Shown in pieces: positions 1 through 64,000 of a DNA stretch of 64,000 bases (position 1 is its first letter; each line of letters starts with the position of its first letter). This DNA is from Sulfurospirillum sp. (lineage in GTDB: Bacteria > Campylobacterota > Campylobacteria > Campylobacterales > Arcobacteraceae), in the NCBI GenBank assembly GCA_030491005.1, contig JAKZMJ010000015.1:432019-496018 (forward strand), given 5' to 3'. The notes under the pieces were generated by a model, which did no database searches, was not told where the DNA came from, and saw only the letters and a list, made by a program, of their open reading frames with translations. A program made the translations under genes and the position numbers.

Positions 1-1950
1 TGATATTTCACCTTTCCATACAGCCAAAGAACCACTCTCTTTTTGAAATACTGTAAAAATAGTATGTTGAAATTCATCATCAAATGAAGCATTTGGTTTT
101 AACATTAAAATGTCTTTCCCCCGTACATTTGTAATATTCCAAGTACCATTTATACTTCCATTAGATGATAATAACTTACCCTTTGTTTGTCCATTAGTAC
201 ATTTTTCAAAAAAATACTTAGTATTACCTACTCCAAAATCATTTTTATTTTTATTTGTTCCACAATGATTAGCTTGTGTGATTAAATCATCAAGTGTTGT
301 AAATGAAGTATATTCATGCGAACCATCATTATATAGTTTATATGAATGGGTATTTGTATTTATAAATTTATATGAATATGATACAGCATCACTTGGCATA
401 CTTACATCTAAATTTAAATCTTTCATATGAATTGTTTTATTTGATATATCATTTTTTGATACAAGGATTAATTTACCATTAACGTCAGATAAATATATTA
501 CATTGTTCTTATCAATAGTATAAGAAGATGTTGGAGTTTCTTCTTTCCATCCACTAGATGTTAAAATATAATACTGATAATTTATATTTTCTTTTTCCCA
601 AGATTTATTTTTAAATTCATATACATAATCCATGATTAATTTTTTTTCTTTAAAATCAAGTTTTGAATATTGATATTTATTATTATAGTTATAAAAATTA
701 AAAAGTGTTAACTTCTCACTTGGAGCAAGACCTTTACTAGCACCTAAAACTTTTTCTCTTTCTTTTTCTTCCTTCTTCTTTGTATTTTGTTTTTCCTTAT
801 AGGTATCAATTGCCGTTTTTATTTCTTTAAACTCAGAATTAGTTTTAATTAATTCATCTATTATTTTAAATAAATTTTTTGCAGATACTATAGGCACAGT
901 TGATTTTGCTAATTTAGTAGCTAAAGAACTTGCTCCTGAAACACCTAAAGATTTTAGTTTACTTTCTATTCCTAATTTTCTTATTTCATCTTTTGATGTT
1001 GTAAATATTTTAGAATCTTTTTCAATTGCTACTATACTTTCATCATTTTCAATTTTTTCCACTTCTTTTTCAATCAAAGTATTTATTTTATCTAATAAAT
1101 CGCTTGTATCCTCATTTGCTACTTTTTGCATATTATCAAAAATTAAAGCTATATTAGAAGAAAGGGTTTTAAAGTTTGATTTTTTATCTTCTGGTGCTAG
1201 TGCATTAATAGTATTATCTACTAAAGCACTGACCCCTAGTTTTTTACTATCTTCGTTTTCAGCTTTTAAACCTTCAATTTTTGTAGCTATTGTATCTAAA
1301 ACTTTTTCTAATTCTTCTTTATATGTAGTGCCGCTATTATTATTAGCATCTGCTAAGGCTTCAGATATTTTTTGAATTTGCAAGGCTACTTTATTTGCTT
1401 TTTTAGCATCAGTAGTACCTTTGTTTTCTATAAAGTCAATATTAGTATCTTCTATTCCTAATACTTTTTTTACAAGATTTTCTTTTGCTTTTATTAGTTT
1501 TTCAATTTCATCTTCACTTGCATTTGTTGTTAACTCTTTTGAAAGTATTTTTGAAACTAAAGTACTAATCGGTGTTATATTTATCTTTTTACTTGAATCT
1601 TTAGGTGATTCTAGGATACCTTTAAATTCTTTTCCTGTATCAATATCAATTCCACCAGTTGATAATAAAGGAGCAATATTATAGTTTTTATGATTTAAAT
1701 GTTCTGCTTTACTTATAACTAGTTTATAATCTTTAGTCTTACTTGTAGTTGATGGCTCATCTATATCACAAGTTGAATTTAGATTTAAATCTAAACAAAT
1801 CTTTGCACCAAATATATACCCATCAATTGGTGTGATATCATATTCTTTAGTAATAGATTTTGTACTACTACCTCCACTTCCACCACAAGCTACCAACAAA
1901 GCAACAAGTGATACAGACAAGACTGTGTTTTTTACAACATTTTTATACAT
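1..1950 (-). CDS. Large surface lipoprotein, 3' end beyond window
   Basis: An uninterrupted frame of 650 codons runs from an ATG at 1948-1950, preceded by an AAGGA ribosome binding site, off the left edge of the window, so the C-terminus is missing. Residues 1-21 form a lipoprotein signal peptide ending in the lipobox LVAC (lipid-attachment Cys22), followed by a Gly/Ser linker. Residues 42-66 read IDGYIFGAKICLDLNLN followed by a Cys-Asp-Ile-Asp-Glu segment, a pattern common near the N-terminus of large bacterial surface lipoproteins with a D/N-rich, possibly calcium-binding loop. The middle is Lys/Glu-rich and helical. Specific function is not recognised; an exported, outer-membrane-anchored adhesin or structural protein is an inference. 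The leader carries an octanucleotide repeat tract. Confidence 0.85.
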   Translation of the reverse strand, partial: MYKNVVKNTVLSVSLVALLVACGGSGGSSTKSITKEYDITPIDGYIFGAKICLDLNLNSTCDIDEPSTTSKTKDYKLVISKAEHLNHKNYNIAPLLSTGGIDIDTGKEFKGILESPKDSSKKINITPISTLVSKILSKELTTNASEDEIEKLIKAKENLVKKVLGIEDTNIDFIENKGTTDAKKANKVALQIQKISEALADANNNSGTTYKEELEKVLDTIATKIEGLKAENEDSKKLGVSALVDNTINALAPEDKKSNFKTLSSNIALIFDNMQKVANEDTSDLLDKINTLIEKEVEKIENDESIVAIEKDSKIFTTSKDEIRKLGIESKLKSLGVSGASSLATKLAKSTVPIVSAKNLFKIIDELIKTNSEFKEIKTAIDTYKEKQNTKKKEEKEREKVLGASKGLAPSEKLTLFNFYNYNNKYQYSKLDFKEKKLIMDYVYEFKNKSWEKENINYQYYILTSSGWKEETPTSSYTIDKNNVIYLSDVNGKLILVSKNDISNKTIHMKDLNLDVSMPSDAVSYSYKFINTNTHSYKLYNDGSHEYTSFTTLDDLITQANHCGTNKNKNDFGVGNTKYFFEKCTNGQTKGKLLSSNGSINGTWNITNVRGKDILMLKPNASFDDEFQHTIFTVFQKESGSLAVWKGEIS

Positions 1951-1960
1951 GAAAATCCTT

Positions 1961-2008
1961 TTTGATTATTTGATTATTTGATTATTTGATTATTTGATTA
2001 TTTGATTA
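1961..2008. repeat. Octanucleotide tandem repeat, (TTTGATTA)x6
   Basis: Six exact head-to-tail copies of TTTGATTA (TAATCAAA on the coding strand of the lipoprotein gene). The tract sits just upstream of the AAGGA site of the minus-strand lipoprotein gene, and its distal copy forms part of the TATAAT -10 box. It therefore lies across the transcription start and leader. Tracts of this kind can gain or lose units by slipped-strand mispairing. Confidence 0.95.
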
Positions 2009-2010
2009 TA
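2005..2010 (-). promoter_or_regulatory. -10 box for the lipoprotein gene
   Basis: Minus-strand TATAAT, 54 bases upstream of the lipoprotein ATG and overlapping the last unit of the 8-bp repeat. No clear -35 box is seen, as is usual in Campylobacterota. Transcription would start inside the repeat tract. Confidence 0.55.
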
Positions 2011-2126
2011 ACCAAATAACTATTAAACTTAAGTCATTTTAAAGCTAAGTTCTTTATTTATACTTGAAAAATAATTATGCCATCTATAAATAAAAAATAG
2101 CAAAATTCTTAGTATATACTTTATGA

Positions 2127-2132
2127 TATAAT
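2127..2132 (+). promoter_or_regulatory. -10 box for era
   Basis: TATAAT 21 bases before the era start codon, in an AT-rich context without a -35 consensus; the AAGG ribosome binding site lies at about 2144-2147. Confidence 0.5.
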
Positions 2133-2153
2133 ACAATAAAAACAAGGTAACAA

Positions 2154-3035
2154 ATGAACAAATGTGGATATGTATCAGTTGTAGGTCGACCAAATGCAGG
2201 GAAAAGCTCACTATTAAATTGGCTTGTTGGTGAAAAAATTGCGATGGTTTCACACAAAGCAAATGCTACAAGAAAAAGATTAAATATTATAGTTATGAAT
2301 GGTGATGATCAAATCATTTTTGTTGATACTCCTGGTTTACATGAGACTGAGAAGTTATTGAATAAATATATGTTAGAAGAAGCATTAAGGGCTATGGGTG
2401 ATTGTGATTTAATTCTTTTTTTAGCTCCAGTTACAGATAGAATTATTTATTATGAAGATTTTTTAATCAAAAATAAGAAAAATACAAAGCATATTTTATT
2501 ATTAACCAAAATTGACAATGTAAATAATGAACAAGTTTTAGAAAAAATGAAAGAATATGAACAATATAATACAAAGTACGAAGCAATTATACCTGTATCT
2601 ATTACAAAACAAACAAAACAAAGTGATATCTTAGATGTAGTTGTAAAGTATTTGCCTGTTCATCCTCATTTGTTTGATCCTGATATTTTAACTACTGAAC
2701 ATTTAAGAAGTATTTTTAAAGAACTAATTAGAGAATCTATTTTTGAGAATATTTCAGATGAGATTCCTTATGAAACTGATGTTTTGATTAATAAAGTTGA
2801 AGAAAAAGAAAATATAGATGTCATAAGAGCTACGATAATTGTACAAAAGAGTACTCAAAAAGGTATGATAATTGGGAAAAAAGCTACTGCAATAAAACGA
2901 ATAGGAAAAGATGCAAGACTTAAAATAGAAAAACTAACTGGTAAAAAATGTTATCTTGAATTATTTGTATCTATTAAAAAAGCTTGGACAAAAAACAAAC
3001 AAGGTCTTAAAGATCTTGGCTACGATATAGATTAA
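2154..3035 (+). CDS. era: GTPase Era
   Basis: Ribosome-assembly GTPase that binds 16S rRNA and the 30S subunit. Visible motifs: G1 GRPNAGKSS (residues 11-19), G3 DTPG (58-61), a G4 TKID at 118-121 in place of the more usual NKxD, and a C-terminal KH RNA-binding domain from about residue 205 with the motif IGKKATAIKRIGKDAR. The 293-aa length is normal for Era. ATG at 2154 is preceded by AAGG. It is the first gene of a plus-strand run with ovoA (14-base gap) and comEC (11-base gap). Confidence 0.96.
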   Translation: MNKCGYVSVVGRPNAGKSSLLNWLVGEKIAMVSHKANATRKRLNIIVMNGDDQIIFVDTPGLHETEKLLNKYMLEEALRAMGDCDLILFLAPVTDRIIYYEDFLIKNKKNTKHILLLTKIDNVNNEQVLEKMKEYEQYNTKYEAIIPVSITKQTKQSDILDVVVKYLPVHPHLFDPDILTTEHLRSIFKELIRESIFENISDEIPYETDVLINKVEEKENIDVIRATIIVQKSTQKGMIIGKKATAIKRIGKDARLKIEKLTGKKCYLELFVSIKKAWTKNKQGLKDLGYDID

Positions 3036-3049
3036 ATTTAAGGTTAAGA

Positions 3050-5149
3050 ATGAATCATATTATAAAATTAGTAAATTTAGAATTAGGAAGCATAGAAGAT
3101 AAAAGAGAAGAAATAAAAGAATACTTTTTACAAACATATACTTTATACGAAAAACTTTTTGATTTATTAGAAGATGAAAAATTTATTTATGAACAAGCAA
3201 ATAAATTCAGGCACCCATTGATTTTTTATTATGGACATACCTCTACATTTTTTATTAATAAATTATACAATGCAAATATCATAAACAAAAGAGTAAACGA
3301 ACACTATGAATCGATTTTTGCTATTGGTGTTGATGAAATGACTTGGGATGATTTAAATAAAAAAAATTATGCTTGGCCTTTGTTTGAAGAAATTAAAGCT
3401 TACAGAAATACAGTTAAACAAATAATTTTAGATTTGATTTCTAATATGCAATTTACCATGCCAATTAACTGGGAAAGTCCTATGTGGATTATATTAATGG
3501 GAATTGAACATGAAAATATACATATAGAAACATCTTCTGTATTATTAAGAGAACTTGATTTAAAATTTTTAAATAATAAAGAATTATTTCCTTATAATAA
3601 TGAGGGGTCAAACAATTATCCTGAAAATGAATTACTTGAAGTAAAAGGTGCTGATGTAATACTAGAAAAAGATAGAAACAATCCTGTATATTATTCTTGG
3701 GATAATGAATTTTCATTCCATAAGTCTTACATTAAAGATTTTAAAGCAAGTAAGTATTTAGTATCAAATGGTGAATTTTTAGAATTTATTGAATATGGTG
3801 GTTATTTAAAGCTTCATTATTTTTCTAAAGAAGGACTTAAGTGGTTAGACTTTACACAAGCTAAGATGCCAGTTTTCTGGAGCCTTGAAGATGGAAAATA
3901 CTATTTAAGAGAAATTAATAGAAAAATACCTTTAGCCTTAAATTACCCTGTTGATGTGAATTTTTATGAAGCTCAAGCATTTTGTAAGTATAAAAGTGAG
4001 CAATTAGGTTTAGAAGTAAGACTTCCAAGTGAAGATGAATACTATAGATTAAATGACTTCGTTAATGCTCAAAAATGTGAAGCAAATATAGGACTTAGGT
4101 ATTTTAATCAAAGCCCCATAGATAAATATAAAATGAAAGATTTTTATGATGTTATTGGCAATGTATGGCAATGGAGTATAACTCCTATGTATCCTTATGA
4201 TGACTTCTTAGCACATAAGGCTTATGATGACTTTACTAGTCCTACTTTTGATGATAAACACTCTTTAATGAAAGGTGCTTCATTTATTTCTTTAGGAAAT
4301 GAAACACTAAGAAGTGCTAGATATGCTTTTAGAAGACATTTTTATCAACATGCAGGATTTAGATATGTTAATTCAGACAATGAATATCGTACAAAATTAA
4401 ATAGTAATGTTTATGAAACAAATGAAATCATCTCTCAATACTGTGAGTTTCATTATGGAGAAGAACAATTTTCAATAAAAAACTTTCCAAAAAACTCAGT
4501 TGATATGTTGAAACCATATTTAAAAAACATACAAACAAAAAAAGCCCTTGATTTAGGTTGTTCAGTTGGAAGAAGTACTTTTGAATTAGCACATATATTT
4601 GATGATGTCTTAGGTATAGATTTTTCTGCTAATTTTATAAATGTAGGTATAAAATTGAAAAAATACAAATCACTTACATTTAAGATACCAACACAAGGTG
4701 ATTTATATGAACAAAAAACAGTATCTTTAGAAGATTTTAACTTAGATAACATAAAACATAAAGTAACTTTTATGCAAGGAGATGCTTGTAATTTAAAAGA
4801 TATTTATACTTCTTATGATTTGATTTTTTGCTCAAACTTAATAGATAGATTATATTATCCACAAAAGTTTTTAGATGATATTGCTCATCGTATAAATACA
4901 AATGGTTTGTTAGTTTTATTAAGTCCTTATACATGGCTTGAAGAATATACTCCAAAAGAAAACTGGCTTGGTGGATACTTAAAAGATAATAAAGAAATAC
5001 ATACTTTAGATACTTTAAAAAATACTTTGGAAGATTTTGAATTACTTGATACCATTGATGTACAATTTGTTATAAAAGAAACAAGTAGAAAGTACCAACA
5101 TAGCATATCTCAAATGAGTATTTGGAAAAAACAACCTAAACTAAAATAA
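3050..5149 (+). CDS. ovoA: OvoA-type 5-histidylcysteine sulfoxide synthase with methyltransferase domain
   Basis: Likely the first enzyme of ovothiol biosynthesis, a non-heme iron enzyme joining cysteine to C5 of histidine with oxygen to give the sulfoxide. Three parts are visible: an N-terminal DinB-like region with the iron-binding HX3HXE motif (HENIHIE, residues 154-160); a formylglycine-generating-enzyme/sulfatase-like region at about 200-440 containing GNVWQWS; and a C-terminal class I SAM-dependent methyltransferase whose motif I, LDLGCSVGRS, begins near residue 499. EgtB proteins of the ergothioneine pathway lack the methyltransferase, so the 699-aa fused form favours OvoA. No OvoB-type PLP lyase is seen beside it. 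Role in oxidative stress defence is inferred from the family. Confidence 0.85.
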   Translation: MNHIIKLVNLELGSIEDKREEIKEYFLQTYTLYEKLFDLLEDEKFIYEQANKFRHPLIFYYGHTSTFFINKLYNANIINKRVNEHYESIFAIGVDEMTWDDLNKKNYAWPLFEEIKAYRNTVKQIILDLISNMQFTMPINWESPMWIILMGIEHENIHIETSSVLLRELDLKFLNNKELFPYNNEGSNNYPENELLEVKGADVILEKDRNNPVYYSWDNEFSFHKSYIKDFKASKYLVSNGEFLEFIEYGGYLKLHYFSKEGLKWLDFTQAKMPVFWSLEDGKYYLREINRKIPLALNYPVDVNFYEAQAFCKYKSEQLGLEVRLPSEDEYYRLNDFVNAQKCEANIGLRYFNQSPIDKYKMKDFYDVIGNVWQWSITPMYPYDDFLAHKAYDDFTSPTFDDKHSLMKGASFISLGNETLRSARYAFRRHFYQHAGFRYVNSDNEYRTKLNSNVYETNEIISQYCEFHYGEEQFSIKNFPKNSVDMLKPYLKNIQTKKALDLGCSVGRSTFELAHIFDDVLGIDFSANFINVGIKLKKYKSLTFKIPTQGDLYEQKTVSLEDFNLDNIKHKVTFMQGDACNLKDIYTSYDLIFCSNLIDRLYYPQKFLDDIAHRINTNGLLVLLSPYTWLEEYTPKENWLGGYLKDNKEIHTLDTLKNTLEDFELLDTIDVQFVIKETSRKYQHSISQMSIWKKQPKLK

Positions 5150-5160
5150 GCTAAAATATA

Positions 5161-6399
5161 ATGAATGGTATAAAATTAATATCAACTAAAAAAGAACTTT
5201 TTCTTTTTTCATTGGTATTTTTTTGTATCTTCTTATTTAATATTTTTTATGAATATTCAAAATATTTGGATTTAAAAGATGAAGAACTCTATGTTAATAA
5301 ATTTCAAATTTATAATATCTATGAAAAAAAAGATTTTTATGTTTTAAAGCTTTCAAATGCTACTTTTACTTTTTATACATCTATTCTTAAAAATAAAGAT
5401 TTAGAACAACTTGATTTTATTAATATTGCTTTTCTTACTTCAAGAATTACTTTTATAGATTTTTTAAAAGGTTTTTATGCCAAATCTATTTATTATGATG
5501 TTTTAAATACAAGCCCAAACTTTAAGAAAAACTTATATAAACAAATCAACAATTCACATCAAATACCCTATATCAAAGAACTATTTAATGCACTTTTTTT
5601 AGCAATACCTATATCAAAAGACTTACGAACTATTGTTTCAAATTATGGAATATCACATCTAATAGCTATTTCAGGTTTTCATTTAGCAGTCATTGCTTTT
5701 ATTTTATATTGGATTATATATCTACCTTATTCTTATATACATAAAAAATTCATACCATATAGAAATATAAAGTTTGATATCATCGTACTTAGTATGATTA
5801 TTATGTTTTTTTATCTAATCTTAGTTTCCTTTGTACCCTCACTTTTAAGAGCATTTTTGATGCTTCTAGTTGCTACATTTTTTTTACGAAACAATATAAA
5901 AGTGCTGTCATTCCAAACTTTAGCTTTAACCTTAGTACTATTATTGGCTTTTTTCCCTAAGTTAGTTTTTTCTATTTCCTTATGGTTTTCTATTAGTGCA
6001 GTGTTTTATATCTTTTTATATATCAAATATTTTAAAAACTTATCTAAAGTAAGTTCTTTTTTGTTTTTTAATGTATGGATATTTTTAGTTTTTAATCCAA
6101 TAGTGCATTATTTCTTTCCAAGTACAAGTTATGAACAGCTATACTCACCCATTATTACATTAGGATTTGTAGTATTTTATCCTTTGGAATTGCTACTTCA
6201 TATTAGTAGCTATGCTAGTTTATTAGATACTTATATCATCAAGTTTTTAAATTATGATATAAATAGTTTCGATATTTTTACACCCTTGTGGTTTTTTATA
6301 AGTTATATCCTTATTTCTTTATATTCAGTTTTTAATAAATATGCTTTTTATTTATTAAATATATTATTATTTATATTTAATATTTACTTATATTTATAG
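5161..6399 (+). CDS. comEC: ComEC/Rec2-family DNA uptake channel
   Basis: Inner-membrane channel thought to carry single-stranded DNA into the cytoplasm during natural transformation. The 412-aa protein has many hydrophobic segments and the competence-family signature ISGFHLAVIAF near residue 170. It ends soon after the membrane core and shows no metallo-beta-lactamase-like domain, as in the short ComEC forms of Campylobacterota. It starts 11 bases after ovoA with no strong ribosome binding site, so translational coupling is possible. Together with comM (51331) it hints at natural competence. Confidence 0.88.
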   Translation: MNGIKLISTKKELFLFSLVFFCIFLFNIFYEYSKYLDLKDEELYVNKFQIYNIYEKKDFYVLKLSNATFTFYTSILKNKDLEQLDFINIAFLTSRITFIDFLKGFYAKSIYYDVLNTSPNFKKNLYKQINNSHQIPYIKELFNALFLAIPISKDLRTIVSNYGISHLIAISGFHLAVIAFILYWIIYLPYSYIHKKFIPYRNIKFDIIVLSMIIMFFYLILVSFVPSLLRAFLMLLVATFFLRNNIKVLSFQTLALTLVLLLAFFPKLVFSISLWFSISAVFYIFLYIKYFKNLSKVSSFLFFNVWIFLVFNPIVHYFFPSTSYEQLYSPIITLGFVVFYPLELLLHISSYASLLDTYIIKFLNYDINSFDIFTPLWFFISYILISLYSVFNKYAFYLLNILLFIFNIYLYL

Positions 6400-6443
6400 T
6401 AATTTATTTTAGGTGATTTAGCAAATATTACAGTTGAATACTT

Positions 6444-6472
6444 TTGACAAAACTATTAAATTAAATTATAAT
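6444..6472 (+). promoter_or_regulatory. Consensus-like promoter, TTGACA-N17-TATAAT
   Basis: TTGACA at 6444-6449 and TATAAT at 6467-6472 with a 17-base spacer. The AAGGAG at 6474-6479 follows almost at once, so a transcript starting at the usual distance would begin inside or after that Shine-Dalgarno. Either the promoter or the ribosome binding site may therefore be fortuitous. Confidence 0.45.
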
Positions 6473-6713
6473 TAAGGAGTAATATCAAATCTTATTTTTT
6501 AAATAAAAATATCATGGCAGTAAATTCACAAAACAATAATATAGATACTACAGTAAATGAACAACTTCAAACACTTGAAACAAATTCAGAAAAAAAAGGT
6601 TTCAAAAAAACAACTTACAACTCTAATGACTTCTGTTGCACTTTCAACATCTCTCATTTTAATTACACCAACAAATGCACAAAAGATTCAGCAAGTTACC
6701 ACTAGTGTGGTAG

Positions 6714-6778
6714 ACGGGGGTATTGACAATAGTCAAAAATTAAGCAGAATTAACCAAGAAATTAGTGATATCGAAAAT
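6714..6778 (+). repeat. 65-bp cassette, copy 1
   Basis: Bases 6714-6778 are identical to 7464-7528 and encode the same coiled-coil segment GGIDNSQKLSRINQEISDIE. Weaker similarity continues downstream in both genes, including a shared segment DKERDTIK. Confidence 0.93.
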
Positions 6779-6943
6779 CAAATTAGAATAATTGAAGAAA
6801 AAAATGAATTGCAAGACAAAGATTTTGATGAACTAAACAACCTTCAAAATCAAAGAGATGATTTAGACAAAGAAAGAGATACTATAAAAGATAAAAAGAC
6901 TCAAGAGTTAATTAAAACAATTGCTATAAAAATTGATAAAAAT

Positions 6944-6971
6944 AAGAATACTAAAATAAGAATACTAAAAT
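6944..6971 (+). repeat. 14-bp tandem duplication that breaks the frame
   Basis: AAGAATACTAAAAT occurs twice in direct tandem (6944-6957 and 6958-6971). Fourteen is not a multiple of three; removing one unit reconnects the upstream coiled-coil frame to a further 58 codons. Confidence 0.93.
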
Positions 6972-7148
6972 TAGAAATATTAAGCATATAAATGAAAATA
7001 TAGAATTAACAAAATTAGAAACTAAGCATATAAGTGAAAAGAGTGATACTAAAATTAGAAATATTAAGCATATAAATGAAAATAATAACAAAAATAATGT
7101 TATAAAAATTAAATTAGATGAAATAAGAATACTTCTTTCAAATAAATA

Positions 7149-7173
7149 AAAGTCTAAATATGGGCTTTTTTTG
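7149..7173 (+). terminator. Rho-independent terminator
   Basis: Stem AAAAGTC (7149-7155) pairs with GGCTTTT (7164-7170, one G-U pair) and runs into seven or more T residues, starting two bases after the stop of the decayed coiled-coil gene. Confidence 0.6.
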
Positions 7174-7231
7174 ATTTTATATTTTAAGTATGTTAAAATA
7201 ATATAGATTATATAAATATATTTTAAAAACT

Positions 7232-7651
7232 ATGGGAGAATCTCTAGGATATAATGAAATACAAGAAAATCAAACTTCTAAACAATCCCCTACTAATGAG
7301 GATATTTTAGATATATCTAAAAAAGCAATAATTGCACAAAAAATATCAAAAGAATCAAAACAAGTTGAAGAATACGATAAACAAAAAGCCGAAAATAATA
7401 TTGATGATTATATTGATAATACTTCAAGTTATTTAAACGATTCAAATAATATAAATATATATAACGGGGGTATTGACAATAGTCAAAAATTAAGCAGAAT
7501 TAACCAAGAAATTAGTGATATCGAAAATAAAATTTGACTCATTGAAGAAAAAAATGAATTATCGACTGATGATAAAAGAACTAGATACAAACTTAAAAAA
7601 CAAATTAGAATTTTAGACAAAGAAAGAGATACTATAAAAGGTAAACAATAA
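7232..7651 (+). pseudogene. Second coiled-coil gene, in-frame TGA
   Basis: ATG at 7232 opens a frame of 101 codons rich in Lys, Glu and Asn that ends at TGA 7535-7537. The same frame then continues without further stops to TAA at 7649-7651, including LIEEKNEL and ILDKERDTIKGK, which match the paralogue at 6484-7146. In the paralogue the position of the TGA is an Arg codon (AGA), so this looks like a nonsense mutation, not recoding. No signal peptide is seen, so it may be a partial duplicate. It ends two bases before the ORF6N gene. Function unknown. Confidence 0.7.
7464..7528 (+). repeat. 65-bp cassette, copy 2
   Basis: Identical to 6714-6778, 750 bp downstream in the same orientation. The direct repeat could support recombination that deletes or amplifies the intervening DNA. 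Confidence 0.93.
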
Positions 7652-7653
7652 TT

Positions 7654-8541
7654 ATGCAAGAAATAACAACTATAGGTAATATAGATATAAAATCAAAAAT
7701 CTATACGATAAGAGAACAGCAAGTAATGCTAGATAAAGATTTAGCAGAGCTTTATGGCGTTGAAACCAAAAGAATTAATGAAGCAGTAAAAAACAATATT
7801 GATAAATTTCCTGATGATTTTTATTTTGAATTAGCAGAAAATGAAGAAAATTCTTTAAGGTCGAATTTTTCGACCTTAAAAAATTCAATTAGAGGTAAAC
7901 ATAGAAAATATCCAATAAAAGCCTTTACCGAACAAGGTGTCTATATGTTAGCAACAATACTGAAAAGTAAGATTGCTTCACAAATTACAGTAACAATAAT
8001 AAGAACATTTGCGAATATGAGAAAACTCATAAATAGCAATAACTTCTATACTGAACAATTAAAAAATATAGAAAAAAGACAATTATCATACGAGATAAAA
8101 AGTGATGAAAATTTTGATAAAATATTCAAAGCACTAGAAAGTAATGAACCAATACAAGCACAAGGTATATTTTATAACGGGCAAATATTTGATGCTCATA
8201 ATTTTGTATCAGATTTAATAAGAAGTGCTAAAAAAAGTATTGTATTAATTGATAATTATGTAAACGATACAACTCTAACTTTATTTAGTAAAAATCAAAA
8301 AGTAGATATTACAATACATACTAATACAATTACAAAATCATTAAAGCTAGATTTAGAAAAATACAACAAGCAGTATAAAAAAATATCTATAAAAACAACT
8401 AAAGATTTTCATGATAGATTTTTGATTTTAGACAATAAAGAAGTCTATCATATAGGAGCTAGTTTAAAAGATTTAGGTAAAAAAGTTTTTGCTTTTAGTA
8501 AGATGAAAAACTTTAATCACTCTATCATCACTCTTAGTTAA
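7654..8541 (+). CDS. ORF6N-domain protein with PLD-like C-terminal domain
   Basis: Residues about 14-95 match the ORF6N DNA-binding domain typical of phage and mobile-element proteins: MLDKDLAELYGVETKRIN, then FPDDFYFEL and TEQGVYMLA. The C-terminal half (about 175-290) resembles a degenerate phospholipase D-like domain: KKSIVLIDNYV near 193 and HDRFLILD at 253-260, followed by HIGASLKDLGKK. Such two-part proteins occur in many mobile regions and are probably DNA-binding regulators or effectors; activity is not established. ATG 7654 follows the pseudogene stop by two bases with AAGG 10 bases upstream. The gene appears intact. Confidence 0.8.
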   Translation: MQEITTIGNIDIKSKIYTIREQQVMLDKDLAELYGVETKRINEAVKNNIDKFPDDFYFELAENEENSLRSNFSTLKNSIRGKHRKYPIKAFTEQGVYMLATILKSKIASQITVTIIRTFANMRKLINSNNFYTEQLKNIEKRQLSYEIKSDENFDKIFKALESNEPIQAQGIFYNGQIFDAHNFVSDLIRSAKKSIVLIDNYVNDTTLTLFSKNQKVDITIHTNTITKSLKLDLEKYNKQYKKISIKTTKDFHDRFLILDNKEVYHIGASLKDLGKKVFAFSKMKNFNHSIITLS

Positions 8542-8628
8542 TTAAGTTACAAGACATTCAAAAAAACTTATATATTTGAAAATAAAATATTTTTTCTTAT
8601 TGATTTTTATAGCTACTTATTGCATAAT

Positions 8629-9720
8629 TGTCCAGTTTCACCACGTTATGGTTGCCTAGTTTCATAAATAAGAAAGTGATAGATTAAACAACATAAGTGT
8701 AAAATCTTTACAACACATAAGGATTTAAAATATGTCACAAACCTATCACTCTAATGCTAGAACAAACCAGCACATAAGAGAAATAATACAGAAATCTAAT
8801 TTAACAAATGTTGAATTAGCAAATAATTATAATCTAAATATTAAAACTATCTCTAAATGGAAAGATAGGGATTTTATTGAAGATAAAAGTTCAAGACCAC
8901 ATAATATAAAAACAACTTTAACATCTTTAGAAAAAGAGTTAATAAAAGTAGTGAGAACAATGACTTGGATGGAACTAGATGACCTAGTAGATACAATGGT
9001 TGATATTATCCCAAATGCAAATAGAAGTAATATCTATAGAACTCTAAAAGCATTTGATATAAATAGAGTCCCACAAGAACAAAAAGAAAAAGCAAAGAAA
9101 TTTAAAGAATACGAACCTGGATATTTGCATATAGATGTAACATATTTACCAAAGTTTAATAAACAAAAGTTTTATCTATTTGTAGCAATAGACAGAGCTA
9201 CAAGGCTACTATATTACAAAGTATATGAAAACAAATCATCTAATAATGCAGTTGAATTTCTAAAAGTTTGTAAAGAGTTTTTTCCTTTTTACTTAACTCA
9301 TATTTTAACAGATAATGGATTGGAATTTACAGATAAATGGGCAAGAGGCAAAGGAATTGTAAGTGGTAATCACAAGTTTGATGTAGAATGTAAAGAAGAT
9401 AGTATAGAACATAGACTAACAGCTCCATATACACCACAAACCAATGGAATGGTAGAAAGAGTAAACGGAACTATTAAAAATGCTACAATCAAAGCCCAAG
9501 ACTATGAAAATATAGATGATGTTAAAAAAGATTTAAATAAATTTTTGATATACTACAACTTCAATAGAAGACATGGTTCTTTAAGAAAAGAATTGAAAGT
9601 CAGAACTCCATTTAATGCAGTTCATAGTTGGTTTCAAACGAAGCCTGAAATATTTAAGATTTTACCAGATGTGTTTCAAGATATTGTTTTTGGAATGGTA
9701 CAACGTGGTGAAACTTGACA
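8629..9720 (+). mobile_element. IS481-family element, copy A
   Basis: A 1092-bp element with ends TGTCCAGTTTCACCACGTT (left) and, inverted, TGTCAAGTTTCACCACGTT (right). Flanks are CATAAT on the left and AATAAT on the right, an imperfect 6-bp target duplication. It carries one transposase gene. Copy B, after removal of the element nested in it, is also exactly 1092 bp. The left end lies 87 bases after the ORF6N gene and the right end 36 bases before the XRE regulator start. Confidence 0.93.
8732..9718 (+). CDS. IS481-family transposase
   Basis: A 328-aa transposase. An N-terminal helix-turn-helix region (about 5-60, with LNIKTISKWKDRDF) precedes a retroviral-integrase-type core with the DDE triad visible as HIDVTY (Asp135), ILTDNG (Asp194) and NGMVERVNG (Glu242). 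The stop codon lies inside the right inverted repeat. The first 325 residues equal those of copy B, so the element moved recently. Confidence 0.95.
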   Translation: MSQTYHSNARTNQHIREIIQKSNLTNVELANNYNLNIKTISKWKDRDFIEDKSSRPHNIKTTLTSLEKELIKVVRTMTWMELDDLVDTMVDIIPNANRSNIYRTLKAFDINRVPQEQKEKAKKFKEYEPGYLHIDVTYLPKFNKQKFYLFVAIDRATRLLYYKVYENKSSNNAVEFLKVCKEFFPFYLTHILTDNGLEFTDKWARGKGIVSGNHKFDVECKEDSIEHRLTAPYTPQTNGMVERVNGTIKNATIKAQDYENIDDVKKDLNKFLIYYNFNRRHGSLRKELKVRTPFNAVHSWFQTKPEIFKILPDVFQDIVFGMVQRGET

Positions 9721-9756
9721 AATAATGATTATATATTTAATATTAAGGTAGATATT

Positions 9757-10161
9757 ATGACTAGATTACATTTATTACAAAAAGTAAAAATAAGAAAAGA
9801 AGAGATAGGAATTACACTTGATAATCTCTCACAACTTTCAAATCTTGGGTATAGAACTATATCAAGATTTTTTTCTGGCGAGGATGTTAAGCTTAGTACA
9901 GTTGAGAAAATTACAAATATTTTAGGGTTAGATTTTGCAGGTAATGAAGTTGTTGATATAGATACTTTGACAAATAAAAGAGCTGAACAAAAAGCATTAT
10001 ATATAGTTTCATTAGTTCAAGATACATCATCTTTAGAAATGCAAGGTTTAGAAAAAGATAATCTAAACATTTTAATAGAAGATACAAAAAATCAATTTTT
10101 AACAGGAGATTATAAAAAAATTTATGGGCAAGTTAATATAAAATATGAAAGACACAACTAA
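9757..10161 (+). CDS. XRE-type helix-turn-helix regulator
   Basis: ATG at 9757 is chosen because AAGG lies 8 bases upstream; an upstream in-frame start at 9715 would fall inside the IS481 end. The 134-aa protein has a helix-turn-helix near residues 15-60 (LDNLSQLSNLGYRTISRFF) like Cro/C1-type regulators, followed by a helical C-terminal region with EQKALYIVSLVQDTSSLEMQ. Such small regulators often act with a neighbouring toxin or phage gene; none complete is seen here, only the 34-codon frame overlapping its end. Its native promoter region was displaced by IS481 copy A. Confidence 0.7.
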   Translation: MTRLHLLQKVKIRKEEIGITLDNLSQLSNLGYRTISRFFSGEDVKLSTVEKITNILGLDFAGNEVVDIDTLTNKRAEQKALYIVSLVQDTSSLEMQGLEKDNLNILIEDTKNQFLTGDYKKIYGQVNIKYERHN

Positions 10162-10249
10162 AATCAAAGGTGCAACATATACAGATGATATATCAGGTTT
10201 AAAACTTGATACATCTAAACAATATACTTTACAAGATATAAACAACTAA
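10145..10249 (+). CDS. Short overlapping ORF, possible remnant of a partner gene
   Basis: ATG at 10145 overlaps the last 17 bases of the XRE gene in another frame and encodes 34 residues (MKDTTKIKGATYTDDISGLK, then a short polar tail). The overlap suggests translational coupling, as in toxin-antitoxin pairs, but the product is short and unrecognised. It may be the residue of a longer partner. Confidence 0.35.
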   Translation: MKDTTKIKGATYTDDISGLKLDTSKQYTLQDINN

Positions 10250-10284
10250 GCCATAAAGAAATATACAAAATATAGCTTTAATGT

Positions 10285-10290
10285 TATAAT
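10285..10290 (+). promoter_or_regulatory. -10 box for the transglutaminase-like gene and cobQ
   Basis: TATAAT 20 bases before the ATG at 10311; AAGGG lies between. No -35 consensus. Confidence 0.45.
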
Positions 10291-10310
10291 AAAGCCAATA
10301 AGGGTAAATA

Positions 10311-10919
10311 ATGTTATTTGATAATAAAAAAATATATTATTCTTCTTTAGTCATATTTATTTTTTTTATACTTTTTATATTGTATATTATATATACATCT
10401 TTTTTTATAGTTAAAAATCAATTCTTAGACTTAGATGATGATACCGTATATATAAATCAAGTAAGAAGCGATAAATATACTAAAACATTAGCTCTTAAGC
10501 TAACAAAGAATTGTACAACCCAAGAATGTGAAGTGCAAAGTATTTTAAATCTTGTTACAAACATACCATATAAAATAAACAAATCAGTTGCAAGAAGTGG
10601 AAAAAATGTATTAGCACAGAATTATGGAGATTGTGATGATAAGAGTAATTTTTTAATCTCACTTCTTCATGCTAAAAATTATGAAGCATATTTTGTACTA
10701 GTCCCAAGACATATATTTGTCATAGTTACTTTAAAGCAAAAAATAAAAAATAAAAAAGCAATATATATAAATGGCAAAGCTTTTTATATCTTAGAATCAA
10801 CGGCTAAGAACTCTAAAATAGCCTTTCCTTTACAATATCAACTTAAAGATATAAGAGCTATAATAGACCCTTTTAAAAATAAAAAATTACTAATAAGTAA
10901 CTTAAGATATGAACTATGA
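10311..10919 (+). CDS. Membrane-anchored transglutaminase-like protein
   Basis: A single N-terminal membrane segment (about residues 10-33) is followed by a periplasmic domain with the transglutaminase-like arrangement of Cys in GDCDDKSNFL (Cys near residue 107) and His in PRHIFV about 25 residues later. The 202-aa length suits a small transglutaminase/protease-fold domain; substrate unknown. Its stop codon overlaps the cobQ start by four bases (ATGA), so the two are co-translated, though no functional link to cobalamin is evident. Confidence 0.65.
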   Translation: MLFDNKKIYYSSLVIFIFFILFILYIIYTSFFIVKNQFLDLDDDTVYINQVRSDKYTKTLALKLTKNCTTQECEVQSILNLVTNIPYKINKSVARSGKNVLAQNYGDCDDKSNFLISLLHAKNYEAYFVLVPRHIFVIVTLKQKIKNKKAIYINGKAFYILESTAKNSKIAFPLQYQLKDIRAIIDPFKNKKLLISNLRYEL

Positions 10920-12310
10920 CTAATATATCAATATTTGGAACATCAAGTGATGTAGGAAAATCAACAATAACATTTGCAATAGCTAAGATTATTCAAGACT
11001 TAGGTTATAGTGTATCTCCTTTTAAAGCTCAAAATGTTTCAAACAATGCTCATGTTTGTGATGATGGAAGTGAAATAGGAATAGCCCAATACTTTCAAGC
11101 ACAAGTTTTAAAAATAAAAACTTCATATCATCTAAATCCTATATTATTAAAATCAGGCAAAAACTCTATGGCTTCTTTAATCCTTGAAGGAAAAGCTGTG
11201 GACAATATTGATGTACGGTCTTATTATAAAAACTTGGATAAGTTAAAACCTATAGTTAATAACGCATACGAATATTTAAATTCAAAATATGATTGCTTAG
11301 TTTGTGAGGGTGCAGGAAGTCCTGTTGAGCTTAATTTAATGACTAAAGATTTGTCAAATATTTATATAGCAAGTAAATATAATACGAAGATAATTTTAGT
11401 TGCCAATATTCAAAAAGGAGGAGTATTCGCCTCTATTTATGGAGTTTATAATCTTTTACCAAAAAAATTGCAAAAAAATATAATAGGTGTGATAATAAAT
11501 AAATTTTGTGGAGATATATCTTTATTTGATGAAGGTGTGCGTATAATAGAAGAAGATTTTAAAATTCCAGTTTTAGGAATATTGCCTTATACTCCTTTTA
11601 ATTTTGGCTTTGAGGATTCTGCTTCTTTGATGAATTATTCTCAAGATATTACTAATGCTATTATTAAAGTTGGAGTTATTGCTTATCCTACTATGAGTAA
11701 TTATAATGACTTTGAGCCTTTAGTTGTAGATACAGAAATTAATCTTGAGTTTATTTGCAGTAATATTTCTTTGGATAAATATGATTTGATAATTCTTCCT
11801 GGTTCAAAATTGGTTATAAAAGATTTACAATGGTTAAAAAAAATAGGTTTATATAAAAGAATAGAAAATTTTACTAAAGATATCTTAGGTATTTGTGGTG
11901 GATATCAGATGTTATTTTCTTCTTTAGAAGATAAATATGCTATTGAAAATGATACATCAGGTATTGAAAATGGTTTTGCTTTTATAGATGATGAAATAGT
12001 GTTTGAAAAAGAGAAAATACTTAGAAAAGAAACTTACGATATATTTTCTTGTAAAATTAAAGCTTTTGAAATACATCATGGAAGAAGTTTAAAATACCCT
12101 TTATTTTATGAGAGTTCAAAAATAAAAGGAACTTTTTTACATGCAATTTTTGATAATGATAATTTAAGGAATAAAATTTTTAAACAAATAAATAAAGATT
12201 ATCAAGGCTTTGATTTTCAAACATTAAAAACAAATATTATTGATGATTTTATAGCTAATTTTAAACATAGATTAGATATAAAAAGAATACTAGATAATAT
12301 AAAGGTTTAA
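10916..12310 (+). CDS. cobQ: Cobyric acid synthase CobQ
   Basis: Amidates adenosylcobyrinic acid a,c-diamide at four side chains using glutamine and ATP, in cobalamin biosynthesis. The 464-aa protein has the N-terminal ATP-binding domain with P-loop GTSSDVGKST (8-17) and NPILLKSGKNSMASL, and a C-terminal glutamine amidotransferase domain with the nucleophile in GICGGYQM (Cys327) and His near 387 in HHGRS. No other cobalamin genes are in the window. It overlaps the upstream gene by four bases and is followed after one base by the Cys-rich gene. Confidence 0.93.
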   Translation: MTNISIFGTSSDVGKSTITFAIAKIIQDLGYSVSPFKAQNVSNNAHVCDDGSEIGIAQYFQAQVLKIKTSYHLNPILLKSGKNSMASLILEGKAVDNIDVRSYYKNLDKLKPIVNNAYEYLNSKYDCLVCEGAGSPVELNLMTKDLSNIYIASKYNTKIILVANIQKGGVFASIYGVYNLLPKKLQKNIIGVIINKFCGDISLFDEGVRIIEEDFKIPVLGILPYTPFNFGFEDSASLMNYSQDITNAIIKVGVIAYPTMSNYNDFEPLVVDTEINLEFICSNISLDKYDLIILPGSKLVIKDLQWLKKIGLYKRIENFTKDILGICGGYQMLFSSLEDKYAIENDTSGIENGFAFIDDEIVFEKEKILRKETYDIFSCKIKAFEIHHGRSLKYPLFYESSKIKGTFLHAIFDNDNLRNKIFKQINKDYQGFDFQTLKTNIIDDFIANFKHRLDIKRILDNIKV

Positions 12311-12311
12311 A

Positions 12312-12737
12312 TTGTCATATTTAACTTGGTTTGAAGCTCATGCAAAAAAACACAAACAAATAGTAAGTAAACTTTCACATCTAAGTGATGATGAGCTTAT
12401 AGCGTATTTTGAATATGATAATATGATAAAAGAAGAAAAAGACTTCTGCCCTTTATATGCCAAAAATAAAAAATGCCATGATATGGAAAATTTGAACTGT
12501 TATTTATGTGCCTGTCCAAATTTTAGATTTAATGATGAAGGTTTTAAACAAATAGAAGATAAGACTTTGTTTTCGTATTGTGGTATTGAGTCAAAAGATG
12601 GTTCTAGGCTTTATGGCGATACTTATATTCATCAAAATTGTAGTAAATGTACAGTGCCTCATTTAGTACCATATATAAAAAAACACTTCAATAGAAACTG
12701 GCTAAAAATTATGGAAAAAGTTAAGGCAATAAAATAG
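12312..12737 (+). CDS. Conserved Cys-rich protein
   Basis: A 141-aa soluble protein starting at TTG 12312, supported by AAAGG six bases upstream and by the frame opening exactly there. It has about nine cysteines, including FCPLYAKNKKC, CYLCACPNF, YCGIE and NCSKCTVPH, a pattern suggesting a bound zinc or iron-sulfur cluster. No named family is recognised. It follows cobQ by one base, and its 3' end overlaps the convergent histidine kinase gene by 17 bases. Confidence 0.65.
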   Translation: MSYLTWFEAHAKKHKQIVSKLSHLSDDELIAYFEYDNMIKEEKDFCPLYAKNKKCHDMENLNCYLCACPNFRFNDEGFKQIEDKTLFSYCGIESKDGSRLYGDTYIHQNCSKCTVPHLVPYIKKHFNRNWLKIMEKVKAIK

Positions 12738-13941
12738 TAAAAGTGTTTAAACCTTTGTGGTGATTATACATTAATTTATAAGAATGTAAATTAACTATTG
12801 TTTGAACTATATATAAACCAAGACCAAATCCCTCACTTCTTTTTTCTTCTTGTGAAAATGCTTCAGTATAATATGATAGCTCATGTGTTAAAGGATTTCC
12901 ATAAGAAGAAATATCAATTTTATTTTTATTTGCTAAAAATATTGCTTGGGAATTATTTGAAAATTTAATTGCATTATCTATTAAATTTTTAAGAACAATT
13001 GAAAACATAGAAATATCAAGAGTAATAGAAAAATCATCTATTTTTGTTTCTATATTAGAACTATTAATAAGCATAATCTCTAATGTTTTTTTATAAACTT
13101 GAAAAAATCTTGTTCTTTCTTTAAAAATTGTAGTATTTTGAGAAGTTAGTTTTTCAACTGTTGCTAACTCTTTTATAATATCATCCATTCTTTTAAAAGC
13201 TCTTTGTAAAATGTCTTTATCTTTTCCATTATCTAATTTTTCAGCTATAAACATAGCTTTTGTAATAGGTGTTTTTAATTCGTGCATCAAATTTCTCATA
13301 AATAAATCTTTTGATTTTCTTTGATTATTTATGTGTAAAACTGCTTCATTAAAATTTTTAGCAATAGTACCTATTTCATCTGTACTGTTTGATGATATTT
13401 TTACATTTAAATCCCCATTTGAAAACTTTTTTATTTGTGTATTTAATTTTTTAAGTGGTTTTAATTTCTTTTTTATTATAAAAAACAAAAAAAACAAAAT
13501 ACCAAGGGGTAAAATTATAAACAATGCTAATATAGCAATATTATATGAATAAGTCTGTAAATCTTTTAACATAATATTATAGCCATTACTTTGAATGTAT
13601 ATATAAAAATTATTTTTGTTTAAAAAAGCTCTATATATTCCAAAATTAGTTCTTCTTAATGTTAAAGCTGAAGCATTATTAATAATATCTAGTTTGATTT
13701 CTTCATCTTGTATAACTTTTACTTCAAATTCTTTTGCAAACATCTTAAATTGTCTTTTGCTTGGATTGTTTTTTAATGTAGACAGTAATTTTTCAGCAAC
13801 AATTTCATTTTTCTTTTGTGCAAAAATATGATACTTCTCTTTATCAAATTTAATAAAAATAATCAAAATTATTATAATAGCAAATAGGGCTAAAATAAAA
13901 ATTGTATTTATAAAAGCTGATATAGAAATATTTTTAATCAT
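12721..13941 (-). CDS. Sensor histidine kinase
   Basis: A 406-aa membrane kinase: membrane segments at about 8-30 and 134-155 flank a roughly 100-aa periplasmic sensor. A HAMP domain follows (about 156-208), then the phosphoacceptor motif HELKTPITK (His220), an N-box DNAIKFSNN near 320 and a G-box GFGLGLYIVQ near 370. It partners the response regulator gene, whose stop it overlaps by four bases. The signal is unknown; the gene order htrA-regulator-kinase suggests envelope stress. The ArsS-like label is only a resemblance. Confidence 0.9.
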   Translation of the reverse strand: MIKNISISAFINTIFILALFAIIIILIIFIKFDKEKYHIFAQKKNEIVAEKLLSTLKNNPSKRQFKMFAKEFEVKVIQDEEIKLDIINNASALTLRRTNFGIYRAFLNKNNFYIYIQSNGYNIMLKDLQTYSYNIAILALFIILPLGILFFLFFIIKKKLKPLKKLNTQIKKFSNGDLNVKISSNSTDEIGTIAKNFNEAVLHINNQRKSKDLFMRNLMHELKTPITKAMFIAEKLDNGKDKDILQRAFKRMDDIIKELATVEKLTSQNTTIFKERTRFFQVYKKTLEIMLINSSNIETKIDDFSITLDISMFSIVLKNLIDNAIKFSNNSQAIFLANKNKIDISSYGNPLTHELSYYTEAFSQEEKRSEGFGLGLYIVQTIVNLHSYKLMYNHHKGLNTFTILLP

Positions 13942-14618
13942 ATAAGTTGATAGCCAATGCCACGAACAGATTTTATATAAGTTTTAGTATCATCTATTTT
14001 TGATATTTTATTTCTAATTCGTGAAATCATAACATCAATATTTTTTAAACTACTATCATCTTCTATATGATTACTTGTATATATAAAATCTTCTCTTGCA
14101 ACAACTGCACCATTTCTTTTTATTAGAAGATTTAATAAATCAAATTCAGCTAAAGTTAAATGCAATAAATCATTTTTTAAAAATATTTGTATGTCTTCTT
14201 CTTTAACTGTAAAATCAAATTCTTTTTTATTTATATTTTTTTTGTCTTCATAAGCTGGTGTAATTCTTTTTAAAATTGCTTTTATTCTAGCTTGTAGTTC
14301 TCTTGGATTATAAGGTTTTGGTAAATAATCATCGGCACCTCGCTCTAAACCCATAACTTTATCTAAGATATCATCTCTTGCTGAACTTATAATAATAGGT
14401 ATTTGAGATTTTTCCCTAATTTTTGGAATTAACTCTAAGCCATCAATTTCAGGCAAGGTTAAATCTAATATTAATAAACTATATTTTTTTAGACTTAACA
14501 TAGATAGCCCATTATAAGGGCTGTCTGTGTTTGTAACTTCTATATCATAAGATGCCAAATAATCTGTAATTATTTCAGCTAATTCTAAATCATCTTCTAT
14601 CATTAATACTTGTACTAT
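13938..14618 (-). CDS. OmpR-family response regulator, probable AUA start
   Basis: Receiver domain with the acidic pair in MIEDD and phosphoacceptor Asp in LLILDLTLPEIDG, then a winged-helix DNA-binding domain ending TYIKSVRGIGYQLI. The first ATG (14601-14603) would remove the first beta strand of the receiver and has no ribosome binding site at a normal distance. Reading five codons further upstream restores VQVLMIEDD and brings the start to ATA 14616-14618, five bases after AAGGAT (14624-14629). I therefore place the start at the non-standard ATA, with ATT 14619-14621 as an alternative. The AAGGAT overlaps the htrA stop, so the pair is coupled. Confidence 0.88.
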   Translation of the reverse strand: MVQVLMIEDDLELAEIITDYLASYDIEVTNTDSPYNGLSMLSLKKYSLLILDLTLPEIDGLELIPKIREKSQIPIIISSARDDILDKVMGLERGADDYLPKPYNPRELQARIKAILKRITPAYEDKKNINKKEFDFTVKEEDIQIFLKNDLLHLTLAEFDLLNLLIKRNGAVVAREDFIYTSNHIEDDSSLKNIDVMISRIRNKISKIDDTKTYIKSVRGIGYQLI

Positions 14619-14627
14619 AATTTATCC

Positions 14628-16037
14628 TTATTTAAGTGCCAAAAGAAGTATCTGACCATATCTATTTATATATATTTTTTTATATTTATTATTATACTTT
14701 CTTAATGCTTGTTGCATTTGTGAAAAATATTTTATTTCTATATTTTCAATTTGAATGATAACATCACCTGCTTGAAAACCAGCTTTTTCGGCTATTGATT
14801 TGATTTTCACATTAGTAACTAAAACACCTTTTGTATTTGAAGTTAGTCTAAATTTATTAATCATATCAGATGTTATATCACTAAGTCGTAAACCACCTAA
14901 AAACTCCCCATTATTAGCTTCAGATGTTATTAAACCAGCTCTATTACCTAAAACTATTTTTTTAATTAAATTCTTTTTATTTCTTTCTAATTTTATAGTT
15001 ATATTTTCATTTGGTTTAAAAGAAGCTATGATATTTTGTAAGTCTTTTTTGTTTCGTATAGCTTTATTATTAACCATATATATTAAATCTCCTCTTTTTA
15101 AACCATATTTACCAGCAGGAGTATCTTTAGCCACATCTAGTAATATAGCACCATTTTTATGTTTATAAAGTTTTTTAATAGCTGGTTTTAAATCATCAAC
15201 AATAACACCTAAATAACCTCGTATAACTTTTCCATCACTTATTAACTTTTTTACAACATCTTTAACCATAGAAACAGGAATTGCAAAACCTATGCCATTA
15301 TTACCACCTGATTTTGATATAATTGCACTATTAATACCAATTAAAGCACCTCTACTATCAACTAAAGCACCACCTGAATTTCCTGGATTAATTGAAGCAT
15401 CTGTTTGAATAAAGTTTTCATATCTATTAATTCCTACTTTATCTTTATTAAGAGCAGATATAATACCTTGTGTTACGGTACTTCCAATACCAAAGGGATT
15501 ACCAAGTGCAAAAATAATATCACCCACTTTTAAAGAAGTTGAATGACCAAATTTAATAGGTGTAAACTTTCCTTTTATTTTAATAACTGCAAGGTCACTA
15601 TCGGCATCTTTTCCTATTAAAACGGCATTATATTCTTTTGGATTATTTCCTATAGTTATACTAATTTCATCAGCATTTTCAACGACATGATTATTTGTTA
15701 CTATATAACCATTGCTTGATATAATAACTCCTGAACCTAAAGATCTTTGTATTTTATTTTGTTTAAATTGTTCTGTAAATTGATCTCCAAAAAATCTTCT
15801 TAAAAGTGGGTCATTGAACATCTGTGAGGGTATATTTTGACTATTATTAGCTATATGTCTTTTAGCAGATATGTTAACAACAGATTTCATAGGCTCTTTT
15901 ACACTATTATAAAATGATGCTATTTGATTTGTATTTGGACTTATTCTTTTAGGATTTTTTTCCATCATTTCAAAATCAATGGAACTTCCTAAAAGACTTG
16001 TATATAATATTGTATAAAACAATAGTTTCTTTTTCAT
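14628..16037 (-). CDS. htrA: Periplasmic serine protease/chaperone, HtrA/DegQ type
   Basis: Start at ATG 16035-16037, preceded by AAGGAGACAATT; an in-frame ATG 10 codons upstream has no such site. The 469-aa product has an N-terminal export signal, a trypsin-like domain with triad His117 (NNHVVE), Asp148 (SDLAVI) and Ser221 (NPGNSGG), then two PDZ domains (about 275-360 and 385-465). It degrades or refolds misfolded envelope proteins. First gene of a minus-strand operon with the response regulator and kinase. Confidence 0.95.
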   Translation of the reverse strand: MKKKLLFYTILYTSLLGSSIDFEMMEKNPKRISPNTNQIASFYNSVKEPMKSVVNISAKRHIANNSQNIPSQMFNDPLLRRFFGDQFTEQFKQNKIQRSLGSGVIISSNGYIVTNNHVVENADEISITIGNNPKEYNAVLIGKDADSDLAVIKIKGKFTPIKFGHSTSLKVGDIIFALGNPFGIGSTVTQGIISALNKDKVGINRYENFIQTDASINPGNSGGALVDSRGALIGINSAIISKSGGNNGIGFAIPVSMVKDVVKKLISDGKVIRGYLGVIVDDLKPAIKKLYKHKNGAILLDVAKDTPAGKYGLKRGDLIYMVNNKAIRNKKDLQNIIASFKPNENITIKLERNKKNLIKKIVLGNRAGLITSEANNGEFLGGLRLSDITSDMINKFRLTSNTKGVLVTNVKIKSIAEKAGFQAGDVIIQIENIEIKYFSQMQQALRKYNNKYKKIYINRYGQILLLALK

Positions 16038-16090
16038 AATTGTCTCCTTGTAAGAAAAATTATACAATATTAGTGTAAACTAAATGTTAA

Positions 16091-17779
16091 CTATAAATTA
16101 GTTTTTAAAATAGCCCCTGAACTTGCATTTGTAACCAAGGCTCTATATTGACCTAACCAAGAAGACTTAAGTTTTTTCTTTAAAGGTTTAAAGGCATCTT
16201 TTCTTTTGTTGATTTCTTCTTGGCTTAATTTTACTTCTAAAATATATTTATCAACATCAATATGAATTTCATCACCATCTTGTAATAAGCCAATCATTCC
16301 ACCCTCGGCTGCCTCAGGCGATACATGACCGATAGAAGCACCTCGCGTAGCTCCTGAAAATCTTCCATCAGTTATAAGTGCCACACTATCACCTAATCCC
16401 ATACCCATAATTAAAGAAGTAGGTGCTAACATCTCTTGCATCCCAGGACCTCCTCTTGGACCTTCATAACGAATAACTACTACATCTCCAGCTTTTACTT
16501 TCCCTGCAATTATTCCTTTTATAGCTTCATCTTGCCCATCAAAACAAACAGCTTTTCCAGTAAGTACCCTCTCGCCTATAATACCAGCTGTTTTAATAAC
16601 TGAGCCTTGTGTAGCTAAGTTTCCATATAAAATAGCTAGTCCACCAACTTCACTATAAGCATTATCAATAGTATGAATGATATTTGTATCTTTTATATAA
16701 GCATCTTTAATTTTTGTATATAAGCTTTGACCTTCTATACAAAGATTATCTAATAAAATATCATCACCTCTTTTACTCATTTCTTTCATAACGGCATTAA
16801 CTCCACCAGCTGCATTAATATCTTCCATATGAACAGTTGATAAAGATGGCGATATTTTAGCAATATGTGAAACTCTTTTTGAAATTTTATTAATATCTTC
16901 TAATTTAAAATCAACTCCTGCTTCTTTAGCAATTGCTAACATATGTAAAACAGTATTAGAAGACCCACCCATAGCCATATCAACTGCAAAAGCATTTCTT
17001 ACAGCATTTTCATTTAGTATATTTGACAATTTGTATTTTTCTCTTAAAACATTATCTTTAGCTATTTCACATATTCTTTTTGCTGCTGCTCTATAAAGCA
17101 CTTCTCTCTCAGGAGTTAAAGCTAAGATAGTTCCATTACCTGCTAAGGCTATTCCCATAGCTTCCATAAGTGTATTCATAGAGTTTGCTGTAAACATACC
17201 AGAACAAGATCCACCACTAGGACACGCATTACATTCTATATCTGTTAATTCTTCTTGCGTAATATCTCCAGCTTCAAATTTACCAACTGCTTCAAAAGCC
17301 GTGGCTAAATCTATAGGAGTACCATCTTTAGTATATCCTTTAGCCATGGGTCCCCCTGATACAAATATAGTAGGGACATCAACACGAATTGCACCCATAA
17401 TCATACCTGGAACTATTTTATCACAATTTGGAATTGCTATCATGGCATCTAATTTATGTGCATTCATAACTGTTTCAATAGAGTTTGCTATTAATTCTCT
17501 ACTTGGAAGTGAAAAAAGCATACCATCATGACCCATAGCAATACCATCATCAACACCAATAGTATTAAACTCAAAAGGTACACAACCATTTGCTTTTATC
17601 TCATCTTTTATAATAACAGCCACTTTATTTAAAAAAAAATGACCTGGAATGATTTCTATAAATGAATTAGCAACTCCAATAAATGGTTTATTAAAATCTT
17701 CATCTTTTAATCCAGTAGCTCTTAATAAAGAACGGTGAGGTGCTCTATTGTGACCTTTTTTTACTTCATCACTTCTCAT
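16091..17779 (-). CDS. ilvD: Dihydroxy-acid dehydratase
   Basis: Iron-sulfur enzyme of valine, leucine, isoleucine and pantothenate synthesis, dehydrating 2,3-dihydroxy-isovalerate and the methylvalerate analogue. The 562-aa length is typical. Signature cysteines appear in NCDKIVPGM and in [19 protein letters not shown], and the C-terminal part has [24 protein letters not shown] precedes ATG 17779. It lies just downstream of the htrA operon's promoter end on the same strand, 53 bases away, so it may be transcribed into that operon. Confidence 0.97.
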
Positions 17780-17846
17780 AAATATCCTTCTTATTTTCTA
17801 ATTATAAAAATTATAGCACAAATTTAAAAATTATTTACAAAAATCC

Positions 17847-17875
17847 TTGACAAAAATACAATTTTTTAATATAAT
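17847..17875 (+). promoter_or_regulatory. Consensus sigma-70 promoter for the tRNA genes
   Basis: TTGACA at 17847-17852 and TATAAT at 17870-17875 with a 17-base spacer, 47 bases before tRNA-Leu. Both hexamers are perfect consensus, unusual for this phylum, where protein genes rarely show a -35 box. Confidence 0.85.
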
Positions 17876-17922
17876 TCCAGTCCATTTTAAGAAAGATTAC
17901 TTTTTTAGAACTACCAAATAGT

Positions 17923-18009
17923 GCGAGTGTGGCGGAATAGGTAGACGCGTGGGACTTAAAATCCCATTCCGGTTTCGGAGTGTGAGTTCGATTCTCACCA
18001 TTCGCACCA
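17923..18009 (+). tRNA. tRNA-Leu (TAA)
   Basis: Acceptor GCGAGTG pairs with CATTCGC; anticodon loop ACTTAAAAT with anticodon TAA; long variable arm; T-loop GTTCGATTC; discriminator A and genome-encoded CCA at 18007-18009. Confidence 0.95.
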
Positions 18010-18042
18010 CTATTACATATAATATTTATCATTTATACTTAC

Positions 18043-18131
18043 AGAGAGTTGACAGAGTTGGTCGAATGTACCGGTTTTGAAAACCGGCGAGGGTCACACC
18101 TCCGGGGGTTCGAATCCCCCACTCTCTGCCA
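18043..18131 (+). tRNA. tRNA-Ser (TGA)
   Basis: Acceptor AGAGAGT pairs with ACTCTCT; anticodon arm CCGGT-TTTGAAA-ACCGG with anticodon TGA; long class II variable arm; T-loop GTTCGAATC; discriminator G and encoded CCA at 18129-18131. It lies 33 bases after tRNA-Leu, so the two form one transcript. Confidence 0.95.
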
Positions 18132-18397
18132 CTTTTAAAAGACACAAGGTACTTAGAATACTCAAAAATTTTGCCAAAGCACACTATTGTATTAAATCTT
18201 TAAATACAAAATAAGTTTAAGAAATGCTAATTCGTACAATTTAAGTAAATTGTAATATGATTTTAATAAATAGAAGATTTACAAAGTTAATATTAGTTAA
18301 ATGTAGGTTTTTTATACTCTAAGGAGAGGTTTAAATCGTTATTGTATTAGTTGTACTATTGAACATCCCAACTTCCCTTATTGAATCTAAGTTTATT
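18132..18397. other. Intergenic, no gene called
   Basis: AT-rich spacer between tRNA-Ser and the 3' end of ung. It contains a possible TATACT (about 18313) and AAGGAG (18321-18326) followed by a 30-codon frame opening at ATC, too weak to call a gene. No clear terminator for the tRNAs is seen. Confidence 0.4.
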
Positions 18398-19048
18398 TTA
18401 CCAAGCAATTTCTTTTTTTCCTAAAGATTTTAAGATATAATTAGTTTTACTAAAATGCTTAGACCCAAAGAATCCTCTATAAGCAGATAAAGGACTTGGG
18501 TGTACTGATTTTAAAATAAAATGTTTAGATTGGTTAATTAAATCTTCTTTTGATATAGCACTTGCACCCCATAAAAGAAAGACTATGTTTTCACAATTAT
18601 TAGAAATGTATTTAATAATATTATTTGTAAAAATTTCCCAACCAATATTATGGTGTGATTTTGCCTTTCCTTCTTCGACACTTAAAATAGTATTTAATAA
18701 TAATACTCCATCTTTAGCCCAAGAATGTAAATCACCTTTAATACAAGTTGATTGTCTATTTAAATCTGATTTTATTTCTTTTAGAATATTTAGCATTGAG
18801 GGAGGGTTTTTTATATGTATAGGAGTTGAAAAAGACAGTCCATCTGCTTGTTCAAATTTATGATAAGGATCTTGACCTAAAATAACAACTTTTATTTTAT
18901 CTAGTTGTGTATAAGCAAAAGCATCAAATATTTTATCTTCTGGTGGGAAAACTCTTGCCTGTAAAGACTTTATCTTAAGTTCTTTTTCTAAAATAAGATA
19001 ATAATCTTTTTTCTTTTCATACCTTAATACTTCATTCCAAGTTTTCAT
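18398..19048 (-). CDS. ung: Uracil-DNA glycosylase
   Basis: Family 1 enzyme that removes uracil from DNA. The 216-aa protein has the water-activating motif GQDPYH (residues 58-63) and the DNA-intercalating loop HPSPLSAYRGFFGS near the C-terminus. Length and motifs are standard. The next upstream gene on the strand (19058) is 9 bases away, suggesting an operon. Confidence 0.97.
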   Translation of the reverse strand: MKTWNEVLRYEKKKDYYLILEKELKIKSLQARVFPPEDKIFDAFAYTQLDKIKVVILGQDPYHKFEQADGLSFSTPIHIKNPPSMLNILKEIKSDLNRQSTCIKGDLHSWAKDGVLLLNTILSVEEGKAKSHHNIGWEIFTNNIIKYISNNCENIVFLLWGASAISKEDLINQSKHFILKSVHPSPLSAYRGFFGSKHFSKTNYILKSLGKKEIAW

Positions 19049-19057
19049 AACAATTAT

Positions 19058-19438
19058 CTATACTTCTAATTCAAAAAAACTTTCTTCTATTTTTTCATAT
19101 TTTGCCACTGAACATGTAATTTTAATAGCATTAGCATAAGAGCCAAATTCTTGTTTAAAAAGTTTTTTAAGTTTTTCTATATTACAAGTTCTAAAAATAA
19201 AATAAGCGATAACATCTTTTTCTCTTGAGCCTTGCTTTTCTATACCAAAACTATCAAATTTCCAATCAATACTTTTTGAAAAGAAAAACACTTCTTCAAT
19301 CTTATCATTTAACTCTTTTCTTGTATTTGTTTCAAATTGATTTAAGTGTATATAAAATGCTACATTAACATTAAATTGTTCTTGTACTAATTTTTTTTCA
19401 AACTCTGTATTAGCATTTATATGTATAATTTCATTCAT
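19058..19438 (-). CDS. Hypothetical protein
   Basis: A 126-aa soluble, acidic protein starting MNEIIHINANTEFEKKLVQE. No signal peptide, membrane segment or known motif is seen. It shares a strand with an ABM-domain gene upstream (27 bases) and ung downstream. AAGG lies about 10 bases before the ATG. Function unknown. Confidence 0.7.
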   Translation of the reverse strand: MNEIIHINANTEFEKKLVQEQFNVNVAFYIHLNQFETNTRKELNDKIEEVFFFSKSIDWKFDSFGIEKQGSREKDVIAYFIFRTCNIEKLKKLFKQEFGSYANAIKITCSVAKYEKIEESFFELEV

Positions 19439-19465
19439 TCTATGATTTAACCTTTTTATTATATT

Positions 19466-19798
19466 TTAACTTTGTCTTACTGATTTAAAACTACTATTTT
19501 CCATAGTGTAATCTCTTTGGACATGGGCTACTCTTATTCTATAGTCTTTATAAATAGAAGTCCGTCCTTTTTCTTGTGCATACATATGATCAAAGGCTTT
19601 TTTCCAAGCTTGTATAGACTTCTCATCTTCCCAAAAAGAAAGTGATACTATTTTATCTTCATTTACAAGTGAGGTGAACCTCTCAATTGATATAAATCCT
19701 GTAGCATTTAATAGCTGTTTTTTTAACATACGAGCAATTTCCATATGCTCTTCGTGCTTATCTATATTAATGATAACTTCAAATATTACTACATACAT
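19466..19798 (-). CDS. Antibiotic biosynthesis monooxygenase (ABM) domain protein
   Basis: A 110-aa dimeric alpha+beta barrel type protein. It has the ABM pattern: an N-terminal strand YVVIFEVIIN, then GFISIERFTS, then VSLSFWEDEKSIQAWKK, and a final HM-containing helix. Family members are small oxygenases or heme-related proteins; the substrate here cannot be read from sequence. Confidence 0.75.
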   Translation of the reverse strand: MYVVIFEVIINIDKHEEHMEIARMLKKQLLNATGFISIERFTSLVNEDKIVSLSFWEDEKSIQAWKKAFDHMYAQEKGRTSIYKDYRIRVAHVQRDYTMENSSFKSVRQS

Positions 19799-19875
19799 TC
19801 AACTATCCTTTAAATTAAAAGTTAATTATAAATTATTATTATAGTTAAATAAAACAAATTTTTAAATAAAAATAA

Positions 19876-21090
19876 TTAATTTAATAAAATGATATCAACA
19901 AAATCACCAGATTTGATATCTTTTGAATTTTCTTCTTGGATTAATAAAGCTGGATTTTTTAACATATTAGTCAAAATTGCACTTGTGCCTTGCTTCTTTT
20001 TATCAAAGTTTACACAATATTGCCCATCGTGATAAGTTACATTACAAGCTGTAAAAATAGTTTTATTAAGACGCTTTGGAAAATCTTCATTACTTTTAGC
20101 TTTTACAATCTTTAGTTTTTCATCTGAGCCTCTAAATTTATATATCATAGGTAAGACATACAATATCGCACATACACTTGAAGAATATGCAAACCCAGGA
20201 AGTGCAATAATGAGTTTTTCATCTTTTAAAGCAATTAATATATGCATTCCTGGTTTAATGTTTACACCATGAAATAAAACCTTGGCTTTTAATTTATCTT
20301 TTATAACATCTTGTACAAAGTCATAATCGCCAACAGAAACTCCACCCGTTGTTACAATTATATCAGCTTTTCTTAAAGCATTTTCAAGCATGCAAGCAAT
20401 AGAGTTAATATCATCTTTTACAATTCCTAATTGTAGCGTTGATGCCCCGTGTATCTTACATAAGGCTTCAATAGTAAGATGATTTGAACTTCTTATTTGC
20501 GAATTATTTGTTTGTTCTTCCCCAAGATCTAAGATTTCATTTCCCGTACTTGCAATTGCAACTATTGGATTTATTCTTACTTTTATTTGTGAGATATTTA
20601 AAGATGCTAAAACACCAATTTCTGCAAAAGATATGCAAGAATTTTTTTTAATTAAAATTTCATCTTTTTTATAGTTTTCGCCAATATTACGAACGGCAAA
20701 TTCAAAAGGTACTTTTTTGATTATTTTTATTTTACTGCCCACGACTTCTACGTTTTCAATAGGAATTAAGCTATCAGCTCCTTGTGGCATTAGTGAGCCT
20801 GTGAATGTTTTGATACAAACACCCTTGCTAACTTTAGATTGGACAACACTTCCAGCTGGATTTATATCAATAATCTCAATAAATTCTTGATCTTCTTGAT
20901 CTGCAAATTTTATTGCATATCCATCCATTGAAGATGTAAGAAATTCTGGACTATTGTGATTTGCTTTAATATCTGTAGCAATTACTCTATTAATAGCATT
21001 GCTTATAAATAGTTTTTGATAAAGATTATTTTTAAAACTTACTTGCTCTAAAATGTCTAAGGATTCTTTATAGCCTATCATTTGTCTCAT
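19876..21090 (-). CDS. moeA: Molybdopterin molybdenumtransferase MoeA
   Basis: Inserts molybdenum into adenylylated molybdopterin in cofactor synthesis. The 404-aa protein shows SSMDGYAIKF near residue 60, FTGSLMPQGADSLIPIE, VSVGDYD in the molybdopterin-binding domain and the conserved LPGFAYSS. It pairs functionally with moaA at 32324 in this window. AAGG lies before ATG 21090. Confidence 0.95.
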   Translation of the reverse strand: MRQMIGYKESLDILEQVSFKNNLYQKLFISNAINRVIATDIKANHNSPEFLTSSMDGYAIKFADQEDQEFIEIIDINPAGSVVQSKVSKGVCIKTFTGSLMPQGADSLIPIENVEVVGSKIKIIKKVPFEFAVRNIGENYKKDEILIKKNSCISFAEIGVLASLNISQIKVRINPIVAIASTGNEILDLGEEQTNNSQIRSSNHLTIEALCKIHGASTLQLGIVKDDINSIACMLENALRKADIIVTTGGVSVGDYDFVQDVIKDKLKAKVLFHGVNIKPGMHILIALKDEKLIIALPGFAYSSSVCAILYVLPMIYKFRGSDEKLKIVKAKSNEDFPKRLNKTIFTACNVTYHDGQYCVNFDKKKQGTSAILTNMLKNPALLIQEENSKDIKSGDFVDIILLN

Positions 21091-21133
21091 TTATCTTTCC
21101 TTGTAAGAGGTCTTAACACAAAATAATTTAAAT

Positions 21134-21307
21134 TCAATCTGACAAGGTTTTATTAATCGATTCTTTTGTATTTAATTTCATTTTATAGCCTACATTTTTT
21201 GTAGCATTCCATAAATCAGCACTATCTTCTTTAATACCTCTCCATGTTGCACATGAACTTAAAAAAATAAGTAAAGTAGCCAATAACACAATTTGATTAA
21301 TCTTCAT
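21134..21307 (-). CDS. Small entericidin-like lipoprotein
   Basis: A 57-residue frame with AAGGATATAA before ATG 21305-21307. The first 20 residues form a lipoprotein signal, MKINQIVLLATLLIFLSSC, with lipobox LSSC. The mature part starts with ATWRGIKEDSADLW, which resembles small entericidin-type lipoproteins (membrane-associated peptides often in toxin/antidote pairs in enteric bacteria). No second paralogue is adjacent. A structural or stress role is inferred only. Confidence 0.7.
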   Translation of the reverse strand: MKINQIVLLATLLIFLSSCATWRGIKEDSADLWNATKNVGYKMKLNTKESINKTLSD

Positions 21308-21378
21308 TTATATCCTTTTTTTTGAAAACATAGTGTACAATAATTTGTATCAACTTTAACATTTATTACATTTAACAA

Positions 21379-23931
21379 CTATTTTTTACCTCTAAATTCT
21401 TTTTCATTTGAACTTTCTACAATTTGTGTTGAAATATTTGAAGTATCCATAGCAATATCATATGTTTGACTAGCAGCATTGGCAATTTTTTGAGTTTGTT
21501 GATCTTGTTTATTTACAGCATCATTAATTTGTTCAATACCAAGTTGTTGTTCCTTAGAAGAGATTTCTACATTTGAAATTAATTTAATTGTATTTGTAAT
21601 ATTCTCATTAAGTTCCAAATAACCTTTCATCATATTTTGTGCTATTACTTTACCATCACTTGCTTTTGTATTTGCATTTTCAACTATACTTTTGATTTTT
21701 TTTGCAGCTAGTGCTGATCTTGAAGCTAAATTTCTAACTTCTTGGGCAACAACTGCAAAACCTTTTCCAGCTTCACCCGCAGTTGCAGCTTCAACAGCTG
21801 CATTTAAAGATAAGATATTCGTTTGAAATGCAATTTGATCAATAACTCCAATTGAATCATTAATCGCACTTACTTCTTTATTAATATCATCCATTGAATC
21901 CATTGTTTTACTTGCTTGTTCTTGTCCGTATTTTGTTTTGATATTTAATTCTTTTGCAAGTTTTGACATTTGGGATATTGAGTTTGAGGTGTTTACAATC
22001 GCACTTGTGATTTCTTCAAGAGAAGCCGATGTTTCTTCTAATGCTGCTGCTGCTTCATTTGTTGATTGATTAACAATATCAACATTTTCTAATAAAGTAT
22101 CCGAAGAAGATTTTAGTGTCATTCCTGTTTTTTTATTATCTATTAGCATAGTAGTTGTTGAATCACCTAATAAGTTAACTCCTGAAGCTAATTTGTAAAA
22201 ATGTGCTTTAAAACCTTTTAAGTCAATTTTATTTAAGTAATTAAAAGAAGCATATTCTTCCAATATTACTAATATCTTTTCTATGTTTTTTTCTAAATTA
22301 TTTCCCATTTTATCTAAAAGAAAAGTTAATTCTTTTAATGCAGGATTTGAAACATTCAAGTTCACTCTTTTAGACAAATCACCTTCTTCATAGTTTTTTA
22401 GAACATCAATAGTTTTTTCTATTATTAGTTTTTCTTCTTCTATATTTAATTTTGTCATTTTAATATTCTCGTTAATTGCTTTTGACATCTTTCCTATTTC
22501 AGTCTTACTTTCTTCTAAAAAATCTACAGTATCAACTTCTTTATTAAGATATTTAAAAAATACAAATAAATCATCACTAAATTTCTCTATTGAAGCTATT
22601 ATTCCTTTTGTCATAAAAAATGAAACTAATAACAAGCCAAGTACAACTATAATTGTTATGATTAATACAAGCATAAAATTAAAATTACTTTTATCATATT
22701 CTAAGTTGATTGATTTTAATAAATTTTCAATTAAAATATTATCAGCTTTTTTCATTAGATTTATTTTAAAAGTCATAAGTTCAAACCAATGAGTTGACTT
22801 TACATTAAATAGTTTATTTGATAATGCTTTTAAGGCATCAAGTGCTGGTTTATCACTTATTTTTACTAATTTATCTAATAATTTTACTTCACTTTGTATA
22901 TCTATATTTTCTTGTATTTTTACTAAACCTTCACTATAAGATAGAAATACACTCTTAATTTTATTTAATAGCTCGATTTCTTCATTACTAACATTTTTAA
23001 TATTTTTATATTCATTAAGTGTTGTAAGTAATTTACTATAAAATATATTTACTTTATCAAAATGTTTAACTTTACCTCTTATGACATAATTTTTAAAGTT
23101 ATGAATTAAACCACCATAGCCAATAATATCTTTCATATTAGATACTAATTTATATTTGCTATTAGCTAAAAGTAATTTATTTCTAATAAGCTCTATTTCA
23201 TCTATTTTTCTGTCTTGCATAATATCATGATACATTTTTACAGATTCACTAGAAGAATATTCAATAAAGTTTTTGATATATACATCTTGTTCTATAATTA
23301 TCTTGTAAAAAGTACTCTTAAGCTTTTCATTAAAATTATTATTAGCTAAAACACTAGAACCAATAGCTCTTTCAACTCCAAGAAGTTCTTTAGTCTTTAC
23401 AAAATTTAAATATGCAATTAATTTTTTTGTATTTTCTTTTGATGTTGATGTCTTTGATATATTAGTTACGATATTTATAAATTTTGAATTAACTTGTGAA
23501 TAATAGCTTAAAGATTGTTCAAAAGAATATGATAAGTTTAAAATATTTTCTCTAACTCCATAAAGCTTTTTAGATTCATTTAAAGCCATATCTAAAGATA
23601 TTTTTATCTCTTTACTAATGCTTATTGATCGAATATATTTGTTTAATTCTTTTAATTTTTCATTAGTTAGTTGATACTGATTTTTTAGTTTACTCTCTAC
23701 CTTTGTTCCTTTACTGCCTATATATATTGCAGATAAACCTCTTTCTTTTTGATGTTCATGAATAAATGTAGAAATTTTTTCAGTTAATAACACATTTTGT
23801 TTTAACTGCTTTAATGTAGACACCTTATTATAATCTAACAAAATGACTTCAGAAGATAGTAATAGAATTATTACAATTGGTATTAAAACAATGAATAATA
23901 TCTTGTTTTTTATAGAAATATTTTTAAACAT
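21379..23931 (-). CDS. Methyl-accepting chemotaxis protein with NIT sensor domain
   Basis: An 850-aa chemoreceptor. Membrane segment near 10-32; then a large periplasmic region whose start [20 protein letters not shown] matches the nitrate/nitrite-sensing (NIT) domain seen in bacterial receptors. A second membrane segment lies at about 420-445, followed by a HAMP-like region and the signalling domain with the hairpin tip [20 protein letters not shown] and [15 protein letters not shown]. It signals to CheA/CheW. The ligand is inferred from the family. Monocistronic, with AAGGGTCGTTT before the ATG. Confidence 0.9.
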
Positions 23932-24035
23932 AAACGACCCTTATTATATAAAATAAAATATAAATTAATATTAGCCTATAAAAGATTATTTTTACCTTAA
24001 AAGACTGTAATGTAAGTAATAAATTAATTATTTTA

Positions 24036-24686
24036 TCAAGGCTTCGTGTAAAAATTAAATTTCCAAGCTTTATCTTTCTTATATTTGTATAATTTAAAAT
24101 CATACCATATCTTTTTACATTTATATCTTTTTTTTAAATATCCATTTTTTGCAAAAGCATGAGCTCTCCCAAAATTAGTAGAAACTCCTTTACCATTGGC
24201 ATACATAAAAGCTAGATTGCATTGAGCATCAATATATCCTTGTTTTGAAGCTTTTTCAAAATATTTTACAGCAAGAACATAATCTTTTTTAATAACTATA
24301 CCTTTTAATAAAAATTCTCCTATTTTATTTTGTGCTGGTGCATATAAATTATTTGATGATTCTAAAAAAAAATTATAAGCTTTTTTTAAATTATAATAAG
24401 GACTTTTTTTTGATAAATATAATTTTCCTAAGTAATAAGTTGCTTTATGATTAGCTAATATGCTAGATTGCTCTAATAAATCATGAGTTTTTCTTAGGTT
24501 TTTTTGAATATATTTATTATTTGAATACAAAATTGCTAATTTAAACATAGCTTCTTTATCATTTTTTTTAATCAATTTTTTATACTCACTTATTGATTTT
24601 AAAATCTCATATCTATTTTTATGACTTTCTTTAGCATTATAAGATTTAGCATTTATATAAGAGAATAAACAAAAATATAAAATCAA
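24036..24686 (-). CDS. Exported Sel1-repeat protein
   Basis: A signal-peptide-like N-terminus (LILYFCLFSYINAKS) is followed by four or more Sel1-like repeats (for example AMFKLAILYSNN, ATYYLGKLYLSKKS, AQCNLAFMYANGKG), helical hairpins used for protein binding. The start is uncertain: TTG 24684-24686 gives 216 aa, while ATC 24696-24698, overlapping the alr end, would give an N-terminus MIKILILYF more typical of signal peptides. It follows alr by five bases and is probably co-transcribed. Confidence 0.75.
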   Translation of the reverse strand: MILYFCLFSYINAKSYNAKESHKNRYEILKSISEYKKLIKKNDKEAMFKLAILYSNNKYIQKNLRKTHDLLEQSSILANHKATYYLGKLYLSKKSPYYNLKKAYNFFLESSNNLYAPAQNKIGEFLLKGIVIKKDYVLAVKYFEKASKQGYIDAQCNLAFMYANGKGVSTNFGRAHAFAKNGYLKKRYKCKKIWYDFKLYKYKKDKAWKFNFYTKP

Positions 24687-24691
24687 TATTT

Positions 24692-25717
24692 TTATGATTT
24701 TATTTCTTTACTTAATAAAGAAGATAAATTACTAAGGATTTCATAAGAAATAGTTTTATGAATGTTAGCTAATTGTTTTACATCTTCAAAAATACACACT
24801 TCATCATCTTGTGAATTAATAGACAATGAATCCATAGATATCCTTCCTAATATTTTATACATCTTTGGTGTATGATAATTATATTTTTTACCTATTCTTA
24901 AAAAACCATCGCCATAACCTATATCATAAGTTGAAACATACATATCTTTTTGTGCTAAGTATTCTCCCCCATAACCCACTGAATAATTTTTTTTAATAAA
25001 CCTTGTAGATAATTTATTTGCCCATAATGATAATACAGGTTTTAAGTTTGGATTATCAAATACAGCATCATTTTCTAAGTAACCATAAGATGCTAATCCA
25101 ACTCTTGCAAAATCATCATCAAACGATTTACTCCTAAATAAGGCAGAAGAATTGCATAAATGAAAGTTTGGAAGGCTTATAGAAAGTTTTTCACATAAGT
25201 TTTTAATTTCTTTTTTTACATTTTTAAATACTTCTTGTTGATAAAAAAAATCAGTACTTAAAGTATCTGCTTTTTTGTGATGGCTTAAAACTCCTGTTAA
25301 GTGTAATTTTTTATCAAGAAGCCTATAAATAGCCACTTCTATATCTTTAATACAAATTCCATTTCTATGCATTCCTGTATCAATTTTAAGGTGTACATTC
25401 GAATGTATAGGTACTTTTTGTATATCTTCTAATGAATTAATTACAATGTGAAAAGTGTGTGAATAAGTATCAAATGTACTTTCAGCGAGTATTAAGATAT
25501 ATGAAAAATAATTTTTTACTTCTTGTGCCTCTTTGGATGTCCGAACAACAGCTTTGCTAATTCCATATTCTTGTGCTAAAGAAGCAATTTCTTTTAAACC
25601 ATGACCATAAGCATTGTCTTTTAAAACAACTGCTATTTTTTCTTTTCCTCCAGTTTGTTTGGATATTAAATCCAAATTATGAAAATAATGTTTTTTATTT
25701 ATTACAATCTTTGACAA
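24692..25717 (-). CDS. alr: Alanine racemase
   Basis: PLP enzyme supplying D-alanine for peptidoglycan. The PLP lysine is in [11 protein letters not shown] near residue 32, the C-terminal catalytic Tyr region is SVGYGGEY, and [10 protein letters not shown] follows. I place the start at TTG 25715-25717 because AAGGAT lies just upstream of it; the ATG five codons earlier contains that ribosome binding site. About 341 aa, normal to slightly short. Confidence 0.92.
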
Positions 25718-25822
25718 AATTATCCTTAGCATTGATTAGTATGTAAGCATACTATTTTTTTCATTTAAGATTCTTAAACAAATTGATTTTTTAATAATTT
25801 TGATAAATTCTTAATTATTGTA

Positions 25823-25828
25823 TATAAT
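25823..25828 (+). promoter_or_regulatory. -10 box for mrp
   Basis: TATAAT in GTATATAATTAAG, 60 bases before ATG 25888; no -35 box. The divergent alr gene starts at 25717. Confidence 0.5.
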
Positions 25829-25887
25829 TAAGACAAAAATTATCCTATTTAAAATATAATGTGATAAATTTTATTATAAGGAAAAAA

Positions 25888-27111
25888 ATGGCAAATGAAA
25901 TTGATATAAAAAATGAATTAAAAAGTGTAAACTATCCTGGTTTTGAAAAATCTATCGTGGATTTTGATTTTATTAAAAATATTAAGATAGTTAATAATAG
26001 TAGCTGTATCATAAATATTGATATTCCTTCAAGTTCAAAAGAAGTTGAAGAAGAAATCAGAACTAATGTTATAAGTGCTTTAAACAAAATAGGATTCAAA
26101 GATACGATTATTGATATAAATAAACCTATGGCACCTACTCAAAAAAGTAATAGCGTAAGTGGTAGTAATATAGCACCTCAAATTAAAAACTTTGTAATGG
26201 TTAGTTCAGGTAAAGGTGGAGTTGGTAAATCAACTACAACAGTAAATCTAGCAATTGCAGCAGCTATGCAAGGTAAAAAAGTTGGTATATTAGATGCTGA
26301 TATTTATGGACCTAATATCCCTCGTATGATGGGTTTACAAGGAAAAGAAGTTGAAGTTGTAGGAAATAAAGCAAAACCATTTAAAATATATGGTGTTGAT
26401 GTTATGTCTATGGGTTCACTTATGGAAGATGGACAAGCTTTAATTTGGAGAGGGGCTATGATTATGAAAGCCATTCAACAATTACTTCGAGATATCTTAT
26501 GGGAAGAGTTAGATATATTATTTATTGATATGCCACCAGGAACTGGTGATGCTCAATTAACTTTAGCTCAAAGTGTACCAATTACTTGTGGTATTAATGT
26601 TACAACTCCTCAGCATGTTGCACTTGATGATTCAAGAAGGTCTTTAGATATGTTTAAAAAGCTAAATATTCCTCTTGGTGGAATTATTGAAAATATGAGT
26701 GGGTTTATTTGTCCTTCTTGTGAAACGGAGTCTGATATTTTTGGAAAAGGTACTTGTGATGATTTAGCAAAAGAATATGGTACAAAAGTAATTGGTCATT
26801 TACCAATTGAACCTGCTATTAGGCAAGGTGGAGATGCTGGTAAACCAATAGTTTATTTTGCTCCCCAATCAGTTTGTGCAAAAAGATATATGAAAGCGGC
26901 CGAAAGTTTAATCTCTTTTGTTGATGAAATGAGTGATAAGGTTGAAAATGCTTCAATTCAACCCACAACAGCACCTGGAGTTAGTGCTTGTTCTACTGCT
27001 CCTGTCCCTGCTAAACCAAAAGAAGATGTAAATGCAGGATGTTGTGGTGGTAGTTCTGCTACTTCTTCAGAACCTGTACCACAAAACAGTGGTGGTTGTG
27101 GTTGTAATTAA
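25888..27111 (+). CDS. mrp: Mrp/ApbC iron-sulfur carrier ATPase with Cys-rich tail
   Basis: P-loop ATPase that carries or transfers iron-sulfur clusters. An N-terminal MIP18-like domain precedes the deviant Walker A SSGKGGVGKSTTTVNLA, the Walker B/switch DMPPGTGDAQLTLAQ, and the cluster-binding CPSC motif. ATG 25888 follows AAGGAAAAA, giving 407 aa; an upstream GTG has no such support. The last 40 residues form an odd tail rich in Pro, Gly and Cys, with NAGCCGGS and a final GGCGCN, beyond the normal end of the family and possibly another metal site. Confidence 0.93.
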   Translation: MANEIDIKNELKSVNYPGFEKSIVDFDFIKNIKIVNNSSCIINIDIPSSSKEVEEEIRTNVISALNKIGFKDTIIDINKPMAPTQKSNSVSGSNIAPQIKNFVMVSSGKGGVGKSTTTVNLAIAAAMQGKKVGILDADIYGPNIPRMMGLQGKEVEVVGNKAKPFKIYGVDVMSMGSLMEDGQALIWRGAMIMKAIQQLLRDILWEELDILFIDMPPGTGDAQLTLAQSVPITCGINVTTPQHVALDDSRRSLDMFKKLNIPLGGIIENMSGFICPSCETESDIFGKGTCDDLAKEYGTKVIGHLPIEPAIRQGGDAGKPIVYFAPQSVCAKRYMKAAESLISFVDEMSDKVENASIQPTTAPGVSACSTAPVPAKPKEDVNAGCCGGSSATSSEPVPQNSGGCGCN

Positions 27112-27164
27112 TAGGCTGTAGTTACAGCATCAAAATATAAAATTACAAATTACAAATTAGATGT

Positions 27165-27184
27165 AAAGAGATTTTAATCTTTTT
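27165..27184 (+). terminator. Possible terminator after mrp
   Basis: AAAGAGATT pairs with AATCTTT (one bulged G) across a two-base loop and runs into five Ts. It lies 54 bases after the mrp stop. Confidence 0.4.
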
Positions 27185-27212
27185 ATATCTAAGTACAAAA
27201 ATACGAAATTAA

Positions 27213-28106
27213 CTAAATATGGCTTTTAGTTTTAAATTTTTTCAATATTGTATCTAAAGAAAATATTACTAATGCAAGCCAAATCAATATAAAACTTATC
27301 AACTTATCAGAACCTAATTCTTCATTATAAATAAACACTGCTAATAAAAGAGATAAAGTAGGTCCAATATATTGGAAAAAACCAAGTGTAGTAAGCTTCA
27401 TTCTTATAGCTGCCCCATTAAATAAAAGTAATGGTATGATAGTCATCAAACCACCAAAAGGCAACATAAAAGATATATAAGTACTTGTACTAAGAAATGC
27501 CAAAGAAGAAGTATTAAGAAGATAGAACAAGTAAACAAGTGCAAAAGGCATTAATATCATAGTCTCAACAAATAATCCAACAACAGAACCAACAGAGACT
27601 TTTTTTCTAATCATTCCATAAAGGGCAAAAGAAATTGCTAAGCTTAAAGAAATAAGAGGAAAAGTCCCTATGGAATATATTTGATACACAACTGCTATAA
27701 AAGCAATAAATATAGCTAAGTACTGATTTTTACTCATTCTTTCATTGAAAAATAAAAAACCAAATAATACATTTATTAAAGGATTGATATAATATCCAAG
27801 AGATGTTTCTATTATCTTATCATTTGAAACAGCCCAAATAAAAATCAACCAATTCACAGATACAAACAATGTTGATAAAAACAAATATCTTAATTGTTTA
27901 ATATTTTTTAATAATTTTAATAAAACTTTACCTTGTTTACTTATAAAAACAATAGGTATAAGTATAAGAAATGACCAAATTATTCTATGGACTAAAATCT
28001 CTAAAGCACTAACTGAAGATACTTCTTTAAAATATATTGGAGCAATTGCACCCCAAAAGAAAAAAGCCAAAATAGCAAAAATAAAACCTAATTTTTCTTC
28101 TTTCAT
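27213..28106 (-). CDS. RarD-type EamA transporter
   Basis: A 297-aa inner-membrane protein of about ten hydrophobic segments in two EamA halves. The N-terminal FAILAFFFWGAIAPIYFKEV and the early HRIIWSF match the RarD subgroup of the drug/metabolite transporter superfamily. Substrate unknown. ATG 28106 has AAAATATTATG without a strong ribosome binding site. Confidence 0.85.
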   Translation of the reverse strand: MKEEKLGFIFAILAFFFWGAIAPIYFKEVSSVSALEILVHRIIWSFLILIPIVFISKQGKVLLKLLKNIKQLRYLFLSTLFVSVNWLIFIWAVSNDKIIETSLGYYINPLINVLFGFLFFNERMSKNQYLAIFIAFIAVVYQIYSIGTFPLISLSLAISFALYGMIRKKVSVGSVVGLFVETMILMPFALVYLFYLLNTSSLAFLSTSTYISFMLPFGGLMTIIPLLLFNGAAIRMKLTTLGFFQYIGPTLSLLLAVFIYNEELGSDKLISFILIWLALVIFSLDTILKKFKTKSHI

Positions 28107-28143
28107 AATATTTTATATCTTGAATTTAGCACCCTTACAAACT

Positions 28144-30054
28144 TTATAAGTCTTTTTTAATTTTTTCAAATATAATTTTACTTGTAAATCCAAATTTTTC
28201 AAATAATTCACTAGCTTTGCCACTTGCACCAAATGTATCCATATTATAAACTACATTTGCAAATTTATAATACTCTAATGCTCGTGATGCTTCTATTGCA
28301 AATACTTTTGTGTCTTTATTGATTATTGTATCAATGTATTTTTTATCTTGTTCTAATAATAAATCAAAACAAGGTACTGAAACAATATTTGCCATAATAT
28401 TTTCTTTTTCCAACAAACATCCTATTTCTAAAGCAAGAGTTAATTCAGATCCCGATGCCATAATAGTTATACTTGAATTTTGTCTTTTTTTAAGTAAATA
28501 AGCACCATTTGAAACATTTCCAAATGCTCTTTCATCTTTTAAAACTTTTAAACCTTGTCTTGAACAAACAAAAGCACTTGGTGCTTGTAGTTGTAATGCC
28601 GTTTTCCAACATTGTACATTTTCACTTGCATCTGCTGGTCTAAATACATAAAAATTTGGTAAAGCTCTAAATTGACTTAATTGTTCAATAGGTTGATGAG
28701 TTGGACCATCTTCTCCTACACCAATAGAATCATGTGTCCATATAAAGTGCTGTGGAATTGATGCAAGTGCAGCTATTCTTGCAGCTGGTTTTAAATAATC
28801 AGAAAATACAAAAAAAGTAGCTGAAAATACTCTAAATAAACCATATAAATTCATAGCATTTACAATAGATGCCATAGCATGTTCTTTAATTCCAAAATGT
28901 ATATTTTTACCATTTGGAAAATCTTTTTCATTTATCAAAGTAGTTTTATTTGAAGGGGCTAAATCAGCAGACCCTCCTAAAAATCCAGGTATCGCTTGTG
29001 AAATTGCATTTAAAATTTTATGATTTGAATCTCTTGTTGCCACTGATGAATTGGCTTCAAAAGTAGGATACGATATAGAAGAAAAATCAGGATTTTGTAA
29101 GTCTTCTATCATTTTTTTACTTTTAGTATCTAAAGAATCATTCCAAGTATTTTGGATGTCTGAGCCAATTACTAATTTATCAAAAGCAGCTTTAACATCA
29201 TAAGGAACGACAAATAATTCATCAGGATTAAAACCAGCTTTTATTTTTGAAGCTTTTATTTCTTCATCGCCTAAAGGAGCTCCGTGTGTAGTATGACTTC
29301 CTTCAAGTGAAGCTGCACCTTTTCCTATTGAAGTTTTTGCTATGATTAATACAGGTTTTAAACTTTGTTTTGCTTTGCTAAAAGCTTGATCAATTTGTTT
29401 AAAATTATGTCCGTCTATTTCTAAAACTTCAAAATTTATTGCTTGAAACCTTTTTTTAACATTTTCACTCCAAGCAAGAGAAGTATCCCCTTCAATTGTA
29501 ATATTATTTGAATCATAAATCAGTACTAAATTATCTAAATTCAGATGTCCTGCTGTTGAACTTGCTTCATATGAAAGTCCTTCTTGTAAATCCCCATCTC
29601 CACAAAAACAATATACTTTATGGTTAATTACATCTTTGCCTAATAAAGTTTGTGCATATTTTGATGCCATTGAAAAACCAACAGCATTAGCAATACCCTG
29701 CCCCAAAGGTCCTGTTGTGATTTCTATACCATGAGTATGTCCATATTCAGGATGCCCTGGTGTTTTAGAATTTGTTTGTCTAAAATTTTTAATATCATTT
29801 AAACTAACGTCAAACCCCCATAAATGTAATAAAGAATAAACTAAAGCACTAGCATGTCCACCTGAAAAAACAAGTCTATCTCTATTTAACCATTTTTCAT
29901 CAGATGGATTAATATTGATATGTGAGCTTAAAACTGTAGCAATATCTGCTAAACCCATAGGAGCACCAGGATGCCCTGATTTTGCTTTTTGAATCATATC
30001 TGTTGATAAAAACCTTATTGTATTTGCTTGTTTATTAAGTAATTCTTGTGACAT
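28144..30054 (-). CDS. tkt: Transketolase
   Basis: Thiamine-diphosphate enzyme of the pentose phosphate pathway that transfers two-carbon units between sugar phosphates. The 636-aa protein has the N-terminal KSGHPGAPMGLADIA, the cofactor-binding GDGDLQEGLSYEA and the pyrimidine-domain HDSIGVGEDGPTHQPIEQL. Length is standard. AAGGATTAAAT precedes the ATG. The AsmA-like gene lies 28 bases upstream on the same strand. Confidence 0.97.
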   Translation of the reverse strand: MSQELLNKQANTIRFLSTDMIQKAKSGHPGAPMGLADIATVLSSHININPSDEKWLNRDRLVFSGGHASALVYSLLHLWGFDVSLNDIKNFRQTNSKTPGHPEYGHTHGIEITTGPLGQGIANAVGFSMASKYAQTLLGKDVINHKVYCFCGDGDLQEGLSYEASSTAGHLNLDNLVLIYDSNNITIEGDTSLAWSENVKKRFQAINFEVLEIDGHNFKQIDQAFSKAKQSLKPVLIIAKTSIGKGAASLEGSHTTHGAPLGDEEIKASKIKAGFNPDELFVVPYDVKAAFDKLVIGSDIQNTWNDSLDTKSKKMIEDLQNPDFSSISYPTFEANSSVATRDSNHKILNAISQAIPGFLGGSADLAPSNKTTLINEKDFPNGKNIHFGIKEHAMASIVNAMNLYGLFRVFSATFFVFSDYLKPAARIAALASIPQHFIWTHDSIGVGEDGPTHQPIEQLSQFRALPNFYVFRPADASENVQCWKTALQLQAPSAFVCSRQGLKVLKDERAFGNVSNGAYLLKKRQNSSITIMASGSELTLALEIGCLLEKENIMANIVSVPCFDLLLEQDKKYIDTIINKDTKVFAIEASRALEYYKFANVVYNMDTFGASGKASELFEKFGFTSKIIFEKIKKDL

Positions 30055-30082
30055 TAATATTTAATCCTTATTTTATATTTTA

Positions 30083-31633
30083 TTAGTTAAATAAATTTTG
30101 AAGTTCTTTAGCTAATGCTTTTTTATCTAGCTTATTTGAAGATGTATCATTAAGTAATGAACCTATTTTTAATTTTTTAGATATTTTATTCATAATTTTA
30201 TCTTTTACTTTATTCTTTAAAAAGTTTTTTGTATCAAGTTTGATTTTAGGGTTTGTTAATAAACCAGACACTTTAGTATCAAATTTAATTGCTTTAATTT
30301 GTGTTTTAACAAGTGCTTTTATTGTATTTAGCTTAGTATCTATTATACTATTTTCTACAGAAATATTTGTGTGTTTACTTGACATATTAACAGATGTTTT
30401 TATGATATTTTTATTAATATCACTTTTAAGAACAACATCATTATAAATTTCTTTTGTTAAATCAAATTTTGCAAACATATTAATAAGACTTGAATATTCA
30501 CTTGTTAAAAATCTACCTTTTGTTAATGTGGCATCTAATCTACCTATTTGTGAAGCTAAATTATAATCTACATTAAGATTAGCAAGTGAATTAAAAAATT
30601 CAGGATAATACAACATATGAATTAGTTTTCGCACTTGTATATCTTTTATATTTGCTTTTAATTTATCATTATGAAGCAATACATTCATATTTCCATCAAA
30701 TAGTTTTGATAAAACTTTTACTTCTAAATTATTTTTACTTTGTTTAATCGTACCATTTAAACTTAACTGCCCTCTCATTTTTGTTTGAGTAATATCAAAA
30801 AGTTTAGATAAATCTGGAATATTTACAATATAATCACTAAATAAAGCTTGTTTTTTTATATCATATACCGTATTTTTAGTATATATATTTGCCATACTTG
30901 TAAGTACTTTGATTTTTGATTTTGCCTTATTTGAAACTAAGATAGTTTTAACATTAACATTAACGCTTAGAATTTCTTTTAGTTTTTGATTAAATTGTTT
31001 ATTAATCAATGTATTATTGACAATTGCATTTGGGATATTTATTAAAACTATTCCATCAAGATTATTAATATCTGCATTTTTAATTTTTGCATCTATATTT
31101 AAATGACCTTTTGCATATAAAGGCTGATTAACTAAGTTTAAAAGTTTTTCTATTTTTGCATTTTTAATTACAAAATCAATATTACTAGGATTAAAATCAA
31201 CAAGTCTAATGTCATATGAAGTTTTACTAGAAGCAATATCACTAGTACCTTTGATAATAGCTAATTCTTCATTACCTTTTATAGAACCTTTTGTAGAAAA
31301 AGAACCATTTAGTTTTTGTTTTGTAATATTTTGTAACTTTGACAAATCTTTTATATTAATATCATAAGTTAAATCAACTGTTTGTTTAAATAAGTCAAAT
31401 TTACCTTGTACAAGGATACTTGAGTTTTTATCAACACTTACATGAAATAATATTTCATTCAAAGTCAACTTTAAATCTTTAACTTTTATATTCACATTTT
31501 TTTGCCCTTCATTGACTTTGCTTTCAATTTGTGAAGCCAAAAATGTATTACCAGTACTCGTAAAAAGTAAGGTATATGTTATACCAACTAATGAGAGAAT
31601 TAAAACAATAAAAAATAAAAAAATCTTTTTCAT
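30083..31633 (-). CDS. Membrane-anchored AsmA-like protein
   Basis: A 516-aa protein with one N-terminal membrane segment (about 5-25) and a long periplasmic region of repeated beta-rich units, for example KGHLNIDAKIKNADI and RGQLSLNGTIKQSK, resembling AsmA/TamB-type proteins that shape outer-membrane lipid transport. It is Lys/Asn/Ile-rich and highly charged at the C-terminus. Function is inferred from architecture only. Confidence 0.6.
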   Translation of the reverse strand: MKKIFLFFIVLILSLVGITYTLLFTSTGNTFLASQIESKVNEGQKNVNIKVKDLKLTLNEILFHVSVDKNSSILVQGKFDLFKQTVDLTYDINIKDLSKLQNITKQKLNGSFSTKGSIKGNEELAIIKGTSDIASSKTSYDIRLVDFNPSNIDFVIKNAKIEKLLNLVNQPLYAKGHLNIDAKIKNADINNLDGIVLINIPNAIVNNTLINKQFNQKLKEILSVNVNVKTILVSNKAKSKIKVLTSMANIYTKNTVYDIKKQALFSDYIVNIPDLSKLFDITQTKMRGQLSLNGTIKQSKNNLEVKVLSKLFDGNMNVLLHNDKLKANIKDIQVRKLIHMLYYPEFFNSLANLNVDYNLASQIGRLDATLTKGRFLTSEYSSLINMFAKFDLTKEIYNDVVLKSDINKNIIKTSVNMSSKHTNISVENSIIDTKLNTIKALVKTQIKAIKFDTKVSGLLTNPKIKLDTKNFLKNKVKDKIMNKISKKLKIGSLLNDTSSNKLDKKALAKELQNLFN

Positions 31634-31726
31634 AGTATCTGCACCTTTTAAATTTAATTTTGATGAATTATACTCTAAATATATTTAAAACTTCTATTTA
31701 TAATATGTTTTTAATTTTGACTTATG

Positions 31727-31732
31727 TATAAT
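31727..31732 (+). promoter_or_regulatory. -10 box for atpE
   Basis: TATAAT 120 bases before the atpE ATG, giving a leader of about 110 bases that contains the 31785-31801 hairpin. Confidence 0.4.
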
Positions 31733-31784
31733 GCCATCATATTGAACTATGAGTAGGGAAATAAGTGCATTTATGTATTTATTG

Positions 31785-31801
31785 CTAGTTTTTAAAACTA
31801 G
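31785..31801 (+). promoter_or_regulatory. Perfect hairpin in the atpE leader
   Basis: CTAGTTTT and AAAACTAG form an 8-bp perfect stem around a single T, 50 bases before atpE. It is not followed by a T-tract, so it looks like an mRNA structure or a protein site, not a terminator. Confidence 0.4.
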
Positions 31802-31851
31802 TTACGCAAGCCGAAAATATTTTTGTATAAATTACTTATTAAGGAAATAGA

Positions 31852-32163
31852 ATGAAAAAAATCGTTCTTATAATGTTAGCAATTGCTAGTGTAGCATTTG
31901 GTGCTGAAGAAGCAGTTGTAAATGAAACTTTAAAGGCTTATTCAGTATTAGCAGCTGGTATTGGTCTTGGTCTTGCAGCTCTTGGTGGAGCTATTGGTAT
32001 GGGAAATACTGCAGCGGCAACTATTGCTGGAACTGCTAGAAACCCAGGATTGGGTGCAAAATTAATGACTACAATGTTTATAGCCTTAGCTATGATTGAA
32101 GCTCAAGTTATTTATGCTCTTGTTATTGCAATGATCGTATTATACGGTAATCCATTCTTATAA
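31852..32163 (+). CDS. atpE: ATP synthase F0 subunit c
   Basis: The 103-aa proteolipid that forms the rotor ring. Two membrane helices are joined by the polar loop ARNPGLG (residues 62-68); the ion-binding carboxylate is Glu83 in AMIEAQ. An N-terminal 18-residue hydrophobic leader ending VAFGA precedes the first helix and may be cleaved. The gene stands alone, away from any other atp genes, as is usual in Campylobacterota. AAGGAAATAGA precedes the ATG. Confidence 0.96.
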   Translation: MKKIVLIMLAIASVAFGAEEAVVNETLKAYSVLAAGIGLGLAALGGAIGMGNTAAATIAGTARNPGLGAKLMTTMFIALAMIEAQVIYALVIAMIVLYGNPFL

Positions 32164-32172
32164 AATTTTTAT

Positions 32173-32201
32173 AGAGTAAATCAATCAATTTGATTTACTC
32201 T
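32173..32201 (+). terminator. Strong hairpin after atpE
   Basis: A 12-bp perfect stem (AGAGTAAATCAA with TTGATTTACTCT, 5-base loop) starts nine bases after the atpE stop. The following sequence AAGATTTTG is only moderately T-rich, so termination or mRNA stabilisation are both possible. Confidence 0.6.
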
Positions 32202-32323
32202 AAGATTTTGCTTACATAGGGAATTTGCTAGAATTTACCTAAGCTTAATTCCTCTACTTTTAGATTAGTCTTATTTTAAGCCAGTTTATTATATTCTTTA
32301 ATTAAATTTAATTAAGGCTACTT

Positions 32324-33283
32324 ATGTTAATAGATGGATTTGGTAGAACAGTTGATTATTTAAGAGTTTCAGTTACAGAGCGATGTAATTTTAGGTGTCA
32401 ATATTGTATGCCTGAAAAACCTTTTTCTTGGGTTCCTAAAGAAAACTTACTATCTTATGAAGACTTATTTAAATTTATAAAAATAGGAATAGATGAAGGT
32501 ATTAATAAAGTTAGAATTACAGGAGGTGAGCCTCTTTTAAGAGAAAACCTTGATACTTTTATAAATATGATATATTCTTATAAAAATGATATAGATTTAG
32601 CTTTAACAACAAATGGATACTTACTTCCACAATTAGCACAAAAATTAAAAGATGCAGGATTAAAAAGAATAAATATATCATTAGATTCTTTAAAAAAAGA
32701 TGTCGTTGCGCAAATTGCAAACAAAGATGTTTTAAATAGAGTATTAGAAGGTATAAAAGAAGCAAAAAAAGTAGGATTTAAGATAAAAATAAATTGCGTA
32801 CCTTTAAAAAATATTAATGAAAATGAATTAATTGATATTTTAGAATTTTCTAAACACAATTCATATCAAGTGAGATTTATAGAATTTATGGAAAATAAAC
32901 ATGCAAAAAGTACAACAAAAGGTTTAAATTCAGATGAAATTCAAGCAATTATCAAAAAAAAATATAATTTTACAAAATGCGAAAGAATAGGAAGCTCACC
33001 TTCTCAAGATTATCAATTAGATGATGGATACAAGTTCGGAATAATTGAACCTCACAAAGATGATTTTTGTGCAACTTGCAATAGAGTTAGATTAACAGCA
33101 AGTGGGGTACTTATTCCTTGCTTATATTTTGAAGATGCACAAAGTATTAAAGAAGCAATTCAAAATAATAATATAGATGAAGCAACAAAAATTTTTAAAA
33201 ATGTCTTAGCAAATAAACCAGAAAAAAACAAATGGAATGAAACTAGCACATCAAGTAGAGCATTTTACGAAACTGGTGGATAA
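32324..33283 (+). CDS. moaA: GTP 3',8-cyclase MoaA
   Basis: Radical SAM enzyme for the first step of molybdenum cofactor synthesis, converting GTP to the cyclic pyranopterin precursor. Cys21, Cys25 and Cys28 (CNFRCQYC) bind the SAM cluster; the second cluster motif [13 protein letters not shown] with IPCLY is near the C-terminus. [10 protein letters not shown] is also present. 319 aa, standard length. AAGG lies before the ATG; ogt begins 8 bases after the stop. Confidence 0.97.
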
Positions 33284-33291
33284 ATCAATAT

Positions 33292-33807
33292 ATGAAACAA
33301 ATAAATATACAATACTATAAAAATAAATATGCACACTTTATACTAGGCTCATTTGAAAATAAGCTTTGCTTACTAGATTTTAGATATAGAAAAATGCGAA
33401 CAACTGTTGATAATAGACTTAAAATTGGCTTAAAAGCCGAATTTATTGAACAAGATGATGAGATATTAAAAGAAACACGAAAGCAACTTAATGAATATTT
33501 TGATATGAAAAGAAAAGAGTTTGATATACCACTTATCACAGTTGGTACGCATTTCCAAAAAAGTGTTTGGAATGGATTACTTAAAATACCTTACGGTACA
33601 ACATCTTCATATTTACAATTAGCTAAAAATATAGATAATGAAAAAGCAGTAAGAGCAGTAGCCAATGCTAATGGTGCAAATTCTATTGCTATCATTATTC
33701 CTTGTCATCGTATTATTGGCACTAATGGAGAATTAACTGGGTTTGGTGGTGGACTGCCACTTAAAAAAAGACTGATAAATTTAGAACAAAATTTATTTGC
33801 TCTATAA
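33292..33807 (+). CDS. ogt: Methylated-DNA-protein cysteine methyltransferase
   Basis: Removes methyl groups from O6-methylguanine onto its own cysteine. The 171-aa protein carries the active-site IIPCHRIIG (Cys138), preceded by GTTSSYLQLAK and VRAVANANGAN, matching the helix-turn-helix and Asn-hinge region of the Ogt/MGMT family. It begins a cluster with an Ada-like zinc fragment and alkC, all plus strand. Confidence 0.95.
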   Translation: MKQINIQYYKNKYAHFILGSFENKLCLLDFRYRKMRTTVDNRLKIGLKAEFIEQDDEILKETRKQLNEYFDMKRKEFDIPLITVGTHFQKSVWNGLLKIPYGTTSSYLQLAKNIDNEKAVRAVANANGANSIAIIIPCHRIIGTNGELTGFGGGLPLKKRLINLEQNLFAL

Positions 33808-33816
33808 GTTAGTATA

Positions 33817-33993
33817 ATGCTAAATGAAAAAGAGAAATATAATTTTATTGCTAGTAAAGATAAAAAATATGATGATAAATTTTATACGGCAGTAAAAACT
33901 ACAGGTATATTTTATGATACAAAAGAAGAATCAATTCAAAATGGATTTAGAGCTTGTAAAATATGTAGACCTAATAAATCACTTGGTATTTAA
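33817..33993 (+). CDS. Cut-down Ada-like zinc-binding domain, 58 aa
   Basis: A short gene from ATG 33817 to TAA 33991-33993, touching alkC (ATG 33994) directly. Residues 8-54 align with the N-terminal Ada domain that senses methyl phosphotriesters: DDKFYTAVKTTGIFY and GFRACKICRP. In Ada four cysteines bind zinc. Here the second pair (CKIC) is kept, but where the first pair should follow TTGI there is FYDTKEES and a shortened loop, so zinc binding and methyl acceptance are doubtful. Either a degenerate gene kept for coupling or a domain with a new role. Confidence 0.7.
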   Translation: MLNEKEKYNFIASKDKKYDDKFYTAVKTTGIFYDTKEESIQNGFRACKICRPNKSLGI

Positions 33994-35076
33994 ATGGCAA
34001 AATTATTAAAAGACTTATATGATGAAAATTATATAAATATATTATCCAACAATATAATTAATATTTATACTGCCTTTGATAAAAACAATTTTATAACTTC
34101 AATATTTAATAACAAATGGCAAGATAAAGAATTAAAACAAAGAATGAGACATATTTCAAATACTCTTTATGCTTTTTTACCAAATAACTATATAGAATCT
34201 ATTTTTATATTAAAAAATACATTTCTAAAAATGAATACTCAATATTCATTAGAAAATATGATTTTTCAAGATTTTGTTGAAGTTTATGGATTAGAAGATT
34301 TTAAAATATCAATGGACGCATTAGAAATTTTTACAATAAATTCAAGTAGTGAATTTGCAATAAGGCAATTTATTTTAAAATATCCAATGGAAACAATTAG
34401 AAAAATGAAGTTATGGGCAATAGATAAAAATGAACATATAAGAAGATTAGCTAGTGAAGGCTCTCGTCCTAGACTACCTTGGGCTATAGCATTATCAAAG
34501 TTTAAACAAAATCCAAAAGAGATTTTAAATATCCTAGAGATTTTAAAAGATGATGAAAGCTTATATGTTAGAAAAAGTGTTGCAAACAGTTTAAATGATA
34601 TTTCAAAAGATAATCCACAAATTTTAAAAGATATTACAAAAAATTGGATTGGAATAAATAAAAATAGAAATTGGATTTTAAAACATGGATGTAGAACTTT
34701 ATTAAAAAATGGAGATAAAGAAATATTAGAAATATTTGGGTTTAAACAAAATAATAATATTTATATTAATGATTTTGTTTTAAATCAAAAGTTAAAAATG
34801 GGTGAAGATTTAAAATTTTCATTTATACTTAAATCTTGTGAAAACTTAGGAAAACTTAGAATTGAATATTCTATAGAATTCTTACGATTAAATAATAAAT
34901 ATTCAAAAAAAGTATTCAAAATATCAGAAGGAATATATGATATAAAAAGCAAAAGTATTTCAAAATATTATTCATTTAAGCCTATATCTACAAGAAAATA
35001 TTATAAGGGGATACATAAGTTAAGTATTATTATAAATGGTGTTAAGTTAGAAGAAAAAGAATTTATAGTATTATAA
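33994..35076 (+). CDS. alkC: DNA alkylation repair glycosylase, AlkC type
   Basis: A HEAT-like-repeat DNA glycosylase of the AlkC/AlkD superfamily, expected to remove 3-methyladenine and related lesions. The signature RRLASEGSRPRLPWA near residue 150 and VRKSVANSLNDISKD near 195 are AlkC-type. The 360-aa length, with about 95 residues after the repeats forming a beta-rich end, fits AlkC proteins that carry a C-terminal immunoglobulin-like domain. It follows the Ada-like fragment with no gap, forming a repair operon with ogt. Confidence 0.85.
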   Translation: MAKLLKDLYDENYINILSNNIINIYTAFDKNNFITSIFNNKWQDKELKQRMRHISNTLYAFLPNNYIESIFILKNTFLKMNTQYSLENMIFQDFVEVYGLEDFKISMDALEIFTINSSSEFAIRQFILKYPMETIRKMKLWAIDKNEHIRRLASEGSRPRLPWAIALSKFKQNPKEILNILEILKDDESLYVRKSVANSLNDISKDNPQILKDITKNWIGINKNRNWILKHGCRTLLKNGDKEILEIFGFKQNNNIYINDFVLNQKLKMGEDLKFSFILKSCENLGKLRIEYSIEFLRLNNKYSKKVFKISEGIYDIKSKSISKYYSFKPISTRKYYKGIHKLSIIINGVKLEEKEFIVL

Positions 35077-35164
35077 ATACAGAAAATATAAACTAAAAAT
35101 ATTGAGTTTTAAAGTCATTTTGCACATTGTGTTAACTAAGCAATTATATTAAAAGGAGATTATT

Positions 35165-35611
35165 ATCATTAAGAAAATATTAAAAATATTAGGCTCATTT
35201 CTATTAGTTTTGGCAATTATTATAATTGGAATGATAATTTGGTCATTGGTAGAAAAAAATGAACTTGAAAAATCTGTTACTCCATATCTAAATAAAAATA
35301 TGCCCGTATTTGTAAGTTGGGATTTTAATAAAATGAAAGTTTTATTAAGCTCTGAAGCATTAAAAACTTTTGAAACTACAAAAGGTAGAAAAATATATAA
35401 ATCTTTTTCAAATTTAGGAAAATTAAAATCATTTGAAAGTCCCAAATTTAATGCTTCTATTGTAGAGCTAAATAATAAATATATTATATTTACCATGCTT
35501 GGACATTTTGAAAAAGAAGATGCAATGTTTAAAATTACATTAATTCAAGATGATGATTCTTATTTAATACATTATATACACATACAATCTGATATATTTA
35601 TATTAAAATAG
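35165..35611 (+). CDS. Membrane-anchored hypothetical protein, apparent AUC start
   Basis: The frame starts ATC ATT AAG AAA after a good AAGGAG (35153-35158) six bases upstream, giving an N-terminus M-I-K-K-I-L typical of membrane proteins; there is no in-frame ATG until within the membrane segment. One hydrophobic helix (about 4-27) is followed by a 120-aa soluble domain with WDFNKMKVLLSSEALK. TTG 35210, inside the membrane segment, is an alternative but lacks a ribosome binding site. Function unknown. Confidence 0.6.
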   Translation: MIKKILKILGSFLLVLAIIIIGMIIWSLVEKNELEKSVTPYLNKNMPVFVSWDFNKMKVLLSSEALKTFETTKGRKIYKSFSNLGKLKSFESPKFNASIVELNNKYIIFTMLGHFEKEDAMFKITLIQDDDSYLIHYIHIQSDIFILK

Positions 35612-35684
35612 ATACAAAAAACTATTTTGACTGTAAATTTAGTCCAAACTAAGCTAAATTTTCAGTAGTGATAATGCTAGGGAT

Positions 35685-36578
35685 TTAATAATACTTTTTC
35701 AAATAAATAACATTATTTAATATAGCAACTGCAATTATCGTTAAAACTGTTCCTATAATAATTGAGTAATTTAAAGCTTCATCTAAAAATATTATTGAAA
35801 ATATTATTGCAAAAAATGGAACTAAGAATATAAAAGTAGATACTTCTTTTGCTCCTAATCTTTCAATTCCTATAAAATATACAGAGGTGGCAAAAGTAGT
35901 TGATACAAGAGCTAAACTTAAGATATTGAACCAAAAAATATTATCAAATTTAGAGTATTCAATTGCACTAATATCTAAAAAAAATATCATCACAATAATA
36001 GTTGTGATAATGTAGATATATAAAGTAAAAACCAAAGGAGATATGTTTGTTATTTTTGAACTTGTAATTGTAAGCATTGCCCATAAAATTGACGCATATA
36101 AAAAATATTGATTTTCAATAGCAAATATTTCTTCTATTCTAAAATTCCAAATATCTATCATGGTTAAAACTCCAATGACTCCTAAGCTAAGGGCAAAAAA
36201 ATCTTTTTTTGAAGTTTTCTTTTTAAAAAAAATAGCCATAATTATAAAAGTATTAATAGGAATTAATGTTGTAACAAAAGCACCTCCTAAAGAAGCTGTA
36301 CCAAATTTTGTACCTAAAAAATAATATTTCAAATAACCAATCATAAATATAGAAGCTAGTATAACTAATAAAAAACTTCGTAGATTTATTTTGAAATCTT
36401 TTTTTATAAAAATTAAAATTGGTGTTAAAGTAATAATAGTAAAGATATTTCTAAAAAATATAAGCTCATATTCATTTATATATGAACTAAGTATTTTAGC
36501 ATTAACCCAAGAAGCACCCCATGCAGCCATAGCTACAATCATTATTAAAATAAATATTTTATTTTCATTTGTTTTCAT
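35685..36578 (-). CDS. EamA-family transporter
   Basis: A 297-aa inner-membrane transporter with about ten hydrophobic segments in two EamA repeats: AWGASWVNAKIL at the start and FLVPFFAIIFSIIFLDEAL in the second half. Distinct in sequence from the RarD-type protein at 27213. Substrate unknown. It is separated from the convergent gene at 35611 by 73 bases. Confidence 0.85.
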   Translation of the reverse strand: MKTNENKIFILIMIVAMAAWGASWVNAKILSSYINEYELIFFRNIFTIITLTPILIFIKKDFKINLRSFLLVILASIFMIGYLKYYFLGTKFGTASLGGAFVTTLIPINTFIIMAIFFKKKTSKKDFFALSLGVIGVLTMIDIWNFRIEEIFAIENQYFLYASILWAMLTITSSKITNISPLVFTLYIYIITTIIVMIFFLDISAIEYSKFDNIFWFNILSLALVSTTFATSVYFIGIERLGAKEVSTFIFLVPFFAIIFSIIFLDEALNYSIIIGTVLTIIAVAILNNVIYLKKYY

Positions 36579-36637
36579 CTTGAAAGTATAGTATAAATAT
36601 CTTATATCTGAACAGATTTAGATTATTTTTTGAATTG

Positions 36638-37651
36638 CTATTTGATTATTTTTAAATACACTATTTTATCATCTTCTATATAATGTTCATAAATAATTTC
36701 AAAGTTCAATTTCATTTTAGATATATAATTTAATCCATATTTCATTTCTGGAGTAATTAGTAAAATTACATAATCAATTTTATTTTTTAATACTTCTAAT
36801 AAATTATATCCACCTTCAATCATAACAAAATTAGAATTATCTAACTTATCTAAGTTATCATTTATGTAAACATTTCTATTTAGAACATTAAATAATGCAA
36901 TACTCTTATCAAAAGATTTCTGTTTTGAGTATATTAAAATATCTGGATTTATACCATCTTTTATATATCTTGTATCAAGTACTGGCTTATCTTGTCTTAC
37001 TGTATTACCACCTATACATAGTAAATCTATTTTATTTCGCAAAGAATGTATATATTTTAGTGTTTGTTTTCCTGATATTTTACCACCATTTATAGCTCCA
37101 TTTAGTGTTTGAGCCATTTTAAAAAAAACAAATGATTTTTTACTCCATTGTAAAAAAGGATACAAAAGACTTTTACCTTCTTTTTCCATACAAGAGTATT
37201 TAACTTCTATGCCTTTATCTTTCAGTATTTTACTTCCACCTGATGCTTTTTTATTATCATCTTTACAAGATATAACTAGTCTTTTGATTTTTAACTTTTC
37301 TAATAATTTAGCACAAGATGGTGTTTTACCAAGGTGATTACAAGGTTCTAAACTTACATATATAGTACAGTCTTCAAAAAAATCTTTTGTATTAAACTCT
37401 AAATAATCATGTATTTCAAATACATCGACTATTTTACTTAATAAATCATTTGGATATTTTTTTAAATATGCCTCTTTTAAAGCAAGCACTTCAGCATGTG
37501 CTTCTCCTGCACATTTATGAGCTTGTATTGATAATAATTCATCATTTTTAAGAACAACTGCACCAACAGCTGGATTTGGGTAAGTTAATAGTTGATACTT
37601 CCAAGCTTCACTAATAGCTAAGCTCATATAAAAATTATCATCAACTACCAT
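36638..37651 (-). CDS. ribD: Riboflavin biosynthesis protein RibD
   Basis: Bifunctional deaminase/reductase for the second and third steps of riboflavin synthesis. The N-terminal deaminase has zinc ligands His52 (AHAEVLAL) and Cys104/Cys113 (EPCNHLGKTPSC); the C-terminal reductase shows SLRNKIDLLCIGGNTVRQDK. The inserted segment between His and Cys motifs is longer than in enterobacterial RibD. 337 aa. It ends the minus-strand operon after rimP (4-base gap). Confidence 0.93.
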   Translation of the reverse strand: MVVDDNFYMSLAISEAWKYQLLTYPNPAVGAVVLKNDELLSIQAHKCAGEAHAEVLALKEAYLKKYPNDLLSKIVDVFEIHDYLEFNTKDFFEDCTIYVSLEPCNHLGKTPSCAKLLEKLKIKRLVISCKDDNKKASGGSKILKDKGIEVKYSCMEKEGKSLLYPFLQWSKKSFVFFKMAQTLNGAINGGKISGKQTLKYIHSLRNKIDLLCIGGNTVRQDKPVLDTRYIKDGINPDILIYSKQKSFDKSIALFNVLNRNVYINDNLDKLDNSNFVMIEGGYNLLEVLKNKIDYVILLITPEMKYGLNYISKMKLNFEIIYEHYIEDDKIVYLKIIK

Positions 37652-37654
37652 ATA

Positions 37655-38083
37655 TTACCAATTAAAATAAGTACGAGCAGATGAAATATCTTTATAAGAT
37701 ATTGTTTGTTCTACATCTTCTATACTAATTATAATCTCCTTTTCATTTGCACTTTTTAAAATACCTTTAATAATATTTTTATTCAAGTCTTTTATACTAA
37801 TACTCTCACCAATAGAAGCTTCATAATGTTGTGTTTTTCTTAGTCTTCTCTCAATTCCAGGAGAACTTACTTCAAGAGCATACCTTCCATACATTGGTTC
37901 ATCAACATCTAAAATAGGAGATAAAAGTTTTGATATTTTAGAACATTGATTTAATGTTACACCATTTGGTGAGCTTATTAATACTCTAAAAATATCAATA
38001 TTATTCTCTTTTGTTGTAAGAATATCATATAATTCCAAACCACAAGAATTTACCGTCATTTTAATTGATTCTTCTAAATTCAT
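37655..38083 (-). CDS. rimP: Ribosome maturation factor RimP
   Basis: 30S subunit assembly factor. The 142-aa protein shows the family pattern CSKISKLLSPILDVDEP and RYALEVSSPGIERRLR. It lies between rbfA and ribD in the translation operon, with a 5-base gap to rbfA. Confidence 0.93.
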   Translation of the reverse strand: MNLEESIKMTVNSCGLELYDILTTKENNIDIFRVLISSPNGVTLNQCSKISKLLSPILDVDEPMYGRYALEVSSPGIERRLRKTQHYEASIGESISIKDLNKNIIKGILKSANEKEIIISIEDVEQTISYKDISSARTYFNW

Positions 38084-38088
38084 TTAAA

Positions 38089-38436
38089 TTAATCTTTCTT
38101 TTTTATTTGCTGAAATAATGATTCTATATGTAATGATTTTTCTAAACTATCATCATTAAGAAAAGTAAAGTTTGGACATTTATACCAACTAGTACTCGAT
38201 AAAATATAGGATTTAATTCTTCCATTTGCTTTATTTAACAAAGAAATGATTTGTTTTTCTTCTTCTTTATCAAAATCAGAACAATCAAAATATACACTAG
38301 CATCGTATTTACCATTTTTACAATTAACATGAGTAATTGCAAGAGAATTAATACGGCTATCATTCAAGGTTGACAATGCCTCAGGAATGATTTGCAATAA
38401 TAATGATTGTGTTCGTTGTAAGTTTATACTTTTCAT
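38089..38436 (-). CDS. rbfA: Ribosome-binding factor A
   Basis: 30S maturation factor with a KH-like fold. The 115-aa protein starts MKSINLQRTQSLLLQIIPEA and has ITHVNCKNGKYDASVYFDC. Its place two bases after infB supports the assignment. Confidence 0.9.
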   Translation of the reverse strand: MKSINLQRTQSLLLQIIPEALSTLNDSRINSLAITHVNCKNGKYDASVYFDCSDFDKEEEKQIISLLNKANGRIKSYILSSTSWYKCPNFTFLNDDSLEKSLHIESLFQQIKKKD

Positions 38437-38438
38437 AT

Positions 38439-41114
38439 TTAGTCGTCTATATGAACTTTTTCTTGAATTTCAATAAATGTTTCAATAAAATCACCAACTT
38501 TTATGTCATTAAATTTTTCAAACATAATACCACATTCATAACCATTAGCTACTTCTTTAACATCATCTTTAAATCTTTTTAATGAAGATATTTTACCTGT
38601 ATATACAATCACACCATCTCTTATAATTCTAGCTAATCCACCTCTTATTACTTTAGCATCTGTAACTAAACAACCAGCAACTGTACCTATTTTTGGTACA
38701 ACAAAAGTATCTCTAACTTCAGCTTGTCCTGTATTTTCTTCTCTTACTTTAGCACTCATAAGTCCAGATATAGAATCTTTAACATCATCTATTAAATCAT
38801 AAATAATCGTATAAGTATTAATAGTAATACCATCTGCCTTAGCTTTACTTTTAACAGCACCTGTTGGTCTTACATTAAAACCTAAGATAATACAACCATC
38901 AGATGCTCCAGCTAAGATTAAATCTGACTCAGTAATTCCACCAACACCAGCATGAAGAACTTTAACTTTTACTTCTTCATTTGCAATTTTTTCTAAACTA
39001 CCTTTGATAGCTTCTAATGAACCACTTACATCTGTTTTTATAATAACAGGCAATTGTTTGATTTTACCCTCAGCAATTAAGCCACTCATTTCTTCTAAAG
39101 TTACTTTTGTAGACTTCGATAATTCTTTTGCACGTGCATGTTCAGCTCTAGTTGTTGCTATATCTTTAGCTTCTTTTTCACTATTTTGAACAACCATAAT
39201 AGAACCAGACATAGGAGGAATATTTAATCCTAACACATTACCAACTTGAGATAAGTTTAATGTTTGAACTTTTTGTCCTTTATCATTGCTTAAAGCTTTT
39301 ACTCTTCCGTACGTTGTATCACAAACGATGTTATCTCCAACACTTAATGTACCATTTTGAACAATAACAGTAGCAACCACTCCTCTTCCTTTTTCAAGTA
39401 AAGATTCAACAACAACTGCTTTTGCTTTTACACTAGGATCTGCTTGAAGTTCTAACATTTCAGATTGAAGTAAAATATTTTCTAATAAATCATCAATTCC
39501 AGCTCCACTAAGTGCTGAAACTCCAATAAACTCTACATCACCACCCCAATCAACAGGTGTCATATCATGTTCTGCCATTTGTGATTTAACCATATCTATA
39601 TTTGCAGATTCTTTATCTATTTTATTAATTGCTACAATTATAGGACATTTACTTGCTTTAGCATGAGCAATTACTTCAATGGTTTGAGGTTTTACTCCAT
39701 CATCAGCGGCTACAACTATAATTATAATATCAGTTATTTGTGCACCTCTAGCTCTCATTGCACTAAAAGCTGCATGTCCTGGAGTATCAATAAATGTTAT
39801 ATCTTTATCATTTTGTTGTATTGTATAAGCAGATATATGTTGTGTAATTCCACCTGCTTCACTAGCACTTACTTTACTTGATCTTATTTTATCTAATAAA
39901 GATGTTTTACCATGATCTACATGTCCCATTATTGTAACAACAGGAGGTCTTGTAATTAGATTTTTTTCATTTATATTTTCTTCTTTGTAATCTTCAATAT
40001 AATTTACTTCTTCTAAAGCATCTTTAACGCTAACTTCAATATCAAATTCTTCACCTAATATTTCCAGTTCATCTTGTTGTAAAAAGTCATTTTTAGTAAC
40101 TAACATACCTAAGCCAAATAAGACAGAAATTACTTCAGAAGCAGATTTACCACAAGCTTGAGCAAATTCATAAACTCTTACATCTTCTGGTATACTTACA
40201 AATTTTATATCTTCAACTTCAATATCTTTTTTAAATCTTTTCCTTCTTTTCTTTCTTTTTAAACCTTGCGGTCTATTTCCAAATGCACTAGGCTTTGAAC
40301 TTCTTGTTTGTTTATTAGTGTTTCTAGGTTTTGTTTCTTCTAATAATTTAGACTTATCAGCTTCAACAATATCCAATAAGAATACTTCTTCTCCTAATAA
40401 AGAATCATAATTACTAGTGTTTTTATTATTAGTAAATTCTTTTTTATTATTTTGTAATGAAATATTTATTATCTTTCCATGCTCATGTACTTTTTGTATT
40501 TGTTTTTTTCTATCTTTTTTAACCTTAGACTTTAGATCTTGATCTAAAGATATATTTTGACTGTTATTTGATTTGAATATTTCACTAAGAGATTTCATCT
40601 GCTTATTCTCTTCGTTTATATTATCAATAACTGGCTTGTTTATAATCTTAGGTTTAAGTTTTTTTACAATTTTTAAACCTCTTTTTTTAGGAATAATCCT
40701 AATAGGAGATTTACTAGGAGTCGTTGGAATATTTACAGCAGGAATACTATTTTTCTTTTCCATAGGTAATTTACTTGAAATAGTATTATTACCCTTATTT
40801 TCTTTTACAGAAACATTTTTTGTTTCAAGTAGCTTCGATATATTTTCTTTAATAGGAATATTTTTTTCTTTATTTTCTATTAGCTCTTCATTTTTATTAA
40901 TTACAGGTTTTTCAACTTTTTCTTTCTTTTTTACTTTAAGTTTGGAACTTTTTCCTGTCATTATATAAGTTGCTATTTCTTCTGCATCTGAAAATGATAC
41001 TTGACTTTGAGCTGATTTTAAGTCCATCCCTAAATCTTTTGCTTTTTTTATTACCTCAGCACTTGACGCACCAGCTTCTTCTGCAATCTCATATACTCTT
41101 ACATTATCTGACAT
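38439..41114 (-). CDS. infB: Translation initiation factor IF-2
   Basis: GTPase that brings initiator tRNA to the 30S subunit. The 891-aa protein has two IF2 N-terminal domains (about 1-55 and 305-360), a long Lys-rich linker, then the GTPase with GHVDHGKTSLLD near residue 397, DTPGHAAF and NKID, and C-terminal EF-Tu-like domains. The start overlaps the ylxR end by 11 bases. Given the unusual start codons in this window (14616, 35165), start selection by IF-2/IF-3 is of interest here. Confidence 0.97.
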   Translation of the reverse strand: MSDNVRVYEIAEEAGASSAEVIKKAKDLGMDLKSAQSQVSFSDAEEIATYIMTGKSSKLKVKKKEKVEKPVINKNEELIENKEKNIPIKENISKLLETKNVSVKENKGNNTISSKLPMEKKNSIPAVNIPTTPSKSPIRIIPKKRGLKIVKKLKPKIINKPVIDNINEENKQMKSLSEIFKSNNSQNISLDQDLKSKVKKDRKKQIQKVHEHGKIINISLQNNKKEFTNNKNTSNYDSLLGEEVFLLDIVEADKSKLLEETKPRNTNKQTRSSKPSAFGNRPQGLKRKKRRKRFKKDIEVEDIKFVSIPEDVRVYEFAQACGKSASEVISVLFGLGMLVTKNDFLQQDELEILGEEFDIEVSVKDALEEVNYIEDYKEENINEKNLITRPPVVTIMGHVDHGKTSLLDKIRSSKVSASEAGGITQHISAYTIQQNDKDITFIDTPGHAAFSAMRARGAQITDIIIIVVAADDGVKPQTIEVIAHAKASKCPIIVAINKIDKESANIDMVKSQMAEHDMTPVDWGGDVEFIGVSALSGAGIDDLLENILLQSEMLELQADPSVKAKAVVVESLLEKGRGVVATVIVQNGTLSVGDNIVCDTTYGRVKALSNDKGQKVQTLNLSQVGNVLGLNIPPMSGSIMVVQNSEKEAKDIATTRAEHARAKELSKSTKVTLEEMSGLIAEGKIKQLPVIIKTDVSGSLEAIKGSLEKIANEEVKVKVLHAGVGGITESDLILAGASDGCIILGFNVRPTGAVKSKAKADGITINTYTIIYDLIDDVKDSISGLMSAKVREENTGQAEVRDTFVVPKIGTVAGCLVTDAKVIRGGLARIIRDGVIVYTGKISSLKRFKDDVKEVANGYECGIMFEKFNDIKVGDFIETFIEIQEKVHIDD

Positions 41115-41382
41115 ATGTTAATATCTCCTTAAGTTCTACTAGATAGTTATCTTTATTCTTGCACTGCTTACAAAGTGCTTTGTTAATTCTTTTTTGATCT
41201 TTTTGTTTAATATCATCTTGATCAATTAAAGCTATACAATTACAACAAATATAGAAACTTCTATTATATCCATCATATAACACAAGTTTTTTATTTTCAC
41301 ATTTTAAACGCAATAAGCTTTTTTGTTCATTACGATTTTTACAAAAAATACACATTCTAATAGTTTTTTTTAAATTAGCCAA
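41104..41382 (-). CDS. ylxR: YlxR-family protein (DUF448)
   Basis: A small 92-aa protein of the YlxR family, nucleoid/RNA-associated in other bacteria, with the N-terminal MCIFCKNRNEQKSLLRL and a second Cys pair CCNC. Placed directly upstream of infB as in many genomes. The four or more cysteines suggest a zinc site. Confidence 0.85.
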   Translation of the reverse strand: MANLKKTIRMCIFCKNRNEQKSLLRLKCENKKLVLYDGYNRSFYICCNCIALIDQDDIKQKDQKRINKALCKQCKNKDNYLVELKEILTYVR

Positions 41383-41416
41383 GAATTATACCTAAAGTTT
41401 TCTTAATTATTATATT

Positions 41417-42298
41417 TTACTTAAAAATACTAAGACCATAATTATCAAAATCACAAGTTATAACTTTAAAGTGATAAAAAGATTTTTTTAATTTTTTTTG
41501 TAATTTATCCAAATTTTCTTCATAACACATTGAAAATATTGTTGAACCAGAACCTGATAAGGTACTCATTAAAGCCCCATTATTCAAAGCTAGTTTTTGA
41601 ACATTAAACAATTCAGGCATTTGTCTCATCCTGTATTGTTGATGTATTTTATCTAAAGATGCAGTTTTAAGCATCTCCCAATTTTCACTCATAAACGCAG
41701 CACTTAATAATGAAGAATGTGAAATATTAAAGACTGCATCTTCTTTAGAATATTTATAAGGCAGTATTTTCCTTGATAAATTTGTCGACATTGAGCGGTT
41801 AGGAATAACCAGTACTGCTTTTAAATGTTTTGGTATTTTTTTATTTATATATTGAACTTCATTATTTTTAACAGTAGACACATTAAACCCACCCATAACA
41901 GCAGGTGTTATATTGTCAGGATGATGTTCGTATGCTAGTGCAAAGTTTAATAGTTTGTCTTTACTAAGTTCAACATCAGCAACACTATATGCACTGGCAA
42001 TTGCTGAAACTATTACAGAAGACGAACTTCCAAGTCCTCTAGTAAGTGGTATTTTATTAAAAAATTCAAATCTAAAGTTTTTTTTATTTTGAGACAAATT
42101 ATGATAAAAATCATTAAAAATAGACATAAACATATGATTGTCTTTAATAGCAGGTATATTTGAACCCTCACCCATTAAAGATACACTATGAAATTTTGCT
42201 GGTTTTATTATGACTTCATTTTTTAGATTTAAAGCTAATCCTAAAGTATCAAAACCTGAACCTAGATTAGCACTGCTTGCTGGCACACATATCTTCAC
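41417..42298 (-). CDS. thrB: Homoserine kinase
   Basis: GHMP-family kinase that phosphorylates homoserine in threonine synthesis. The 293-aa protein starts with VPASSANLGSGFDTLGLAL, has the ATP loop PLTRGLGSSSSVIVSAIA, and GALMSTLSGSGSTIFSM near the C-terminus. It lies between ylxR and the TsaB-like gene. Confidence 0.95.
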   Translation of the reverse strand: MKICVPASSANLGSGFDTLGLALNLKNEVIIKPAKFHSVSLMGEGSNIPAIKDNHMFMSIFNDFYHNLSQNKKNFRFEFFNKIPLTRGLGSSSSVIVSAIASAYSVADVELSKDKLLNFALAYEHHPDNITPAVMGGFNVSTVKNNEVQYINKKIPKHLKAVLVIPNRSMSTNLSRKILPYKYSKEDAVFNISHSSLLSAAFMSENWEMLKTASLDKIHQQYRMRQMPELFNVQKLALNNGALMSTLSGSGSTIFSMCYEENLDKLQKKLKKSFYHFKVITCDFDNYGLSIFK

Positions 42299-42312
42299 TA
42301 TTTTTTTTCCTT

Positions 42313-42765
42313 TTATACTACTGGTAAATTATAAATTGGCAAAGTATTAGATGAAAAATTTATCCTATCTAAAACACTTGGTAATTCAAAGTTGTGTAGT
42401 TTAGTATCTTTTTCTAAAAAATCTACTTTAATACTACCTTTTTTATTAAAAAAATATTTTTTTCCTAATGCTTTAATGGGAGAATTCTGATTAAATAAAA
42501 AACCACTACAAGAATATAGTTCTATATCTTTTACAATACTTAAGGTTTTTAAAAATATATATGATAGCTTTATAGACATATAAGACCCTGGTGTATTAAC
42601 ATAATACATACTAGAAATTTTATAATTTTCAAAAATTATAAAAAAAGTCTTGTCTAAGGTATCAGATACTTTTCCATCTAATTCATAAGTTTTAATAAGC
42701 TGTTTATTTTCATAAATACCTACTAATAAAGGATTTGATATACTAATAAGTAGGACTTCAAACAA
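42313..42765 (-). CDS. tsaB: Short TsaB-like protein
   Basis: A 150-aa protein resembling the N-terminal part of TsaB, the partner needed for the threonylcarbamoyl modification of tRNA position A37. NTPGSYMSIKLSYIFLKTLS aligns with the family's GPGSFTGLRIG-type motif, but several Gly and Arg are replaced and the C-terminal half is short. Campylobacterota often carry such reduced forms. It lies 9 bases after lpxC. Confidence 0.65.
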   Translation of the reverse strand: MFEVLLISISNPLLVGIYENKQLIKTYELDGKVSDTLDKTFFIIFENYKISSMYYVNTPGSYMSIKLSYIFLKTLSIVKDIELYSCSGFLFNQNSPIKALGKKYFFNKKGSIKVDFLEKDTKLHNFELPSVLDRINFSSNTLPIYNLPVV

Positions 42766-42774
42766 AAATGATTC

Positions 42775-43680
42775 TTATACTTCAACTTTAGCATAAGCTA
42801 ATTCAAATACACTAGCTTCATCTTGTGCTTCTTCAAGGTCTATGATTTCATAATTAGCTTCTTTTTCAAAAAGTTTTTTTGTTAATAAATGATTTAGATG
42901 ATGAGAAGCTGCGTGGGCATTATACTCACCTATCATGGTATAACCTAAAAGTGCCATATCTCCAATAGCATCAAGAATTTTATGTCTTACAAATTCATTG
43001 CTATATCTTAAACCATCTGGATTTAATATTTTATTGTCATCTAAAGCAATAACATTATCTAAAGACACACCTTTTGCTAAACCAACACTTTGTAAATATT
43101 GCAAATCATGTAAAAATCCAAAAGTTCTAGCCTTACTAATATTTTCTTTATATTCTAAAATAGAATAATCAAAATGATATTTTTGCTTACCAATAATAGG
43201 ATGTTTAAAATCAATAGAAAAATCGTATATTATTCTACTTGATGGCTTTAAACTAACTTTTTTTCCATCTTTTGTTTCAATAGATACTTTTTGTTTGATT
43301 TTCAATGCTTTTTTTGATTTGTCTAGTTTTTTAATACCAGCTTCTTCAATTAACATACAATAACCAGCAGAGCTTCCATCTAAAGCAGGAATTTCATCAT
43401 TGTTAACAACTATTCTTAAATTATCAATACCATAGGCATACACAGCTGATAAAAGATGCTCTATTGTAGAAATAACTACATCATCTTTTCCTATAACTGT
43501 AGCCATTTTAGTACTCACTACATTTTCAATGCTTAAAGGTATGGTAACACCTTTGTCACTTCTGTAAAAAATTATGCCTGTATTAGAACCCATAGGTTCA
43601 AGTTTCATTTTAATAGGCACACCTTTATGAAGACCTACTCCTACAATGTCTATACTTTTAGCAATTGTTCTTTGTTTCAT
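42775..43680 (-). CDS. lpxC: UDP-3-O-acyl-N-acetylglucosamine deacetylase LpxC
   Basis: Zinc deacetylase for the committed step of lipid A synthesis. The 301-aa protein shows QRTIAKSIDIVGVGLHKG, STIEHLLSAVYAYGIDN, ALDGSSAGY, the zinc-binding RHKILDAIGDMALLG and HAASHHLNH. The start overlaps the M23 peptidase stop by four bases. Confidence 0.97.
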   Translation of the reverse strand: MKQRTIAKSIDIVGVGLHKGVPIKMKLEPMGSNTGIIFYRSDKGVTIPLSIENVVSTKMATVIGKDDVVISTIEHLLSAVYAYGIDNLRIVVNNDEIPALDGSSAGYCMLIEEAGIKKLDKSKKALKIKQKVSIETKDGKKVSLKPSSRIIYDFSIDFKHPIIGKQKYHFDYSILEYKENISKARTFGFLHDLQYLQSVGLAKGVSLDNVIALDDNKILNPDGLRYSNEFVRHKILDAIGDMALLGYTMIGEYNAHAASHHLNHLLTKKLFEKEANYEIIDLEEAQDEASVFELAYAKVEV

Positions 43681-45050
43681 TTTTTTCTCATTATTTTTTT
43701 TGCATCTTTAATAATATCTAAAACTCTTGTCTTAATCCAACTTTTGTCCATCCATTCTATTGGATTTACCTCAATACCTTGAATTAATACACCAAAATGT
43801 AAATGATCTCCAAATACAGCACCACTAGAACCAGTATATGCAATTTTATTTTTTCTTTTTACTTCTTGATTTACTTGTACATCAGACTTACTTAAGTGTG
43901 CATATAAAGTTTGTAAACCTAAACCATGATCGGCAATAATAGTATTACCATAAATTCCTAAATAATCATTATATATAATTTTTGCATCATTTGATATATA
44001 AATTCTTGCTTTTTTTACACTAGCCCAATCCATTCCTAAGTGCCATGCCTCGTCAATCTTTTCTTTTTCATAAAAATAAGAGCGTCTTTGTGCAAAACTT
44101 GCGAAAGTTCTTGATGCACTTAATCTTCTAAAAGCTTTTATATTAAAAGAGTTTATTAAATCTTTTGACATATGTTCAAGACTAATTTGTCTTATAAAAG
44201 ATATATTTTCTTCTCTTAGAACTTTATTAGCTTTTATAAATATATCTTTCTTAGTAGATGGAATTTCATAATTACTTTGTTCTAAAACATTAAGGCTTAT
44301 CGTATTTATAAAATCATTAGAAATATTTATTTTATCTTTTTTAATTTTTAATTTTCTTATGTATAAAGGAATTTTTACTTTTGTAATATTATTTGCTTTA
44401 TCAATTGCTAATAAATTAAATCTTTTAAATTCTTTTTCATCAACAGGCCAAGCAATAAGTGCTATATAATAATTTTCTTTGGAAAAAGGAAATAGCTCAA
44501 ATCTATATTTATTATTAAATGAAATATATTTATCATTTAAGTTTTTATCTTTTACCTCAACGATTACTAAAGCACTACCACCTCTTTTAATATTATACGA
44601 ATTAGTAATAACATTAGCAATAGGAGCTTGTTTGTCAATTTTGATTTTATATTCTTTTTTAAATGTATTTCCTTGTAAAAAATTCCATTTGCTATTATCT
44701 GTAACTTCTATACTTAAAATAATATCATCTACTTTGAATATATTATTAATTCTTGGAGCTTTGATTTCTACAATTAAACTAGTTTGTTTTGTTAAGATTT
44801 TTTTGCTTTCTAGTATTTTTTGACTTTTAGAATCTTTGTATATAATTGTATAAGATTTAATACCACTTTGATCAAAAATAGATAGATTTAAGTTTTCTTT
44901 CATATTCCAATAAGTATAGTTTTTTAAAGTGACTTTTGGAATATTTTTTTCAAACTGTGGTGAAAAAAGCACAAAAATACCAGCAAGAACTACTAGTAGT
45001 ACAAATAATATACTCATTATTTTAGTAAAATTTTTATTTTCTTGTTTCAA
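43677..45050 (-). CDS. M23-family peptidoglycan peptidase
   Basis: A 457-aa membrane-anchored protein (helix at about 10-30) with a long beta-rich middle and a C-terminal LytM/M23 domain. Zinc-binding motifs are visible as HLGMDW (HxxxD) near residue 340 and HLHFG near 420, with H in YAHLS. It is probably a periplasmic endopeptidase acting on cell wall crosslinks, perhaps affecting cell shape. It overlaps the upstream DHH gene by 17 bases and lpxC by four. Confidence 0.88.
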   Translation of the reverse strand: MKQENKNFTKIMSILFVLLVVLAGIFVLFSPQFEKNIPKVTLKNYTYWNMKENLNLSIFDQSGIKSYTIIYKDSKSQKILESKKILTKQTSLIVEIKAPRINNIFKVDDIILSIEVTDNSKWNFLQGNTFKKEYKIKIDKQAPIANVITNSYNIKRGGSALVIVEVKDKNLNDKYISFNNKYRFELFPFSKENYYIALIAWPVDEKEFKRFNLLAIDKANNITKVKIPLYIRKLKIKKDKINISNDFINTISLNVLEQSNYEIPSTKKDIFIKANKVLREENISFIRQISLEHMSKDLINSFNIKAFRRLSASRTFASFAQRRSYFYEKEKIDEAWHLGMDWASVKKARIYISNDAKIIYNDYLGIYGNTIIADHGLGLQTLYAHLSKSDVQVNQEVKRKNKIAYTGSSGAVFGDHLHFGVLIQGIEVNPIEWMDKSWIKTRVLDIIKDAKKIMRKK

Positions 45051-46023
45051 AAATTTCCTTCAGAATTACTTGTTTTGTTTGTTCTAAATCAGATGAGTTT
45101 ATAAGACAACCAGCCGAATGCTTATGTCCTCCTCCTCCAAATATCTCTGCAATTTTTCCAATATCTATATCTTCTTTTGATCTAAAAGACACTCTTATTC
45201 TTTCATCTTGATGTCTTAAATAAAATACAATTTTAACAATAGACATATTAAAAATCATATCTAAAACATCTTCGGTTTCATAAGAATTTGCACCCGTTTG
45301 CTTTATCCACTCATTAGTACAATAAATACTAGCAATATTACCTTCATCATAAAGCTCCAAGCTAGAAAGGATTTTTGGCATAATTCTATATTTTGCTAAA
45401 GAATCTCTTTGCTTAAGATTTTGCGCTACATATGAAGGTTCACATCCACACTTAACTAAAAAATTTATTTTTTCATAAGTAGTTTCATCACATCTTAAAC
45501 TCGTAAATGCTAAAGAATCTTCATAAATTCCTACATACAATGCAATTGCTGTTTGTTTTGTAATATACAAACCATTAAATTTAAAAAAATCATAAAGCAC
45601 TTCAGCACTTGATGCTTTATTCATATCTACTATATTAACAAGTCCAAAGTCATCATTTGACTTATGGTGATCTATATTTATTAAAGGTATATTATTAGGC
45701 AAAGTAAATCCAAATCGTTGTTTACTACCACAATCTACACTAATAGCTAAGTCATAAAATTTTGGGAATTGATCCGTTATTTTATCAAATCTACATAAAA
45801 AATTTAGATTATCAGGTATATTTTTACAAGATATATTAAATACCTTATGTTTGATTTTATTTTCAATCAAATAATTAGACAAGGCTAAAGCACAAGATAT
45901 TGTATCTGCGTCTGGATTAATGTGAGTAATAATTAAAATATATCTTGACTTTTCAATTAAGCTTAAAGCTTTAACGAAAGAAGAAGTATCTGTTTTATTA
46001 TTTAAGATAAAATCTTTTTTCAC
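45034..46023 (-). CDS. DHH/DHHA1 phosphoesterase, NrnA-like
   Basis: A 329-aa enzyme of the DHH family, likely an oligoribonuclease/pAp phosphatase (NrnA type). Motifs: ITHINPDADTISCALAL, SVDCGS, DHHKSNDDFG and the C-terminal GGGGHKHSAGC. AAGGAGATATTT precedes the ATG. First gene of the run leading through M23 and lpxC. Confidence 0.88.
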   Translation of the reverse strand: MKKDFILNNKTDTSSFVKALSLIEKSRYILIITHINPDADTISCALALSNYLIENKIKHKVFNISCKNIPDNLNFLCRFDKITDQFPKFYDLAISVDCGSKQRFGFTLPNNIPLINIDHHKSNDDFGLVNIVDMNKASSAEVLYDFFKFNGLYITKQTAIALYVGIYEDSLAFTSLRCDETTYEKINFLVKCGCEPSYVAQNLKQRDSLAKYRIMPKILSSLELYDEGNIASIYCTNEWIKQTGANSYETEDVLDMIFNMSIVKIVFYLRHQDERIRVSFRSKEDIDIGKIAEIFGGGGHKHSAGCLINSSDLEQTKQVILKEIFETRK

Positions 46024-46085
46024 AAATATCTCCTTATAATTATAAAATGATTATATACAAACAAAAATAATGATAGGTTAATAGC

Positions 46086-46907
46086 TTAGTCAAATTTCAT
46101 GGAAAAGTCTAACCATGTTGCTTGATGAATAATGCTACCAGAACTTAAAGCATCAACACCAGTTTGGGCATATATTCTAACTGTATCTAAATTTATATTT
46201 CCACTAGCTTCTACTAAAATATGAGAATATTTTGTATTTCTGTATTTTATAACTTCTTTTATTTGTTCAGGTTTCATATTATCACACATAATAATATCTG
46301 CCCCTGCACTCATAGCATTTTGTACTTGTGCAAATGTTTCGCATTCTATTTCTATTTTTGTAACCCAAGAAATTCTTTTTCTAGCTTTTTTAATAAAATC
46401 TTCTAAATTATCAATAGTTCTTAAGTGTGTATCTTTAATCATCAAGCAATCATCAAGTCCAAGACGATGATTAATCGCACCACCAACTCTTGAAGCATAT
46501 TTTTCAAACTCTCGAAGTTGTGGTCTAGTTTTTCTAGTATCTAACATCACCACATCTAAGTCTTGTATTTTTTTAACATAAGCATTTGCCATAGTAGCAA
46601 TTCCACTTGCGTGTTGTAATAAATTTAAAAAAGTTCTCTCACTTGACAATAAAATCGATGCTTTTCCCTCTAAGTGGGCGATTATATCACCTTTTTTTAG
46701 AACATCACCATCTTGTTTTAAAAATTTACAATCAAATCTTTCACTTCTTGCTAATACTTTTGCATATTTAATACCTGCTAAAATACCATCATCTTTTGCA
46801 ATTGCTTTTGCTTTAAACCTACCTTTTGGAGCTATATCAAAAAACAAATCCCCCCTACCATTATCTTCTATAATGGCATTTTTAACAAATTTCTTAATAT
46901 TTATCAT
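46086..46907 (-). CDS. nadC: Quinolinate phosphoribosyltransferase
   Basis: Converts quinolinate and PRPP to nicotinate mononucleotide in NAD synthesis. The 273-aa protein has the substrate-binding LDTRKTRPQLREFEKYA, VGGAINHRLGLDD and EIECETFAQ signatures. Its ATG overlaps the nadA stop by four bases. Confidence 0.96.
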   Translation of the reverse strand: MINIKKFVKNAIIEDNGRGDLFFDIAPKGRFKAKAIAKDDGILAGIKYAKVLARSERFDCKFLKQDGDVLKKGDIIAHLEGKASILLSSERTFLNLLQHASGIATMANAYVKKIQDLDVVMLDTRKTRPQLREFEKYASRVGGAINHRLGLDDCLMIKDTHLRTIDNLEDFIKKARKRISWVTKIEIECETFAQVQNAMSAGADIIMCDNMKPEQIKEVIKYRNTKYSHILVEASGNINLDTVRIYAQTGVDALSSGSIIHQATWLDFSMKFD

Positions 46908-47893
46908 ACTTCAAGCATCCTTTCTAATGCGATTTTAGCCCACTTTACAGTGTCTTCATCTATAAAAATCTCTTTTTCTTTATTTATATTATCATCTTTT
47001 ATAGACTTAATAGTTTCATAAAGATTTTCTAAAGTAGTTTCATTCATAGTAGGACATTCTGCTTTTGTTGAACTTAGTATATAAGTATTGTTTTTTCTTA
47101 GTCTATTAACCATATTATATTCTGTTCCAACTGCTATTTTTTGATTTGGATCTAAATCTTTAATATATTTTATTAATTGGGAAGTTGAGCCTACAAAATC
47201 TGCATTATCACAAATAATAGGATCACATTCAGGATGAACTGCTATTAAAATATCTTTATATTTATTTCTATAAAACTCTATATCTTCTAAAGTAAACAGC
47301 TGATGAACTGAACAAAAACCATTAAAACAAATAATATCTGCTTTTGTTATATCTTTTTTATCTCCTAAAACACAAGATTGTAAATTCATTTGTTTAGCAA
47401 AATTTTGTCCCAAACAACGATCTGGTACAAAAAATATTTTTTTATTAGATTTTAAAGCCTTCTTTATAATTTTATAAGCATTTGAAGAAGTACATACAGT
47501 TCCACCCATTTGCCCAACTTTGGCTTTTATGTGAACACTTGAGTTTATATAAGTAATTGGAAATATATCTTCATTTTTTATACCTGCTTCGTTTATTTGC
47601 CTTAATGATTTTTCAAAATATTCAAGATCAATCATCCTAGCCATTGCACAACAAGCAACTTTTGGCATAATTACTCTTTTATTTGGACTTAAGACTTTTA
47701 CACTCTCACCCATAAAACCAACACCACAAAAAACAATAAACTTTGAACTACAACTCTTTGCTCTTTTTGCAAGTTCTAGCGAATCTCCTGTAATATCAGC
47801 TAATTCAAAAACTTCATCTCTTTGATAATAATGAGCTACAATTGTAAGATCTAATTCACTTTTTAATTTTAAAATTTCTTCTTTTAAATTCAC
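46904..47893 (-). CDS. nadA: Quinolinate synthase
   Basis: [4Fe-4S] enzyme that condenses iminoaspartate with dihydroxyacetone phosphate to quinolinate. The 329-aa protein has AHYYQRDEVFELADITGDS, VFCGVGFMGE, the cluster cysteines in CCAMA and CPTMNETTL, and IAVHPECDP. It leads the nadAC operon; nadB is not in the window. Confidence 0.96.
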   Translation of the reverse strand: MNLKEEILKLKSELDLTIVAHYYQRDEVFELADITGDSLELAKRAKSCSSKFIVFCGVGFMGESVKVLSPNKRVIMPKVACCAMARMIDLEYFEKSLRQINEAGIKNEDIFPITYINSSVHIKAKVGQMGGTVCTSSNAYKIIKKALKSNKKIFFVPDRCLGQNFAKQMNLQSCVLGDKKDITKADIICFNGFCSVHQLFTLEDIEFYRNKYKDILIAVHPECDPIICDNADFVGSTSQLIKYIKDLDPNQKIAVGTEYNMVNRLRKNNTYILSSTKAECPTMNETTLENLYETIKSIKDDNINKEKEIFIDEDTVKWAKIALERMLEV

Positions 47894-47981
47894 CTTGAAA
47901 CCTTATTGTAATAAATTAAAAGAAATATAACTAAATTTTAGTTACAATCCATTTAATTTAAAAATATAATTAAGGTATTTT

Positions 47982-48605
47982 ATGGATTATTTGACAAATT
48001 TTAACATTCAATTTTTTGTATTAGCTTATATATTAGGCTCAATTCCTTTTGGACTTCTTTTAGCAAAATTTTTTGCAGGTGTTAATATAAAAGAGCAAGG
48101 AAGTAAATCAATAGGAGCTACAAATGTATTAAGAGTAGTAAAACAAACAAATCCACAACTAGCAAAAAAATTAGGACTAGCAACGATAATCCTAGATGCA
48201 CTAAAAGGTTTACTTGTATTAGTATTTGCTATGTATTTGGATGCAAGTTTATCTACACTTTGGGCAATAGCAGTTTTAAGTGTCTTGGGACATTGTTATT
48301 CTATATTTTTAGGTCTTGAAGGTGGCAAAGGCGTAGCAACTGCTTTAGGCGTCTTTTTAGTTTTACTTCCAATTCCCACACTTGTAGGTATCATAGTATG
48401 GGTATTTTGTGCTAAAGTTTTAAAAGTATCATCTTTAGCTTCCTTACTTGGTTTAAGTAGCCTTGTAATTGCTTCTTTAGTTTTATCTTATGGTTTAGAT
48501 ATAAATAGTAATGCACCTTTATATATCATATCTTTTATAATATTTTATAAGCATATTCCAAATATAATGAAACTTATAAGTGGAAAAGAAGAAAAAGTAA
48601 TATAA
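47982..48605 (+). CDS. plsY: Acyl-phosphate glycerol-3-phosphate acyltransferase PlsY
   Basis: Membrane enzyme that makes lysophosphatidic acid from acyl-phosphate. The 207-aa protein has five or more membrane segments and the conserved LGSIPFGLLLAK, IGATNVLRV and GGKGVATALGVF loops. TTAAGG lies before ATG 47982. folB follows after 10 bases. Confidence 0.96.
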   Translation: MDYLTNFNIQFFVLAYILGSIPFGLLLAKFFAGVNIKEQGSKSIGATNVLRVVKQTNPQLAKKLGLATIILDALKGLLVLVFAMYLDASLSTLWAIAVLSVLGHCYSIFLGLEGGKGVATALGVFLVLLPIPTLVGIIVWVFCAKVLKVSSLASLLGLSSLVIASLVLSYGLDINSNAPLYIISFIIFYKHIPNIMKLISGKEEKVI

Positions 48606-48615
48606 GTAGTTTATT

Positions 48616-48948
48616 ATGCAAATGACATTACACATACAAAACTTATCTTTTTCTTGTATTATTGGTATTTTAAAGTATGAAAGAAAAAATGCTCAAAAAG
48701 TACTTATAAATTTAAGTTTTAAATATACATTTAAAAATAATATCTTTTTAGATTATGCAAAACTAGCTAAGAAAATAGAAAAGATTATGCTAAAAAAGAA
48801 ATTTGAACTTTTAGAAGATGGTATTATTTATTTAAAAAAATACCTAAATTCTAAATATAAAAGTAAATATAATATAAAAAACATTAAATTAAAAATATCA
48901 AAGCCAGATATTTTGCCTAAGTGCAAGGTAACTCTTTCTTGTAAATAA
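48616..48948 (+). CDS. folB: Dihydroneopterin aldolase FolB
   Basis: Folate-pathway aldolase. The 110-aa protein matches the family in LHIQNLSFSCIIGILKYERK, then QKVLINLSFKY, a DYAKLAKKIEKIM segment and LLEDGI, with the C-terminal KISKPDILPKC. It pairs with plsY, an order seen in other Campylobacterota. Confidence 0.85.
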   Translation: MQMTLHIQNLSFSCIIGILKYERKNAQKVLINLSFKYTFKNNIFLDYAKLAKKIEKIMLKKKFELLEDGIIYLKKYLNSKYKSKYNIKNIKLKISKPDILPKCKVTLSCK

Positions 48949-48992
48949 TCTACTAAAGTTATCTTGCAACTTTGATAAAAACAGTATGATAG

Positions 48993-49598
48993 TTATATTT
49001 TTTCTAATTCTTCTAAAGCTTTATCTATATCATCAAAAGATATATTTTTTAAATCTTTAACATCTTTATCCCACCATTGCAGTGCAATTAATCGCTTAAT
49101 TTGCTCTTCATCAAATCTATATTTTAATACTTTTGCAGGAACTCCTCCAACTATTGCATAAGCAGGGACATCTTTTACTACAACTGAACCACCTGCTACA
49201 ATAGCTCCATCTCCTATACTTACACCTCTTTTAATAATAGCTAAAGAACCTAACCAAACATCATTGCCTATTATAGTTTCACTTGGACGTGTAAGTTTTT
49301 TTTGTTCAAAGTTTTCTACATAATCAGGAAAATGCAATTTTAAATTGTACTGAAAAGCTGAAGAACTAAGCCAAGTAATAGGATGATCAAATGCACCAAC
49401 TTCACAGTTTTTGCCAATTGAACAGTACTTGCCCATTTTAGTTGCAGGAAATAAAGTCGTCCCTGCATTAATAAAAGTATAAGATCCAACATTACAAGAA
49501 TGCTTAACATTCGCATTTCCTACTAATCTAACGGGGGCATTTAAAACTGAACTTTTGGCAAGTTTTGAATCTTTTGATATATAATTAATATCTTTCAT
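48993..49598 (-). CDS. Hexapeptide-repeat acetyltransferase
   Basis: A 201-aa left-handed beta-helix acyltransferase (CatB/LbH type): repeats such as [20 protein letters not shown] and [20 protein letters not shown], with FDHPIT containing the catalytic-type His. It overlaps the CDP-glycerol transferase gene by four bases and probably acetylates a surface-glycan component, though the substrate is inferred. Confidence 0.88.
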
Positions 49599-50686
49599 TT
49601 TTTTATCCTTTTTATTTTTTTATTTCGTTTTTTTATTAATTTTGAAATTTCATTTATAAATTTTTGTGTACTTTCACCTTTTTTATACTCACCTAAATAG
49701 AATTTTTTAACTTCTTTTCTTTTATCTTTTTGTGAGTCTTGTTTTAATGCTTTTTCAAGAATTTCTCCAAGCTTAGAGAAGTTGTCTTTATTTAATAAAA
49801 TAAATGCTTTAGTTAAGTCATTAATACTTTGGTCACTTAAAACCTCTATATATGAAGCTGGTTTATTTGTATGTAAATAATCAATCATCACAGAAGTATT
49901 ATCAAAAAATGCAAAGTCTACTAAAGTAAAGACATTATTGATATCTTCTTCTTCCATACAATAAGCTTTTTTTGATTTATTAACAATATCTAATATATTT
50001 TTATGTGCTATTTTAACATCTTCATTTCTAACTCCAAGGGCTGAATGAGGTTTATAGATTAAAATATTATTTTTATTTTTAAGTATAGTTTTTACAAGTT
50101 GCACTCCAAAAATTGGTACTGAAGTATAATTCATACTATCATGTGTAGCTTCCCAAGTAGGTGCATATAAAATCACTTTTTGTTTATCATTTTTTTTGAT
50201 TTTCATTTGTTTGATAAAATCTAGCTGTGGTCGTCCTACTTGTATGAATTTCTTTTTATTAAAATTTAATAAATAATCTTTATATCTATTAGTGCCTCTT
50301 TGTCCAACAGTAAAAACAAAATCATAAGCTTGAGATCTATTTGATCTCATAGATTCTTTTTCACTCTCCCCATGATTTAGATGTATATGATAAGCCCTGC
50401 TATTACTAATTGAATTAAAATTTTTCAAAGCATGATTGATATATAAAATAATACCAAATTCATTGTTTTGATAAAATGTAATTAAATCACTATATTCTTC
50501 AAGGTATATAAGCTCAAATATTTGTTCTTTTAAACATCTTAAATAAACTTCATAATCTGTAAGTACAAGAAGTATTTTATGCTTCTTATTCAAAACTTCT
50601 AAAGGTTTTTTCCATTGTTTAATCTGATAATAAGAATTCATATCTGAACTAAAATATAAGATTATTTCACAGTTTTTATAATTCAA
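49595..50686 (-). CDS. CDP-glycerol glycerophosphotransferase family protein
   Basis: A 363-aa protein resembling TagB/TagF transferases that use CDP-glycerol to add glycerol phosphate to a glycan or lipid. Conserved elements: [21 protein letters not shown] and [15 protein letters not shown]. Lys-rich C-terminus. It lies 10 bases after the cytidylyltransferase that would make CDP-glycerol, so the pair forms a route to a glycerol-phosphate surface modification in a Gram-negative. Confidence 0.82.
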
Positions 50687-50696
50687 TTTTGCTTCT

Positions 50697-51089
50697 TTAT
50701 AATTTTTTTATTTTATTTATTAGTTCAGTTGTAGAGATATCAGGAGTTCTTGGAAGATATATAACTTCACAAATATCTTTAAACTCATCAAATTTACCAG
50801 TCCAATCGCAACCCATTATTAAATAATCAGCTTTATATTTAAGAATATAGTCTCTTTTAAACTCTAAAGCTTCTTCTAAAAAAATATTATCTACAAAATT
50901 CAAAGAAGAGATAATGTGCATTCTTTCTTCTTGTGTGTATATAGTATTTCTTTTTTTCTTGTTAAAATTTAATTTATCAGAAGAAACACCAACTATCAAG
51001 TTAGAACCGTACTTAGAAGCTCGCTCTAATATTCTTAAATGTCCATAATGAAAAATATCAAAAGTGCCAAAAGTTAATATATTCTTCAT
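50697..51089 (-). CDS. tagD: Glycerol-3-phosphate cytidylyltransferase, TagD type
   Basis: Makes CDP-glycerol from CTP and glycerol-3-phosphate. The 130-aa protein has the nucleotidyltransferase motif GTFDIFHYGHLRILERA (HxGH), then RNTIYTQEERMHII and RTPDISTT, the family's RTxGISTT motif with Asp for Gly. RBS AAGGAATAATAATAA before ATG 51089. It leads the surface-glycan cassette. Confidence 0.88.
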   Translation of the reverse strand: MKNILTFGTFDIFHYGHLRILERASKYGSNLIVGVSSDKLNFNKKKRNTIYTQEERMHIISSLNFVDNIFLEEALEFKRDYILKYKADYLIMGCDWTGKFDEFKDICEVIYLPRTPDISTTELINKIKKL

Positions 51090-51330
51090 TTATTATTATT
51101 CCTTCTTATTTAAGATTTATAAATTATATTTATATAAATTAAATAAGTCAAGATTATAATTTAAAACTAATAATTTTTTACAAATTTTTTACTATATGAC
51201 ACAATTTTAAGATTTTGGTTTTAAATATTATGCTGTAAAGATAAGTCACAATAATTTCTTGACATATTTTAAAAGTAATATTTATCATATATTGTATATA
51301 ATATTTGAAATTTAATTATTATGAGTATAT
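51090..51330. other. Divergent intergenic region
   Basis: AT-rich spacer between the divergent tagD and comM genes. TATAAT at 51297-51302 is a likely -10 for comM, with TTGACA at 51259-51264 too distant (32 bases) to be its -35. Nothing else recognisable. Confidence 0.4.
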
Positions 51331-52842
51331 ATGAAAAAAATAAAATCAGCCACCTTGGATACAATAGAAGCTATAGATGTTGATGTTGAAGCTACATTTA
51401 CAAAAGGCTTACCATCTTTTACAATAGTAGGTATGGTAAACTCCTCAATTCAAGAATCAAGAGATAGAGTTAAATCAGCTTTATTAACAAATGAATTTAA
51501 ATTTCCACCTAAAAAAATCACAGTAAATCTAGCTCCTTCAGAGATTAAAAAACAAGGAACACAATTTGATTTATCAATTGCTTTACTAATAGCACTTTAT
51601 GATAAGAAAAAAATAACATTTGATGATTTTCATATATTTGGTGAATTATCTTTAAATGGTGAGATTAAAGACAATAATTCTATTTTTCCAATAGTATTAT
51701 CTTTGGCAAAACAAGGTTTAATAAAGAAGATTTTAGTTTGCGAAGCAAGTGCAAGAAAATTATCAAAAATACCAAATATCAATATATATATAGCAAGTAA
51801 TTTAACAAAAGCTATTGAGTTTTTTACATTTACCAATCAAGATGATTTTTTGTATAAGTCTGATTTTATAGGATATGAAACTATAAAAATAAGAGATGAA
51901 GTATTTTATTTAAATAAAGAATATTTATTAGATTTTAATGAAGTAAAAGGTCAACGCATAGCAAAAAAAGCTGCCATGATAAGTGCAGCTGGAAATCACA
52001 ATATCTTATTTGAAGGAAGCCCTGGTTGTGGCAAGACTATGATTTCAAAAAGACTTCCTTATATTATGACGCCTATGAGCCTAGAAGAGATATTAGAAAA
52101 TGCAAAACTAGAAGCTTTGGATTTAAAAGAACCAAGCTTCAAACCAATAAGAGTATATAGAAGCCCACATCATAGTTCAACTAAAGCATCAATATTTGGA
52201 GGTGGTAGTATAAATGCCAAAATTGGTGAAGTAGCTTTGTGCAATAATGGCATATTGTTTTTTGACGAATTGCCACATTTTGGAAAAAATATACTTGAAG
52301 CATTAAGAGAACCTTTAGAAGATTATCAAATATTAATAAGTAGAGTTAACTCTAAAATATTATATAAAACAAAATTTGTTTTTGTTTGTGCCATGAACCC
52401 TTGCCCTTGTGGTAATTTATTATCAACACAAAAAGAATGCCGTTGTTCGCAATTAGAAATTTCAAGGTATAAAAATAAACTCTCAGATCCTTTTTTAGAT
52501 CGTATTGATTTATATGTTGTGATGACAGATACATCTTTAGATGATAAATCAAGTATAAATTCAAAGCAAATACATCAAAAAGTAATAACTGCTTTTATAA
52601 TGCAAAAGCAAAGAGGGCAAAAAGAGTTAAATGGTAAACTTTGTGATGAAGATATCGTAAAATATTGTACCTTAGATGATACTTGTCAAAATTTACTAAA
52701 TAAAGCAATTAGTCAATATGCTTTATCTTATAGAGGGATTAATAAGGTATTAAAGGTAGCTAGAACTCTTGCTGATTTAGATTCAAGTACTAATATAACA
52801 AGTTCTCATTTATTAGAATCTTTATCTTATAGAAGAAAATAA
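51331..52842 (+). CDS. comM: YifB-family Mg-chelatase-like AAA+ ATPase, ComM type
   Basis: A 503-aa helicase-like AAA+ protein that promotes branch migration during transformation in other bacteria. N-terminal Lon-like fold region with APSEIKKQGTQFDLSIAL, Walker A EGSPGCGKTM (residues 228-237), Walker B GILFFDELPHF, Cys-rich CAMNPCPCG, and C-terminal YRGINKVLKVARTLADL. With comEC at 5161 it supports natural competence. Confidence 0.92.
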   Translation: MKKIKSATLDTIEAIDVDVEATFTKGLPSFTIVGMVNSSIQESRDRVKSALLTNEFKFPPKKITVNLAPSEIKKQGTQFDLSIALLIALYDKKKITFDDFHIFGELSLNGEIKDNNSIFPIVLSLAKQGLIKKILVCEASARKLSKIPNINIYIASNLTKAIEFFTFTNQDDFLYKSDFIGYETIKIRDEVFYLNKEYLLDFNEVKGQRIAKKAAMISAAGNHNILFEGSPGCGKTMISKRLPYIMTPMSLEEILENAKLEALDLKEPSFKPIRVYRSPHHSSTKASIFGGGSINAKIGEVALCNNGILFFDELPHFGKNILEALREPLEDYQILISRVNSKILYKTKFVFVCAMNPCPCGNLLSTQKECRCSQLEISRYKNKLSDPFLDRIDLYVVMTDTSLDDKSSINSKQIHQKVITAFIMQKQRGQKELNGKLCDEDIVKYCTLDDTCQNLLNKAISQYALSYRGINKVLKVARTLADLDSSTNITSSHLLESLSYRRK

Positions 52843-52933
52843 AATACCTTTATGCTTAGTTGCTTTTATATTGATTTGGCTACAATAAAACCAATATAGA
52901 GTTGATTTTACAAATAAATTTTAAAATAAGCTA

Positions 52934-52990
52934 GAGAGGAAATTAATCTAAAAAAGGGTTAATTCCCCGTACCCTTGGGTCGGTGGAGCA
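52934..52990 (+). ncRNA. Candidate structured RNA between comM and the IS cluster
   Basis: Two adjacent hairpins: GGAAATTAATC (52938-52948) with GTTAATTCC (52958-52966), and CCG-T-ACCC with GGGT-CGG (52967-52983). The segment is notably GC-richer than its surroundings. It is followed by GTGGAGCATC and no clear T-tract. No known RNA family is recognised. Confidence 0.3.
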
Positions 52991-53250
52991 TCATTTCTTT
53001 TACTATTTTATTATTTAAATTACTTATATATCTCATATCTTAACTTTCGCACCTAAAACAATCAATAAAATATCAAATAACAAGCAGATTATCAATACTT
53101 AATCCAAGATTTTCATGTCTATTGACAATATTATTTTAAGTGTAAATAATTAAAATAATATTCTAAAAATAAACTATAAAATACTATCAAAGAAGCTTTT
53201 ATACAGTGCTTATTAGCTATAATATGGATATTAAAAAAAAAGGTTTATTG

Positions 53251-53505
53251 ATGAATATTCAAGAGAAAATAACTAATATTATAAATGACAAGCTAAAAAA
53301 TCCAATTTTCAAGACAATGCAAGTACTAAATATAAAAACAATTTTATCTCAAAGTAAATTCACTAAGAAAGATGGTGTTAGTGTTTATATGGTAGTTATT
53401 CATTTTGTCTATATGTTGGTTATGAATAAAAAGATATCAACATTTTCAAAGCAAAGTGATGATAGTTTAAAAAAAGATGTTTATTATAGATTACTTAGCA
53501 ATAGT
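53251..53505 (+). pseudogene. IS4-like transposase, 5' part
   Basis: ATG 53251 (AAGG upstream) opens a frame of 85 codons, NIQEKITNIINDKLKNPIFK and onward to YYRLLSNS, ending at the IS481 insertion. The frame continues correctly into 56161 once the insertion and one copy of AATAGT are removed, giving a transposase of about 454 aa. Confidence 0.85.
53500..53505 (+). repeat. Target duplication AATAGT, left copy
   Basis: AATAGT directly precedes the left end of IS481 copy B and recurs at 56155-56160 directly after its right end. Confidence 0.9.
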
Positions 53506-53528
53506 TGTCAAGTTTCACCACGTTGTAC

Positions 53529-55076
53529 CAGCAATTCTAAGTGAAAATTTATATAGCTAAAATCTTCCAAAATAATATCAAAAATCACTACTAAGCAAAT
53601 TCACTAATACCCTTTATTTAAAGGCTTTATCAAGCTTTTTAATACCTAATTTTAGCTATAATATATCCTATAAAAGCCCATAAACAGGAGTGTTTAAACA
53701 AATGAGACAGACAAATATTTTCGATTTTTTAATAGAATCATTTACAGATAATATATCAAATGTAGAAGATACTAGAAAACAAAGAACAAATCTAGTTTAT
53801 AGTTTAAAAGATATTATATTATCAGCATTTAGTGTATTTTATTTTCAAAATAAATCTTGCTTAAGTTTTCAAAGGGATATTGATACAAGAAAAGGTATCA
53901 GTAATGCACAAACTATGTTTGGAATATCTGATATACCAAGTGATAATCATATACGAAACATGTTGGATAAAATAACACCCAATAGTTTTAAAAAAGTATA
54001 TGAAATAATACTTGATAAGTTAAGAGATATAGGAATATTAGATAAATTTTATTTTAAAGATGATTATATGCTTGTAGCATTAGATGGTACTCATTATCAT
54101 TCAAGTAAAAATATATCTTGTAAATGTTGTCAAAGTAAAACTAATAGTGATACAGGTGAAGTACATTACTATCATAGTGTTATAACTCCAACAATAGTAC
54201 ATCCTGATATAAAAAAAGTTATACCATTGATGCAAGAGTTTATATCAAATAATGATGGTAAAGATAAACAAGATTGTGAAGTAAATGCTTCTAAAAGATG
54301 GCTAGATAGTTTTAATAATCCAACTAATAAAAAACTTATTATTTTAGGTGATGATTTATATTCAAGAGAACCTATGATAAAAAAAGTATTAGATAAGAGC
54401 CATTCATATATATTTGTAGCTAAACCAACATCACATAAATACTTATATGAACAAATAGAAATGATAAAAAATCTAAATACTATTGATACAAAAATAATAT
54501 CCAAAATGATTAATGGTAAAAAGCAAATTTTTACATATAACTATATTAATAATTTAGCAATTAAAAATCCACAAGGAGATACACAACATCCACCACAAGA
54601 AGTAAACTGGTGTGAAGTTATAGTTACTAATGCTACGGGTAAGAAACTATATCATAATAGCTTTGTTACTGATATATCTTTGAATGTAAATAATGTTATA
54701 GATATAGCAACAGCAGGACGAAGTAGATGGAAAATCGAAAATGAAAATAACAATACTTTAAAAACTAAAGGCTATCATTTAGACCACAACTTTGGTCATG
54801 GAAAAGAAAATCTATCTAAAACACTTTGTAGCCTTAATATATGAGCTTTCTTATTTCATACAGTACAAGAACTTGATGATGATTTATATATGGAACTTCG
54901 TTATAATATTGGTAACAGAGAAGAGTTCTTTGTAGGTATTAATTTTTTAACAACAATGTTTAATTTTAAAAGCTTTAATAAAATGTTGGAATATATACTT
55001 ATTGCTCGCCAGACCGAAGAGAATGTAGATATGAAAGGATATATTATGTAGTTTTATTTTTGGGTTAGAATTGCTG
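53529..55076 (+). mobile_element. Innermost IS with 9-bp target duplication, ISAs1/IS4-like
   Basis: Inverted ends CAGCAATTCTAA at 53529-53540 and, inverted, at 55065-55076. The flanking direct repeat ACGTTGTAC (53520-53528 and 55077-55085) belongs to IS481 copy B. The CAG-start and 9-bp duplication suit ISAs1-like elements, but the family is not certain. Confidence 0.88.
53702..55051 (+). pseudogene. Transposase of innermost IS, in-frame TGA
   Basis: Start ATG 53702, 12 bases after AGGAG. DDE-type transposase: LVALDGTHYHS (Asp), ILGDDLYSREP (Asp) and RWKIENENNNTLKTKGYHL (Glu), ending HNFGHGKENLS. A TGA at 54842-54844 stops the frame after 381 residues, but it continues open for 68 more codons (FHTVQELDDDLYMELRY and onward) to TAG 55049-55051, as expected for a family C-terminus. 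A nonsense mutation is the simplest reading, so the element may be inactive. Confidence 0.8.
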
Positions 55077-56051
55077 ACGTTGTACCATTCCAAAAACAAT
55101 ATCTTGAAACACATCTGGTAAAATCTTAAATATTTCAGGCTTCGTTTGAAACCAACTATGAACTGCATTAAATGGAGTTCTGACTTTTAATTCTTTTCTT
55201 AAAGAACCATGTCTTCTATTGAAGTTGTAGTATATCAAAAATTTATTTAAATCTTTTTTAACATCATCTATATTTTCATAGTCTTGGGCTTTGATTGTAG
55301 CATTTTTAATAGTTCCGTTTACTCTCTCTACCATTCCATTGGTTTGTGGTGTATATGGAGCTGTTAGTCTATGTTCTATACTATCTTCTTTACATTCTAC
55401 ATCAAACTTGTGATTACCACTTACAATTCCTTTGCCTCTTGCCCATTTATCTGTAAATTCCAATCCATTATCTGTTAAAATATGAGTTAAGTAAAAAGGA
55501 AAAAACTCTTTACAAACTTTTAGAAATTCAACTGCATTATTAGATGATTTGTTTTCATATACTTTGTAATATAGTAGCCTTGTAGCTCTGTCTATTGCTA
55601 CAAATAGATAAAACTTTTGTTTATTAAACTTTGGTAAATATGTTACATCTATATGCAAATATCCAGGTTCGTATTCTTTAAATTTCTTTGCTTTTTCTTT
55701 TTGTTCTTGTGGGACTCTATTTATATCAAATGCTTTTAAAGTTCTATAGATATTACTTCTATTTGCATTTGGGATAATATCAACCATTGTATCTACTAGG
55801 TCATCTAGTTCCATCCAAGTCATTGTCCTAACTACTTTTATTAACTCTTTTTCTAAAGATGTTAAAGTTGTTTTTATATTATGTGGTCTTGAACTTTTAT
55901 CTTCAATAAAATCCCTATCTTTCCATTTAGAGATAGTTTTAATATTTAGATTATAATTATTTGCTAATTCAACATTTGTTAAATTAGATTTCTGTATTAT
56001 TTCTCTTATGTGCTGGTTTGTTCTAGCATTAGAGTGATAGGTTTGTGACAT
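55065..56051 (-). CDS. IS481-family transposase, copy B
   Basis: Identical to the copy A transposase over residues 1-325 with the same DDE residues (Asp135, Asp194, Glu242). The last three residues differ (QQF instead of GET) because the inner IS inserted at the end of the gene and supplied a new stop. Probably still able to make a functional enzyme, though the right inverted repeat is now about 1.5 kb away. Confidence 0.93.
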   Translation of the reverse strand: MSQTYHSNARTNQHIREIIQKSNLTNVELANNYNLNIKTISKWKDRDFIEDKSSRPHNIKTTLTSLEKELIKVVRTMTWMELDDLVDTMVDIIPNANRSNIYRTLKAFDINRVPQEQKEKAKKFKEYEPGYLHIDVTYLPKFNKQKFYLFVAIDRATRLLYYKVYENKSSNNAVEFLKVCKEFFPFYLTHILTDNGLEFTDKWARGKGIVSGNHKFDVECKEDSIEHRLTAPYTPQTNGMVERVNGTIKNATIKAQDYENIDDVKKDLNKFLIYYNFNRRHGSLRKELKVRTPFNAVHSWFQTKPEIFKILPDVFQDIVFGMVQRQQF

Positions 56052-56154
56052 ATTTTAAATCCTTATGTGTTGTAAAGATTTTACACTTATGTTGTTTAAT
56101 CTATCACTTTCTTATTTATGAAACTAGGCAACCATAACGTGGTGAAACTGGACA

Positions 56155-56160
56155 AATAGT
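56155..56160 (+). repeat. Target duplication AATAGT, right copy
   Basis: Direct copy of 53500-53505 at the right boundary of IS481 copy B. Confidence 0.9.
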
Positions 56161-57270
56161 AACTACAACTGGAGAAAACTACTATCTTTATCAACATTAA
56201 AGATACTAAAATTACTTCATAAAGTACAAGATAAAAAAGCTGTAAGAGTTTTAATTATTGATGATACAGTTGAGGGAAAAGTTGGTAAAGATATAGAGGG
56301 TAGTAGTGACTACTTATGGAGTAATAAAGAGAAACGAACTATTAGAGGTATCAATGTTGTATCTTTAAATTATAGTGATGGTTTCTCTAACTTGATGTTA
56401 GACTTTGAAATTGCTACAAATAAATATGCAAGAGTAGCACTAGAAAATTTTACTAATATTGTAGATTATAGAAGTAATGCTCACATAAGAAGACTAGAGA
56501 CACTAAAAGGCAAATCACAAATAGCAATAGCTATGGTTAAAAGAGCTGTAAATAGTGGTATATATGCTGATTATTTACTTGTTGATAGTTGGTATAGTAA
56601 ACCTTCATTCATTAAAGAGATGAATGAACTAGGATTAAAAGTTATTACAAGAGTAGCAAATAACAATAAAATATGGAACTTTTTAGGAGATAGAAAAACA
56701 CTAACAGGTATCTATGATAAATATAAAAAACTAAAAGATATAAAGTCTGGAACCTATGGCAAAAAAGTTAAATATAAATATTTTTCAGTTGTAGTTGAAC
56801 ATAAAAAAGCTGGTAAAATAAAAATAGTATTTTTAAAGACATCAGATAAATTAATACCAATTGTATCAACAGATTTAGATATCTCAGACGAAACAATTAT
56901 TGAGACTTATAGAAGAAGATGGGATATAGAACAAGGTTATAAAGAGCTTCGTGAACACTTTGGATTTAGTACAGAAGAAAATAGAATATATGAAGCTCTT
57001 ATTGCTAGAATTACACTATCATTTTTTACATATAATATAGTTAGTTATATCAATCGTATTAGTCATGAACCTAAAACCATAGGTGGATTGTTTAAAGATT
57101 TAGAATGTGAACTACATACTTTAGCAATTGCTATGCAAACATTTATATTAATACTCAATGAAATAGCACAAATAGAAGAGATTGTAAATAGAAATGATGA
57201 TTTTACTACTATTATTGATATATTAAAGGATGTGACACAGAAGTTACTTGGTTTTAGGTGCGAAAGTTAA
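56161..57270 (+). pseudogene. IS4-like transposase, 3' part
   Basis: Continues the frame broken at 53505, starting NYNWRKLLSLSTLKILKLL. DDE-type core of the IS4 superfamily: VLIIDDTVEGK (Asp), YLLVDSWYSK (Asp) and ETYRRRWDIEQGYKEL (Glu), the last in the IS4 YREK-like region. The stop TAA overlaps the right inverted repeat. Non-functional while split; precise loss of IS481 would restore it. Confidence 0.88.
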
Positions 57271-57348
57271 GGTAAGATATCTATCCTTTTTTAAAATTTA
57301 ATTTATTATAAGCTAAATCACTAAAAATTATAAAAATTATAAAAAATA

Positions 57349-58685
57349 TATACTACCCCAATATGTCAAGACAACTACTTATAAAATCTAATTTTCTTCA
57401 TCACCTGTAACTTTATGCTACAATTTCATCTGATTTACTATAATTTTCATCATTAATTTTAATACTTTCATAGTATACATTCATTTGTTTTTTATAATCT
57501 AAAGTCTCGTGAAATCTTCTATAATTATAAAATTCCATATAATCTGCAAGATCATTTTTTAATGTTGATATTTTAAAATATTCATTGAGATAAATCTTCT
57601 CAACTTTAGCACTACGCCAAAATCTTTCTATACAGATATTGTCAGTTGCTCTACCTTTTCCATCCATTGAAATAATAATACCATTATATTTTAAAGTTTG
57701 AGTATGGATATAGGATGTATATTGGCTACCTTGATCTGTGTTAAATATTTCAGGCTTCCCATATTTAGATAGTGCAACATTAAGTACTCCCATTACTAAA
57801 TCTGTGTCCATTGTGTTGGATATTCTCCAAGATAAAATAGCTTTGGAGTACCAATCAATTATTGCAGCCATATAAACCATCCCGTCTTTGATTTTAATAT
57901 AGGTGATATCGGTACTCCATACTTGATTGGCTCGTACAATATCTAGCCCTCTAATCTTATAAGAGTGTTTAGGATGTTCTTTATTAGCCCAACTTGTATT
58001 TGGTGGTCTAACAGCTAGTACTGCTCTTAAACCTAATTGTTTACGATATTCTCTCACAGTATTAATACATAAAATATGACCTCTTTCAAGTAGCTCTTGA
58101 TGTACTTTCATATAACCATAACAGGGTATATCTTCAAATATATTTACTATGGCATCTTTGATAGATTGTTTTACAAGATTTACCATTGGGACATAAAATA
58201 GATTACTTCTATTGTAATCAAGTAGTTTACATTGTTTTACAACTGATATTATTTTGTGCTTGGATTTATCAATAATTTGTTTTTTACTAGATAAGTCCAA
58301 GCTCTTTAGCTTTCCCTGCATCCAATTATACTCCACTGTCAATTGACCAACTGTTTTTGCATACTCATCATTTTTAGCTTTTAATTGTATGATTTCATCT
58401 TTATATTCTCGTACAACTTTTAATGGTTCCATTGCAATCTCTGCATTTTCAAGAAATATCTTTTTCCAGTTATGCAAGTTTTTAGGTGTTATATTATTTT
58501 TACTTGCTATCGTATTTAATGTATCTTCATTTCTTAAAACTTCAAGAACTACTTTTGTTTTAAATTCAGCACTATATATTGTTCTTTTTCGGCTCATATT
58601 TATACCCTTTATTTTTATTGTTTAATTTTACTCTTTTGAGAATTAAACTTTACAAAAAATTGTTTGTTTTTCTTGGGGTAGTATA
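57349..58685 (-). mobile_element. IS3-family element
   Basis: Inverted ends: TATACTACCCCAA at 57349-57361 and its complement at 58673-58685. If the outer TATA on each side is a 4-bp target duplication, the element is 57353-58681 (1329 bp) with ends CTACCCCAA. It carries one fused transposase gene and lies 76 bases beyond the IS4-like element. Confidence 0.82.
57413..58597 (-). CDS. IS3-family transposase, single fused ORF
   Basis: A 394-aa protein combining an N-terminal helix-turn-helix (RTIYSAEFKTKVVLEVLR) and a leucine-zipper-like linker (about 60-95) with an integrase-type core: VWSTDITYI, FNTDQGSQYTS and ERFWRSAKVEKIYL supply the DDE triad. Most IS3 elements express this from two frames by slippage; here it is one frame, as in some subgroups. 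Appears intact. Confidence 0.93.
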   Translation of the reverse strand: MSRKRTIYSAEFKTKVVLEVLRNEDTLNTIASKNNITPKNLHNWKKIFLENAEIAMEPLKVVREYKDEIIQLKAKNDEYAKTVGQLTVEYNWMQGKLKSLDLSSKKQIIDKSKHKIISVVKQCKLLDYNRSNLFYVPMVNLVKQSIKDAIVNIFEDIPCYGYMKVHQELLERGHILCINTVREYRKQLGLRAVLAVRPPNTSWANKEHPKHSYKIRGLDIVRANQVWSTDITYIKIKDGMVYMAAIIDWYSKAILSWRISNTMDTDLVMGVLNVALSKYGKPEIFNTDQGSQYTSYIHTQTLKYNGIIISMDGKGRATDNICIERFWRSAKVEKIYLNEYFKISTLKNDLADYMEFYNYRRFHETLDYKKQMNVYYESIKINDENYSKSDEIVA

Positions 58686-59165
58686 GAACTTGAAATTAAA
58701 GAAGATGATTCTGAATGTAAAAAAGTAATTTTAAAATCGAAAAGAAAACAAATATTTGCTTTTTCATTAGATATGAACTTAACTAATCGTTGTAAAATGT
58801 TTCCTTTTTTAAATCAAACAACACCATTAGTAAATAAAGTAAATGATGGTATTGTATTTTATTTAAATAATAGCCAAATATTTGTTTTATTAATTGAATT
58901 AAAAACTAATAATTTAGGAAACTATAAAAAATAATTACAATCTGAAAAAAACTTTATATCATATTTAATTGGTATTTTAAATAACTCATTTGCAAAAAAC
59001 TATTCATTAAAAGAAGAAAATATAAAATGTTTAGTTTTTAGTCTTAGAAAAACAGCAAGAAAACAAGGTACAAAAAGAGTAAATCTTTTATATGAAAAAA
59101 TTGACGGATTAAATATTACTGAGCTTCAATGTAATGAAAATCATATTATTGAAAAGTTTATTTAA
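58686..59165 (+). pseudogene. Truncated gene remnant, possible PD-(D/E)XK nuclease domain
   Basis: A frame runs from the IS3 end to TAA 59163-59165, broken by one TAA at 58932-58934 that follows NNLGNYKK and precedes LQSEKNFISYLIG; a Gln codon there (CAA to TAA) would restore it. VNDGIVFYLNN then LLIELKTNN resembles the D...(E)xK core of PD-(D/E)XK nucleases. The N-terminus is missing, cut by mobile elements. Function not recognised; the nuclease idea is weak. Confidence 0.5.
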
Positions 59166-59230
59166 TAAACAGTTTAAATTATTATAAATATTATTTTCTA
59201 TAATTCAAATATAATAGACTAACAAATCGT

Positions 59231-59275
59231 CCAGACTGTGAAAATAGCCCCAAATAAGCTAATTTTATAGTCTGG
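59231..59275. terminator. Long hairpin, possible bidirectional terminator
   Basis: CCAGACT (59231-59237) pairs with AGTCTGG (59269-59275), with an inner AAAAT/ATTTT stem, and is followed by GTGGTTTTGTT. It lies between two convergent gene remnants, a usual place for a shared terminator. Confidence 0.5.
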
Positions 59276-59284
59276 GTGGTTTTG

Positions 59285-59721
59285 TTATGCTTTTAGTTTA
59301 ATGTTAATTATTTCTTTCCAAGTTTTATTTGGTTTAAATCCTTTTGGTAAAATCAACTTAGTATTTTCATTTTTGAGTATAATTTTTTTATAATAATACA
59401 TGAAAATTGATACTCTATAATTTTTTGCACAATGTATAAAAACTTTTTCTTTTCTTTTTGTAATACTTTTAATGTATTACAAAATAAATGTAATCTATCA
59501 ATTTCTGGTTTATCCCAAGATATAGGAATATGAATATAAATCATATTATTTTTTGATACGATTTTATCTTCATTTTTTAAAGCATTAGTACTATTGTGTA
59601 ATGCTAAGTTTATAACAACATCAAATTTATTTTTTGAAATAAGTTTAAATTCTTTTTTTGTTGGTTGTCCTGCTGTTGATATATTATCATTTATTTTGAT
59701 AAAGTTTAAAATTGATTTTAT
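59285..59721 (-). pseudogene. Protein tyrosine phosphatase-like gene, frameshifted
   Basis: Reading from ATA 59719-59721, six bases after AAGGAG (59728-59733), gives SILNFIKINDNISTAGQPT and then FDVVINLALHN and YIHIPISWDKPE, a pattern of small bacterial phosphatase-like (beta-lactamase-hydrolase-associated) proteins. Near 59445 an extra base in an A-rich run shifts the frame; the other frame gives KVFIHCAKNYRVS, the family's Cys-containing loop, and runs to TAA 59285-59287. No ATG exists at the expected start. Confidence 0.6.
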
Positions 59722-59752
59722 ATTTTGCTCCTTAGCATAATGGTCTAGTGCA

Positions 59753-59852
59753 AAAAATATGTTACCCGTTTTTGTAGTTTTTTATGTTTTACAATGGTAT
59801 CTAAATCTCTGAGGTTTTCAAAGTTAAAAATAGGCTATGGTAACATATTTTT
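59753..59852. repeat. 100-bp segment with 14-bp perfect inverted ends
   Basis: AAAAATATGTTACC at 59753-59766 and GGTAACATATTTTT at 59839-59852 are exact inverted repeats. The segment has no gene and could be a MITE-like element or IS remnant. Confidence 0.5.
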
Positions 59853-60097
59853 CTTACTACGATTTGTTATGATTTTAAAGTTTCTATTATCTATAATGCC
59901 CCTAAAAGTAGAAATTTATGAACAGAGGAATAGATTTTAAAACTTAAGTTTTTGGAAAGAAATTAAATTTCTACTTATTAATGATGGTAGGACATCAAAA
60001 AGGATAATTATTTTTCAATCCTTAATATCTTTAGATATACTTTGTGTAATGGGTTTTAAAATCCAAATCATATATTTAGTTTATTGCACCATAGCAC
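59853..60097. other. Non-coding stretch
   Basis: AT-rich, with stop codons in all frames and no complete gene, tRNA or repeat seen. Probably degraded DNA between the phosphatase remnant and the flavin reductase gene. Confidence 0.4.
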
Positions 60098-60661
60098 TTA
60101 AATATTTACCATAGCTTTAAAATACGAGCCACTTCGTCCAAGGTTATCTATATTAATATGGAATTTTTTATCAAGTCTTTCATCTTCAATAAATTGATAT
60201 TTAAGCTCTAAAACTAAAGGTACAGTTATACCTGGTAAATCTATTTTACTATAAAAATCACAAAATAAAGCACTTTGAGAAGAGCTAATCATTGGAGGAT
60301 AATCATCTAAAACTTTATGTACATCAATTTCAAATTCCTTAATCTCACTTTGTTTTTTATCTAAAGGCATAGCACACTTTTTTACTAGTTCAACATTGTC
60401 TTTATTTACAAAACATATAGTAGCTTTTTTGCTTTTTAGAATATTTGCTAAGGTATCTTTTTTGCTTCCATCTTCTTTATGTCCAATTGAAACTATTAAT
60501 GTTGCAGGGTTTGATGAAATAGGAATAAAGTATGAGAATGGTGCTGCATTTATAACATCTCCATCTTGGCTTACTATCCATGCTATTGGTCTTGGCACTA
60601 CCGTATCTGACATAAGTTTATATCTATTTAAGTCATTTATATCTTTATAATCTAAAATCAT
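60098..60661 (-). CDS. Flavin reductase-like domain protein
   Basis: A 187-aa FMN-binding split-barrel protein: VVPRPIAWIVSQDGDVINAA and APFSYFIPISSNPATLIVSI are typical for the flavin reductase/DIM6-NTAB group. It may reduce flavin or serve a monooxygenase. AAAGGATTATT precedes ATG 60661. The gene looks intact amid the IS-rich region. Confidence 0.85.
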   Translation of the reverse strand: MILDYKDINDLNRYKLMSDTVVPRPIAWIVSQDGDVINAAPFSYFIPISSNPATLIVSIGHKEDGSKKDTLANILKSKKATICFVNKDNVELVKKCAMPLDKKQSEIKEFEIDVHKVLDDYPPMISSSQSALFCDFYSKIDLPGITVPLVLELKYQFIEDERLDKKFHINIDNLGRSGSYFKAMVNI

Positions 60662-60724
60662 AATAATCCTTTTTGCTTGTATAGTATCTTACTTAAGTTT
60701 TAATTTACTTGTCCTTTTATACTT

Positions 60725-60922
60725 TTAATAACCTAGCTTTTTATCAATAAACAAAGGTGTTTTCTTATCTGCATAATATCTAATAATGTTATTGGCTATT
60801 ATATTAGATGCAGTTTTGATATTAGTAAGAGCTGAAATATGAGGTAAGATACTTATATTCTTATTATTCCAAAGGCTTGAATTTTTTTCTAATGGTTCTA
60901 TTTTAAATACATCTAATACAGG
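60725..60922 (-). pseudogene. C-terminal fragment of a 2-hydroxyacid dehydrogenase
   Basis: About 65 residues from PVLDVFKIEPLEKNSSLWNN through ISILPHISALTN to the stop at 60725, matching the last part of GhrA-type glyoxylate/hydroxypyruvate reductases. The gene is cut exactly at the end of the IS at 60923; the N-terminal two thirds is not found on the other side of the element, so a deletion accompanied or followed the insertion. Confidence 0.75.
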
Positions 60923-61981
60923 CTTAATGAAAAATTCAGGGGTCTGATTTATCACTTTTTCTTATAACTAACAAGATAATCATCAAGCATTTTTAACTTC
61001 AAACTTTTAGTAACACCATTATGTATTTTTATAAGTTTTTTCATAGGTGAAAACACTCCACCATCTATAGAATTTGTAGTATTATGTATAGTAATATTTC
61101 TATGATTTTTATAAGTAAAAAGGTAAGGTAGATTAGTTATTAAACTTCTGTATGCAGACCTAACTCTTGGATGAGTAAAATTCAATTTACCTGTAGTTGG
61201 AGATATTGACTTTTCATCTAAAAAACCTTTATATATTTTGTACCATTCATCTAACTTTTTGCTAAAATTCTTTTGATTTGTACTTGTTAAGTTATACATT
61301 ATTTTTTGTAAATCTTTACTAGCTTGTAGTCTAGGTTTTCTAGTTAAATATTTATTGATTGTTTTTCTTTGATGAAAGTGGCACATCTGAGTTGGATAGT
61401 CTTTAAAAGCTTTATATAAGCCTCTCTTACCATCAATTATAATTGCTTGCCTTTGTATCCTAATTCTACTAGCAAGTCTAAATGCTGCTTGTAATCAAAT
61501 ACTAATTCGCTATCAATATGTTTCCAAGTTAGTATCTCTTTTGATATAGTATCTTTGAAAACTAAAGTACCTAACTTATCTTTTCGTTTGCCATAAAAAG
61601 TGGCATCACAAACTATAACAACTTCTCTTGGATTATGGATCTTTTCATCTGGCTCATATTCTAATATTTGCTTTCTTATCCATGGTAAACTTCTATTATA
61701 ATCTTCGGCTAAATTAGATAATATTTGTCTTCTGTAAATATACTTTTTAAAGATTATTTCTTGTAGATTTTTTGGTCTTCTTTTAGAACTAAATTTACGA
61801 CCACATTCATTACATTTATATCTCTGTATACCATTTCTCGTACCTATCTTTTTAGTATAGCTTTTTAGACAATATGGACAAGTTTTATTGTTTTTTTACA
61901 GCCATTTGTAAACAATCCTTTTTTAACTCCTATAGTATCGTAGTTTACTTGAGTTTTTAGACCCCTGAATTTTTCATTAAG
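60923..61981 (-). mobile_element. IS256-variant element, inactive
   Basis: Exact 23-bp inverted ends at 60923-60945 and 61959-61981 (outer part CTTAATGAAAAATTCAGG). Length 1059 bp. The flanking 8 bases differ on the two sides, so one flank has been lost or rearranged. Confidence 0.85.
60952..61905 (-). pseudogene. Zn-type IS256-variant transposase, two frameshifts
   Basis: ATG 61903-61905 (AAGG upstream) is followed by an A7 run; with six As the frame gives MAVKNNKTCPYCLKSY and a second pair CNECGRKF, an N-terminal zinc ribbon. VVIVCDATFYGKRKDKLG supplies the first catalytic Asp. Near 61480 a second shift is needed to reach RQAIIIDGKRGLYKAF, MCHFHQRKTINKYLTRKPRL and the C-terminal TTNSIDGGVFSPMKKLIKIH, which reads to the stop near 60952. 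Both lesions make it non-functional. Confidence 0.8.
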
Positions 61982-62177
61982 TCGCCTAAGATGTAAATAC
62001 CTAAAATAAAATATTTTTATCATTAATCTTATACATATAAAAAAGCTAAATGAAGCATTTAAAAAAATAAGTTTAAGTATGATATCAAGTCTAATTTTAG
62101 TATTTATCATAGTTTATAATTTATAGTTTTGATATTACATTTCTTGGTATTAAAATTACACTAATATAATCGATATT
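61982..62177. other. Intergenic, no clear gene
   Basis: AT-rich. A minus-strand frame from ATG 62108-62110 encodes about 43 hydrophobic residues before running into the IS end at 61981; it has no ribosome binding site and may be a truncated gene start. Nothing else recognised. Confidence 0.3.
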
Positions 62178-62906
62178 TTATTTGTAAGGTTTAAATTCGT
62201 CACCACTAAAAGGTTCAAAATCTTTAGTCCATTTTGTAGAAAATTTACATAACAGCTTTAATTGCAATGGAGCATTATGATTTACTTTTTTAATAGTTAT
62301 ACTTACACTTTTATCTCCATTAAGCTCCATTAGTTTATAAAAATCTTTAACAAAAAATGATGGACAATATCCTAGTAATTCAACTGGGTCATCTTGTGTT
62401 CTTAATGCTAGTGCAAATGGGTCTACTTCATTTTGAACATCCTTTAAAATTAATAATTTATCATTATCATTTAACTTAGATAATCTTTTAACATAATGTT
62501 CCGCAATATGACTGATTCCATGAGAAAAGAATAATACTTCATACTGATCATTTTCATTCTTTTCAGGAATAGGGAATAATTGTAGTTCATCAGTTGCTCT
62601 AATCCCTCGACTTCTTGACAATTCAATTAGCTCATTTTCATTTTTTTCAATATCTAACCATTTAATATAATCTTCATATTCTGGTCTTGATTTAGCCAAT
62701 AATTTATTTTTAAATATTGGAAATAGATTTTTTGAACTATATGTATTTTTTAATTCATTCATTTGACCAAAAGGTTGAAAATTTTTAGTTTTTGCTCCAT
62801 TAGTATAATTAAAATAATACATATCATTTTTATATCCTAAACATCCAATTGGAACCCATTGTCTATTTTCAGGGTTCCTCCATGCTAAAATTAATTTATT
62901 AATCAT
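62178..62906 (-). CDS. HIRAN-domain protein paired with HipA-like kinase
   Basis: A 242-aa protein with two parts. Residues 1-85 (LAWRNPENRQWVPIGCLGY, LFPIFKNKLLAKSRPEYEDY) look like the small N-terminal subdomain of HipA-type kinases. Residues about 120-205 match a HIRAN domain, a DNA-end or damaged-DNA binding fold: VQNEVDPFALALRT (157-170) and LLGYCPSFFVKDF (178-190). Its ATG overlaps the kinase stop by four bases (ATGA, 62903-62906), so the two are made together. Function is not established; a regulatory or defence role is inferred. Confidence 0.8.
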   Translation of the reverse strand: MINKLILAWRNPENRQWVPIGCLGYKNDMYYFNYTNGAKTKNFQPFGQMNELKNTYSSKNLFPIFKNKLLAKSRPEYEDYIKWLDIEKNENELIELSRSRGIRATDELQLFPIPEKNENDQYEVLFFSHGISHIAEHYVKRLSKLNDNDKLLILKDVQNEVDPFALALRTQDDPVELLGYCPSFFVKDFYKLMELNGDKSVSITIKKVNHNAPLQLKLLCKFSTKWTKDFEPFSGDEFKPYK

Positions 62907-63850
62907 TTTGATAATGCCTCTTTTACTTCCAATAATCTTTCTTTATTCTCTTCTAAAATCTTTAATGCAAATTCTATGGACACATTACTTATTAAGTGTT
63001 TTGGAATTTTATTAAAAATTTCTCTTACTTTATTTATATCTAAATTCTCTAATTTATCTAGCCAATATATTGCTGTTTTTTTATTAGAATCTGCACAAAG
63101 TTTAAACGCTTCTATTGTTTTTAAGTTTTTATCTTTATTGTCGAAAAAAGGTGTCTTGGCTCTTGTAACAAAATGTCTAACCATTCGACCTTTATCTTTT
63201 GTTTTTAATCTTTCAGTTTTTTCGTCATTACTTTCTCTACACCCAAGACCAGATGCATGGTCATAAGTAGGAGATAAAAATATTTCTTTTGGTGAAGCAA
63301 TTATCCAACTCCAATTTTCATGATGTCTATCTTGATTCGATATTAGACAATCCAGCATAATATACCCAATAAAGACATCTATAGGATTGTGTAATTTATC
63401 ATTTTTATAATCAATAGGTAGTTTCAAAAATTCTGCTTTCATAATTGCCAATACAAGTTTTAATTTGTATTCTCTTATTTTATAACTTTTATTATCATCA
63501 TCTTTTTTAATTGGATATGTAATTTTTTTATCTAGTAATTTATACGTTTTAGCTAAAAGTTCATTTCCATGTATAAGTCTATGGTCTTTTGGAACAAAAC
63601 TTGTTGTAATCGTACCTTCTTTTTCATTCCATATTGCAAATTCATAGTTTGCATGAGGAATATTTAATAGATTACATATTTCAGCAACTACTACTTCAAC
63701 CCAGTTCTCTCCAGTATTTGGTCTTCCAATTTTAAATAACTTTTTCATATTATCACTGTCATCATGAAACCAAAATTTTCTTTTTGTTCCTAATGGCTCC
63801 ATTTCTTCATATTTAGATAATGGGACTTTAGTAATATTTAACTTTTTCAT
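62903..63850 (-). CDS. HipA-like Ser/Thr kinase
   Basis: A 315-aa kinase of the HipA/CtkA-like group, without the usual N-terminal subdomain, which appears to sit in the next protein. The catalytic loop SNQDRHHENW gives Asp174 and Asn179; the metal-binding motif is PTYDHASGLG (Asp197). A basic C-terminus follows. HipA enzymes phosphorylate tRNA synthetases or other targets and cause growth arrest; the target here is unknown. No HipB-type helix-turn-helix gene is visible upstream. The ATG is preceded by only a weak ribosome binding site and overlaps a 27-aa upstream frame. Confidence 0.85.
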   Translation of the reverse strand: MKKLNITKVPLSKYEEMEPLGTKRKFWFHDDSDNMKKLFKIGRPNTGENWVEVVVAEICNLLNIPHANYEFAIWNEKEGTITTSFVPKDHRLIHGNELLAKTYKLLDKKITYPIKKDDDNKSYKIREYKLKLVLAIMKAEFLKLPIDYKNDKLHNPIDVFIGYIMLDCLISNQDRHHENWSWIIASPKEIFLSPTYDHASGLGCRESNDEKTERLKTKDKGRMVRHFVTRAKTPFFDNKDKNLKTIEAFKLCADSNKKTAIYWLDKLENLDINKVREIFNKIPKHLISNVSIEFALKILEENKERLLEVKEALSK

Positions 63851-63911
63851 TTCGCATTCTATCTAAAAGTGATTTAAACTCATCTTCATTAAAATACTTC
63901 AATAATGTCAT
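63828..63911 (-). CDS. 27-aa upstream ORF overlapping the kinase start
   Basis: ATG 63909-63911 encodes MTLLKYFNEDEFKSLLDRMR and seven more residues, ending 20 bases inside the kinase gene. Its translation could couple to the kinase, whose own ribosome binding site is poor. It is too short for an antitoxin with a known fold; low confidence. Confidence 0.3.
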   Translation of the reverse strand: MTLLKYFNEDEFKSLLDRMRNEKVKYY

Positions 63912-63939
63912 ATGTTTTTCTATTATTTATCTTAAGTTC

Positions 63940-63959
63940 ATGACATTAATTCTTGTCAT
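63940..63959. promoter_or_regulatory. Operator-like palindrome upstream of the kinase operon
   Basis: ATGACA (63940-63945) and TGTCAT (63954-63959) are exact inverted half-sites separated by eight bases with a central AATT, about 90 bases before the kinase start. A third TGTCAT lies at 63906-63911, over the small upstream frame. The arrangement is typical of an autoregulatory or repressor site. Confidence 0.5.
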
Positions 63960-64000
63960 AGCTTAATTTAATGTTTAACTTTGTAAAATTACGAAAATTA

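Follow-up and report, generated by a model that had tools for sequence, protein, structure and literature searches.

The two intact minus-strand open reading frames that close the 64,000-nucleotide stretch of DNA analysed here (the window), at an end that is also the end of the contig, encode a HipA-type core kinase and a partner that joins a HipS-like domain to a HIRAN domain (Table 1). The pair fits the organisation of hipIN, an assignment made by architecture to a previously described kind of module, and we lean by a modest measure towards reading it as a hipIN-type DNA-end-gated kinase toxin–antitoxin defence module, in which phage triggers growth arrest. The hipIN modules and the fused hipL were defined by Gerdes, Baerentsen and Brodersen in 2021 (PMC8262856), and the available text of that paper proposes for both that the ends or intermediates of phage DNA are recognised by HIRAN, which then switches on the kinase and brings about abortive infection. 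As described there, hipIN modules have the same kinase-to-HipS-HIRAN gene order, a core kinase, a putative antitoxin role for the partner and the DNA-end model; nothing in the window pair differs in kind from that description, and the pair is one more member. HipL shares all three domains and their order (kinase, HipS, HIRAN) but has them in one fused gene, whereas the window pair is divided between two. What is new relative to the available text are the placements of hipIN in a prophage hotspot, in PM2-like prophages and within restriction–modification (RM) operons.

Table 1. Features of the kinase–HipN locus, in window positions
Feature	Position	Strand	Remark
hipI-type kinase gene	62903..63850	-	315 aa; kinase core of HipA, lacking N-subdomain 1
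hipN-type gene	62178..62906	-	242 aa; HipS-like plus HIRAN
ATGA start/stop overlap, 4 bases	62903..62906	-	Overlap of exactly 4 nt in 71/137 loci
EPLGTKRKFW, kinase residues 18-27, putative Gly-rich loop	63770..63799	-	Assigned from position
Catalytic loop NQDRHHENW, kinase residues 172-180	63311..63337	-	Alignment of 119 distinct kinases
DHAS, kinase residues 197-200, metal-binding Asp motif	63251..63262	-	Alignment of 119 distinct kinases
HipS-like / HipA N-subdomain-1-like domain, HipN residues 2-113	62568..62903	-	Predicted structure
HIRAN domain, HipN residues 117-236	62199..62558	-	Predicted structure
TAGAAT, -10-like box, 5 nt from the kinase ATG	63856..63861	-	Predicted leaderless promoter
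27-codon frame	63828-63911		Overlaps the TAGAAT promoter-like box
Palindrome ATGACATTAATTCTTGTCAT (ATGACA-N8-TGTCAT)	63940..63959		Probably not an operator

The first-pass annotation of this DNA had described a kinase gene with SNQDRHHENW and DHA motifs that lacks the N-terminal HipA subdomain and shares four bases with a second gene, and this description is borne out. SNQDRHHENW and DHAS are both present, and the predicted kinase structure (pLDDT 87.6, pTM 0.88), which has the fold of the CtkA/HipA/HipT core, aligns with residues 122-437 of E. coli HipA only, so that it lacks the N-terminal subdomain. The PDB entries for CtkA of Helicobacter pylori (3akj, 3akk, 3akl) title it a proinflammatory kinase. 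In an alignment of 119 distinct kinases, the window's own included, D174, R175, H176 and N179 of the catalytic loop are present in all 119, as are D197 and H198 of the Asp motif, which binds metal in the HipA family. K40 is found in 117 of the 119, and the putative Gly-rich loop retains G21, K23 and K25 in 117/119 and threonine or serine at position 22 in 113/119. The kinase falls slightly under the cut-off of the Pfam family HipA_C (27.5 vs 30.5 bits), matches the PADLOC model PDC-M03A at 363 bits, and gives nothing in an NCBIfam search beyond a sub-threshold match to YjjJ.

The partner, HipN, is predicted to consist of two domains. In its structural model (pLDDT 87.7, pTM 0.84), residues 2-113 match HipS and the HipA N-terminus, and residues 117-236 match the HIRAN domain of HLTF; the Pfam HIRAN family PF08797 is recognised at residues 134-226 (E 5.9e-7, 29.7 bits against a cut-off of 24.7). 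The proposal that the second half of the protein is a HIRAN domain is thereby confirmed by both profile and fold, and the proposal that its first 85 residues resemble the missing HipA subdomain stands as to identity, by fold, but not as to length, which is about 113 residues rather than 85. Searches with HipN found no match among PDB sequences or in NCBIfam, and in the fold search a family missing from the listing was not counted as absent. HipN matches PDC-M03B at 284 bits, so both components of the PADLOC candidate PDC-M03 match adjacent, overlapping window genes, under what is a candidate label only; its source may be the 2024 preprint by Payne et al.

HipBST, for which E. coli and Legionella structures are available, likewise divides HipA into a kinase core and an antitoxin like N-subdomain 1 on separate chains. 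Its HipS is without HIRAN, an HTH protein HipB is present and its genes are ordered as in the name; the partner in the window, in contrast, carries HIRAN. Within the window, which ends with the contig on the upstream side of the pair, no gene for an HTH HipB is seen adjoining the pair. HipS has been reported to inhibit HipT directly, via the Gly-rich loop or P-loop (available texts of PMC10627512 and PMC9325769). E. coli HipS has a Trp65 plug, and HipN has an invariant Phe65 (113/113), which is only a candidate counterpart.

The two genes are tightly paired. A profile-led scan of genome contigs gave 457 confirmed kinase relatives, of which the best 80 were retained, and viral contigs contributed a further 57 kinase loci; in all 137 loci, obtained via kinase motifs, a HipN homologue is the next gene downstream on the same strand. 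The kinase and HipN frames share exactly 4 nt in 71 of these loci and overlap in 114, with gaps above 30 nt in only 3, and translational coupling of hipI and hipN at the ATGA overlap is likely, judging from this arrangement. Because the 137 loci came via kinase motifs, 397 whole genomes of the phylum were searched independently with each protein: HipN was found in 6, and strong kinase matches (E 1.2e-26 or better) in the same 6, which makes the occurrence patchy (6/397 genomes, 6/69 genera). Nine further genomes contain weak kinase matches only (E 1.5e-8 to 4.5e-5), and HipN was not found within up to about 1.5 kb on either side of these. A HipN-led scan of the viral contigs gave 22 pattern matches, 0 of them confirmed by tblastn. 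The expectation that related HIRAN/HipA-like pairs exist in other genomes has thus been realised, and the co-occurrence of kinase and HipN supports the reading of a split HipA with an added HIRAN domain, a reading supported by predicted fold as well. Among the best 80 of the 457 relatives, the nearest named homologues of the window pair are from Arcobacter and Halarcobacter MAGs. A conserved third gene was considered and is not claimed; the largest recurring neighbour family occurs at 11/80 loci, in no fixed position.

Against the two closest named relatives, L003 and L004, dN and dS are 0.076 and 0.501, and 0.114 and 0.606, respectively, for the kinase, and 0.070 and 0.437, and 0.054 and 0.428 for HipN. 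The ratios of about 0.13-0.19 for both genes indicate that the two are under similar purifying selection. The kinase frame is split or shortened beside an intact HipN at 4 of the 137 loci (L017, L056, L072 and L133) and in one of the 397 genomes (L144), and the plasmid L148 has HipN but no kinase frame, while HipN is shorter than 238 aa in 0/137 loci. Assembly errors may account for some of the interrupted kinase frames. Such an asymmetry suits a toxin–antitoxin relation, since broken kinases beside intact HipN are expected if HipN protects against HipI.

The region upstream of the kinase was considered for regulatory elements, and the sequences proposed there are real but their proposed roles are not supported. 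The palindrome ATGACATTAATTCTTGTCAT, put forward among operator-like sites, lies in 26% GC DNA rich in inverted repeats (59 with arms of at least 6, at most 30 apart and some imperfect, in a 1.9-kb stretch), and it was found upstream of the kinase in 0/137 relatives, of which 300 nt or less were inspected. Across the 2.69-Mb genome its exact pattern turns up twice and the reversed control once. In the palindrome's favour are the exactness of its single window match, where 0.25 are expected with one mismatch allowed (23/100 shuffles have one), and the count of ATGACATTA, with 4 occurrences in the window against 1.66 expected and 9 shuffles that reach 4. The operator is rejected as unsupported, because the palindrome is unconserved and its genome count is 2 against 1. 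The 27-codon leader frame is likewise present, but a TAA interrupts it in both L003 and L004, and in L005 it lacks a start codon at that place; as it is unconserved and overlaps a promoter-like box, a leader peptide is rejected.

The promoter-like box, TANAAT-N5-ATG, is common to the window and its three closest named relatives (L003, L004 and L005), and TANAAT stands 4-6 nt before the kinase ATG in 4/137 relatives (the same three and L052), so that it belongs to a close group. The same spacing, TANAAT-N4..6, precedes 25 of the 2191 ATGs in the window. No Shine-Dalgarno-like word is found before the kinase start, and a TTGACA/TATAAT pattern scan of the region found promoters in no excess (15 vs 15.6 expected). 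The four related sequences suggest that TAGAAT is a -10 box that yields a leaderless kinase mRNA, and HipN is predicted to be translated from this mRNA via coupling at ATGA.

The locations of hipIN elsewhere support the defence reading. Of 5426 complete E. coli genomes, 51 contain DNA that matches the hipIN pair of the prophage contig L090, 21 at an identity of at least 95% and 30 at 60-80%. Both members viewed of the closer lineage (2/21) carry the pair between the replication endonuclease gene gpA and the portal gene gpQ of a P2-like prophage, and both viewed of the more distant one (2/30) carry it beside cdiA with IS remnants, outside the P2 hotspot. This second lineage, about 67% identical, is exemplified by L154 (7749-11635) and L155 (5749-9635), where a cdiA contact-dependent inhibition locus adjoins hipIN and a KAP NTPase gene is nearby. 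At 33 of the 57 viral loci a convergent P2 portal gene lies 38-171 nt downstream of the pair, and at 29 of these 33 gpA is present as well, no more than 5 kb upstream; the other 24 have no P2 portal gene within 400 nt, and the loci are non-independent, with 38 distinct kinases among the 57. Tested defence systems are concentrated in the P2 gpA–gpQ interval, a hotspot documented in the available texts of PMC9122126 and PMC9519451, in whose main texts the words HipA and HIRAN are absent. In the Klebsiella phage 4LV2017, a reverse-transcriptase gene occupies the same slot.

Other mobile elements carry the pair as well. HipN matches occur in 4 of 50,697 phage records, all from Vibrio, and the two that were viewed, L146 (pair at 11590-13304) and L147 (10953-12646), are Vinavirales with a PM2-like capsid gene, tailless PM2-like Vibrio prophages in which hipIN is cargo next to the integrase. 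Among 72,556 plasmids, 8 have HipN matches. Of the 7 viewed, 5 (L149 and L171-L174) have a profile-recognised kinase frame directly upstream of HipN, L150 has an IS110 transposase gene between the two, and L148 has HipN alone, with no kinase frame detectable by profile. In the Rhodococcus plasmid L173 (1631-6257), genes for a DEAD/DEAH helicase, restriction subunit S, the kinase (confirmed by profile), HipN and a DNA methyltransferase follow one another on one strand, which places the pair inside a type I restriction operon, and chromosomal hipIN in L046 and L074 is likewise enclosed by type I RM genes; overall, type I RM matches are found in the flanks of 7/80 genome loci. A PADLOC comparison of near and far neighbours (217 vs 109 families matched, 150 genes each) was rejected as a measure of defence enrichment, being too coarse because it counts redundant models rather than genes.

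The distribution on plasmids, prophages and islands, its patchiness across the phylum and the broken kinases beside intact HipN would also suit a plain toxin–antitoxin stabiliser, in which HipN neutralises HipI, HIRAN serves DNA association or autoregulation, and the module prevents the loss of prophages, plasmids or islands without sensing anything. A simple antitoxin, however, needs no domain of the DNA-end type, the sole operator candidate is unconserved, and hipIN occupies the anti-phage cargo slot of P2-like prophages and sits inside RM operons, which makes this explanation unlikely, if the most probable of the alternatives.

In the gated kinase that we favour, HipI would be the toxin, kept inactive by the HipS-like half of HipN, which would dock on HipI in trans as HipS does on HipT. 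The binding of DNA ends or single-stranded DNA by HIRAN would loosen this clamp, and the freed HipI would phosphorylate an essential protein, perhaps a tRNA synthetase by analogy with HipA and HipT; infected cells would then cease growth and the phage would not be propagated. A more specific version is that HipIN serves immunity as a kinase gated by DNA ends, a HipA cut in two with its inhibitory subdomain placed on a HIRAN sensor, which is borne by P2-like and PM2-like prophages and shuts down the cell when a competing phage presents open DNA ends or replication intermediates; we put this forward tentatively, as somewhat short of an even chance. The idea of a DNA-triggered arrest is plausible, and it gains support from location, namely the P2 gpA–gpQ hotspot, the PM2-like prophages and the type I RM operons. 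The gated-toxin reading is further favoured by the folds, the tight pairing, the broken-kinase asymmetry, the purifying selection and the PDC-M03 listing, as well as by the inhibition of HipT by HipS and the anti-phage activity of HipAD. Counted against it are the mostly housekeeping neighbours sampled in the window, the type I RM matches at only 7/80 loci, the cdiA-side E. coli lineage, the viral loci without a portal gene, the non-independence of the viral loci and the coarseness of the PADLOC comparison. Counted against the DNA-end gate in particular is that most bacterial HIRAN domains are without Phe142 of HLTF, as stated in the available text of Gerdes et al. (PMC8262856).

HIRAN could also act as a delivery module, whose DNA binding does not release HipI but takes it to DNA ends or forks, where it would phosphorylate a host or phage replication or repair protein. 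The HIRAN domain of HLTF acts at DNA ends in fork remodelling (available text of PMC8262856), and the fused HipL, with its order kinase-HipS-HIRAN, would hold kinase and HIRAN together; the HipS-like half, on the other hand, argues for inhibition because HipS inhibits HipT, and we consider delivery improbable. Least probable is a host checkpoint triggered by chromosomal damage rather than phage, for which CapK/CapS, a single-stranded-DNA-activated, damage-responsive kinase system that controls immune operons (available text of PMC13373217), offers a parallel, but CapK is described there as an anti-sigma-factor-type kinase and HipI is a Hip kinase, and hipIN is rare, scattered and often in prophage contigs, unlike a housekeeping checkpoint.

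HipAD (DS-6) is also a two-protein system with a HipA-family kinase that protects against phage; its anti-phage activity is experimentally supported and requires the catalytic residue (available text of PMC13092281), and it differs in its partner, which is a DUF3037/DUF1829 protein where the window pair has HipS-HIRAN. An experimental description of hipIN was not found in the literature searched; PMC13092281, in its available text, cites the validation of a HipA kinase elsewhere, in Payne et al. 2024 and Brenes and Laub 2025 among others, and hipIN itself may be what was validated there. A HIRAN–HipA pair beside diDNase genes has been predicted to function in phage defence (available text of PMC11706625). 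Locational and structural support for defence is stronger than it was in the first-pass annotation. If the gate is real, a bacterial growth-arrest kinase would be tied directly to DNA ends by a domain of eukaryotic fork remodelling, which would account for the retention, in a split HipA, of an inhibitory piece fused to HIRAN, and the P2-prophage lineage of hipIN in E. coli (21/5426 genomes, at least 95% identity) makes the 2021 proposal testable in laboratory strains.

The surroundings of the pair within the window had been described as the edge of an IS cluster, a typical place for defence loci. IS transposase genes of the rve and DDE types are indeed close by (55065-58597), but of ten more distant window genes sampled, 8 are of housekeeping or chemotaxis type and 2 have no family. 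A flavin reductase gene (60098-60661) sits between the transposase genes and a stretch of short minus-strand frames that adjoins hipIN (60952-62000); the one frame of this stretch that was scanned, 60952-61386, has no significant Pfam family. Elsewhere in the window, a PADLOC scan of 59 frames gave a match to PDC-S05 (E 2.3e-115) and weaker matches to pVip, RT-Protease_XI and mad2.
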